Below are positions 1 to 47,551 of a stretch of 47,551 nt of DNA, piece after piece. The notes beneath the pieces are model-generated. The model did no database searches. It had not been told where the DNA came from and was given only the letters and a program-made list of their open reading frames with translations. The stretch's first letter is position 1; each line of letters opens with the position of its first letter. The DNA comes from Streptomyces flaveolus (GTDB lineage: Bacteria; Actinomycetota; Actinomycetes; Streptomycetales; Streptomycetaceae). Position numbers and translations under genes: made by a program. Location: NCBI RefSeq assembly GCF_000716535.1, contig NZ_JNWV01000052.1, forward strand, positions 1 to 47,551. The letters run 5' to 3'.

Positions 1-1
1 G

Positions 2-2611
2 GAGGAACAGCCCTGGCCCCGGACCGACCGTCCGCGCCGGGCCGGTGTGTCCTCCTTCGGCATCAGCGGCACCAACGCCCACGCCATCATCGAGGAGGCG
101 CCAGCAGAGGACCCGGCGGAGGCCGAACCGGACGCCCCGGCGGTCGTGTGGCCCCTGTCCGCCCGCTCGGCAGCGGCCCTGCCCGTGCAGGCCGAGCGCC
201 TGCACGCCTTCCTGGCGGACCGGCCCGAGCTGCACCCGGCCGCGGTCGCCCGTGCCCTCGGCACCCGGCGCACCGCTTTCGACCACCGCGCGGCCGTCAC
301 CGGCACCGACCGGGACCGGCTCCTGGCCGGACTACGCGCCCTCGCCGACGGCACCCCCGCCCCGACGGCCGTCACCGGCAGGGCGCGGAGCGGCACCCGT
401 ACGGCGTTCCTGTTCACCGGCCAGGGCGCCCAGCGCCTCGGCATGGGCCTCGAACTGCGCGCCCACTACCCGGTGTTCGCCGACGCCTTCGACGCGATCG
501 ACGCCCGGCTCGGCCTGGACCTCGCCGGGGTGCTGGCCGGTGACGACGCCGACGCCGTGCACCGCACGCGGTACGCGCAGTCGGCGCTGTTCGCCTTCGA
601 GGTGGCCCTGTTCCGGCTGCTGGAGTCCTTCGGCGTGCGGCCCGACGTGCTGGCCGGGCACTCCGTCGGCGAACTCGCCGCCGCCCATGTGGCCGGTGTT
701 CTCGACCTGGACGACGCCTGCGCCCTGGTCGCCGCCCGGGGCCGGCTCATGCAGGCGCTGCCGGAGGGCGGCGCGATGGTCGCCGTACAGGCCACCGAGG
801 AGCAGGTACGGCCGCTGCTGGACGACCGCGTCGGCCTCGCCGCCGTCAACGGACCGACCTCCGTGGTGCTCTCGGGGGAGGAGGAGGCGGTGCTCGCCGC
901 CGCCGAGGGCTTCGCGAAGACCAAGCGGCTCGCCGTCTCGCACGCCTTCCACTCGCCCCTGATGGACGGCATGCTCGACGAATTCCAGTCGGTCGCACGC
1001 GAACTGACCTACCATCAGCCGCGCGTCCCCTTGGTGTCCAGCCTCACCGGCCGCCCTGTCGACGGCGAGCGGCTGTGCGACCCCGGCTACTGGGTGCGGC
1101 ACGTGCGGGAGACGGTCCGGTTCGCCGACGCCGTCGCGGCCCTCACCGCCTCGGGAGTCGGCCGCTTCGTGGAAGTGGGCCCCGACGCCGTGCTGACCGG
1201 CCTCGTCCGTGAGTGCCCGGACACCGACGGCGCCGTCCTCGTCGCCCTCGGCCGGCGCCACGGCAGCGAGCCCGTGACCCTCATGTCGGGTCTCGCCCGT
1301 CTGCACACCGACGGCCTCGCCCCCGACTGGGCGGCGCTCTTCCCCGGTACGGCCCGCGCCGACCTGCCCACCTACGCGTTCCGGCACGAGCGGTACTGGC
1401 TGAACGCGGACGTGGCCCTCACGGCGGGGCCGACGGCCGGGTCCGCGCTGTCCGCGCCGGCCGCCGGCCCCGTGGACGCCGAGCCGCTCGGGCAGCGGCT
1501 CGCCGGTGCCCCGCCGGCCGAGCAGGAGGCGCTGCTGACCGAGGTGATCCGGGCCCAGACCGCCGCGATCCTCGGGCACCCGGGACCGGAGGCCGTCGAG
1601 CCCGACGCCGTCTTCCTGGAGATCGGCATGGACTCCGTCTCCGCGGCCGAACTCCGCGGGGCGCTCGGCGCAGCCCTGGGCAGCACCCTGCCGGCCGGTG
1701 CCGTCTTCGACCACCGCACCCCGGCCGCCCTCGCCGCCGCCCTGCGCGCGCACCTGGCCGGGGGCGCTCCCGGTCCGGCCGGCGCCGGCGACCTCGAATC
1801 GGTCGGCGGGCTGGTGCGGCGCGCGGCGGCCGACGGACGGATGGACCGGGCCATCGACCTCCTGCGCACCGTCGCCGACATCCTCCCCGGCTTCTCCTCC
1901 CTGGCCGAACACGGCGCCGTCGCCGACCCGGTGCGGCTGGCCACCGGCGCCGCCGCCCCACGGCTGGTCTGCCTGCCCTCGCCGATGGCGCTCGGCGGCG
2001 CCCACCAGTACGCCCGCTTCGCCCGGCACTTCCACGGCCGCCGGGACGTCGTGGTGCCCGCGGTGCCCGGCTTCGGCCCCGGCGAGGCGCTGCCGCGTAC
2101 CGTGGACGCCGTGGTGGAGGTGGTCGTCGAGGGCATCCGCCGGGCCTGCGCGGACGAGCGGCCGTACGTGCTCGTCGGCTACTCCTCGGGCGGCCAGTTC
2201 GCCCACGCGGCGGCCGAGATCATGGAGAAGGCGGGACAGCCGGCCGCCGGTGTGGTGCTGCTGGACACCTATCTGCCCGGGGACCACGGCAAGGACGACC
2301 TGTGGCGGCAGATGTTCGACGGCATGCTGGACCGGGAGTCGTCCCTCGGGGGCTTCGGGACCGCCCGGCTCGCCGCCATGAGCCGCTACAGCGAGCTCAT
2401 CCAGCACTGCCTGCCCGGCGCCCTGACGGCGCCCGTGCTGTTCGTACGGCCCACGGAGTCCTTCGCCACCGGCGCGGACGACTGGCGGGCGAGCTGGCCC
2501 ACGGAGCACGAGCCGGTCGACGTGCCCGGCACGCACTTCACGATCCTGGAGGACCGCGCGGAGGCCACCGCCGAGGCGGTCGAGTCGTGGCTCACCGCCA
2601 CCGGGAACTGA
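2..2611 (+). CDS. Type I PKS, terminal module (5' partial): KS tail-AT-ACP-TE
   Basis: The frame is open from base 2, so the gene begins outside the window; 869 residues are visible. The fragment starts with the KS C-terminus ([11 protein letters not shown] motif). An acyltransferase follows, with GQGAQ, GHSVGE (nucleophile Ser about 221) and HAFHS (about 314-318), the signature of malonyl-CoA specificity. The ACP has a GMDS motif (Ser about 545). A C-terminal thioesterase has GYSSGG (nucleophile about 728) and a late PGTHF histidine (about 845). No KR, DH or ER lies between AT and ACP, so the last beta-keto group should remain. By family knowledge the TE releases and cyclises the chain; with the beta-amino starter genes in this window a macrolactam is inferred. 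The AT resembles that of the second module of the PKS at 30240, supporting one assembly line. Confidence 0.95.
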   Translation, partial: EEQPWPRTDRPRRAGVSSFGISGTNAHAIIEEAPAEDPAEAEPDAPAVVWPLSARSAAALPVQAERLHAFLADRPELHPAAVARALGTRRTAFDHRAAVTGTDRDRLLAGLRALADGTPAPTAVTGRARSGTRTAFLFTGQGAQRLGMGLELRAHYPVFADAFDAIDARLGLDLAGVLAGDDADAVHRTRYAQSALFAFEVALFRLLESFGVRPDVLAGHSVGELAAAHVAGVLDLDDACALVAARGRLMQALPEGGAMVAVQATEEQVRPLLDDRVGLAAVNGPTSVVLSGEEEAVLAAAEGFAKTKRLAVSHAFHSPLMDGMLDEFQSVARELTYHQPRVPLVSSLTGRPVDGERLCDPGYWVRHVRETVRFADAVAALTASGVGRFVEVGPDAVLTGLVRECPDTDGAVLVALGRRHGSEPVTLMSGLARLHTDGLAPDWAALFPGTARADLPTYAFRHERYWLNADVALTAGPTAGSALSAPAAGPVDAEPLGQRLAGAPPAEQEALLTEVIRAQTAAILGHPGPEAVEPDAVFLEIGMDSVSAAELRGALGAALGSTLPAGAVFDHRTPAALAAALRAHLAGGAPGPAGAGDLESVGGLVRRAAADGRMDRAIDLLRTVADILPGFSSLAEHGAVADPVRLATGAAAPRLVCLPSPMALGGAHQYARFARHFHGRRDVVVPAVPGFGPGEALPRTVDAVVEVVVEGIRRACADERPYVLVGYSSGGQFAHAAAEIMEKAGQPAAGVVLLDTYLPGDHGKDDLWRQMFDGMLDRESSLGGFGTARLAAMSRYSELIQHCLPGALTAPVLFVRPTESFATGADDWRASWPTEHEPVDVPGTHFTILEDRAEATAEAVESWLTATGN

Positions 2612-2634
2612 AAGCGGGGGCGGCCGAAAGAGAA

Positions 2635-2678
2635 GGGGGCGGGGCGGCCGAAAGGCTGCCCGCGCCCCGTTTCTTCTT
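2635..2678. terminator. Bidirectional terminator between convergent genes
   Basis: A G/C-rich imperfect stem with a GAAA loop (about 2650-2653) is followed on the plus strand by a TTTCTTCTT tract at 2670-2678. The minus strand reads through the same hairpin into a T/C-rich tract. It lies between the PKS stop (2611) and the stop of the convergent PqqD-like gene (2678), where a shared terminator is expected. Confidence 0.7.
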
Positions 2679-2932
2679 CACTCGCCGGCCTCGCGGAAAT
2701 GCGCCAACCATGCGTGGATATCGCATCGGATACTGGCCGGATCGACACCTAATTGCACGGCGATTTCATCCGCGGCCGATTCCGGCTGCCAGCCGCTCCG
2801 CTGGAGCGCCAGCCACATCGTCGTGCCGCGTGGGCCGCATCGGTGCCGCTTCCCGGTGCGCTGGGAGAACAGCTCCAGATATCCGTCGGGCCGGACCTTC
2901 GCGGTCAGTTCGTGGTCAGGCCTCGTGGCCAT
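2678..2932 (-). CDS. PqqD/RRE-like small protein
   Basis: An 84-residue protein with the general pattern of PqqD-like RiPP recognition elements: an N-terminal beta-rich part (AKVRPDGYLELFSQRTGKRHRC split around residues 11-32), then GTTMWLAL and a helical C-terminus that includes DIHAWLAHFREAG. PqqD-family proteins bind leader peptides and present them to modifying enzymes. I chose the ATG at 2932 because GGGAAG lies about 4 bases upstream; an in-frame ATG at 2944 has no clear ribosome site. It stands alone, with no precursor or modifying enzyme next to it, divergent from the ABC exporter and convergent with the PKS. It may serve the RiPP-like operon 15 kb away, or have another role. The family call rests on overall pattern only. 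Confidence 0.65.
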   Translation of the reverse strand: MATRPDHELTAKVRPDGYLELFSQRTGKRHRCGPRGTTMWLALQRSGWQPESAADEIAVQLGVDPASIRCDIHAWLAHFREAGE

Positions 2933-3093
2933 GGGACTTCCCATCTTTCGTGGATTTCTGCGGACGGTTTCGACGGTACCCGCGGACAAGCCCCGGGACA
3001 CGGGTGGCAACCGGCCCTTTCGAAGGGGAGTCAAATATGCGGACAAGGGTGATGACACCGCTGCACAAAGATGGCGGACACCCGTCGAAACCT

Positions 3094-3131
3094 GCCGGTT
3101 CGAGGTAGAGAAACCTCTACCTCGAACCGGC
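3094..3131. promoter_or_regulatory. Perfect 17-bp inverted repeat upstream of the ABC exporter
   Basis: Arms 3094-3110 and 3115-3131 are perfectly complementary with a 4-base loop. The core reads GAGGTAGAG-AAAC-CTCTACCTC. It lies in the 287-bp gap between the divergent PqqD-like gene and the exporter, about 90 bp before the exporter start and just upstream of a possible -10 (TAATCT at 3167-3172). No T-tract follows, so an operator is more likely than a terminator. A natural candidate to bind it is the LuxR-type response regulator encoded at 7882-8526. The rest of this gap shows nothing else I can support. Confidence 0.6.
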
Positions 3132-3219
3132 CGGACAATGCCAATGTGCCGCGGGCCCGGCGTTCCTAATCTGGTCCGCAGACACCGCGTGAGAAGCGAA
3201 ATCTCGTAGGGGAGCCCCC

Positions 3220-4023
3220 GTGCACACTTCACACGACCTCCGCCGGGCGGAGGCGGTACGGCTGGACGCCGTGTCGAAGACCTATGGCCGAGGAGACAGC
3301 CAGGTGGCCGCGCTCCGCGGGCTCACCATGAGGTTCGCCGACGGCACCTTCACCGCCGTCATGGGACCGTCCGGATCCGGCAAGAGCACCTTCCTGCACT
3401 GCGCCGCGGGACTGGTCCAGCCCACCTCCGGCACGGTCACCGTCGGCGGCACCGACCTCGCCGGCCTGGACGACACCCAGTTGACCAAGCTGCGCCGCGA
3501 CCGGATCGGCTTCATCTTCCAGTCCTTCAACCTGCTGCCCGCGCTGACGGTCATGCAGAACATCACCCTGCCGCTGCAACTGGCCGGACAGCGGCCGGAC
3601 AAGAGCCTGATCCGCAACGTCGTGCAGCGCGTCGGCCTCGCCGAGCGGCTCGGCCACCTGCCGTCCCAGCTCTCCGGCGGCCAGCAGCAGCGCGTCGCCA
3701 TCGCCCGCGCCCTGGTGACCCGCCCCGCCGTGGTCTTCGCCGACGAGCCCACCGGTGCCCTCGACACCCGCACCGCCGCCTCCGTGCTCGCCCTCCTGCG
3801 CGAGTCCGTCGACACCGCCCGCCAGACGCTGGTCATGGTCACCCACGACCCGGTGGCCGCCTCCTACGCCGACCGCGTGGTCTTCCTAGCCGACGGCGCC
3901 TTCGCCGGCGAACTGCTCCGGCCGACGGCCGACGCCGTCGCCGCCCGGATGACCCGGCTCGGCGCCTGGGAGGACGACACCCACCGGCAGGGCGCCGCGC
4001 AGCCCTCGGGAGGGCGGTACTGA
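3220..4023 (+). CDS. ABC exporter ATP-binding protein (MacB/LolD type)
   Basis: A 267-residue ATPase. Walker A is GPSGSGKST (49-57), the signature is [14 protein letters not shown] (from 151) and Walker B ends in FADEPTG (Asp175, Glu176). The arrangement matches ATPases that pair with FtsX-type permeases rather than with importer permeases. The GTG start follows GGGGAGC at good spacing. Its stop TGA overlaps the ATG of the permease (TGATG), so the two are translationally coupled. Followed by a two-component system, it probably forms a sensed export or detoxification unit for the cluster product or another antibiotic. The substrate cannot be read from the sequence. Confidence 0.95.
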
Positions 4024-6533
4024 TGTGGCGCCTGGCACTGCGCACCCTGAAGTTCCGCAGGACGAGCTTCGTCGCGACCTTCCTCGCCATGTTCCTCGGC
4101 GCCGCGATCGTCATCGGCTGCGGCGGCCTGATGGAGACGGGCGTCCGCATGGCGGCCGAACCCCAGCGCCTGAACGGCGCACCGGTCGTCGTCACCGGAG
4201 AGCAGACCTACGACTTCACCGCCCTGACCGAACGTCACCGCATCGACCCCGGCCTCGTCGGCGAGGTCGCCCGGGTCCAGGGTGTCCGCACGGCCGTCGG
4301 CGACGTGTCGGTCCCGGCCACCGTCCTCAAGGACGGCAAGCCGGTGACCGGCAAGTCCGCCTCGTACGGCCACGGCTGGGCCTCCGCCCGGCTCACCCCC
4401 TATACCCTCGCCGCCGGTAAAACCCCCGTCGCCGGCGGCGAGGTCGTCCTCGACGCGGACCTCGCCCGGCGCGCCGGCGCGCGCCCGGGGTCCGACGTCG
4501 ACATCGTCGTCCAGGGCACCGTCCGGCGGTTCCAGGTCAGCGGCATCGCCGAACAGCGCGGCGACCGCGACCCCGACGCCGCCGTGTTCTTCACGGACGA
4601 CGAGGCCCGCACCCTCGCCGGGGGCCGGATCGACTCCATCGGCGTGCTGCCCGCCCCCGGCACACGGACCGCCGCGGTCGCTGACGCGGTGCGCGCCGAG
4701 GTCGGCGACCGTGCCGAGGTGCTGACCGGGGAACGCCGGGGACTGGCCGAACTGCCCGGCACCCTCTCCAGCAAGCGCACCGTCGTCATCCTCGCGGCCG
4801 TCTTCGGTTCCTCCGTCGTCCTCATCGTGATGTTCGGCGTCGCGTCCACCCTCGGCCTCTCCCTCCAGCAGCGCGCCCGAGAGATGGCCCTGCTGCGCGC
4901 CGTCGGCTCCACCCCGCAGCAGCTCCGCCGCATGATCCTCACCGAGACGGCCGTGCTCTCCGTGGGCTCCGTCCTGCTCGCGCTGCTGCCCGGCTACGCC
5001 ATCGGACGCCTGCTGTTCGGGGTGCTGACCGCGAGCGGCGTGGTGTCGTCGGCGATCGTCTACCACGCCGGATGGATCCCGATGGCCGTCGGCGCCGTCG
5101 TCACCGTGCTCGCCGCGGCCGGCGCCACCCGCTTCGCCGGACGGCGCGCCGCCCGCACCGAACCGGTCGCCGCACTGGCCGAATCCACCGCAGGCACCCG
5201 CTGGTTCAGCGTCCCCCGGCTGCTGCTCGCGCTGTTCTTCCTGGCCAACGGCATCGGCCTGGCCGTCGCCACCGCCACCGTGATGGAGGACGGCCCCACG
5301 CTCGCCAGCACCGCCGGTCCCGCCTCCGTGCTGTTCTGCATCGGCCTCGCCCTGCTCGCCCCCGGCATCACCAAGGTCATGGTGGCGCTGCTCCGCCTGC
5401 CGGTCCGGGCCTTCTCCGGGCTCTCGGGTCAGCTCGCGCTGCGCAACGCCGCCACCGCCAACGTCCGCATGGCGGGCGCGGTCGCGCCGATCGTCCTGCT
5501 CATCGGCATCGCCACCGGCACCCTGTACATGCAGTCCACCGAGGACCACGTCTCCCGGACCTCCTACGACCGCAACATCCTCGCCGACTACGTCCTCGAC
5601 TCCACGACGGGCGGATTCGCGCCCGGTGTCGTCGACCGGGTGCGTGCCACGCCCGGGGTGGCCGCGGCCTCCGAGTTCGTCACCAGCCGCGGCTTCGTGG
5701 ACCGGACCGGCGACCCGGACCAGGTCGACCTGCGCGGGGTCTCCGCCGACGGCGTGCGGCAGAGCCTCGATCTGCCCGTCGTCGCCGGGTCCCTCACCGG
5801 CCTGCGCGGCGACACCGTGGCCCTGTCCGACAAGAAGGCCCGGGAGTACGGCGTGAAGGTCGGCGACCGGCTGCCGATGCACCTCGGGGACGGCACCGCC
5901 GTACGCCCCACCGTCGTGGCCCTCTACACCGACAACCCCAAACAGGAGTACCTGACGCTGCCCGCGGCCACCCTCGCCCCGCACACCGGTGACGGGCTGC
6001 CGCACCAGATCCTCGTCCGCAGTGCGCGCGGCGGCGGCGCCGACGTCCACGAACGCCTCGCCGCGCTGGCCGCCCGGGTGCCCGGCACCGAACTGGACGA
6101 CAGCTCCTCGCTGGCCGGCCGGAACAACCAGATCCAGCAGATCCTGGTGTCCGCCAACTACACCATCGTCGCCATGATCGTCGGGTACGCCGCGATCACC
6201 GTCGTCAACACCCTGGTGTCCGTCACCCGGAAACGGCGCCCGGAGTTCGGCCTCCAGCGGCTCACCGGCGCGACCCGCGCCCAGGTGCTGGGCATGCTGA
6301 GCGTCGAGGGCCTGCTGATCGGCGTCGTCGCCACCGTCCTCGGCACCGTCGCCTCCGCGACGACCATCGTCCCCTACAGCCTCGTCAAGAGCGACTCCTA
6401 CCTGCCCTCCGGATCCATCGGCATCTACCTCGCCATCGTCGGCGGCTCGCTGCTGCTGGTGTTCGGCGCCACGCTGCTGCCGTCCTGGCGCGGAATGCGC
6501 AGCCCCGCCGTGGAAACGGTGAAGGCCGCGTGA
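4023..6533 (+). CDS. ABC transporter permease, FtsX family
   Basis: An 836-residue membrane protein with two repeated FtsX-like halves. One N-terminal segment (about 13-36) precedes a large extracellular domain, then three segments around residues 255-370, then further segments near 400-500, a second large extracellular domain, and a final group of three ending near residue 825; about ten segments in all. This is the usual layout of the long actinobacterial permease paired with a MacB/LolD-type ATPase. Such pairs typically export or expel lipophilic compounds and peptides, or sense cell-envelope damage. It is coupled to the ATPase at the start, and a hairpin separates it from the kinase gene that follows. 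Confidence 0.93.
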   Translation: MWRLALRTLKFRRTSFVATFLAMFLGAAIVIGCGGLMETGVRMAAEPQRLNGAPVVVTGEQTYDFTALTERHRIDPGLVGEVARVQGVRTAVGDVSVPATVLKDGKPVTGKSASYGHGWASARLTPYTLAAGKTPVAGGEVVLDADLARRAGARPGSDVDIVVQGTVRRFQVSGIAEQRGDRDPDAAVFFTDDEARTLAGGRIDSIGVLPAPGTRTAAVADAVRAEVGDRAEVLTGERRGLAELPGTLSSKRTVVILAAVFGSSVVLIVMFGVASTLGLSLQQRAREMALLRAVGSTPQQLRRMILTETAVLSVGSVLLALLPGYAIGRLLFGVLTASGVVSSAIVYHAGWIPMAVGAVVTVLAAAGATRFAGRRAARTEPVAALAESTAGTRWFSVPRLLLALFFLANGIGLAVATATVMEDGPTLASTAGPASVLFCIGLALLAPGITKVMVALLRLPVRAFSGLSGQLALRNAATANVRMAGAVAPIVLLIGIATGTLYMQSTEDHVSRTSYDRNILADYVLDSTTGGFAPGVVDRVRATPGVAAASEFVTSRGFVDRTGDPDQVDLRGVSADGVRQSLDLPVVAGSLTGLRGDTVALSDKKAREYGVKVGDRLPMHLGDGTAVRPTVVALYTDNPKQEYLTLPAATLAPHTGDGLPHQILVRSARGGGADVHERLAALAARVPGTELDDSSSLAGRNNQIQQILVSANYTIVAMIVGYAAITVVNTLVSVTRKRRPEFGLQRLTGATRAQVLGMLSVEGLLIGVVATVLGTVASATTIVPYSLVKSDSYLPSGSIGIYLAIVGGSLLLVFGATLLPSWRGMRSPAVETVKAA

Positions 6534-6547
6534 GTCACCCCCTGGCC

Positions 6548-6582
6548 GGGCCGTCCCCGCTTCCCCCGAGCGGGGGCGGCCC
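6548..6582 (+). terminator. Hairpin between permease and histidine kinase genes
   Basis: Arms 6548-6560 and 6570-6582 pair over 13 bp with one G-U pair and a 9-base loop. No U-tract follows. It could be a partial terminator or processing site that lowers kinase expression relative to the exporter. It falls within the possible N-terminal extension of the kinase, which favours the later start at 6620. Confidence 0.5.
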
Positions 6583-6619
6583 CTCAGTGACGGACGGCCG
6601 GGGATGGGAACATGACGAC

Positions 6620-7918
6620 ATGAAGACTGTGCCGGTCACGTGGCGCGGCCGACTCGCCCGCGCCACCCTGGACACCCTGGTCGGCGTGGCCATCGCCTCC
6701 GGAGCGCTGGTGTCGATCGTCCTCTTCGTCACCACCACCTACTTCATCGTCCTCTGCCTCATCGGCATCGGCTTCCTCGCGCTGCCCTACCTGACCCGGG
6801 CCGTGCGGTGGCTGTGCGACCTCAACCGGCGGGCCGCGGCGCGCTCCGGCATCCCGGTGGAGCGGCCCTACCGGCCCGAGCCGGAGGAGATCGAGAGGGA
6901 CATCGTCGGCTGGACGCGGCGCTGCAAGTGGATCCTCGCCGACCCCGCGACCTGGCGGGACCTGCTGTGGCTGCTCCTCAACTGCGTCGTCGGCCTCGCC
7001 GGCTTCGTCCCGGCCGCGCTGCTCTACTACGCGGGGGAGGGGCTGTTCCTCGCCTGCGGCCTGTGGCAGCCCCTCGCGGACGACGGACACGGCCGCTGGT
7101 ACTCCTTCGTCACCGTCGAGAGCTGGCCGGCCGCGCTCGCCGCGGCCCTGCTCGCGCTCGTCGTGCTCACCGCCTGGATCCTCCTCGGCCCGCTGGTGCT
7201 CAAGGGCTACGCCTACTTCGTCCGCTTCCTGCTCGGCCCCACCCGCCAGTCCCAACTGGCCTCCCGGGTCCAGCACCTGTCCGAGACCCGCTCCGGCGCC
7301 CTCGACATCCAGGCCGCCGAACTGCGCCGCATCGAACGCGACCTGCACGACGGCGCCCAGGCCCGGCTCGTCAGCCTCGGCCTGCAACTGGGCGCCGTGG
7401 ACCGGAAGATGAGCCAGGACCCGGAGGAGGCCCGGCGGCTGCTGCGGCAGGCCCGCACCTCCTCGGTGCAGGCCCTGCGCGAACTGCGCGACCTGGTCCA
7501 CGGCATCCACCCGCCGGTCCTCGCCGAGCGGGGTCTGCCCGACGCCCTGCGCGCCCTGGGCCTGGCCAGCCCGCTCCACGTCACCGTGGTGGTGGACCTG
7601 CCGGACAGACTGCCCGACCCGGTCGAGTCCGCCGTGTACTTCGCGGTGTCCGAGCTGCTCACCAACGCCCTCAAGCACGCCGAGGCGCAGCGCGTGGAGA
7701 TCGTCGCCTGGTGCGAGGAGGGCATGCTGCACGCCCGGGTCACCGACGACGGCCGCGGCGGCGCCGACGCGTCGGCCGGGAGCGGCCTCGCGGGCATCCG
7801 GCGGCGGCTGGCATCCTTTGACGGGGTCCTGGAGATCGACAGTCCACCGGGCGGTCCGACCGTGATGAAGATGGAGTTGCCGTGCGCGTTGTCCTCGCCG
7901 AAGACCTCTTCCTCCTGA
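6620..7918 (+). CDS. Sensor histidine kinase (NarL-type, HisKA_3)
   Basis: A 432-residue kinase. The N-terminal half holds about four membrane segments, including VGVAIASGALVSIVLF, FIVLCLIGIGFLAL and two more near residues 120-200. A HisKA_3 box follows (RRIERDLHDGAQ, phospho-accepting His243), then an HATPase_c domain with LLTNALKHAE (N box) and DDGRGG and GSGLAGIRRRL glycine motifs. I prefer the ATG at 6620 because the alternative GTG at 6530 would run coding sequence through a strong hairpin. The gene overlaps the response regulator by 37 bp. The signal is unknown; next to an ABC exporter it probably senses the exported compound or envelope stress. Confidence 0.92.
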   Translation: MKTVPVTWRGRLARATLDTLVGVAIASGALVSIVLFVTTTYFIVLCLIGIGFLALPYLTRAVRWLCDLNRRAAARSGIPVERPYRPEPEEIERDIVGWTRRCKWILADPATWRDLLWLLLNCVVGLAGFVPAALLYYAGEGLFLACGLWQPLADDGHGRWYSFVTVESWPAALAAALLALVVLTAWILLGPLVLKGYAYFVRFLLGPTRQSQLASRVQHLSETRSGALDIQAAELRRIERDLHDGAQARLVSLGLQLGAVDRKMSQDPEEARRLLRQARTSSVQALRELRDLVHGIHPPVLAERGLPDALRALGLASPLHVTVVVDLPDRLPDPVESAVYFAVSELLTNALKHAEAQRVEIVAWCEEGMLHARVTDDGRGGADASAGSGLAGIRRRLASFDGVLEIDSPPGGPTVMKMELPCALSSPKTSSS

Positions 7919-8526
7919 GGCAGGGGATCATCCAACTGCTGGAGGCGTACGACTTCGAGGTGGCCGCCGCCGTCGACAACGGCACGGACCTCGCCGCCGC
8001 GATCACCGAGCACCGGCCCGACATCGCCATCGTCGACGTACGGCTGCCGCCCACCTTCACCACCGAGGGCCTCCAGGCCGCCCTGCGCGCCCGCCGGGAG
8101 CAGCCCGGCCTGCCGATCCTCGTCCTCTCCCAGCACGTCGAGCAGATGTACGCCCGCGAACTGCTCGCCGACGGCACCGGCGGCATCGGCTACCTGCTCA
8201 AGGACAGCGTGCTGGACGACGAGCAGTTCATCGACGCCGTACGCCGGGTCGCGGCCGGCGGGACGGCCATGGACACCGCCGTGGTCGCCCAGCTCATGAC
8301 CAGTCACTCCCGGGACGAGCCGCTGGCCGCGCTCACCGCCCGCGAGCGGGAGGTGCTGGAGCTGATGGCGGAGGGCTGCTCGAACACGGCGATCGCCCAG
8401 CGGCTGACCGTCACCGAGGGCGCCGCGGCGAAGCACATCTCCAACATCTTCACCAAGCTGATGCTGCCGCCGTCGAGCGACAGCAACCGCCGGGTGCTCG
8501 CCGTGCTGGCCTATCTCAACGCCTGA
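7882..8526 (+). CDS. LuxR/NarL-family response regulator
   Basis: A 214-residue regulator. The receiver domain has acidic residues E7 and D8 (LAED) and the phospho-acceptor Asp52 (AIVDVRLPP). The C-terminal LuxR-type helix-turn-helix runs from LTAREREVLELMAEG to TEGAAAKHISNIFTKL. The GTG start lies inside the kinase gene, so the pair is coupled. It most likely controls the exporter genes just upstream, and the perfect inverted repeat at 3094-3131 is a candidate target. It is the only DNA-binding regulator I can find in the window, so control of other cluster genes cannot be excluded. Confidence 0.95.
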   Translation: MRVVLAEDLFLLRQGIIQLLEAYDFEVAAAVDNGTDLAAAITEHRPDIAIVDVRLPPTFTTEGLQAALRARREQPGLPILVLSQHVEQMYARELLADGTGGIGYLLKDSVLDDEQFIDAVRRVAAGGTAMDTAVVAQLMTSHSRDEPLAALTAREREVLELMAEGCSNTAIAQRLTVTEGAAAKHISNIFTKLMLPPSSDSNRRVLAVLAYLNA

Positions 8527-8534
8527 GCACGCCG

Positions 8535-8580
8535 GTTGGGGCGGGTAGGGGTGGTCCGCCCCCGTGCCGGGCGTGAGACT
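8535..8580 (+). promoter_or_regulatory. Shared-type promoter of the thioesterase/SDR operon
   Basis: Heptamers GTTGGGG (8535-8541) and GTAGGGG (8545-8551) stand in direct repeat with 10-bp period, then 23 bp lead to GAGACT (8575-8580) as the -10. The layout matches, base for base in spacing, the elements at 13173-13218, 21733-21778 and 30171-30216. This is the most divergent copy, with a poor -10, so it is the least certain of the four. Confidence 0.5.
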
Positions 8581-8638
8581 GCAGGGGCACCGCCCCCCGC
8601 GCCCCGCGCCGCAGCCCAGGAAGGGAACGCCCGCCCCC

Positions 8639-9394
8639 ATGACCACCCTCACCGAGCAGGACCGTCTCTGGATCCGCCGCTACCATCCCCGCCCGGACGC
8701 GGCGGCCAGACTGGTGTGCCTGCCCCACGCGGGCGGCTCGGCGACCTTCTACCACCCGGTGTCGGCGAGCATGCCGGCCTCCGTGGATGTCCTCGCCGTG
8801 CAGTACCCGGGGCGTCAGGACCGCCGCAACGAGCCGTGCGCCACCAGCATCGGCGAACTCGCCGACCAGGTCACCGCCGTCCTGCTGCCGTGGGCGGACC
8901 GTCCACTGGTCCTCTTCGGCCACAGCATGGGCGCCACCCTCGGCTTCGAGGTCGCCCGCCGGCTGGAACGCGACCACGGCATCGTCCCGCGCGCACTGTT
9001 CGCCTCCGCCCGCCGGGCCCCCTCCTGCCCGCGGCACGAGACGGTCCACCTGCGCGACGACGACGGACTCGTCGAGGAGATGCGCCGGTTGAGCGGCACG
9101 GACGCGACGATCCTCGACGACGAGGAACTCGTCCGCATGGCCCTGCCCGCGATCCGCGCCGACTACCGGGCGGCCGAGACCTACACCTACGAGCCCGGCC
9201 CGAACCTGACCTGCCCCATCGTCAGCCTGGTCGGGGACGACGACCCCAAGGTCACCGTGGACGAGGCCCGCGCCTGGTCGCGCCACACCGACACGGCATC
9301 CGAGTTCCACGTGTACCCGGGCGGCCACTTCTACCTGACGGCGCACGCCCAGGACGTCCTCGGACTGCTCGCCAAGTGGGCGGTACGGCCGTGA
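8639..9394 (+). CDS. Type II thioesterase
   Basis: A 251-residue alpha/beta hydrolase of the stand-alone thioesterase family that clears stalled or wrongly loaded acyl groups from PKS and NRPS carrier proteins. It shows LVCLPHAGGSATFY near the N-terminus, the nucleophile motif GHSMGA (Ser96), the late Asp region VGDDDPKV and the catalytic histidine in GGHFYL (His230). The chosen ATG at 8639 gives the usual N-terminus for the family; an upstream extension to 8564 would overlap the promoter region. It is coupled to the next gene through a GTGA overlap. A shared-type promoter lies upstream. Confidence 0.94.
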   Translation: MTTLTEQDRLWIRRYHPRPDAAARLVCLPHAGGSATFYHPVSASMPASVDVLAVQYPGRQDRRNEPCATSIGELADQVTAVLLPWADRPLVLFGHSMGATLGFEVARRLERDHGIVPRALFASARRAPSCPRHETVHLRDDDGLVEEMRRLSGTDATILDDEELVRMALPAIRADYRAAETYTYEPGPNLTCPIVSLVGDDDPKVTVDEARAWSRHTDTASEFHVYPGGHFYLTAHAQDVLGLLAKWAVRP

Positions 9395-10254
9395 CGTCGG
9401 TCCTGATCACCGGGTGCAGCAGCGGCATCGGCCTGGAGACGGCGCTGGCGTTCGCACGGCTCGGGGACCGCGTCCACGCCTGCGTCCGCGACCCCGCCGG
9501 CGCCGGCGAACTGCTCCGGCGCGCCCGCGCCGAGGACCTCACCCTCGACGTCCCCCGGCTGGACGTCACCGACGACGCGTCCGTCACCGCCGCCGTCACC
9601 GCGGTGCAGGACCGGCACGGACCCGTCGACGTGCTGGTCAACAACGCGGGCACCGACCGGACCGGACCCGTCGAGACCATGCCGCTCGACCAGGCGCGCA
9701 CGCTGATGGAGACCAACCTCTGGGGTCCGCTGCGCGTCACCCGCGCCGTGCTGCCCGGGATGCGTGCCCGTGGCAGCGGGGTCGTCATCAACGTCTCGTC
9801 CCTCGCCGGGCGGACGTTCGCCGTGCCGCACGGAGGTTTCTACGCGGCGAGCAAGGCCGCCCTGGGCGCGCTCAGCGAGGCCCTGTACGCGGAGGCCCGG
9901 CCCTTCGGCATCCGTGTGGTGTGCCTGGAACCGGGCAGCTTCGCCTCCCGCATCCAGGGCAAGTCCCTCGCCGGCGCGACCGACGGGCAGCCGTCCGAGG
10001 ACGACCCGTACCGCGCGGACCACGCCTGGCTGGCCCGGTTCCTCGGCCGCGTCGCGGAAGGCGCCGCCGACTGCGCGGAGGCGGCCGAGGCCGTCGTCGC
10101 CGCTGCCGACGACCCCGGCACCCCGTTGCACACGGTGGTCGGCAAGGACGCGGAAGCGGCAGTGGGTTTCCTGGCGGGTGTCTCGTACGAGCAGTGGCTG
10201 CCCCGCTTCCTCGACCAGGCCGAGTCCCTGGCCGGGCCCCGGCCCCCCCCTTGA
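9391..10254 (+). CDS. Short-chain dehydrogenase/reductase
   Basis: A 287-residue Rossmann-fold oxidoreductase. TGCSSGIG (7-14) binds NAD(P), NNAG follows near residue 88, and the catalytic residues are the Ser in NVSS, Tyr151 and Lys155 (YAASK). The sequence style resembles the 17-beta-hydroxysteroid dehydrogenase-like subgroup. The GTG start overlaps the thioesterase stop. It probably reduces a ketone or oxidises an alcohol on the polyketide after or during assembly, perhaps together with the P450s nearby. The actual substrate cannot be told from sequence. Confidence 0.93.
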   Translation: MTSVLITGCSSGIGLETALAFARLGDRVHACVRDPAGAGELLRRARAEDLTLDVPRLDVTDDASVTAAVTAVQDRHGPVDVLVNNAGTDRTGPVETMPLDQARTLMETNLWGPLRVTRAVLPGMRARGSGVVINVSSLAGRTFAVPHGGFYAASKAALGALSEALYAEARPFGIRVVCLEPGSFASRIQGKSLAGATDGQPSEDDPYRADHAWLARFLGRVAEGAADCAEAAEAVVAAADDPGTPLHTVVGKDAEAAVGFLAGVSYEQWLPRFLDQAESLAGPRPPP

Positions 10255-10275
10255 ACGAGCGTCCGTCGACGCGAC

Positions 10276-10314
10276 GCGGGCCTCGGTGGTGGCCAAGCCA
10301 CCGCCGAGGCCCGC
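10276..10314. terminator. Hairpin terminator between convergent operons
   Basis: Arms 10276-10292 and 10298-10314 pair over 17 bp with a single G-T mismatch and a 5-base loop. The hairpin lies between the SDR stop (10254, plus strand) and the ferredoxin stop (10337, minus strand). There is no T-tract, which is common in Streptomyces terminators. Confidence 0.7.
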
Positions 10315-10336
10315 GACCATGCCGGCCGACAGGAGT

Positions 10337-10558
10337 TCAGTCGTGCACGCGGAGCGACTGCGCCGGGCACAGGTCGGCGGCCCGGTGGACCTCCTCGTGG
10401 AGATCGGCGCCCGGGGCCTCCCGCAGGACGAGGACGAGACCGTCGTCGTCCTGGTCGAACACCTCGGGGCTGAGCATCGCGCACTGGCCGGAGCCCACGC
10501 ACCGGTCGCGGTCGGCGGTGACACGCATGAGGGGGACTCCGTCCGGGTCGGCCGTCAC
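10337..10558 (-). CDS. 3Fe-4S type ferredoxin
   Basis: A 73-residue ferredoxin of the kind that feeds electrons to bacterial P450s. The cluster ligands are in DRCVGSGQCAML and the late AADLCPAQSL, and the second position of a 4Fe-4S pattern is missing, as in 3Fe-4S P450 partners. The GTG start overlaps the stop of the upstream P450 (GTGA). An in-frame ATG at 10528 is an alternative start and would give 63 residues. Its place at the end of the two-P450 operon says it serves them. No ferredoxin reductase is seen in the window. Confidence 0.92.
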   Translation of the reverse strand: MTADPDGVPLMRVTADRDRCVGSGQCAMLSPEVFDQDDDGLVLVLREAPGADLHEEVHRAADLCPAQSLRVHD

Positions 10559-11790
10559 CAGGTGACGGGGAGTTCGTAGACGCCGTACACCATGGCGTCG
10601 TCCTTAAAACGCAGCTCGTCCTGCTGGGCCGCCAGCCGCAGGCCGGGGATGCGGCGCAGCAGTGTGCCGTAGACCGTCTCCAGCTCCACACGGGCCAGGT
10701 TGGCGCCGATGCACTGGTGGATGCCGTAGCCGAAGGCGAGATGGCTGCGGGCCTCCTTGCGGCGGATGTCGAGGGTGCCCGGGTCCGGGAAGACGGACTC
10801 GTCGTGGTTGGCGGCGTTGTTCAGGGCGAGGATGCCCTCGCCGGCCCGGATGGTGACGCCGCCGACCTCGATGTCCTCCACCGCGACCCGCGCCGTGCCG
10901 GAGTCGGAGATGGAGAAGACGCGCAGCAACTCCTCGATGGCGTTCGGAAGGAGCGCGGGGTCGTCCCGCAACGCCGCCATCTGCTCGGGGTGCCGGAGCA
11001 GGGCCAGGACACCGAGGGCGATCATGTTCGCCGTGGTCTCATGGCCGCCGACCAGCATCAGCCGGGCCATGGTCACCACGTCGGTGTGGTCGGCGACCTG
11101 CTCGGTGCGGTTCTTCTCCAGGAAGCGGCTGATGAGGTCGTCGCCCGGCTCGTTCTCCTTGAGGGTGACGAGCTTGTCGAGGTACATGTCCAGGGCCTGC
11201 ACCGCGGCCCCGTACTCCGCCGGGCTCAGGTCGTGGTTCATCATCGCCGCCGACCACTCCTCGAACTGGGCGTGGTCCTCGTAGGGGACGCCGAGCAGTT
11301 CGCAGATGACGAGCGACGGCACCGGCAGCGCGAGCGCGGTGACCAGGTCCACCGGGCCGCCCCCGGCCAGCATCGCGTCCACGTGCTCGTCCACGATCTG
11401 CTGGATGCGCGGGCGCATCTCCTTCACCCGACGCGCGGTGAACTCAGGGATGAGCATGCGCCGTTGGGCGCTGTGATCCGGCGGGTCCATGTTGAGCATC
11501 ATCAGCCGGACCTGCGCCAGCATCTCCTCGGGGATGTGGAACTGGTGCGGGTAGCCCGGCAGTTTCAGGTTGGAGCTCACCCGGCTGTCGCCCAGCACCT
11601 GCCGGACGTCCTCGTGCCGGGTGACCAGCCAGGTCGGCTTGCCGTTCACCTTCAACGCGGCACGCGAGACGGGGGCGTTCGCGCGCATCCCGGCGTACTC
11701 GTGCGGTTCGCTGAACGGGCAGGTGCGCCGCATCGGGAACCGCGGGAGCGGCGACCCCGTCTCGGGTACGGCGTCGGCGGACTGGGTCAT
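10555..11790 (-). CDS. Cytochrome P450 (CYP105-like), first of a tandem pair
   Basis: A 411-residue soluble P450. The I-helix carries GGHETT (about 245-250), the K-helix EELLR supplies the ExxR motif (about 282-286) and the haem loop is FGYGIHQCIG with Cys360. It is closely similar along its length to the P450 at 11849-13081, including shared NLKLPGYP and an identical C-terminal ELPVTW, so the two are a recent tandem duplicate pair. The ferredoxin follows directly. The operon is headed by the same promoter type as the polyketide genes, so this P450 most likely hydroxylates or epoxidises the macrolactam. Confidence 0.95.
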   Translation of the reverse strand: MTQSADAVPETGSPLPRFPMRRTCPFSEPHEYAGMRANAPVSRAALKVNGKPTWLVTRHEDVRQVLGDSRVSSNLKLPGYPHQFHIPEEMLAQVRLMMLNMDPPDHSAQRRMLIPEFTARRVKEMRPRIQQIVDEHVDAMLAGGGPVDLVTALALPVPSLVICELLGVPYEDHAQFEEWSAAMMNHDLSPAEYGAAVQALDMYLDKLVTLKENEPGDDLISRFLEKNRTEQVADHTDVVTMARLMLVGGHETTANMIALGVLALLRHPEQMAALRDDPALLPNAIEELLRVFSISDSGTARVAVEDIEVGGVTIRAGEGILALNNAANHDESVFPDPGTLDIRRKEARSHLAFGYGIHQCIGANLARVELETVYGTLLRRIPGLRLAAQQDELRFKDDAMVYGVYELPVTW

Positions 11791-11848
11791 GGCTGCCTTT
11801 CGGAACGTGTCGGTGACGGAAGCGGGGTACGGGGGCGGTGGCGGGGCG

Positions 11849-13081
11849 TCACCAGGTGACGGGCAGCTCGTACAGGCCGTAGACGATGGCGTCGTCCTTG
11901 AACCGCAGCTCCTCGACCGGGGCGGCCAGGCGCAGCGTCGGCACGCGCCGCAGCAGCGTCGAGTAGACGACGTCCAGCTCCATGCGCGCCAGGTTCTGTC
12001 CGATGCACTGGTGGACGCCGTAACCGAACGCCAGGTGGCTGCGGGCCTCGCGCCGCACGTCGAGGCGGTCGGGGTCGGGGAACACCCGCTCGTCGTGGTT
12101 GGCCGCGTTGTTCAGCGGCAGGACGCCCTCACCGGCCCGGATGGTCACCCCGCCCAGCTCGATGTCCTCCAGGGCGACCCGGGCGGTGCCCGCGTCGGAG
12201 ATGGAGAAGAGGCGCAGCAGCTCCTCCACCGCCTTCGGCATCAGCTCCGGCTCCGCGCGGAGGGCGGCGAGCTGGTCGGGGTGCTCCAGCAGGGCCAGCA
12301 CACCCAGCGCGATCATGTTGGCGGTGGTCTCGTGGCCGGTGACCAGCATCAGCTTGGACATGCTGACGATGTCGGAGTGCTCCACCGCCGGCGTCTGCCG
12401 GTTGAACTCGATCAGCCGGCTGATCATGTCGTCGCCGGGCTCGCTCTCCTTGGCGGTGACCAGCCCGTCCACGTACCGGTCCAGCTCGTAGTGCGCGCGG
12501 CCCCGGTCCTCGTCGCTGATGTCGTGGTTCATGATGGCCCACGCCCACTCCTCGAACCGGCCGTGGTCCTCGTAGGGGACGCCGAGCAGTTCGCAGATGA
12601 CGAGGGACGGCACCGGCAGCGCGAGCGCGGTGACCAGGTCGACCGGACCGTCGGCGCCCTTGGCGAGCATCTGGTCGATCTGCTCGTCCACGATCTGCTG
12701 CACCCGGGCGCGCAGCTCGCGCATCCGCCGGACGCTGAACTCCGGTGCCAGCATGCGTCGTTGGACGGTGTGGTCCGGCGGGTCCATGGAGAGGAAGGTC
12801 AGCGGCACCGACTGGAGCGTCTCCTCCGGCACCGGCACCTGGAGCGGATAACCGGGCAGCTTCAGGTTGGCGCTGACCCGGGAGTCGCCCAGGAGCTTCT
12901 TGTACAGGTCGTGGCGGGTGATCAGCCAGGCGGGCTTGCCGTTGACCTTCAGCCGCGCCCGGGAGACCGGCTCGGTCTCGCGCAGCTCGGCGTAGGCGGC
13001 CGGCGGGCTGAAGGGACAGGCCCGCCGCATCGGGAACTCGGGCAGCGCGGCCTCGTCGGCCGGTTCGGCAGGTGCAGTCAT
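11849..13081 (-). CDS. Cytochrome P450 (CYP105-like), second of a tandem pair
   Basis: A 410-residue P450 with TGHETT in the I-helix, EELLR as the K-helix motif and FGYGVHQCIG around haem ligand Cys359. I chose the ATG at 13081: GAGG lies 5 bases upstream, whereas the adjacent in-frame ATG at 13084 is too close to it. It is the first gene of the P450-P450-ferredoxin operon and is separated from its copy by 58 bp. The N-terminal 20 residues and the substrate-recognition regions differ most between the copies, which suggests different positions of oxidation on one product. Confidence 0.95.
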   Translation of the reverse strand: MTAPAEPADEAALPEFPMRRACPFSPPAAYAELRETEPVSRARLKVNGKPAWLITRHDLYKKLLGDSRVSANLKLPGYPLQVPVPEETLQSVPLTFLSMDPPDHTVQRRMLAPEFSVRRMRELRARVQQIVDEQIDQMLAKGADGPVDLVTALALPVPSLVICELLGVPYEDHGRFEEWAWAIMNHDISDEDRGRAHYELDRYVDGLVTAKESEPGDDMISRLIEFNRQTPAVEHSDIVSMSKLMLVTGHETTANMIALGVLALLEHPDQLAALRAEPELMPKAVEELLRLFSISDAGTARVALEDIELGGVTIRAGEGVLPLNNAANHDERVFPDPDRLDVRREARSHLAFGYGVHQCIGQNLARMELDVVYSTLLRRVPTLRLAAPVEELRFKDDAIVYGLYELPVTW

Positions 13082-13172
13082 CATGTCCTCATCGCACGGA
13101 GGGAGCGGGCCGCGCCGGTGTCGGAGCGGGTCCGGGCCCGGCGCCGGTACGGCGCTGTCAGCCGTCCCTCGC

Positions 13173-13218
13173 ACGCTAGGCAGCCACGGCCGGGGTCCCA
13201 ACCCCTAGACGCCCCTAG
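13173..13218 (-). promoter_or_regulatory. Shared-type promoter of the P450/ferredoxin operon
   Basis: On the minus strand CTAGGGG (13218-13212) and CTAGGGG (13208-13202) form an exact direct repeat with 10-bp period, and 23 bp further lies TAGCGT (13178-13173) as the -10. The first copy is also part of the palindrome CCCCTAGGGG (13212-13221). The repeats would sit at about -36 to -52, the place of an activator site overlapping -35. The same 46-bp layout occurs at 8535, 21733 and 30171. Confidence 0.7.
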
Positions 13219-13276
13219 GGGCCGCTGCCACGCCCCCCGGGCCGGCCCGTAGGCCGTCCGCCGCGCGGAGAGCCCG

Positions 13277-14533
13277 TCACCACCGCACGGTCAGCCGCCT
13301 CGGTGACCGGAAGCCGCGGCCTGTCACGCCGTCGGTGTCCAAGGCGAGGCCCGGGTGCCACGGGGTCGCGGTGGCCTCCAGCAGGGCGTCGAGGAGTTCT
13401 TCCGCCTCCAGGGCGGCGAGATGCCGGCCCAGGCAGATGTGCGGGCCGGTGCCGAGGGCCAGGTGCGGCCGCGGCTCCCGGTGGGGGTCGAACCGGTCGG
13501 CGCGGTCCCACCGCCGCTCGTCCCGGTTGGCGGACGCCAGGTTCACGCAGACCAGGTCGCCGCGGCGCAGCCGCTCACCGCACAGCTCGGTGTCCGCGGC
13601 GCACCGGCGCAGCACCCACGTCAGCGGGCACTCCCACCGCCAGCACTCCTGGACGACGGCGGGGGCCAGGGAGGCGTCCCGGCGCACGGCGTCCGAAACC
13701 GCCCGTTCGCCGAGGACGACGTACATCAAGGTGGCGAGGGAACGGAACGGGGGCTCCGTGCCGGTGGAGAGCAACAGGCGCACCACGGGCAGCAGTTCGG
13801 GCCCGGTGCCCAACGCCGGGTCGTCGTGGCGCAGCAGCAGTCCCACGACGCTGTCCGGCGGCCAGGCCGACGGTGTGCCGAGCCATTCCGCCAGCCCGGT
13901 GGCGATCTTCCCGTCGGCGTCGTCGAGCAGTCCGACCGCCCAGGTGTACAGGGTGCCGACGCGGGTTCCGGGCGGGAAGCCCACCATGTCCGCGATCGTC
14001 GTGAGCGCCAGCGGGAAGGCGACCTCGGAGACCAGGTCGCCGCCGCCCTCGCGGGCGAGGTGCCGCAGCCGGTCCGCGACGGCCCGGCGGATCCGGGCCC
14101 GCCGGCCCGAGACGGCCTGCCGGTGGAAGGCGCCGTGGAGGACGCTCCGCCACACCCGGTGCTCGTGCCCGTCCATCTGGAGGAACGACCGTCCCACCAC
14201 CCGGCCCATGTTGTCGTCGTACGCGGAGGACGAGAAGACGTGCTCGTCGCGCAGGACCTGCTCGGCGGCCTCGTACGTCACCACATGCCAGGCGGCGACC
14301 GGCTCCGCACCGGATCCGTCCGCTCCGTTTCCGTCCGCCCCGGTGAACACCCGCTCCAGTGTGGACCGGTGCACCCCACCGCGCCGGCGCAGGGCCGCGA
14401 ACTCGGCGTGCGGATCACCGGCCCCGGGCCCCCGGCCGTCCGCGTCGAAGGCGCGGACCCGCGCGTACGCCTCGGCGATGTCCTCCTCGACGCCTCCGGG
14501 TCCGACGGCGAGGACGGGCGGCACGGCCGTCAT
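13277..14533 (-). CDS. Divergent cytochrome P450 in the RiPP-like operon
   Basis: A 418-residue P450 unlike the tandem pair. The haem loop is LALGTGPHICLG (Cys367) and the ExxR motif is in QECWRWE. The I-helix reads STGTEPP, so the usual acid-threonine pair and the AGxxT pattern are altered. The ATG overlaps the stop of the GNAT gene (ATGA), making it the last gene of the seven-gene minus-strand operon. Its position suggests that it acts on the peptide rather than on the polyketide, for example on the single tyrosine of the precursor, but that is inference. A role on the macrolactam remains possible. Confidence 0.88.
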   Translation of the reverse strand: MTAVPPVLAVGPGGVEEDIAEAYARVRAFDADGRGPGAGDPHAEFAALRRRGGVHRSTLERVFTGADGNGADGSGAEPVAAWHVVTYEAAEQVLRDEHVFSSSAYDDNMGRVVGRSFLQMDGHEHRVWRSVLHGAFHRQAVSGRRARIRRAVADRLRHLAREGGGDLVSEVAFPLALTTIADMVGFPPGTRVGTLYTWAVGLLDDADGKIATGLAEWLGTPSAWPPDSVVGLLLRHDDPALGTGPELLPVVRLLLSTGTEPPFRSLATLMYVVLGERAVSDAVRRDASLAPAVVQECWRWECPLTWVLRRCAADTELCGERLRRGDLVCVNLASANRDERRWDRADRFDPHREPRPHLALGTGPHICLGRHLAALEAEELLDALLEATATPWHPGLALDTDGVTGRGFRSPRRLTVRW

Positions 14534-15126
14534 GAGGTCCGGTCCCGGGAGAGGCGGGCCGCGCCGTCGGCACCGTCGGCCTCCCCGAGGTGGCGTACGG
14601 CCGTGCAGAGCCGCTGCTCCGCCGGGCGGCGCAGCCGGTTCCCGAGGGTGTCGGACGGTTCCGCCTCCGGCGCGTGGATCTCGAAGCCCAGAGCGGTCAG
14701 GAACGCCAGGCCCGGCTCCCAGCTCTCCGGGCAGGTCGCGGTGACACGCCGGATCCCCCGGGCCGCGGCCTCCCGCAACAGCAGCCGTGCCGCATGTGTG
14801 CCGAGTCCCCGCCGGCGGGCCCGCGGGGTGAGCAGGAAGAGCCCCAGCGAGCAGGTGTCCGGCTCGGGATGGTCCTGGACGGCGTCGACCAGGCCCACCA
14901 GGGCGTCCTCGTGGACCAGCACCAGCAGGTGTTTCTGCTCGAACTCCGCTCCCTCCGGCAGGGAGTAGTACAGGCTCTGCACGTCCGCGGGCATGGCCGT
15001 GGCGCCGGTGGCGCTGACGAGGTAGTCGTCGCAGGCGCTCAGCACCCGTGCCGCGTCGGCCTCGTCCTCGGGCCGCAGGGCCCGGACGGTCAGCCGGTCC
15101 GGTCCCGTGATCAGGATCTCCTCCAC
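14530..15126 (-). CDS. GNAT-family N-acetyltransferase
   Basis: A 198-residue protein with the GNAT fold. The central strand LVGLVDAVQDHP is followed by the acetyl-CoA loop RARRRGLGTHAARLL (about 102-116), and ESWEPGLAFLTALGFEI gives the typical C-terminal part. A basic, charged tail of about 45 residues follows. The GTG start is 3 bp after the stop of the B12 radical SAM gene, and its stop overlaps the P450 start. In a peptide operon it could acetylate the modified peptide or provide self-resistance; both are inference. Confidence 0.85.
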   Translation of the reverse strand: MEEILITGPDRLTVRALRPEDEADAARVLSACDDYLVSATGATAMPADVQSLYYSLPEGAEFEQKHLLVLVHEDALVGLVDAVQDHPEPDTCSLGLFLLTPRARRRGLGTHAARLLLREAAARGIRRVTATCPESWEPGLAFLTALGFEIHAPEAEPSDTLGNRLRRPAEQRLCTAVRHLGEADGADGAARLSRDRTS

Positions 15127-15129
15127 TGC

Positions 15130-17490
15130 TCACACCACCTGTTCCTCGATCGCGTGCACGGCCCGTGAGGATACGGCGGCGCTGTCGCCGCGGTACAGGA
15201 ACCCGTAGCGCGCCAGCGCGTCGCTGACGTCCGGGCTCGTCGTCGGCTCCTCGCCGCTCGACCAACGCCGCCAGGTGTCGACGGCCGAGCCGCGCAGCCG
15301 GACCGTCACCCCGGTGACGGGGTTGGTGAGGCAGTGGACGCCGTCACGGCTGTCCACCGCGATGCCGATCTCGGCGCGGAGCCTGCCGCCCGACGACCCC
15401 GGACGCCGCCGGGTGGGCACCAGGAACCCGTGGCGCACGAGGAGCGCCGCCGTGGCGGCCGTGTCCGCCCCCAGGTAGTGGCACGCGTGTTGGGCCAACC
15501 ACGCCTCCAGCTCACGCCACGTCAGGCCGTCCGTCTCGGTCCAGTCCGCCTCCCGGCAGTTGAGCTGGAGGAACCTGTCGTGCACCGGCTGGTAGAGCGC
15601 CACCGCCGGCGCGGTGTCCGTCTCGGTGGCCGGCCAGGGAACCCGCGCGAATGTCACCTCGGGTGCCAGCCTCAGCGGGGCGTCCGGTTCCGGCGGCGGC
15701 CAGTCGAACAGCGGGACGGAGGGCGTCCCGGGCGGTGGGGCCGCCACACAGGCCCGCAGGAAGGTGAACTCCTCGATCTCCCGGGCCAGTGGATCGCGCG
15801 CGGCACGGAACCAGACGTTCGTGTCGCTGACGGAGCCCGCCGCCGTCTCGGCGACCCGCGCACTGTCCTCCTGGGACATCCCGGCGCCCACCGTGTAGTT
15901 CCGCCACAGGCTCAAGTCGTCGTCTGGATCGGGGGGTTGGACGCGGACGCCGAAGGCGTCGGGGTCCGTACCCACGGGCGAGTGCACGTCGAGAACGAAC
16001 GGGGACCCGCCCCACGTCGTGTGCGGGACGCCGTAGGTGTCCGCCGACAGGCGGCGCACCGCCTCGGCGAACGCCACCGTCCGCGCCGCCTCCTCGGCCG
16101 TCTCCCCGGGGAAGCCGTGGATGACGAAGAGGTGGAGGGGGACGCCCGCACCGAGCATGGCCTCGATGTTCCCGCAGGCGTCCTCGATCCTGGTGCCCTT
16201 GCGCATGAGGTCGAGGACGCGCTGACTGGCCGTTTCCAGGCCGAAGTTCATCCGGCGGCAGCCCGAGTCGTACAGCAGCCGGGCCAGTTCCTCGTCCAGG
16301 CCGCGCGCGAACCGGGTCTCGCCGTACCAGCGGATGTCCGCGGACGTCCGGACCAGCGCCTCGGCGACGCTCCGCAGCGTCCGCAGGCTCATGATCTCGT
16401 CCACGAACATGAAGTAGGGGCTGCCGAATTCGGCCCGCAGCGCCCGGATCTCATCGGCCACCGCCTCGGCGGGACGCTGCCGGAAGGAGTTGCTGGCGAA
16501 GGGGATCGAACAGAAGGCGCACTCCCAAGGGCAGCTGCGGGAGGCGAAGACGGGCAGGACCGGGCCGGGGGCGAGGTACTTGTGCAGGGGCAGGTCGCCG
16601 TAGGCGGGCGGGGCGGCGGCGGAGATGTCGGCGCTCTGCCGCGGGGTGCGCCGCAGGATGCCGTGGTCGTCCCAGACGGCGCCCGGGATCTCCTCCCGGA
16701 AGTCGCCCGCGCCGGCGCGGTGCCCGTCCAGTGCGTCGACGACGGCCGCGAGGGCGCCCTCGCCCTCGCCCGTCACCACGGTGTCGACGAGGTCGAACAG
16801 CGGGTGCCGGCGGTCCCAGCGGTCCACCAGCCGGGTCGCGTAGTTCCCGCCCAGGACCACATGGACGTCCGGCCGTGCCTCCCGGAGCATGTGCAGGAAC
16901 GTGACCCCGGCGACGAGCTGGGTGTCGGCGGACATGCTCAGCCCGACGACCCCGACGGACGGATCGAGGAAGAGAGCGCGGTCGAGCATGCGGTCGAATG
17001 CCCAGCGGTACGGGTTGCCGTCCGGGTCGGTGGCCGCGGCCAGCACCTGCGCCGTGGAATCGGCGGAGTACCGGGAGGTGTTCGAGACCAGGTCGAACTC
17101 GCAGTCCGGGAACGCCCCGGAGATCAGCCACAGGGCGTCGCGCAGGGTGCGCCGCGCGGCGTGGAACAGTTCGGGCTCCCGCAGCGTGTCCGGCGACTTC
17201 CAGCGCGCCTTCGCCTCCTCGACGCCGGCGATCGCGGACGGCGCGACCAGCAGCGCCCGCTGCCGTGCCCACTCGTCGCGCAGGCCGGCCGTCCGGCGCC
17301 GGCGCGCCTTGTCCCGCAGCTCGGTCAGGGCGGCCGGCGACAGCATCCAGTCGACGCACTCGATGCTCAGGTCGTAGGCGACGGCCTCGTACCCGCGTGC
17401 CCTGAGGTCGCCCAGGAGCAGCGGGACGGCCAGGTGCGGGGCGTAGGCGTTCCACAGGGGCGGGTTCACCAGGACGGTCTTCTTCCGCAT
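15130..17490 (-). CDS. B12-binding-domain radical SAM enzyme
   Basis: A 786-residue enzyme. The N-terminus (about 1-280) has the look of a cobalamin-binding Rossmann domain (VLVNPPLWNAYAPHLAVPLL; VGVVGLSMSADTQLV; HVVLGGNYATRL). The radical SAM core begins with CxxxCxxC in SRSCPWECAFCS (Cys320, 324, 327) and includes MNFGLETASQRVLDLM and FVIHGFPGET. A long C-terminal region (about 550-786) has no motif I recognise and may bind the peptide. Members of this class include RiPP C-methyltransferases and other B12-dependent enzymes. GGGGAAG precedes the ATG. It follows the putative precursor after a 153-bp gap with strong hairpins. Confidence 0.9.
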   Translation of the reverse strand: MRKKTVLVNPPLWNAYAPHLAVPLLLGDLRARGYEAVAYDLSIECVDWMLSPAALTELRDKARRRRTAGLRDEWARQRALLVAPSAIAGVEEAKARWKSPDTLREPELFHAARRTLRDALWLISGAFPDCEFDLVSNTSRYSADSTAQVLAAATDPDGNPYRWAFDRMLDRALFLDPSVGVVGLSMSADTQLVAGVTFLHMLREARPDVHVVLGGNYATRLVDRWDRRHPLFDLVDTVVTGEGEGALAAVVDALDGHRAGAGDFREEIPGAVWDDHGILRRTPRQSADISAAAPPAYGDLPLHKYLAPGPVLPVFASRSCPWECAFCSIPFASNSFRQRPAEAVADEIRALRAEFGSPYFMFVDEIMSLRTLRSVAEALVRTSADIRWYGETRFARGLDEELARLLYDSGCRRMNFGLETASQRVLDLMRKGTRIEDACGNIEAMLGAGVPLHLFVIHGFPGETAEEAARTVAFAEAVRRLSADTYGVPHTTWGGSPFVLDVHSPVGTDPDAFGVRVQPPDPDDDLSLWRNYTVGAGMSQEDSARVAETAAGSVSDTNVWFRAARDPLAREIEEFTFLRACVAAPPPGTPSVPLFDWPPPEPDAPLRLAPEVTFARVPWPATETDTAPAVALYQPVHDRFLQLNCREADWTETDGLTWRELEAWLAQHACHYLGADTAATAALLVRHGFLVPTRRRPGSSGGRLRAEIGIAVDSRDGVHCLTNPVTGVTVRLRGSAVDTWRRWSSGEEPTTSPDVSDALARYGFLYRGDSAAVSSRAVHAIEEQVV

Positions 17491-17504
17491 CTTCTTCCCC
17501 GTCG

Positions 17505-17567
17505 GTCCTGGGGTCCGGGCGGCTGTGCCGTTCCCCTTCTGTCCTGAGGACCGGGCGGCTGTGCCGT
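17505..17567. repeat. Two 27-bp direct repeats with 36-bp period
   Basis: Units 17505-17531 and 17541-17567 share 25 of 27 bases; each ends in CCGGGCGGCTGTGCCGT. They lie in the leader of the B12 radical SAM gene, between it and the hairpins behind the precursor gene. A period divisible by three recalls coding DNA, but no plausible protein runs through here. Confidence 0.6.
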
Positions 17568-17584
17568 CCGCCTCCGGTCCCGGA

Positions 17585-17623
17585 GCCGGCCGGCACCCGG
17601 GCCGTACCCGGGTGCCGGCCGGC
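17585..17623. promoter_or_regulatory. Strong hairpin downstream of the precursor gene
   Basis: Arms 17585-17601 and 17607-17623 pair perfectly over 17 bp with a 5-base loop. It follows the precursor stop in the direction of transcription. It could stabilise the 3' end of a short precursor transcript or partly stop transcription before the enzyme genes, giving more peptide than enzyme. Confidence 0.6.
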
Positions 17624-17624
17624 G

Positions 17625-17646
17625 TGACACCGGACGTCCGGTGTCA
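17625..17646. promoter_or_regulatory. 22-bp perfect palindrome over the precursor stop codon
   Basis: The centre is CCGGACGTCCGG and the outer bases are TGACA and TGTCA. The minus-strand TGA at 17646-17644 is the stop codon of the precursor gene. With the hairpin at 17585-17623 it makes a tandem pair of structures directly behind the gene. It is either an RNA hairpin or a protein-binding site. Confidence 0.6.
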
Positions 17647-17832
17647 CTGCCGGCCCTCCTCCTCCGTCTGCGGCGCGGCGTCGGACGTGTCCGGGCGCCT
17701 GGCCTTCATCGACGGCAGCAGGGCGTACTGCGCGCCGGTACGCACTTCCGGCTGCACCACCTCCACAGCGGGGCCCTCACCGGTCGCGCCGGCGGCGGCC
17801 ATGAGCTGCTCCAGGTCCGTCTTCTTCGTCAT
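17644..17832 (-). CDS. Putative RiPP precursor peptide (62 aa)
   Basis: A 62-residue peptide, charged and hydrophilic, with an N-terminal Met-Thr-Lys-Lys and leader-like LEQLMAAAGATGEG (7-20). It contains no Cys, Trp, Phe, His or Asn and a single Tyr (36) in TGAQYALLPSMKARRPD (32-48), followed by an acidic tail. The ATG overlaps the stop of the PqqD-like gene (ATGA), and GGAGGTGA 5 bases upstream is one of the best ribosome sites in the window. The setting, between a PqqD-like protein and two radical SAM genes, is that of a RiPP precursor. I recognise no known precursor family, and the cleavage site and core are unknown. The YALLPSMK segment is my guess for the modified part. Confidence 0.7.
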   Translation of the reverse strand: MTKKTDLEQLMAAAGATGEGPAVEVVQPEVRTGAQYALLPSMKARRPDTSDAAPQTEEEGRQ

Positions 17833-18203
17833 GGGTTCACCTCCCTCCCGTCCAGGGGCCGAATCGGCCGGGTCACGTCGACCAGCCCGCCGTCCACGAG
17901 CTGGTCCATGGCCGACTCGAACGCCTCCTTGAGTTCCGGTTCACCGATCCGGCCTTTGTCGAGTTCCTTGAACGCGGCGTAGATCTGCGATCCGGACGAT
18001 CCGTCGCACAGCTCGACAACCACCCAGGCCACGGGGTTGAGGTAGTGGATGGCGGGCTTGTGCGGGGTGTAGGCGATCATGCAGTTCCACTCCGGGATCG
18101 GGCGGAACCTGGCCGAGGAGCTCTTCTCAAAGCAGTCGGCTCGTCGCCGGTACGGCGGGGCGGACACGGCGCTCGTCAAGGTCGTCGGGGAGCTGGGAGA
18201 CAT
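17829..18203 (-). CDS. PqqD-like RiPP recognition protein
   Basis: A 124-residue protein. After about 25 variable residues comes a PqqD-like fold pattern: FRPIPEWNCMIAYTP, then HYLNPVAWVVVELCDG (the usual position of the NxxAxxIxxLxDG motif of PqqD proteins) and the helical FESAMDQLVDGGLVDV near the end. PqqD-type proteins bind the leader peptide and bring it to the radical SAM enzyme. The ATG at 18203 follows GGAGGGA and lies 77 bp inside the end of the SPASM gene. Its stop overlaps the precursor start, so recognition protein and peptide are made together. Confidence 0.85.
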   Translation of the reverse strand: MSPSSPTTLTSAVSAPPYRRRADCFEKSSSARFRPIPEWNCMIAYTPHKPAIHYLNPVAWVVVELCDGSSGSQIYAAFKELDKGRIGEPELKEAFESAMDQLVDGGLVDVTRPIRPLDGREVNP

Positions 18204-19167
18204 CGGTCCCTCCGTTCGTCTCGGTGCAAAACGGGTCGGGGGCGTCCCAGCGGCCGGTGAAGGCATAGGCCGTGGACCGGCACCCGCCGGAGGAGCCCTG
18301 TGTCTCCTCGCAGCCGTCGCAGCCCCCGTCGACGTGGCCGGCGCGGTTGCGCACGTACACCGGGTCGTTCCAGGTGTCCAGGAAGCTGACCTCGCGGACG
18401 TTGCCGTAGTCGGCGTAGTCCCGCAGGTAGGCGCAGCCGACGGAGCGGCCGGTGGCGTCCACACCGGCGTTCTGCCAGCAGCAGTTGCCGTCCTTGGGAT
18501 GCCACGACGTCATCAGGTGCACGGACTCGGGCACCCGCAGGGCGTCCAGCGCCGCCATCTGGTCCGGCAGGCGCAGCGCGAGGTCCTTCCAGTGGGTGCG
18601 GGCCCGGCCCAGGGGGTACAGCCGCAGCACGCCGACGCGGGGCACGCGCAGCTCGGCGGCCATGTCGAGCACCTGCTGGAGTTCCGCCACGTTGCGCCGG
18701 GTCATGATGACAAGGAGGGACACGGGGAGCCCGGCAGCCTGGGCGTTCCTCAGACCCTCGATCGTCCGGTCGAAGCTGCCCGGCACCCTGACGTGCCAGT
18801 CGTGCGTGGCGGCCGTCGCCCCCATGACGTCGACGTACACCTCGCCGACGCCGATTTCTTTGAGCCGGCGGGCGACCTCGGGGGTCAGCAGCGTCGCGTT
18901 GGTGCGCAGACGCGTCATCACGTGCGGGGTCAGTTCGGCCAGCACGTCCAGGGTGTCGGGCCGGTTGAGGGGCTCCCCGCCCTCCACGAACACCTCGATG
19001 AGCCCTGAGTCGGCCATCTCGCGGATGAGGGCGGCGAATTCGGCCCGGCTGAGTTCGTCCCCGCGCGGCCGGGCGTCGCAGTCGCCGTAGCACTGGCGGC
19101 ACTCGAGGTTGCACGACTGGGTGACTTGCAGCCAGCTCTTGAGGGGCTGATGCAGCACGAGTTCCAT
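18127..19167 (-). CDS. Radical SAM/SPASM peptide-modifying enzyme
   Basis: A 346-residue enzyme. The SAM cluster motif is CNLECRQC (Cys19, 23, 26), followed by the glycine-rich FVEGGEPLNRPD. A SPASM-type C-terminus has Cys residues in GNCCW, VGCAYLRD, GGCDGCEE, GGCRS and DPFC, enough for one or two extra iron-sulfur clusters. SPASM enzymes with a PqqD-like partner commonly make C-C or thioether crosslinks, or oxidise residues, in precursor peptides. With no cysteine in the putative precursor, sactionine chemistry is unlikely there. The ATG follows GGAG. The gene lies second in the operon, directly before the recognition protein. Confidence 0.92.
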   Translation of the reverse strand: MELVLHQPLKSWLQVTQSCNLECRQCYGDCDARPRGDELSRAEFAALIREMADSGLIEVFVEGGEPLNRPDTLDVLAELTPHVMTRLRTNATLLTPEVARRLKEIGVGEVYVDVMGATAATHDWHVRVPGSFDRTIEGLRNAQAAGLPVSLLVIMTRRNVAELQQVLDMAAELRVPRVGVLRLYPLGRARTHWKDLALRLPDQMAALDALRVPESVHLMTSWHPKDGNCCWQNAGVDATGRSVGCAYLRDYADYGNVREVSFLDTWNDPVYVRNRAGHVDGGCDGCEETQGSSGGCRSTAYAFTGRWDAPDPFCTETNGGTDVSQLPDDLDERRVRPAVPATSRLL

Positions 19168-19267
19168 GGGTCTCCGTCCTGGTCGGCACGGTGGCGAGGC
19201 GTCGGGCGCGCGGTCGTGCGCCCTTGGCAGGGGTGTGCCGGCAGAGTGACCTGACGGCCTTGCCCGG

Positions 19268-20350
19268 TTACGACGGCAGGCGCGTGCCGGTGGCCGCCGG
19301 GGCCGGGGCGGTTCTCCGCCCGTGCTCCCGCGCCAGCCAGCCCAGGAAGTCCATGCCGGCCGGACCGAGACAGGCCTCCGCCCGCCGGGCGACCTTGTCG
19401 AGCAGGCTGGCGGCCCGGAAGGCGGCCGTCTCCGCGGACCGCGCGAGATCGGGGTCCGGACAGACACGGGCCCGCTCCTCGAACCACGCGGACAGGTGCA
19501 CGTACACGTGGGCGGCGGCGAGGGCCCGGTCGACGGGCCAGCGCGGGACCGGCGAGTGCCGGTGCCACTCCGGTGACACGGTGGGCGCGGTCGCGGTGTC
19601 GTAGTCCGGCGCGAACACCGACCGGGTCATCTGCAGGTCGTACAGCCGCAGGTGCACGAACTCGTGCACCAGCGCCTCGGCGAACCGCTCGGGGGTGCGC
19701 ATGCAGCGCCGCGCGACGAACGCCACGCCCGGGATCTCGCGGGTGGAGGCGCTGTCGAACGCGTCGGGGCCGTCGACGGCGACGACGTACCGGGCGTGCC
19801 GGAACAGCCCCGTGCACAGGTCCGGTGCGGTGTCGAGCATCAGCCGTACGGCGTCGCGGGCGTTCGCGGTCTCCTCGGGGCCGAGCGGGGCGAGGTGGTC
19901 CGCGCCCTCACCGGCGCTCAGGTGCCGGCGGAAGAGCGCGGAGAAGTCCTGGTGGGTCCGCGCGGGCAGCGCCGGGTCGGTGAGGAGTTCCACGCGGGCG
20001 CCGGGGGCCTCGATCACGTGCCGGACCCCGGCTCGCTCCGCCTCCGCGGCGAGTGTCGCCCGCTGAGCGGAATACTTCGTGGAGCCGAGTCTGTGCGCGA
20101 GGACGGCCAGTTCGTCCCGGCAGTCCTCGGTGCGCCGGATGCGTCGCACGGCCTGGTCCAGGCCGTGTCTGACGGTGGGTTCGAGGGCGGTGTCGCGAGC
20201 GATCCGGCGTCCGTCCGGCGCGGCGGGCCAGGAATCGGGGGCGACGCACTCCAAGAGGAAATCGTACGTCTCGTATAACCGGTCGAGAATGCTGGCGGCA
20301 TCGGCGAAGACGGGATGCCGGGCCAGCGTCACAATACTGGGCTGTCGCAT
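19268..20350 (-). CDS. HExxH-motif protein, putative peptide-modifying enzyme
   Basis: A 360-residue protein with the motif HEFVH (His229, Glu230, His233) in VHEFVHLRLYD, preceded by a segment EIPGVAFVARRCM. The context and length match the HExxH proteins found beside radical SAM genes in RiPP loci, a family for which iron/2-oxoglutarate-dependent peptide beta-hydroxylation has been reported; a metalloprotease is the alternative. It is the first gene of the operon. I prefer the ATG at 20350; an in-frame codon at 20416 would extend it by 22 residues over the promoter region. I cannot assign the third metal ligand from sequence alone. Confidence 0.78.
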   Translation of the reverse strand: MRQPSIVTLARHPVFADAASILDRLYETYDFLLECVAPDSWPAAPDGRRIARDTALEPTVRHGLDQAVRRIRRTEDCRDELAVLAHRLGSTKYSAQRATLAAEAERAGVRHVIEAPGARVELLTDPALPARTHQDFSALFRRHLSAGEGADHLAPLGPEETANARDAVRLMLDTAPDLCTGLFRHARYVVAVDGPDAFDSASTREIPGVAFVARRCMRTPERFAEALVHEFVHLRLYDLQMTRSVFAPDYDTATAPTVSPEWHRHSPVPRWPVDRALAAAHVYVHLSAWFEERARVCPDPDLARSAETAAFRAASLLDKVARRAEACLGPAGMDFLGWLAREHGRRTAPAPAATGTRLPS

Positions 20351-20397
20351 GCCGGTGTCCCTGCTCGAATGCAGACTCTGTGACGTGGCGCTCAACG

Positions 20398-20427
20398 AAT
20401 GTGGCACGCACGGCAATTGGGTGTCAA
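20398..20427 (-). promoter_or_regulatory. Likely promoter of the RiPP-like operon
   Basis: On the minus strand a perfect TTGACA (20427-20422) is followed after 18 bp by CACATT (20403-20398), about 48 bp before the ATG at 20350. It carries no CTAGGGG-type repeat, unlike the polyketide promoters. The -10 is weak. The rest of 20351-20529 shows no gene I can support. Confidence 0.45.
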
Positions 20428-20529
20428 CCGTTGTTCGCGACCGCGGCTCCTTTTCATCGGTGGCCGGGGAAAGAAAGCATAAAGTCGGTTCGGTGTACGT
20501 GGATTCGGCGGTGGACCGGGTACCGGGGC

Positions 20530-21505
20530 ATGGCGTGCTGTGCCCTTCGCCTCGTTCGCCTTCGCACAGCGCCGCTCGGCCGGCTGGTCGCCGCCGACGC
20601 GATCAGCTCCGTGGGCGACGGCGTGCGGTGCGCGGCCTGGCTCCTCCCACCCCTCGTCAACCCCTGATCGTGGCGGGTGCGCTGCGCGGTGCCATAGCTG
20701 TTGTGCGCGTACATGGTGGCCGGGCGGGTGCCCCTGCCGGTGCTCGTACTGCTCGCCTTCCTCACCGGCGTCGCCGAGGTCTTCTTCGACAGCGCGGCCC
20801 AGGCGATCGTGCCGTCCCCGGCCGCGGACCGGGAGCTGGAACGGGCCAACGCCCGGATCGTCGCCGCGCAGATCACCGGCACCGGCTTCCTGGGCCAGCC
20901 GGCGGGTGCCGCGCCGTGGGCGGTGTGGCAGCCGCTTCCGTTCGCGGTGGACGCGGTGTCGTTCCTCGGCTCGGGCTGCTGCTCACTGGGTTGCCCGCGC
21001 GGCGAGCGGAGGGACGGAGCGCCGAGGACGCGTGCTCGTGGTGTACGTCGAGCGACGCCTCGGCCTGCCGGCCCACGGCTACAGACTGCTGCTCGTGGCG
21101 GCGGCCGTCGGCAGCCTGGCGGGGGCCAGGGTGGCCGCCCTGGACGGCGGCACGGCTGGGCACCGGACGCAGCCTGGTGGTGTCGGTGGCCGTCTCGGCG
21201 CTCGGTTGCCTGGCCGTCGCGGTGGTGCCCCGGTGGCCGCTGGTGCCACTGATGCCGGCCGTCGACAGCACCGGTGCGGTGCTGTCGACGGCCGGCATGC
21301 TGGGCCGGATCACCGGCGGCTACGCGTCGCTGCGTGGGGGGCCACGGCGCTGGGCGGCGTCCTGATCGAGGACACTGCTGTCCCGACCCGACACCCCCCG
21401 GGCCCCGGCCGGTCTCCTTCTCCTGGGATGCCGTCCGCTCCTGCGGAGAATGCCGTCCACCCCGCCGGAACCGCCGGCCGAGCGCGCGGCAGACGCAAAG
21501 GATGA
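20530..21505 (+). pseudogene. Decayed MFS transporter
   Basis: Pieces of an MFS drug-exporter protein appear in order but in different frames. GRLVAADAISSVGDGVR (from about 20572) runs into a stop at 20667. LLAFLTGVAEVFFDSAAQAI and ELERANARIVAAQITG follow in another frame from about 20750, then YRLLLVAAAVGSLAG and SLVVSVAVSALGCLAV in further frames, and a last ALGGVLIEDT-like piece near 21360. The spacing between the pieces is too short for an intact 400-residue transporter, so there are deletions as well as frameshifts. It was probably an exporter or resistance gene of this cluster, now replaced, perhaps by the ABC exporter at 3220. Confidence 0.75.
21252..21298. repeat. 22-bp perfect inverted repeat inside the MFS pseudogene
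   Basis: Arms 21252-21273 and 21277-21298 are perfect complements with a 3-base loop (GTG); the arms contain GGCCGTCGACAGCACC. Such a long perfect palindrome is unexpected in coding DNA and suggests a local inverted duplication or a later-formed terminator. Confidence 0.7.
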
Positions 21506-21913
21506 CGCAAAGGCGGACGACCGGACGGGGGGACAGTCCTTTACTTGATTTCCCGACCTCTTCGAAATCTCCGCAACCTGCCGGAATTCGCGCACGCGGG
21601 TCCCGGAAAACCTCCGGCTGCCGTATTATCCTTCGCGCTTTCATGCGCGGCCGTGCATTCCTCTCTTCGGCTCCCTGCGTCACCCCCTGCCTGCCACGAC
21701 CCCTAGGTGCCGCCCTCCCGGCCGGACCCCGCCTAGGGGCGGTTAGGGGTCTGGCGGCGGCGCGGCGGCGGTTAGCGTCGGCTGCGGAACACGGGCAGAG
21801 GCACGGCGGACCGGACGGGGGCACGGATCCCCACCGCCCCGGCCTCCCCGGTCCCGGCCGGCGTCCCGTCCCCGGCCGCCGCCGCGTCCCGCAGCCGAGC
21901 AGAGGTGATCAGC
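21506..21913 (+). other. 408-bp intergenic region before the starter cassette
   Basis: No gene is supported here. The part 21540-21680 is noticeably richer in A and T than its surroundings. From 21700 on it carries the shared promoter element and an extra in-phase CTAGGTG at 21703-21709, exactly 30 bp (three periods) upstream of the first heptamer. Confidence 0.6.
21733..21778 (+). promoter_or_regulatory. Shared-type promoter of the starter-unit cassette
   Basis: CTAGGGG (21733-21739) and TTAGGGG (21743-21749) stand in direct repeat with 10-bp period, then 23 bp lead to TAGCGT (21773-21778), identical to the -10 of the P450 operon promoter. Transcription should begin near 21785, about 130 bp before the first gene. 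Confidence 0.7.
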
Positions 21914-22810
21914 GTGTCCCCGGATCCCAGTGCGAAGGGCACCGTCCCCTTCGGGGAGTACCGGACCTGGTACCGGGTGACCGGTGAACTCGGCGCGGGA
22001 CGGCCGGCGGTCGTCGCCGTGCACGGTGGCCCCGGCAGCACCCACGACTACCTGCTGCCGCTGGCCCGGCTCGCCGAGGACGGCTGGCCCGTCGTCCACT
22101 ACGACCAGCTCGGCAACGGCGGTTCCACCCATCTGCCCGACAAGGGACCCGAGTTCTGGACCGTCGAGCTGTTCGAGAGCGAACTCGCCAATCTGGTCTG
22201 GCAGTTGGGGATCGGCGACGACTACGTCCTGTTCGGCCAGTCCTGGGGTGGCCCCCTGTGCGCCCGGCACGCCATGACCGCCCCGGCCGGTCTGCGCGGA
22301 CTGGTCATCGCCAACGCGCCCGCCTCGTACCCGACATGGCTTCAGGAGATGGCCCGACTGCGCGCCGGGCTGCCGCCGGACGTGCAGGAGACCCTGCTGC
22401 GGCACGAGGCCGCCGGCACCTACGACAGCGAGGAGTACCTCGCCGCCATGCGGGTCTTCTACGACCGGCATGTGTGCCGTGTGACGCCCTGGCCCCGCGA
22501 CTTCCTGTCCTCCTTCATGGAGATCTACAACGACCCGACCGTCTACTACGCCATGAACGGGCCCAACGAGTTCCATGTCATCGGCTCGCTCAAGGACTGG
22601 TCGATCGTCGGCGACCTGCACCGGGTGCGCACGCCGACCCTGCTGATCAGCGGTCGCCACGACGAGGCCACGCCGGCCGTCGTGCGGCCGTACCACGACG
22701 CGATCCCCGGAGCGCGCTGGGAGATCTTCGAGGAGTCCAGCCACCTTCCGCACCTGGAGGAACCGGAACGGTTCTTCGCGGTGATGACCGACTTCCTCAA
22801 GAGCCTGTGA
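21914..22810 (+). CDS. vinJ-like: VinJ-type peptidase (proline iminopeptidase family)
   Basis: A 298-residue alpha/beta hydrolase. HGGPGSTHDY forms the oxyanion region, GQSWGG holds the nucleophile Ser110, and Asp250 (SGRHDEATP) and His277 (ESSHLPHLE) complete the triad; this is the proline iminopeptidase pattern. In vicenistatin biosynthesis VinJ removes the amino acid that caps the starter amine, exposing the amine for lactam formation. Position first in a J-K-L-M-N-O-H-I gene order supports the same job here. I chose the GTG at 21914 because AGAGGTGA lies 6 bases upstream; a GTG at 21905 is the alternative. Confidence 0.92.
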   Translation: MSPDPSAKGTVPFGEYRTWYRVTGELGAGRPAVVAVHGGPGSTHDYLLPLARLAEDGWPVVHYDQLGNGGSTHLPDKGPEFWTVELFESELANLVWQLGIGDDYVLFGQSWGGPLCARHAMTAPAGLRGLVIANAPASYPTWLQEMARLRAGLPPDVQETLLRHEAAGTYDSEEYLAAMRVFYDRHVCRVTPWPRDFLSSFMEIYNDPTVYYAMNGPNEFHVIGSLKDWSIVGDLHRVRTPTLLISGRHDEATPAVVRPYHDAIPGARWEIFEESSHLPHLEEPERFFAVMTDFLKSL

Positions 22811-22862
22811 CGTCCAGCGAGTCCCGCCGACGTCCACAAGAGCCGCTGACATCCACGAGTCC
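22809..22862 (+). repeat. Three imperfect short repeats in the vinJ-vinK gap
   Basis: Three copies of a GACGTCCAC(A/G)AGTCC-like unit of about 15 bp start at 22809, 22829 and 22848. They fill most of the 76-bp gap between the two genes. No function is evident. Confidence 0.45.
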
Positions 22863-22886
22863 GTGAAAGGGGGCGGGAATCCCGCC

Positions 22887-23822
22887 ATGGCACACGACAC
22901 CGCGCTCGTCTTCCCCGGCATGGGCCCCGTCCCGTTCGCCGAGGTCGGCAGGTTCATGGTGGCCAACCCCTTCGCCCGGGACCTGGTCGCCGTCGCCGAC
23001 GAGGCGCTCGGCTACTCCCTCGTGGACGCCTTCCGGACCTCCCCCGGCGACTACTCCGAGGCCGCCCAGGTCGCCTTCTTCGTCAACTGCCTGGCCTGCG
23101 CCCACTGGGCCCGGGACCACCTCGGCGTGGAACCCGACATCGTCGCCGGGCCCAGCTTCGGCGAGAAGGCCGCCCTCGCCTGGACCGGCGCCCTGGAGCT
23201 GCCCGACGCGGTCCGGCTGACCGCCGGGATCGCCCGCTGCCTGGAGGAGTACTTCGCCGAGGAGCACCGGGACAAGGTCACCCTGTCCTTCGTGCGCGCC
23301 CCGCGCGACGGACTCGACGCGATCCTCGCCGACCTCGACGCGGCGGGGGAGTGGCACGAGATCTCCTGCCACGTCGACGACGGCTTCTACATGGTCTCCC
23401 TGTCCGAGAGCCGCGTGGAGTGGATGCGGGAGCGGCTGCGCGCCATCGGCAGCCTCCCGCTGTACACCATGCGGCCGCCCATGCACGCATCCGCGTTCCG
23501 GTCGCTGCGCGACAAGGCCGCACGCGAGGTGGTGTCCCGCTACACCTTCGCCGACCCGAAGCTGCCCGTCGTCGCGGACCAGGACGGCAGGCTGCTGCAC
23601 ACCGGCGAGGAACTGCGCACCATGCTGCTCGACGGCTTCGACCACCCGATGGACTGGCCGAGCGTCACCACGGCCCTCAAGGACGCCGGCGTCAGCCGCC
23701 TGTGCGTCGCCGGGCCCGACAGCCTCTTCGGCCGGGTTCCCCGCACGACCCGCCAGTTCGACGTCGTCGCCGCGCAGCCGCGGCTGGCGATGACCCCCCG
23801 GCGCCGCTCGCGCGCCGCCTGA
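22887..23822 (+). CDS. vinK-like: VinK-type stand-alone acyltransferase
   Basis: A 311-residue acyltransferase of the malonyltransferase fold. It has VFPGMGP at the N-terminus, the nucleophile motif GPSFGE (Ser90) in place of the usual GHSxG, and the active-site histidine in PMHASAF (His200). In the vicenistatin pathway VinK moves the aminoacyl-capped starter from the stand-alone ACP to the loading ACP of the first PKS. The exchanged His in GPS fits an enzyme that handles a non-malonyl group. The ATG at 22887 follows a purine-rich GGGGGCGG. The ACP gene comes 26 bp downstream. Confidence 0.92.
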   Translation: MAHDTALVFPGMGPVPFAEVGRFMVANPFARDLVAVADEALGYSLVDAFRTSPGDYSEAAQVAFFVNCLACAHWARDHLGVEPDIVAGPSFGEKAALAWTGALELPDAVRLTAGIARCLEEYFAEEHRDKVTLSFVRAPRDGLDAILADLDAAGEWHEISCHVDDGFYMVSLSESRVEWMRERLRAIGSLPLYTMRPPMHASAFRSLRDKAAREVVSRYTFADPKLPVVADQDGRLLHTGEELRTMLLDGFDHPMDWPSVTTALKDAGVSRLCVAGPDSLFGRVPRTTRQFDVVAAQPRLAMTPRRRSRAA

Positions 23823-23848
23823 CCCCGCCCGACACGTTGGAGGCCCCC

Positions 23849-24100
23849 ATGTGGGACGACCGGTTCGAACAGATACTCCGCCCCTTCCTGCCGTTCCTTC
23901 CGCCGCAGGAGGAGCTGACGCCGGAATCCGACCTGAAGGACCTCGGCCTGGACTCGCTGGGCACCGTCCAGCTCCTCGGCACCCTGGAGGAGGACTACCA
24001 GGTCCGCTTCCGCGACAGCGCGCTGACCATGGACACCTTCCGCACCGCCGGCGTGCTGTGGGACACCGTGCGGAGCATGCTGCAGAGCACCGCGAGCTGA
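23849..24100 (+). CDS. vinL-like: VinL-type stand-alone acyl carrier protein
   Basis: An 83-residue acyl carrier protein. The phosphopantetheine site is LGLDSLG with Ser36. TTGGAGG precedes the ATG. By family knowledge this carrier holds the beta-amino acid while it is loaded, decarboxylated, capped and passed to the PKS. Its helix-III region differs from the PKS-embedded ACPs, as expected for a carrier recognised by its own ligases and acyltransferase. Confidence 0.94.
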   Translation: MWDDRFEQILRPFLPFLPPQEELTPESDLKDLGLDSLGTVQLLGTLEEDYQVRFRDSALTMDTFRTAGVLWDTVRSMLQSTAS

Positions 24101-24113
24101 CGGGACGGCCACC

Positions 24114-25688
24114 GTGGACCCCACCATGGACGGCACGCTGTCCGGCCGGTTCGCCCGCGGCCTGGCCCTCGCCCCGGACCGGCCCGCGCTGCGCGCCGAC
24201 GGCGTCGAGCTCACCTACCGCGAACTGCACGAACGTGCCCTGCTCCTGGCCGGCTCGCTGCTGGCCGGGCTCCCCGAGCGGCAGCCCGCCGTGGGCGTAC
24301 TGGCCGGCAAGGGACCCACGGCGTACGCGGCCCTGCTGGCCGGCCTCTACAGCGGCGTCACCGTCGTACCCCTCCAGCCGGCCTTCCCCGCCGCCCGCAC
24401 CCGGCAGATGATCGAGGCCGCCGGGGTCGGCGCGCTGCTCGCCGACGACGACGCCCTGCCAGCCCTGACCGCGCTGCACGAGGCCGGTGTCACCCTGCCG
24501 GCGCTGTTCGCACCCGGCGGGCACCCCCTGCCGGCGCTCGCCGTCGACCCGGACAGCGCCCTGAAGGCGCCCATGCCGGCCCGGCCCTCCGACATCGCCT
24601 ACGTGCTGTTCACCTCCGGCTCCACCGGCCGGCCCAAGGGCGTACCGGTCACCCACGCCAACACCGCGCACTACTTCGGCCTGCTCGACGAGCGCTACGA
24701 CTTCGGACCGCACGACGTCTTCTCGCAGACCTTCGACCTCAACTTCGACTGCGCGATGTTCGACCTGTTCTGCGCCTGGGGCGCCGGCGCCGCCGTCGTC
24801 CCGGTCCCGGCACGGGCGTACGCGCACCTGCCGGAGTTCGTGGCCGAGCAGCGGATGACCGTGTGGTTCTCCACGCCCAGCGCGATCACCCTGGTGCGCC
24901 GCACCGGCGGGCTCGGGCCGGGCGCGCTGCCGTCGCTGCGGTGGAGCTTCTTCGCGGGGGAGGCGCTCAGCTGCAAGGACGCCGAGGACTGGGTCGCCGC
25001 CGCGCCGGGCGCGACCCTGGAGAACCTGTACGGCCCGACCGAACTCACCATCACCGTCACCGCGCACCGCTGGACGCCCGGCCGGTACCTGAACGACATG
25101 GTGCCCATCGGCGCCGTCCATCCCGGCCACGAGACGCTGCTGCTGGACCCCTCCGGCACGCCCACGGCCGGGGACGAGGGCGAACTGTGCGTCGCCGGAC
25201 CCCAGTTGACCCCCGGCTACCTCGACCCGGCCGACGACACCGGACGGTTCCTGGAACACGACGGCCACCGCTTCTACCGCACCGGCGACCGGGTCCGGCG
25301 CGCCGGTGACGGCGGCTGGCTGTACCTGGGCCGCCAGGACGCCCAGGTCCAGGTGCACGGGGTGCGGATGGAACTCGCCGAGGTGGACGCCGCCGCGCGC
25401 ACCTGCCCCGGCGTGGAGGACGCCGTCACCGTGGCGGTGCCCGTGGACGGCACGGTGGAACTGGCCGTCTTCCACACCGGCGAACCCGTACCGCCCGCCC
25501 GGCTCGCCCGGCACCTGCGGGAGCTGCTGCCGGCCGCGGTCGTCCCGCGCGCCTTCCACCACCTGGACGCGCTCCCGCTCAACTCCAACCGCAAGACCGA
25601 CCGCAGGAAGCTCGCCTCCCGGGCCACGGCCATGCGGCAGGCCACCGGGGCGGGACGCACACACGAGAGGCGGCAGGAGTCGCAGTGA
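24114..25688 (+). CDS. vinM-like: VinM-type amino acid ligase (capping adenylation enzyme)
   Basis: A 524-residue member of the adenylate-forming family. It shows the phosphate loop LFTSGSTGRPKG, the NRPS-like FSQTFDLNFDCAMFDLF, YGPTE, YRTGD and the C-terminal NRKTDRRKL with the catalytic lysine. The presence of Asp in the DLNFD/CAMFD region and the NRPS-like style suit an alpha-amino acid. VinM activates L-alanine and transfers it to the amine of the starter on the carrier protein; the amino acid used here cannot be read with certainty. A GTG at 24114 follows GGGACGG; an ATG at 24126 is possible. Its stop overlaps the next start (GTGA). Confidence 0.9.
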   Translation: MDPTMDGTLSGRFARGLALAPDRPALRADGVELTYRELHERALLLAGSLLAGLPERQPAVGVLAGKGPTAYAALLAGLYSGVTVVPLQPAFPAARTRQMIEAAGVGALLADDDALPALTALHEAGVTLPALFAPGGHPLPALAVDPDSALKAPMPARPSDIAYVLFTSGSTGRPKGVPVTHANTAHYFGLLDERYDFGPHDVFSQTFDLNFDCAMFDLFCAWGAGAAVVPVPARAYAHLPEFVAEQRMTVWFSTPSAITLVRRTGGLGPGALPSLRWSFFAGEALSCKDAEDWVAAAPGATLENLYGPTELTITVTAHRWTPGRYLNDMVPIGAVHPGHETLLLDPSGTPTAGDEGELCVAGPQLTPGYLDPADDTGRFLEHDGHRFYRTGDRVRRAGDGGWLYLGRQDAQVQVHGVRMELAEVDAAARTCPGVEDAVTVAVPVDGTVELAVFHTGEPVPPARLARHLRELLPAAVVPRAFHHLDALPLNSNRKTDRRKLASRATAMRQATGAGRTHERRQESQ

Positions 25689-27211
25689 ACGGTCAACCCA
25701 CAGCCCAGGCCCGTACCGACGCCCGGGTCCACGACCTGCTCGACGAGGCCACCGCCGAGCGCCCCGACGCCCCGGCGGTCACCGACGGCACGGGCCGCTG
25801 GACCTACCGGGAACTCGCCGCCCACAGCCACGCCGTCGACGCCTGGCTGGAAGAGCGCGGCATCGGCCACGGCGACCGGGTCCTCGTCCAACTGCCCAGC
25901 ACCCGCGAACTGGTCGCGCTGCTGTACGGCACCGCGCGCCGGGGCGCCGTCCTGGTCCCCGTCAACACCGGCATGAAGGACTACCACCTGCGGTCGGTCG
26001 CCGGGAACGCCGACCCCGCGCTGGTCGTCGTCAGCGACCCCGCCGTCGACCGGATCGCCGCCCTCGCCGGCGGCGTGCCGGTCCTCGGCCTCGGCGAGGC
26101 GTGGCGGGAGATCACCGCGCTGCGGGTGCGGGGGGCCCGCTCCGGCGGAGCGGACGTCGACCCCGAGGACATCGCCGTCCTCGTCTACACCTCCGGCTCC
26201 ACCGCCGCCCCCAAGGCGGTGATCTGCCCGCACGGCCGGATGGTCTTCGCCACCGAGGCCATCAACCTCGAACTCGGCTACCGCCCCGACGACGTGGTGT
26301 TCTGCCGCTTCCCCATCTCCTGGGACTACGGCCTGTACAAGGTGCTGCTCACCGCGGCCAGCCGCTGCGAGATCGTGCTCGCCGACGGCGAGTCCGACCT
26401 GGTGCTGCTGCGCCGCATCCGGGAGACCGGCGCCACCATCGTGCCCATCGTGCCGTCCCTGGCCACCATGATCTGCGCCCTCGCCGAACGCGAACCCGGC
26501 CGCGAGTCCCGGGTGCGCATGTTCACCAACACCGGTGCCGCGCTGCCGAAGTCCACCGCCGACGGACTGCGCACCGCGTTCCCCGGCGCGGAGGTGGTCA
26601 TCCAGTTCGGGCAGACCGAGTGCAAGCGCGTCTCCGTGCTGCCGCCCGCGCACCAGGACGCCAAACCGGACTCCGTCGGCCGCCCGCTGCCCGGCACCCG
26701 CGCCTTCGTCGTGGACGACGAGGGCAACGCGCTGCCGCCCTGGCAGACCGGCGAGATCGTGGTCGAGGGCCCGCACGTCATGCCCGGCTACTGGCGCGCG
26801 CCGGAACAGACCGCACGCGCCTTCCGCCCCGCCCCCGGCGGCGGACTGCGGCTGCACACGGGCGACTTCGGCCATGTCGACGAGGACGGCTTCCTGTACT
26901 ACGAGGGCCGCCGCGACGACATGTTCAAGCACAAGGGCGTGCGCATGAGCACCACCGAGATCGAGAGCGCCGCCACCGACATCCCCGGCGTCCGCGCCGC
27001 CGCCGTGCTGCCCCCCGCCCCCGGCCGCGACCTCGCGGTGTTCGCCGAGGGCGACATCGACCCGCACGCCCTGCTGAAGGAGCTGTCCCTGCGGCTGGAG
27101 CCCGCCAAGGTGCCCGGCGTGAGCCGCGTCATGGCCGAGCTGCCGCTGACCCCGCACGGCAAGCACGACCGCAAGCAGCTCGCCCGCCTCCTGGAAGGAA
27201 CCACCCCGTGA
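25685..27211 (+). CDS. vinN-like: VinN-type beta-amino acid ligase
   Basis: A 508-residue adenylate-forming enzyme with VYTSGSTAAPKAV, FGQTE, HTGDFG and the C-terminal TPHGKHDRKQL lysine motif. FPISWDYGLYKVL carries Asp214 at the place where beta-amino acid-selective ligases of macrolactam pathways keep an aspartate that binds the beta-amine. VinN loads (2S,3S)-3-methylaspartate on the carrier protein. Because both glutamate mutase subunits are encoded downstream, 3-methylaspartate is the expected substrate here. GTG start coupled to the previous gene; its stop overlaps the decarboxylase start. Confidence 0.92.
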   Translation: MNGQPTAQARTDARVHDLLDEATAERPDAPAVTDGTGRWTYRELAAHSHAVDAWLEERGIGHGDRVLVQLPSTRELVALLYGTARRGAVLVPVNTGMKDYHLRSVAGNADPALVVVSDPAVDRIAALAGGVPVLGLGEAWREITALRVRGARSGGADVDPEDIAVLVYTSGSTAAPKAVICPHGRMVFATEAINLELGYRPDDVVFCRFPISWDYGLYKVLLTAASRCEIVLADGESDLVLLRRIRETGATIVPIVPSLATMICALAEREPGRESRVRMFTNTGAALPKSTADGLRTAFPGAEVVIQFGQTECKRVSVLPPAHQDAKPDSVGRPLPGTRAFVVDDEGNALPPWQTGEIVVEGPHVMPGYWRAPEQTARAFRPAPGGGLRLHTGDFGHVDEDGFLYYEGRRDDMFKHKGVRMSTTEIESAATDIPGVRAAAVLPPAPGRDLAVFAEGDIDPHALLKELSLRLEPAKVPGVSRVMAELPLTPHGKHDRKQLARLLEGTTP

Positions 27212-28446
27212 CCGGCCCCACCGAGCTGGCCGAACGCTTCGGCACCCCGTCCTACGTCTACGACCTGGACCGGGTGGCGGCGGCCCGCGACGACCTGTTC
27301 GCCGCACTGCCCGACGAGGTCGAGGTGTTCTACGCCGCCAAGGCCAACCCGCACCCCGAACTGCTGCGCGAGCTGCGGTCCGGTGGCACCAGAGGCTGCC
27401 GCGCCGAGATCAGCTCCGTCGGCGAACTCGACGCCGCCCTGCGGGCCGGCTTCCCCGGCGACCGGATCCTCTACACCGGACCCGGCAAGACCACCGGCGA
27501 ACTGACCGAGGCGCTCACGCGCGGCGTCCGCCTGTTCTCCACCGAGTCCTACGGCGACCTCCGCCGCGTCGGTGAGGCAGCGCTGAAGCTCGGCCTCACC
27601 GCCGACTGCCTGATCCGCGTCAACAACGCCACCGGCGCCGCCGCCACCAGCATCCGCATGACCGGCGTCCCCTCACAGTTCGGCTTCGACAGCGAGACCC
27701 TGCCCGGCCTCGCCGCCGCACTGCGCGAGGTACCCGGCACCAGCATCGCCGGACTCCACTTCTTCCCGCTGAGCAACGCCAAGGACGAGGCCAGCCTGGT
27801 CGCCGAGTTCCGCCACACCGTCGCCACCGCCGCCGCCCTCCAGGACGCCCTCGGCGTCACCTTCCGCGTCCTCGACATCGGCGGCGGGTTCGCCGCGCCC
27901 TACGCCGTACAGGGCGAGCGGCCCGTCTACGGCGGGCTCCGCGACGCCCTCGCCGAAACCCTGGACGAGCACTTCCCCGGCTGGCGGGACGGCGCCCCGC
28001 GGATCGCCTGCGAGTCGGGCCGCTACCTGGTCGCCGACAGCGGCACCCTGCTCACCTCCGTCGTCAACGTCAAGGACAGCCGCGACACCCGCTACCTCGT
28101 CCTCGACGCCGGCATCAACACCTTCGGCGGCATGTCCGGACTCGGCCGCATCCTGCCGGTGTCCGTCGAGCCGCACGAGTCCGCCGGCGCGGACGGCACG
28201 CCCGCGAGCCTCGCCGGGCCCCTGTGCACCCCGGGCGACCTGCTGGGCCGGAACGTCCCGCTGCCCGAGCTGGCCCCCGGCGACCTGCTCACCGTGCCCA
28301 ACGCCGGCGCCTACGGCCCCACGGCCAGCCTGCTGATGTTCCTCGGCCGGCCCGCACCCGCCGAGATCGTCGTCCGCGGTGACGCCCTCGTCTCCGTCTC
28401 CCGCATCCAGCACTCCCGCACCTACGACCACGGACAGGCCCTGTGA
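27208..28446 (+). CDS. vinO-like: VinO-type PLP-dependent decarboxylase
   Basis: A 412-residue protein of the alanine racemase-fold (ornithine/diaminopimelate) decarboxylases. YAAKANPHP holds the PLP lysine (Lys45), DIGGGFAAPY is the glycine-rich phosphate loop, CESGRYLV is the EPGR-like motif and GPLCTPGD carries Cys340 of the second half of the active site. VinO removes the alpha-carboxylate of 3-methylaspartyl-carrier protein to give the 3-aminoisobutyryl form. Starts with GTG, overlapping the VinN-like stop. Free-amino-acid decarboxylation is the alternative, but the neighbourhood argues for the carrier-bound substrate. Confidence 0.92.
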   Translation: MTGPTELAERFGTPSYVYDLDRVAAARDDLFAALPDEVEVFYAAKANPHPELLRELRSGGTRGCRAEISSVGELDAALRAGFPGDRILYTGPGKTTGELTEALTRGVRLFSTESYGDLRRVGEAALKLGLTADCLIRVNNATGAAATSIRMTGVPSQFGFDSETLPGLAAALREVPGTSIAGLHFFPLSNAKDEASLVAEFRHTVATAAALQDALGVTFRVLDIGGGFAAPYAVQGERPVYGGLRDALAETLDEHFPGWRDGAPRIACESGRYLVADSGTLLTSVVNVKDSRDTRYLVLDAGINTFGGMSGLGRILPVSVEPHESAGADGTPASLAGPLCTPGDLLGRNVPLPELAPGDLLTVPNAGAYGPTASLLMFLGRPAPAEIVVRGDALVSVSRIQHSRTYDHGQAL

Positions 28447-28898
28447 TGAGCCCCTTCCCGACCGCCCCCGCCCCCGGCGACCAGCCCGTCCTCGTGGCCG
28501 GCGGCATCTCCGACTCCCACACCTGGAACCTCGTCTACCTCCAGCTCCTCCTGGAGGAGCACGGGCACCGCGTGGTCAACCTCGGCCCCTGCGTCCCCGA
28601 GGACCTGCTCATCGCCGAAGCCCTCGCGCACCGGCCCGCCCTCATCGTGATCAGCAGCGTCAACGGCCACGGCTACCACGACGGCATGCGGACCGTCACC
28701 CGGCTGCGCGAACAGCCCGGGCTCGCCGGTGTGCCCGCCGTCATCGGCGGCAAGCTCGGCATCGCCGGCCCCTGCGGCGGCGACGAGGTGGCCGCGCTGC
28801 GCGCCGCCGGCTACGACGCGGTGTTCGACGACAGCGCCGAGGGCGTCGCCGCCTTCCGGCGGATGCTCGACACGCTGCCGCAGCGGGCCCTGGTGTGA
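28446..28898 (+). CDS. vinH-like: Glutamate mutase small (B12-binding) subunit, VinH-type
   Basis: A 150-residue cobalamin-binding protein of the MutS type. The cobalt-ligand motif is DSHTWN (Asp23, His25), in which the final glycine of the usual DxHxxG is replaced by Asn28. SSVNGHG and VIGGKLGIAG supply the other B12 contacts. With the large subunit it interconverts glutamate and 3-methylaspartate using adenosylcobalamin. The ATG at 28446 overlaps the previous stop (TGATG); a GTG directly before it is an alternative. Two genes of this kind in a macrolactam cluster define the 3-aminoisobutyrate starter. Confidence 0.92.
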   Translation: MSPFPTAPAPGDQPVLVAGGISDSHTWNLVYLQLLLEEHGHRVVNLGPCVPEDLLIAEALAHRPALIVISSVNGHGYHDGMRTVTRLREQPGLAGVPAVIGGKLGIAGPCGGDEVAALRAAGYDAVFDDSAEGVAAFRRMLDTLPQRALV

Positions 28899-30184
28899 CC
28901 GGCGTCGGGTTCGGCGCGTTCGTGCGCCGGGCTCACGACGCCGGCCACCTGGTGGTCCAGCCCCGGATGGGGATGAGCAGCCCGGAACGGATGCGGGCCG
29001 GGCTGCTCGCCACCCGGAGCGCCGCGGCGACCACTGTCGGCACGATCACCCTGGACAGCTACACCCGGGTCGGCGACCTGGAGTCGGCCGAACTGGCCGT
29101 CCTGGAGGGCGTCGCCCTCAACGGCTACCCGATCGTGAGCCACGAGACGACCACCACCCTGAACGTCCTCGACGGGATCCACGGCCCCGACTTCCCCGTC
29201 CAGGTCCGGCACGGCTCGGCCGCGCCGGAGGACATCTTCCGGGCACTGACGGCCGTCGGGCTCGACGCCTCCGAGGGCGGACCGGTCTCCTACTGCCTGC
29301 CCTACGGCCGGGTCCCGCTGCGCGAGTCCGTCGCCCACTGGGCCGTCTCCTGCGAACTGCTCGCCGCGCGGCGGGAGTCGGGCGCCGAACCGCACCTGGA
29401 GACCTTCGGCGGCTGTGTCCTCGGCCAGCTCTGCCCGCCCGCCCTGCTCGTCGCCGTCAGCGTGCTGGAGGCGCTGTTCTTCCGCCGGCACGGCATCCGG
29501 AGCATTTCGGTGAGTTACGCGCAGCAGACCGACCCGCGCCAGGACGCCGAAGCGGTGGCCGCGTTGCGCAGCCTGTGCGCGCGCCTGCTGCCGGACACTG
29601 AATGGCACGTCGTCGTCTACGCCTATATGGGGCTGTTCCCGGAAACCGAGGAAGGCGCCTACCGGTTGCTCGGAAAAGCCGCCGAACTCGCCGTCGCCAG
29701 CGGCTCCGAACGACTCATCGTGAAAACCGTCGCGGAATCCCGCCGCATTCCGTCGGTCGCCGAGAACGTCGCCGCCCTCGAACACGCCGCGGCCGTCGCC
29801 GCGCGCACGCCGCGCGCCCCGCTCGACGGCACCGCCACCCAGACCTACGCCGAGGCGTCGGCGCTGGTGAAAGCCGTGCTGGAGCTGGACGACGACCTCG
29901 GCGCCGCGCTGCTCGCGGCATTCGCCAAGGGATATCTCGACGTTCCCTACTGTCTGCATCCGGACAACGCCGGATTCAGCCGGAGTTACATCGCCGCGGA
30001 CGGCCGGCTGTGCTGGGCCGACATCGGAAAGATGCCGCTGCACGGTGTCGCCGACGTGCGCCCGGCCCGGTCCGTCACCTCCGCGGAACTGCTCGACTCG
30101 CTGTCCTATGTACGCCGTTCGTTCGACCGGCACCACCCCGAGGACACATGGCCGCTCGATCTGCCGGCCCCTAGGGGTGCTTAA
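28895..30184 (+). CDS. vinI-like: Glutamate mutase large (catalytic) subunit, VinI-type
   Basis: A 429-residue protein of the MutE type: QPRMGMSSPERM near the N-terminus, VGTITLDSYTRVGD, LNGYPIVSHET and VRHGSAAPEDIF, and later ETFGGCVLGQLCPP and SVSYAQQTDP. MutE forms the barrel in which the substrate radical rearranges. GTG start coupled to the small subunit. From about 29500 the third codon positions are less G/C-rich than in the neighbours. The last codons and the TAA stop overlap the promoter repeats of the following PKS gene. Confidence 0.93.
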   Translation: MTGVGFGAFVRRAHDAGHLVVQPRMGMSSPERMRAGLLATRSAAATTVGTITLDSYTRVGDLESAELAVLEGVALNGYPIVSHETTTTLNVLDGIHGPDFPVQVRHGSAAPEDIFRALTAVGLDASEGGPVSYCLPYGRVPLRESVAHWAVSCELLAARRESGAEPHLETFGGCVLGQLCPPALLVAVSVLEALFFRRHGIRSISVSYAQQTDPRQDAEAVAALRSLCARLLPDTEWHVVVYAYMGLFPETEEGAYRLLGKAAELAVASGSERLIVKTVAESRRIPSVAENVAALEHAAAVAARTPRAPLDGTATQTYAEASALVKAVLELDDDLGAALLAAFAKGYLDVPYCLHPDNAGFSRSYIAADGRLCWADIGKMPLHGVADVRPARSVTSAELLDSLSYVRRSFDRHHPEDTWPLDLPAPRGA

Positions 30185-30216
30185 GGGTGTGGCCTTTCCG
30201 AGGCCGTCACTACGGT
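30171..30216 (+). promoter_or_regulatory. Shared-type promoter of the first PKS gene
   Basis: CTAGGGG (30171-30177) and TTAAGGG (30181-30187) in direct repeat with 10-bp period, then 23 bp to TACGGT (30211-30216). The first heptamer belongs to the palindrome CCCCTAGGGG. The repeats overlap the stop codon of the glutamate mutase gene. GGTGAGG at 30226-30232 is the ribosome site for the GTG at 30240. Confidence 0.7.
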
Positions 30217-30239
30217 GTGGAAAAAGGTGAGGAAAACCG

Positions 30240-33200
30240 GTGTCGGCCGAAAGTGGAGATGCGTGGATGAACGGGCCCGGAACCGACTCAGCTCTGGCAC
30301 GACGGCTCGCCACGGCCGTACCGTCCCAGCACCGCAGGCTGGTGACCGAACTGGTGCGCACCGCCGTGACCGAGGCGATCGAAGCGGCCCGGCCGGGCAC
30401 GCTGGACGCCCTCGACCCGGCCGCCCCGTTCGCCGCGCAGGGACTCGACTCGCTCGCCGCCGTCGACCTGCACCGGCGGCTGACCGAGCGGACCGGCCTC
30501 GACCTGCCGGTCGGTCTCGCCTACGACTGCCCGACCGTGCACGACCTGGCGGCCCGGCTGCTCGCCGAGGCGCACGGCACGACGGACGCCCCCGACGAGC
30601 CGGCCGCCGACGGCAGGGCCGACGAGCCCGTCGCGGTCGTCGGCATCGGCTGCCGCTTCCCCGGCGGCATCTCCTCGCCCGCCGACCTGTGGCGGCTGCT
30701 CACCGAGGGCGGCGAGGTGCTGTCCGGCTTCCCGCAGGACCGCGGCTGGGACCTGGACGCCCTCTTCGACGAGGACCCCGAGGTGCCCGGCAGCGCCTAC
30801 GTGCGCAGCGGCGGATTCCTCGACACCGCCACCGAGTTCGACGCCGACTTCTTCGGCATCAGCCCGCGCGAGGCGCTCGGCATGGACCCGCAGCAGCGGC
30901 TCGTCCTGGAGACGTCCTGGCAGGCCCTGGAGGACGCAGGCATCGACCCCACGGGGCTGCGCGGCACCTCGGCCGGCATGTTCTTCGGCGCCGAGGTGCA
31001 GGAGTACGGGCCGCGCCTGCACGACGCCCCCGACGGGCTCGACGCCTATCTGCTCGCCGGTAACGCGAACAGTGTCATCTCCGGCCGGGTCGCCTACGTG
31101 CTGGGCGCCGAGGGACCGGCCGTCACCGTCGACACCGCGTGCTCCGCCTCCCTGGTCGCCGTCCACCTGGCGTGCCGTTCGCTGCGCCAGGGCGAGTCCT
31201 CGCTGGCGCTCGCCGGCGGTGTCGCCGTCATGGGCGGCCCGGGTGTGTTCACGGCCTTCAGCCGGCAGCGCGGCCTCGCGCCCGACGGCCGCTGCAAGGC
31301 GTTCGCCGCCGCCGCGGACGGCACCGGATTCGCCGAGGGCGTCGGCGTGCTCGTCCTGGAGCGGCTGAGCGACGCCCGCCGCAACGGGCACCGCGTCCTG
31401 GCCCTCGTGCGCGGCTCGGCCGTGAACCAGGACGGCGCCTCGAACGGGCTCACCGCACCCAACGGCGCCTCCCAGCAGCGGCTGATCCGCCGGGCACTCG
31501 CCGACGCCGGCCTCACCGCCGCCGACGTCGACGTGGTCGAGGCGCACGGCACCGGCACCCGGCTCGGCGACCCCATCGAGGCGACCGCGCTCCTCGCCAC
31601 CTACGGCCGGGGCCGGCCCGACGGCGCCCCGCTGCTGCTCGGCTCGGTCAAGTCCAACCTCGGGCACACCCAGGCCGCTGCCGGTGCCGCCGGCATGATC
31701 AAGACGATCCTCGCCATGCGGCACGGCCGCGTACCGGCGACCCTGCACGTCGACGCCCCCACCCCGAACGTCAACTGGTCCTCCGGCGCCGTGGAACTCG
31801 TCACCGAGGAACGCGCCTGGCCGCACTCCGGCCGGCCCCGGCGAGCGGGCGTGTCGTCGTTCGGCGTCAGTGGAACCAACGCCCACGTCATCCTGGAGGA
31901 GCCGGATCCTGCGGACGCCGGTCTCCCGGCGCGGCCGGTGCCGTCGCGGAGCGAGGACGGCGTCGCCGGTGGCGGCCTTCAGACGCCGTCACAGGGCGCT
32001 GACGGCGGTCGTTCGGTGCGTTCGGACACGGGGCTTGCTCCGCGGCCGGAGGGCGCGGACGGCGACACGGACGCGGGTGCGGGCGGCGGGCTTCCGGTGC
32101 GGCCGGAGACCGCGGGTTCCGGGCTTCCGGTGCCGGCGCCCGCCGATGGCGGTCACTCCGGTCCGCCGGAGCCCTCGGGCAGCGCCCCCTCCCGACGGCC
32201 GGAGTCCGCGGAGACCGGCATTCCGGTGCACCAGGGGTCCACACCCGAGACCGCCGACGCCGACACCCGTCCCGCCCCGCCCCCCGGCACCCCCCTGCCC
32301 TTCACACTGTCTGCCCGCGGCGAAGCCGCCCTGCGTGCCCGTGCCGCCGATCTGCTGCCCCTCGTGGACGAGGCCGACCCGCTGGACCTCGCGCACTCGC
32401 TGGCCACCACCCGGGCCGCCCTGGGCGACCGTGCCGTCCTCGTCGCCGCGGACCGCGACGAACTGCGGTCTGCGCTGCGGGACTTGGCCTCCGGGGTCAC
32501 GCCCCTCAGCGGGCGCGTCGACGGCGAGCTGGCCTTCCTGTTCACCGGGCAGGGCAGCCAGCGGATCGGCATGGGCCGCGAACTGGCCGCCGTCTACCCG
32601 GTGTTCGCCGACGCCCTGGACGACGTCTGCGCCCACTTCGACCTCCAGCTCGACCGGCCGCTGACGGACGTCCTGTTCGCCGCGCCCGGCACCCCCGAGG
32701 CCGAGCTGCTGCACCGCACGGAGTACGCGCAGCCCGCCCTGTTCGCCGTGGAGGTCGCCCTCCACCGGCTCCTGGAGAGCTGGGGCCTCGCCCCGGACCA
32801 GCTCGCCGGGCACTCCGTCGGCGAGATCGCCGCCGCGCACGTGGCAGGCGTGCTCACCCTCCAGGACGCGACGATCCTGGTCGCCGCCCGCGGCCGGCTC
32901 ATGCAGCGGCTCCCCGAGGGCGGCGCCATGGTCGCCGTACGCGCCCCCGAGGACGAGGTGGCGCCGCTGCTCACCCCGCGCACCGGTATCGCCGCCGTCA
33001 ACGGGCCCGCCACCGTCGTGGTCTCCGGCGACGCGGACGACGTGGAGCGCATCGCCGCCGAACTCGCCGCGCGCGGCCACGACACCAAGCGGCTGCGGGT
33101 CAGCCACGCCTTCCACTCGCCGCTGATGGAACCGATGCTGGCCGAGTTCCGGAGCGTGGTGAACGTCCTCGACTTCGCCGAGCCCAAACTTCCTGTGGTC

Positions 33201-36200
33201 TCCACCGTCACCGGCGGGCCCGTCACCACCGAGCTGTGCGACCCCGAGTACTGGGTGGAGCACGTCCGCGCCCGGGTCCGCTTCCACGACGCCGTCCGCG
33301 CCCTCGCCGACGCCGGGGTCCGCACCTTCCTGGAGGTCGGCCCCGACGCCGTGCTGACCGCGCTGGGCCCCGACTGCACCGACGCACCCGGCACCGCCTT
33401 CCTGCCGGTGCTGCGGCGCGAGCGGCCCGAGGCCCGCGCGGCCGTCGGCGCGCTCGCCGCCGCCCACGCCCGCGGCGTCCCCGTCGACTGGCGGCGGCAC
33501 TTCACCGGCCTCGGCGGGCGCCGGATCGACCTGCCCCCCTACCCGTTCCAGCGCCGCCGCTTCTGGCTGGAGCAGCGCGCCGCCACCGACGCCGCCGGCC
33601 TCGGCCAGCTCCCGGCCGGCCACCCGCTGCTGGCCGCCGTGGTCGCCGTCGGCGCCGAGGGCGTCGTACTCACCGGACGGCTGTCCACCCGGACCCAGCC
33701 CTGGCTCGCCGACCACGTCATCGCCGGGCGGGTGCTGTTCCCCGGCACCGCCTTCGTCGAACTCGCCCTGCGCGCCGGCGAGCACGTCGGCGCGCACACC
33801 CTGGAGGAACTGACCCTCGGCGCCCCGCTCGTGCTGCGCGCCGACGAGGACGTCGCCGTCCAGGTCGCCGTGGGCGAACCCGACGAGACCGGCCGCCGCC
33901 CCGTCACGGTCCACACCCGCGCCGACGAAGCCGCCCCCTGGACCCAGCACGCCGCCGGAGTCCTCACCACCACCGCCTCCGCCGCCACGGCCGACCTGAC
34001 CGTGTGGCCACCGCGGGACGCACGGCCGCTCGACACCGCCCGCGTCTACGCCGACCTCGCCGACCAGGGCTACGGGTACGGACCGGCCTTCCAGGGCCTG
34101 CGCGCCGCCTGGCGGCACGGCGACGACGTCTACGCCGAGGTCGCCCTGCCCGGCGACGAGGCCACCAGAGCCGCTGAGTTCGGTCTGCACCCGGCGCTGC
34201 TCGACGCCGCGCTGCACGCCGCCGACCTCGACGCCCCGCCGCGCCCCGAGGTCCTGGTGCCGTTCGCCTGGACCGGCGTCACCCTGCACGCCACCGGCGC
34301 GGCCGCCCTCCGCGTGAAGATCACCCGCGCCGGCGGCGACACCATCGGCCTGCACCTCGCCGACGCCACCGGCGCCCCGGTGGCCGACATCGAGGCCCTG
34401 GCCTCCCGTCCCGTACCGGCGGGCGACGTCCTGTACGCGGTGCGGTGGTCGCCGTACCCCCGACCGGCGACCACCGCACCGCCCCCGCGCACCGCCGTCC
34501 TCACGGACTCCGTGGACGCCCTGCTCGACGGCCCCGCCCCGGACGCCGTCGTGCACCGCGTGCCCGGCCCCGCGGTCGCCGGAGCCACCGCGGCGCGCGC
34601 CCACGTCCACCACGTCCTGCGGCTGCTGCGCACCTGGCAGACGGACGCGCGCCTGGCCGGCACCCGGCTCGTCGTCGTCACCCCGCCCGGCAGCCCCGCC
34701 CACGCGGCCGTCCGCGGCCTCGTCCGGTCCGCCCAGGCGGAGAACCCCGGCCGGTACGTCCTCGTCGAGCACGAGGAGCTGCCCGGCGAGGCCGGCCTGC
34801 GCCAGGCCCTCGCCAGCAGCGAACCCGAACTGTCCCTCGCCGACGGCGCGTTCAGCGTGCCCAGACTGACCGCCCAGCCCTCCGGAGACCACGCCGTCCC
34901 CGACTGGGGCACCGTCCTCGTCACCGGCGGCACCGGCGGGCTGGGCGCGCTGCTCGCCCGGCACCTGGTCCGCGCCCACGGCGTCACCCGCCTGGTGCTC
35001 GCCGGCCGCCGCGGCACGGCCCCGGAGCTGCACGCCGAACTCACCGCGCTCGGCGCCGAGGTGACCGTGGCCGCCTGCGACGTGGGCGACCGCGAGGCGC
35101 TGCGCCGCCTGCTCGACGAGCACCCCGTCGACTCCGTCGTCCACGCGGCGGGCACCGTCCGCGACGGGGTCGTGGACACCCTCACCGACGCGATGGTGGA
35201 CGAGGTCTTCCACGCCAAGGCGCTGGGCGCCTGGCACCTGCACGAGCTGACCCGGGACCGCGACCTCGCGCACTTCGTGCTGTTCTCCTCCCTCGCCGCG
35301 CTCCTCGACGGCCCCGGCCAGGGCAACTACGCCGCCGCCAACGCCTACCTCGACGCCCTCGCCGAGCACCGCGCCACCCTCGGTCTGCCCGCCACCGCGC
35401 TCGCCTGGGGCCTGTGGGACACCGACAGCGGCATGGGCGCCGCACTGGACGAGGCCGCCCGGGAGCGCATCGCGGCCTACGGCGTCCCCGGCCTGTCAGC
35501 CGCCCGCTCCCTGGAGCTGTTCGACGCAGCCGTCCGCTCCCGCGCGCCGCACCTCGTGCCCGTCGAGATCGACGCCGCCGCCGTACGCCGCCGCCCCGAC
35601 GGCACACCGCCGCTGCTGACCGGCCTGGTCCGCCCGGTCACCCGCCGCGCCGCCGCGAGCGGCGCGCCCGCCACGGCCACGGACGGACGGCTCGCGGCGC
35701 TGCCCGTCGCCGACCGCGACCGCGCCCTGCTGGACCTGGTGCGCACCGAGGTCGCGGCCGTGCTCCGGCACGACGGGCCGTCCGCCATCGACCCCGGCCG
35801 GGCCTTCACCGACCTCGGCTTCGACTCGCTGGCCGCCGTGGAGCTGCGCAACCGGCTGGGTGCCGCCACCGGGCTGCGGCTGCCCGCCACCCTGGTCTTC
35901 GACCACCCCACTTCCCGCGCCCTCGCCGAGTACGTCCGCGACATTCTCTTCGGCACCGGCCCGCAGGACACCCCCGCCGTCGCCACCCGCACCGCACCGG
36001 ACGACGACCCCATCGCCATCGTCGGCATGAGCTGCCGCTACCCCGGTGGGGTCCGCTCCCCGGAGGACCTGTGGCGGCTCGTCGCCGACGGCGTCGACGC
36101 GGTCGGGGACTTCCCGGCGGACCGCGGCTGGGACACCGAGGCGCTGTACGACCCCGAGCCGGGCACCCCCGGCCGCACCTACACCCGCGAGGGTGCCTTC

Positions 36201-39200
36201 CTGTACGACGCGGCCGAGTTCGACGCCGGCTTCTTCGGCATCAGCCCCCGCGAGGCCACCGCCATGGACCCGCAGCAGCGGCTGCTCCTGGAGGTGTCCT
36301 GGGAAGCCCTGGAACGCTCCGCCATCGACCCGCACCGGCTGCGCGGCTCCCGCACCGGCGTGTTCGCGGGCGTCATGTACCACGACTACGGCACCTGGCT
36401 CGCCGACGTGCCCGAGGACCTCGCCGCCTACCTCGGCAACGGCAGCCTAGGCAGCGTCGTCTCCGGCCGGGTCGCCTACGCCCTCGGCCTGGAGGGACCG
36501 GCCGTCACCGTCGACACCGCCTGCTCCTCCTCCCTGGTCACCCTGCACCTGGCGGCCCAGGCGCTGCGGCAGGGAGAGTGCGACCTCGCCCTGGTCGGTG
36601 GCGTGACCGTCATGTCGACGCCGGACACGTTCATCGACTTCGCCCGGCAGCGCGGGCTGGCCGCCGACGGCCGCTGCAAGTCCTTCGCCGCCGCGGCCGA
36701 CGGCACCGGCTGGGGCGAGGGCGCCGGCGTGCTCGTCGTCGAACGGCTCTCCGACGCGCGCCGCAACGGCCACCACGTGCTCGCCCTGGTCCGTGGCTCC
36801 GCCGTCAACTCCGACGGCGCCTCCAACGGCCTCACCGCCCCCAACGGCCCCTCCCAGCAGCGCGTCATCCGCGCCGCGCTGGCCGCCGCCGGGCTCGGCC
36901 CATCCGACGTCGACGCCGTCGAGGCACACGGCACGGGCACCACCCTCGGCGACCCGATCGAGGCCCAGGCGCTGCTCGTCGCCTACGGGCAGGACCGCGC
37001 CGAGCCGCTGTGGCTGGGCTCCGTCAAGTCCAACATGGGGCACACCCAGGCCGCCGCCGGTGTCGCCGGTGTCATCAAGATGGTGATGGCGATGCGCAAC
37101 GGGGTCCTGCCGAAGACCCTGCACGTCGACGCGCCGTCCCCCCAGGTCGACTGGGACGCGGGCGCGGTGCGGCTGCTCACCGAGCGGCGACCGTGGCCGT
37201 CCCCCGACCGGCCGCGCCGCGCCGGCGTGTCGTCCTTCGGAATCAGCGGCACCAACGCCCATGTGATCCTGGAGGAGTTCCCCGAGCCGGAGCCCGCCGA
37301 GCCGGACCCCGCCACCGCCCCGCCGGTGCTCGCCCTGCCCGTCTCCGCCCGCTCGCCCGAGGCCCTGCGCGGCCAGGCCCGGCGCCTGCGCGAGCTGACC
37401 GGCACCACCGCGGCCGACCTCGGCCTGGCCCTGGCCACCACCCGCGGCACCCACCCGCACCGCGCCGTGCTCCTCACCACCGGCGACGACCAGGCCGCCG
37501 CCGCGCTGGACGCCCTGGCCCACGGCACCGAGGCACCCGGGCTGCTCGTCACCGGCTCCGCCACCGACGGCACCCTGGCCTACCTGTTCTCCGGTCAGGG
37601 CGCCCAGCGCCCCGGCATGGGTCGCGACTGGTACGACGCCTTCCCGGTCTACGCCGAGCACTTCGACCGCGCCGCCGCCCTCTTCGACAAGCACCTCGAA
37701 CGGCCCCTGGCCGAGGTCGTGTTCGGCGACGACCCCGAGACCCTGGAGCAGACCGCCTACACCCAGGCCGCGCTGTTCACCACCCAGGTCGCGCTCTACC
37801 GGCTGCTGGAGTCCTTCGGGCTGCGCCCCGACTGGCTGGCCGGCCACTCCGTCGGCGAGTTCGCCGCCGCGCACGTCGCCGGCGTGTGGTCGCTGCCGGA
37901 CGCCGTCACCGCGGTCGCCGCCCGGGGCCGGCTCATGCAGGCGCTGCCCGAGGGCGGCGCGATGATCGCCGTACAGGCCGCCGAGGAGGAGGTGACGGTG
38001 CTGCTGGACGGGCGGTGCGGGGTCGCCGCCGTCAACGGTCCCCGCGCCGTGGTCGTCTCCGGCGACGAGGACGCCGTCACCGAGGTCGCCGCGCACTTCA
38101 CGACGACCCGCAGACTGCGCGTCTCGCACGCGTTCCACTCGCCCCGCATGGAGCCCATGCTGGCCGCGTTCCGGGAGGTCATGACCGGCATCGAGGCCGC
38201 CGAACCGGCCGTGCCGATCGTCTCCACCCTCACCGGCGCCCCGGCCACCGCCGCCGAACTCGGCTCCGCCGACTACTGGGTACGGCACGTGCGGCAGACC
38301 GTGCGCTTCGCCGACGCCGTCACCACGCTGGCCGCGAAGGGCGCCGACACCTTCCTCGAACTGGGTGCCGCACCCGTCCTGACCGCCCTGGGCCCCGACT
38401 GCCTGCCGGACGCCCAGCACACCGCGTTCGTCCCGGCCGGCCGGAAGGACACCGACCCGCTGCCCGGCCTGCTGGCCGCCCTGGCCGCCGTGCACACCCG
38501 GGGCTTCGACGTCGACTGGGCGGCGCTGTACCAGACGTACGAGGGCCGCCGGGTCGAGCTGCCCACCTACGCCTTCGAGCACCGCCGGTACTGGCTGCCC
38601 ACGCCCGCCGTCGCCGTCGGTGACGCCGCCGGGCACGGGCTCGCCGCCGCCGGCCACCCGCTGGTCAGCGCCCGCCTGGACCTGCCCGGCGACGGCGGCA
38701 CCCTGCTCACCGGCCGGATCTCCACCGCCACCCACCCCGTCCTCGCCGAGCACGCCGTGCTGGGCACGGTCCTGGTGCCCGGCGCCGCGCTGGTCGACCT
38801 CGCCCTGCACGCCGGACGCCTCACCGGACGCCCCGTCCTGGACGAACTGACCCTCCAGACCCCGCTGGTGCTGGCCGTGGACACCGCCGTACACCTCCAG
38901 GTCGCCACCGGCCCCGACGGCACCGTCGAGATCCACTCACGCCCCGAGAACGCCCCGGCGGACGAGGGATGGACCCGGCACGCCACCGGCACCCTCACCG
39001 GCCCCGCCACCGCGCCCCCGCCCGCGCCCGGCGCCTGGCCACCGCCCGGCGCCACCCCGCTCGACGTCACCGGCCTCTACCCGCGCCTGCACGCCGAGGG
39101 CTACGACTACGGCCCGGTCTTCCGGGGCGTCAAGGCCGCCTGGCGGCACGGCGACCAGCTCCTCGCCGAACTCGAACTGCCCGACTCCGCACGGCAGGAC

Positions 39201-41294
39201 GCCGCCCGGCACGCCCTGCACCCGGCCCTGCTGGACTCCGCCCTGCACGTCACGTCCCTCGTGGACGGCGAACCGGACGGGAGCACCGACGGCATCGCCC
39301 TGCCCTTCGCCTGGACCGGCGTCGCCCTGCACGGCCAGGGCGGCCTCACCGCCCGCGTCCGCGTCACCCCCGGCACCGACGGCACCCGCATCGACCTCGC
39401 GGACGGCGAGGGCCGTCCCCTCGCCACCGTCGCGTCGTACGTCACCCGGCCCGTCACCGCCGACCGGCTCACCCAGCGGCGGCGCCACCTCTACGCCGTC
39501 ACCGACGAACCGCTGCCCGAGGCCGCCGGGCGCCCGGACCGCCGTACCTGGGCGGTGCTCGGCGACGACGACCTGGGTCTCGGCGTCCCCGTGCACGCCG
39601 GCCTGGACGCGCTCGGCGCCTCCGTCCCCGACGTGGTGATCCTGCCGGTCACCGCGCCGCGCGCCGACGGAGAGCAACTGCCCGGCGCCGTGCGGACCGT
39701 GCTCGGCCGCACCCTCCAGACCCTGCGCGCCTGGTCGGCCGACGACCGGTACGCCGGGTCCGTGCTGGTGGTCCTCACCGGCGGCGGCCTCGCCGACGCC
39801 GCCGTGCACGGCCTGGTGCGGGCCGCGCAGGCCGAGGACCCCGGCCGGATCCTCCTCGTCGTACGGACCGGCCCCGACGGCCCCGTACCGGACCGCGCCG
39901 CACTCGCCGCCCTCCTCGACACCGGGGAGCCGGAGGTCCGCTGGCGGGACGGCCGCGCGCACGCGCCGCGCCTGGCGCGCGCCGACGACTCCCCGGCGAA
40001 GGACCGCCCGTGGGGCACCGTCCTCGTCACCGGCGGCACCGGCGGACTCGGCGCGCTCGTCGCCCGCCACCTGGCCACCCGGCACGGCGTCACCCGCCTG
40101 GTGCTCACCAGCCGCCGCGGACCCGAGGCGCCCGGCGCCGCCGCCCTGCGCGCGGACCTGGCGGAACGGGGCGCCGAGGCCGAGATCGTCGCCTGCGACG
40201 TGTCCGACCGCGCCGCGCTCGCCGCCCTGCTCACCGCACACCCCGTCGACAGCGTCGTCCACACCGCAGGCGTCCTGGACGACGGCCTGGTCGGCTCGCT
40301 GACCCCGGAGCGTCTGGACACCGTGCTGCGGCCCAAGGCCGACGCCGCCTGGCATCTGCACGAGCTCACCCTGGACCGGGAGCTGTCCCACTTCGTGCTG
40401 TTCTCCTCGGCCGCCGGCACCCTCGACGCCTCCGGCCAGGGCAACTACGCCGCCGCCAACGTCTTCCTCGACGCGCTGGCCGCCCACCGCGCCGGGCTCG
40501 GCCTGCCCGCCACCTCCCTCGCCTGGGGACTGTGGTCCGGCGGCGGCATGGGCGCCGCCCTCGACCAGGCCGGGGTCCAGCGCATCGAACGCTCCGGCAT
40601 CGGCGCGCTCGACCCGGACGAGGCACTGGAGCTGTTCGACGCCGCCGTGGCCACCGCCAGCCCCGCCCTGGTACCGGTACGGCTGGACACCGCGGCCCTG
40701 CGCCGGCGCGGCGACGACGTCCCGGCCGTGCTGCGGGCCCTCGCCGGCCTCACCACCCGCGCGGACGGCGACGACCGGGCCCGCACCCTGGGCGAGCGGC
40801 TGGCCGGACTCCCCGCCGCCGACCACGAGCACACCGTCCTGGAGGCGGTCCGCACCGAGGTCGCCGCCGTCCTCGGCCACGCCGGACCGGCCGCCGTCGA
40901 ACCGCGCCGCGCCTTCACCGAGCTCGGCTTCGACTCGCTCGCCGCCGTCGAACTGCGCAACCGGCTGAACGCGGTCTGCGGACTGCGCCTGCCGTCCACG
41001 CTGATCTTCGACTACGCCACCCCTGCGGCCCTCGCCGGCCACCTCCTCGAACGGCTCCTCCCGGACACCGCGGACCCCGAGCCCCCGGCCGCCGCGCACG
41101 GCGACGACGAACTGCGCGCCCTGATCTCCCGCATCCCCGTCGCCCGCATCCGGGAAGCCGGCCTGCTCGACGGCCTGTTGAAGCTGTCCGAGCAGGCCCC
41201 GGCCCCCGCCCCCGCCGACCGCGCCCTGGACATCAAGTCCATGGCCGTCGCCGACCTGGTGCGCGCCGCGCTCGACCGCAGCGGCACCCAGTGA
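30240..41294 (+). CDS. Type I PKS: loading ACP plus two KS-AT-DH-KR-ACP modules
   Basis: 3684 residues. An N-terminal ACP (GLDSL, Ser71) has no KS or AT before it, which fits a starter delivered by the VinK-type enzyme. Module 1: KS 129-554 (Cys301), AT with GHSVGE (Ser859) and HAFHS (956-960, malonyl), DH (His1159, Asp1322), KR (GGTGG from 1563, Tyr1697, B-type aspartate in the VRD motif), ACP (Ser1863). Module 2: KS from 1923 (Cys2095), AT Ser2537 and HAFHS (2630-2634, malonyl), DH (His2838, Asp2999), KR (from 3265, Tyr3403, LDD), ACP (Ser3566). A docking region follows (about 3600-3684). All catalytic residues are present, so each module should give an alkene. A 131-residue low-complexity linker (555-685) follows KS1. 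ATG at 30267 is an alternative start. Confidence 0.96.
31902..32294 (+). repeat. Repeat-rich Gly/Pro/Ser linker inside module 1
   Basis: Residues 555-685 of the first PKS between KS and AT. Short units recur imperfectly ([50 protein letters not shown]). The same interval is about 20 residues in the other modules here. It looks like an expanded, partly decayed in-frame minisatellite. Confidence 0.7.
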
Positions 41295-41299
41295 CCCGC

Positions 41300-41335
41300 C
41301 CCGGTGCCGGACGACGCGCCGCGTCCGGCACCGGG
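41300..41335 (+). other. Hairpin between the two PKS genes
   Basis: Arms 41300-41313 and 41322-41335 pair perfectly over 14 bp with an 8-base loop, in the 107-bp gap. It may tune read-through or stabilise mRNA ends between the two large genes. No shared-type promoter is seen in this gap. Confidence 0.55.
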
Positions 41336-41401
41336 CCCCCGTACCGGCGCACCTCCACCGCGTCACCAGCGCCGCCGAACCAACAGGGAGCGACACCGAC
41401 C

Positions 41402-47551
<6,150 letters not shown>

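Follow-up and report, generated by a model that had tools for sequence, protein, structure and literature searches.

The locus analysed here raises the question of whether seven genes within a vicenistatin-type macrolactam cluster serve that cluster or make up a peptide pathway of their own. The window, by which we mean the whole 47,551-nt stretch of Streptomyces flaveolus DNA, had been described in an initial annotation as holding seven packed minus-strand genes with overlapping starts and stops and recognizable catalytic motifs; gene order, overlaps and motifs were all found as stated. The genes at 13277-20350 encode an aKG-HExxH protein, a SPASM radical SAM enzyme, an RRE/PqqD-like protein, a 62-aa peptide, a B12-radical SAM protein, a GNAT and a P450, and all seven were confirmed (Table 1; coordinates reflect the best start chosen for each ORF). 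Overlaps join the SPASM and PqqD-like genes, the PqqD-like and peptide genes, and the GNAT and P450 genes. The CxxxCxxC motifs of both radical SAM proteins, the HExxH motif and the P450 cysteine are all present and conserved. None of the seven genes encodes a protease. We consider it probable that they form a self-contained RiPP operon, inserted between the gene for a VinJ-like amidohydrolase and the P450 pair of the macrolactam cluster and taking no part in macrolactam assembly.

Table 1. Coordinates of the candidate RiPP operon and associated features in the window
Feature	Position	Strand	Remarks
Inserted segment, ends approximate, ~8.5 kb	13220-21696		relative to VinJ-P450 spacer of G110 cluster
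Cytochrome P450, 418 aa	13277-14533	-	PF00067 57.1 bits, above cutoff; Cys ligand C367
GNAT N-acetyltransferase, 198 aa	14530-15126	-	PF00583 42.0 bits, above cutoff
B12-type radical SAM protein, 786 aa	15130-17490	-	C-terminal extension past radical SAM domain
18-bp hairpin	17585-17623	-	between precursor and B12-rSAM genes
Putative precursor peptide, 62 aa	17644-17832	-	leader 1-20, conserved block 21-42, variable tail 43-62
Proposed core PAVEVVQPEVRTGAQYALLPSM, nearly invariant	17707-17772	-	peptide residues 21-42
PqqD-like protein, 124 aa, predicted stand-alone RiPP recognition element	17829-18203	-	GGAGG ribosome site; predicted RRE fold
Radical SAM/SPASM enzyme, 346 aa	18127-19167	-	Radical_SAM and SPASM Pfam both above cutoff
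aKG-HExxH-type peptide beta-hydroxylase (predicted), 360 aa	19268-20350	-	HEFVH at residues 229-233
MFS transporter pseudogene	20557-21323	+	frameshifted and shortened, split over three frames; divergently oriented to HExxH gene

The closest macrolactam cluster, G110, encodes a VinK that is 97% identical and has no operon. When the window was compared with G110 by blastn, the two matched at 95% up to ~13219 and again from ~21697, with ~400 nt of other sequence between these points in G110. The operon was absent across the spacer in all eight related macrolactam clusters read, G110 among them (the spacers of clusters G101, G354 and G071 lie outside this set). A further macrolactam cluster, G145, has a related insertion that kept the MFS gene and lost ~6 kb of biosynthetic genes, leaving only remnants. 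Among the six other genomes that carry the operon or a divergent form of it, five lack a VinK match at E<=1e-20, and in the sixth the match is 32% identical and lies on another contig. The operon is a separable insertion in the macrolactam cluster. Its location between the P450 genes and the starter cassette is what favors the idea that it tailors the macrolactam or yields a peptide-macrolactam hybrid, and a hybrid or co-produced pair had been suggested in the initial annotation. Retention of the operon with the macrolactam cluster, as expected of a PKS-RiPP hybrid, was seen in 0/8 relatives, and both the operon-free clusters and the distribution among genomes, with G145 holding remnants only, argue against any such role, which we reject as highly improbable.

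Conservation of the 62-aa ORF had been named beforehand as a test that could refute the RiPP reading. The peptide is encoded in 6/6 related operons (L006, L007, L008, L014, L021 and L063, counted only where the sequence covers the peptide site), and the same operons encode the RRE-fold protein, the SPASM enzyme and the aKG-HExxH protein alongside; the RiPP reading is thus well supported. A small conserved precursor gene beside modifying enzymes, the general mark of a RiPP locus, is present here. The protein database holds 18 homologues of the peptide at E<=0.01, and in an alignment of 19 peptide sequences the invariant positions number 20/22 in the block, 4/20 in the leader and 0/20 in the tail. 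When the window was compared with four Streptomyces operons, the core block had a pS of 0.22-0.55 and a pN of 0-0.02. The 62-aa ORF is more than a chance frame, as it has 18 homologues and pS is far above pN in the block. A modified stretch had been proposed at residues 32-48; on position-wise invariance it is shifted to the near-invariant residues 21-42, while residues 43-62 vary. Between the window and a Pseudonocardiales MAG (G763) the block is identical at 21/22 positions, and the enzymes are 39-67% identical, so that residues 21-42 are conserved above every enzyme. A point against the RiPP reading is that an antibiotic RiPP whose core outdoes its enzymes in conservation is unusual. Tyr36 is the sole aromatic residue of the block, which has no Cys and no Phe. 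A literature search for three peptide strings gave no match.

The PqqD-like protein scores 17.9 with the PqqD Pfam model, below the cutoff of 23.4. The top Foldseek matches of its structure model (pLDDT 74.8) are the TbiB1 RRE with leader peptide, PqqD and the PbtF RRE, each with a probability of 1.00; the best E value is 1.2e-3, with none at E<=1e-3. By its predicted fold, this protein is a putative RRE that could bind a leader. Ten cysteines of the SPASM enzyme (C19, C23, C26, C229, C230, C245, C283, C286, C296 and C314) are invariant in 7/7 sequences, and the nearest solved sequence is that of PqqE (6c8v, 57.8 bits). The enzyme scores 121.2 against a cutoff of 265 with the mycofactocin maturase model TIGR03962, and 100.2 against 381.35 with the PQQ maturase model TIGR02109. 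The top-scoring models are those of the heme-pathway AhbD and NirJ types, likewise below cutoff, and no FxsB-type model is among the best 25 of 71 families.

PQQ and mycofactocin derive from a Tyr-containing peptide. A different reading of the operon is that its product, instead of being a normal-length modified peptide, is a fixed, cofactor- or signal-like small molecule excised from the peptide, with the block serving as template and enzyme contacts and Tyr36 as the reactive residue. A block that is nearly invariant over two orders while the enzymes diverge, that has a single aromatic residue and no Cys, is consistent with this idea, as is the match of the SPASM enzyme to mycofactocin and PQQ maturases along most of its length, with PqqE nearest. 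However, its scores fall far under the cutoffs of these maturases, with the AhbD and NirJ types scoring best; the operon is rare and patchy, unlike a cofactor; an MFS exporter adjoins it in relatives; and 22 conserved residues seem too many for such a template. We regard excision of a small molecule as rather unlikely.

The HExxH protein scores 51.8 bits with the aKG-HExxH family model TIGR04267 (cutoff 40), and the HExxH motif is found in 7/7 sequences. Its structure model (pLDDT 86.8) matched, in a Foldseek search of the PDB at E<=1e-3, only four chains of the ChlH HExxH domain 8s5f and SjiH 22ob. The B12-radical SAM protein scores 68.9 bits with the Radical_SAM Pfam model, above cutoff, and 26.1 with the B12-binding model, below its cutoff of 32.1. 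It reaches 115.7 bits with the RiPP C-methyltransferase model TIGR03975 (cutoff 281.85), and it falls below the curated cutoffs of all RiPP models among the matches listed; these shortfalls count against the preferred reading of a self-contained RiPP operon. A longer form beginning at the peptide stop, compatible with the open frames in L006 and L007, was ruled out because the GTG overlapping the peptide stop in the window opens a different frame. The P450 has an unusual I-helix, STGTEPPF, with Pro at the usual Thr position; this motif and C367 are kept in 6/6 sequences.

The complete seven-gene order with the peptide was found in four other Streptomyces (L006, L007, L008 and L014), and the Pseudonocardiales MAG has a complete operon split over two contigs. 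G310, of the same genus, has a divergent copy, with no P450 homologue in the 19.5 kb fetched around it; therefore not every step is essential. Within the genus, the peptide is credible in 3/392 genomes, that of the window included. A plasmid home was considered and rejected: the one plasmid record at E<=1e-30 is a 48% SPASM relative in Microvirga, which adjoins xanthine dehydrogenase genes and has no further operon gene among 11 annotated features. We also set aside a peptide match in G331 (E 7.3e-4; no operon genes in the 5 kb fetched there), five weak matches (E 0.001-0.009) from the order to which G763 belongs, treated as noise and lying inside frames of 340-864 aa, and the distant B12-radical SAM proteins of G180, G254 and G028, each surrounded by 18 kb of fetched sequence in which neither the peptide nor a SPASM, RRE or HExxH protein had a match.

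Beside the relatives' operons an MFS gene is open. In the window only pieces of it remain, which the initial annotation had overlooked and which in tblastn share 47-70% identity with the MFS transporters encoded in L006, L008 and L021. The MFS gene is broken here, and therefore the operon may be silent or use another exporter. The frameshifted and shortened MFS gene, together with the loss of biosynthetic genes from the related G145 insertion, could mean that the operon is a dying passenger making nothing in this strain. Against this, the seven biosynthetic ORFs are open, and dN/dS for the six enzyme and RRE genes is 0.12-0.66 over all pairs with the window, close to the 0.13-0.56 seen among the relatives. 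Relative to L014, protein divergence is slightly higher for the B12-radical SAM protein of the window and without excess for the other five. A moribund operon is, in our estimate, likewise a rather unlikely explanation.

Several known systems share parts of this gene set. Aminopyruvatide (apy) reportedly comes from one RiPP cluster that encodes a radical SAM protein as well as a P450. The matches to the corresponding NCBIfam models are weak (B12-radical SAM protein to ApyD, 86.7, cutoff 750; P450 to ApyO, 45.5, cutoff 525), and in contrast to apy the operon has no MNIO; none of the seven proteins matched this family in curated family and Pfam profile searches. PQQ and mycofactocin are matured by the partners PqqD/E and MftB/C, respectively. 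Their maturation, like the present operon, combines a stand-alone RRE, a SPASM enzyme and a Tyr in a conserved block, but here the scores are below the family cutoffs, there are four more modifying enzymes and the precursor is another one. As outlined in the relevant parts of PMC12257519 and PMC12707348, the biphenomycin clusters bpm, bip and pbs pair an RRE-type partner with a B12-radical SAM enzyme, as here; bpm and bip include an aKG-HExxH beta-hydroxylase, as here, and pbs an MFS transporter. Instead of the MNIO, arginase, JmjC hydroxylase and TldD protease of these accounts, the operon has a SPASM radical SAM enzyme, a GNAT and a P450, and the combination of an MNIO with an FRF-type core (as excerpted from PMC12257519) was not found, the precursor having no FRF-type motif. 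In the pfl/pos RiPPs, as far as the sections of PMC12636437 on them extend, an aKG-HExxH enzyme (PflC/PosC) acts on a ribosomal peptide, as proposed here, and a GNAT is discussed; unlike the present operon, these have an MNIO-nitroreductase and a poly-Gln/ARMD substrate, and SPASM, B12-radical SAM and P450 proteins are not among the cluster genes those sections describe. ChlB/ChlH-type cyclophane synthases with an HExxH domain (8s5f; PMC12636437, in part) bring a radical SAM and an aKG-HExxH activity to one peptide, whereas here the two are separate proteins. A RiPP made by the same combination of enzymes was not found among the literature matches listed, from a search with subscription journals mostly outside its scope, in which the biphenomycin, pfl/pos, apy and ChlB/ChlH-type clusters were the relevant ones.

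Building on the gene set, its conservation, the predicted RRE and HExxH folds and the separable insertion, we infer the binding, order of steps, modified residues, export and product as follows. The 62-aa peptide would be the precursor, and the RRE protein would bind its N-terminal leader (LxxLMxxA), offering residues 21-42 to the enzymes. The initial radical step would fall to the SPASM enzyme, which would most likely form a C-C or C-O link or carry out an oxidation in the surroundings of Tyr36, and the B12-radical SAM enzyme would carry out C-methylation. The HExxH enzyme would perform beta-hydroxylation, with Gln27 or Gln35 as the best guesses, given that the known targets of its relatives are Gln, Asp and His. 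The P450 may oxidize or cross-link, and the GNAT may acetylate either an amine that has been released or a newly made hydroxyl. Leader and tail would be cut off by a protease encoded elsewhere, and in relatives the product would be exported by the MFS protein. The strong hairpin 3' of the peptide gene had also been overlooked. It follows the precursor gene in 6/6 loci, with a stem of 14-18 bp; both arms are changed in L008 and L014 with pairing preserved, and the 156-nt spacer that holds it has a z of -6.0. We propose that it acts as an attenuator or 3' stabilizer.

The core is unusually constrained, and the product should therefore have a precise target or role. Tentatively, the operon may represent a new actinobacterial class of peptide-derived product in which up to five chemistries (SPASM radical SAM, B12-radical SAM, aKG-HExxH, P450 and GNAT) act on a 22-residue block, giving a molecule that stays fixed instead of diversifying, resembles a signal or cofactor and moves as a cassette between genomes, here into a macrolactam cluster; this is possible but doubtful. 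As a warning, a gene set may sit within a polyketide cluster as a passenger, and comparing clusters that lack the gene set separates the two pathways.

The seven ORFs of the operon are arranged as described in the initial annotation, on a window that is one entire contig of a 10.3-Mb genome. The start/stop overlaps reported there occur at three junctions (SPASM/PqqD-like, PqqD-like/peptide and GNAT/P450); gaps of 100 nt, 153 nt and 3 nt lie after the HExxH gene, after the peptide gene and before the GNAT gene, respectively. In a family scan TIGR04267 scored 51.8 for the HExxH protein, above its cutoff of 40; the radical SAM, SPASM, GNAT and P450 domains likewise exceeded their Pfam cutoffs, while the PqqD and B12-binding matches fell short of theirs. 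The surroundings are parts of a vicenistatin-type macrolactam cluster, for which the names VinJ and VinK are applied by analogy; VinK_C is a Pfam match, and a passage of PMC11284099 describes VinJ as an amidohydrolase.

Features of the window and of related loci
Feature	Position	Strand	Description
Operon	20350 to 13277	minus	seven ORFs: HExxH, SPASM radical SAM, PqqD-like, 62-aa peptide, B12 radical SAM, GNAT, P450
P450 I-helix	13742-13768	minus	STGTEPP(F/Y)R
Left flank of operon			PKS end with thioesterase, ABC/FtsX transporter, sensor kinase, type II thioesterase, P450
Right flank of operon			amidohydrolase, VinK-type acyltransferase, two AMP-ligases, methylaspartate mutase, PKS
MFS exporter pseudogene	20557-21323	plus	pieces in three frames, inside the insertion
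Repeats at insertion edges	13201-13219; 21697-21715		CCCCTAGG-type
L015 (G145), MFS gene	14251-13145	minus	open frame
L014 (G150), transposase gene	6239-7504		IS110-like (by eye), beyond MFS
L014 (G150), transposase remnant	17283-17823		76% identical, directly after P450 stop (17281)
L016 (G072), HExxH gene pair	14651-16052		distant HExxH (29-32%) adjoining PqqD-like protein, other context than operon

The operon recurs. A SPASM scan of one genome per species yielded eight loci, three of which (L006, L007 and L008, all Streptomyces) contain the complete seven-gene set in unchanged order, with peptides 81-85% identical to that of the window. L009, from the Pseudonocardiales MAG G763, carries the HExxH, SPASM and PqqD-like genes as far as its contig end, and a second G763 contig starts with the peptide, followed by B12-rSAM (58%), GNAT (45%) and P450 (38%) genes; the two contigs together thus hold the full gene series outside Streptomyces. 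G763 gave the only convincing match in a search of 249 genomes from its order. The other four loci (one Roseomonas, three Elioraea) matched only in the SPASM and PqqD-like genes; two of the four lie on contigs of 5.6 and 7.4 kb. Within the genus, an HExxH search matched 4 of 295 genomes (the window's own, G150, G145 and G072) and a peptide-alignment search 4 of 392 (its own, G150, G310 and a doubtful G331); across the class, the latter matched 1 of 394, its own. G150 (L014) has the whole operon and G145 a remnant, whereas the divergent form in G310 (L021) reads HExxH, SPASM, PqqD-like, peptide, B12-rSAM, MFS, GNAT, and the 19.5 kb fetched there contained nothing matching the P450 of the operon. 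Strong B12-rSAM matches (E<=1e-190) in a search of 17 genomes were confined to the seven with the operon. The gene order that the initial annotation proposed to seek outside PKS clusters is present in full in L006, L007, L008, L014 and the two-contig G763.

Several related arrangements were also seen. SPASM enzymes 45-54% identical to the window's occur in L010, L011, L012, L013 and L061 (Roseomonas, Elioraea, a Microvirga plasmid); an RRE-like gene accompanies the enzyme in the first four, and none of the five loci matched the remaining operon genes. The HExxH/PqqD-like pair of G072 lies near a large, NRPS-like ORF with two AMP-ligase matches, on a 17 kb contig without a SPASM match. In G150, a transposase gene and its remnant frame the operon and are a possible carrier.

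The 62-aa ORF, for which absence or non-conservation in related operons had been named as a point of refutation, has 18 homologues in the protein database (E<=0.01), and its gene is present in related operons. HExxH homologues number 24 at E<=1e-20, among 7997 candidates scored, the nearest named being a Streptomyces flaveolus protein (99% identical). Several homologues of the two kinds lie on equal-sized contigs (563497, 606066, 79825, 36312, 91807, 10658170) and are thus probably co-located, the genomic context having been seen for L007 only. In the window peptide and all 18 homologues, 20 of the 22 positions of block 21-42 (PAVEVVQPEVRTGAQYALLPSM) are invariant, as are 4/20 in the leader and 0/20 in the tail. 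The block has no Cys and a single aromatic residue, Tyr36. Against G763 it is 21/22 identical, while the enzymes are 39-67% identical; against G310, whose divergent peptide falls outside the 19 and keeps 17/22 positions (PAVETVQPEIRSAAQYALMPSM), identity is 77% for the block, 59% for SPASM, 45% for B12-rSAM, 42% for GNAT and 31% for HExxH. Compared with four Streptomyces operons, the window's block has pS 0.22-0.55 and pN 0-0.02, showing that selection acts on the protein. The invariant leader residues L7, L10, M11 and A14 plausibly form an RRE-binding site.

A hairpin of 14-18 bp (-32 to -45 kcal/mol) lies between the peptide and B12-rSAM genes, 17-94 nt upstream of the next start, in all six loci compared (the window, L006, L007, L008, L014 and L063). 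Both stem arms are altered with pairing preserved in L008 and L014, and the L063 stem is wholly different in sequence; the window spacer (156 nt as folded) beats 200 of 200 shuffles (z -6.0). The position of the hairpin fits partial termination or mRNA protection, which would yield more peptide than enzyme.

We compared the operon with the macrolactam cluster across genomes. A VinK search of 392 genus genomes yielded 35 matches at E<=1e-110, 13 of them with 84% identity or more, own included. Of the other 12, we read the VinJ-P450 spacers of G145 and of eight more (G110, G254, G362, G377, G016, G180, G028 and G051); G101, G354 and G071 fell outside the comparison. In all eight, the amidohydrolase adjoins two P450 genes with no operon gene between them (tblastn E<=1e-4, at least 33% identity), and the gap is below 0.75 kb in seven. 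Conversely, six genomes carry the operon or the divergent form of it elsewhere (G150, G310, G763, G1012, G1013, G1014); five gave no VinK match at E<=1e-20, and in the sixth a match of 32% lies on a different contig from the operon. G763, a 3.7-Mb MAG, may be incomplete. Operon and macrolactam are thus separate traits sharing one locus here, and the proposal of a hybrid in which peptide and macrolactam are co-produced is not supported. G180, G254 and G028 (L071, L072, L073) encode a B12-rSAM 40-43% identical to the window's in a different cluster, with an ABC ATPase match in each and a second, weaker B12-rSAM match in L072 and L073.

Against G110 (VinK 97%), the window matches to ~13219 and again from ~21697; G110 lacks the intervening ~8.5 kb and has in its place some 400 nt of different sequence, part of which G254 shares. 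CCCCTAGG-type repeats at both edges, also found at the insertion-free G110 site, are possibly regulator-binding sites. Because the G180 spacer (L058) contains an unrelated ~5 kb insert, whose ORFs resemble, by eye, short-chain dehydrogenase, HTH, TetR and methyltransferase proteins, insertions may have landed in this spacer repeatedly. In G145, HExxH residues 148-245 are fused to P450 residues 317-418, with about 6 kb missing; no B12-rSAM match was found at E<=1e-60 and no SPASM match at E<=1e-20, an empty result of little weight alone. The two macrolactam P450 genes of G145 match on a different contig. Its remnant is the closest copy by DNA (88.6, 81.2 and 86.8% over three pieces vs 74-87% for other operons), which suits one shared insertion, but G110 is closer by VinK and has no operon, so that this reading requires loss or exchange in G110.

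A single family of MFS genes (68-80% mutual identity) is represented next to HExxH, in divergent orientation, in L006, L007, L008 and L014, and within the operon in L021; in L009 a 42% relative lies some 7 kb away from HExxH. G145 reverses the state of the window, its MFS frame being open and its biosynthetic genes lost, and an exporter outlasting biosynthesis in this way would behave as expected of an immunity gene.

In the window, the six genes for the enzymes and the RRE look maintained, since their dN/dS (0.12-0.66) is similar to that of other pairs (0.13-0.56). The PqqD-like model (9-row alignment, pLDDT 74.8) best matched RREs, namely TbiB1 with leader peptide, PqqD and the PbtF RRE, with probability 1.00 and a best E of 1.2e-3, no match reaching E<=1e-3. 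For the HExxH model (24 rows, the window and 23/24 homologues; pLDDT 86.8), the sole matches at E<=1e-3 were SjiH and the HExxH domain of ChlH; the motif, H281 and H285 are invariant in eight aligned proteins. The SPASM enzyme retains three radical SAM and seven SPASM-region Cys in 7/7, its top NCBIfam matches being heme-pathway AhbD and NirJ, then mycofactocin and others, all below cutoff among the matches listed. The P450 retains its Cys, and its I-helix motif, the same in 6/6, places Pro where P450s usually have an oxygen-activating Thr, a hint of unusual oxygen chemistry, different from plain hydroxylation.

Since gene order is conserved, all enzymes would be involved. Most likely, the RRE would bind the leader, the SPASM enzyme would act first, at or near Tyr36, and the B12-rSAM would methylate; the HExxH enzyme would hydroxylate Gln or another residue at C-beta. 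Relatives of the latter act on Gln (with backbone cleavage), His and Asp, according to PMC12636437. The P450 would then oxidise or cross-link, GNAT acetylate, a host protease trim and MFS export the product. Against this pathway speak a P450 that is not universal among operons, the lack of a protease gene in the operon and the broken exporter of the window.

Among the matches listed, only TIGR04267 reached its curated cutoff. Biphenomycin clusters share RRE, B12-rSAM and HExxH with the operon but, as far as the portions of PMC12257519 and PMC12707348 consulted describe them, depend on an MNIO and a core of the FRF type. Aminopyruvatide has a P450 and an rSAM in common with the operon, but these score weakly. 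We found no published mention of the peptide strings and no published description of the gene set in a literature searched largely without subscription journals. A term search of one macrolactam paper returned neither 'radical SAM' nor 'RiPP'; another has 'radical SAM' twice, in the passage shown as part of a reference on glutamate 2,3-aminomutase. Of the initial proposal, the RiPP part is supported, with a recurring operon, a conserved peptide and an apparently undescribed gene set, and the hybrid is not. By its architecture, as read from sequence, the operon is a RiPP operon; it belongs to a real, conserved and apparently undescribed family and is a passenger in the macrolactam cluster.
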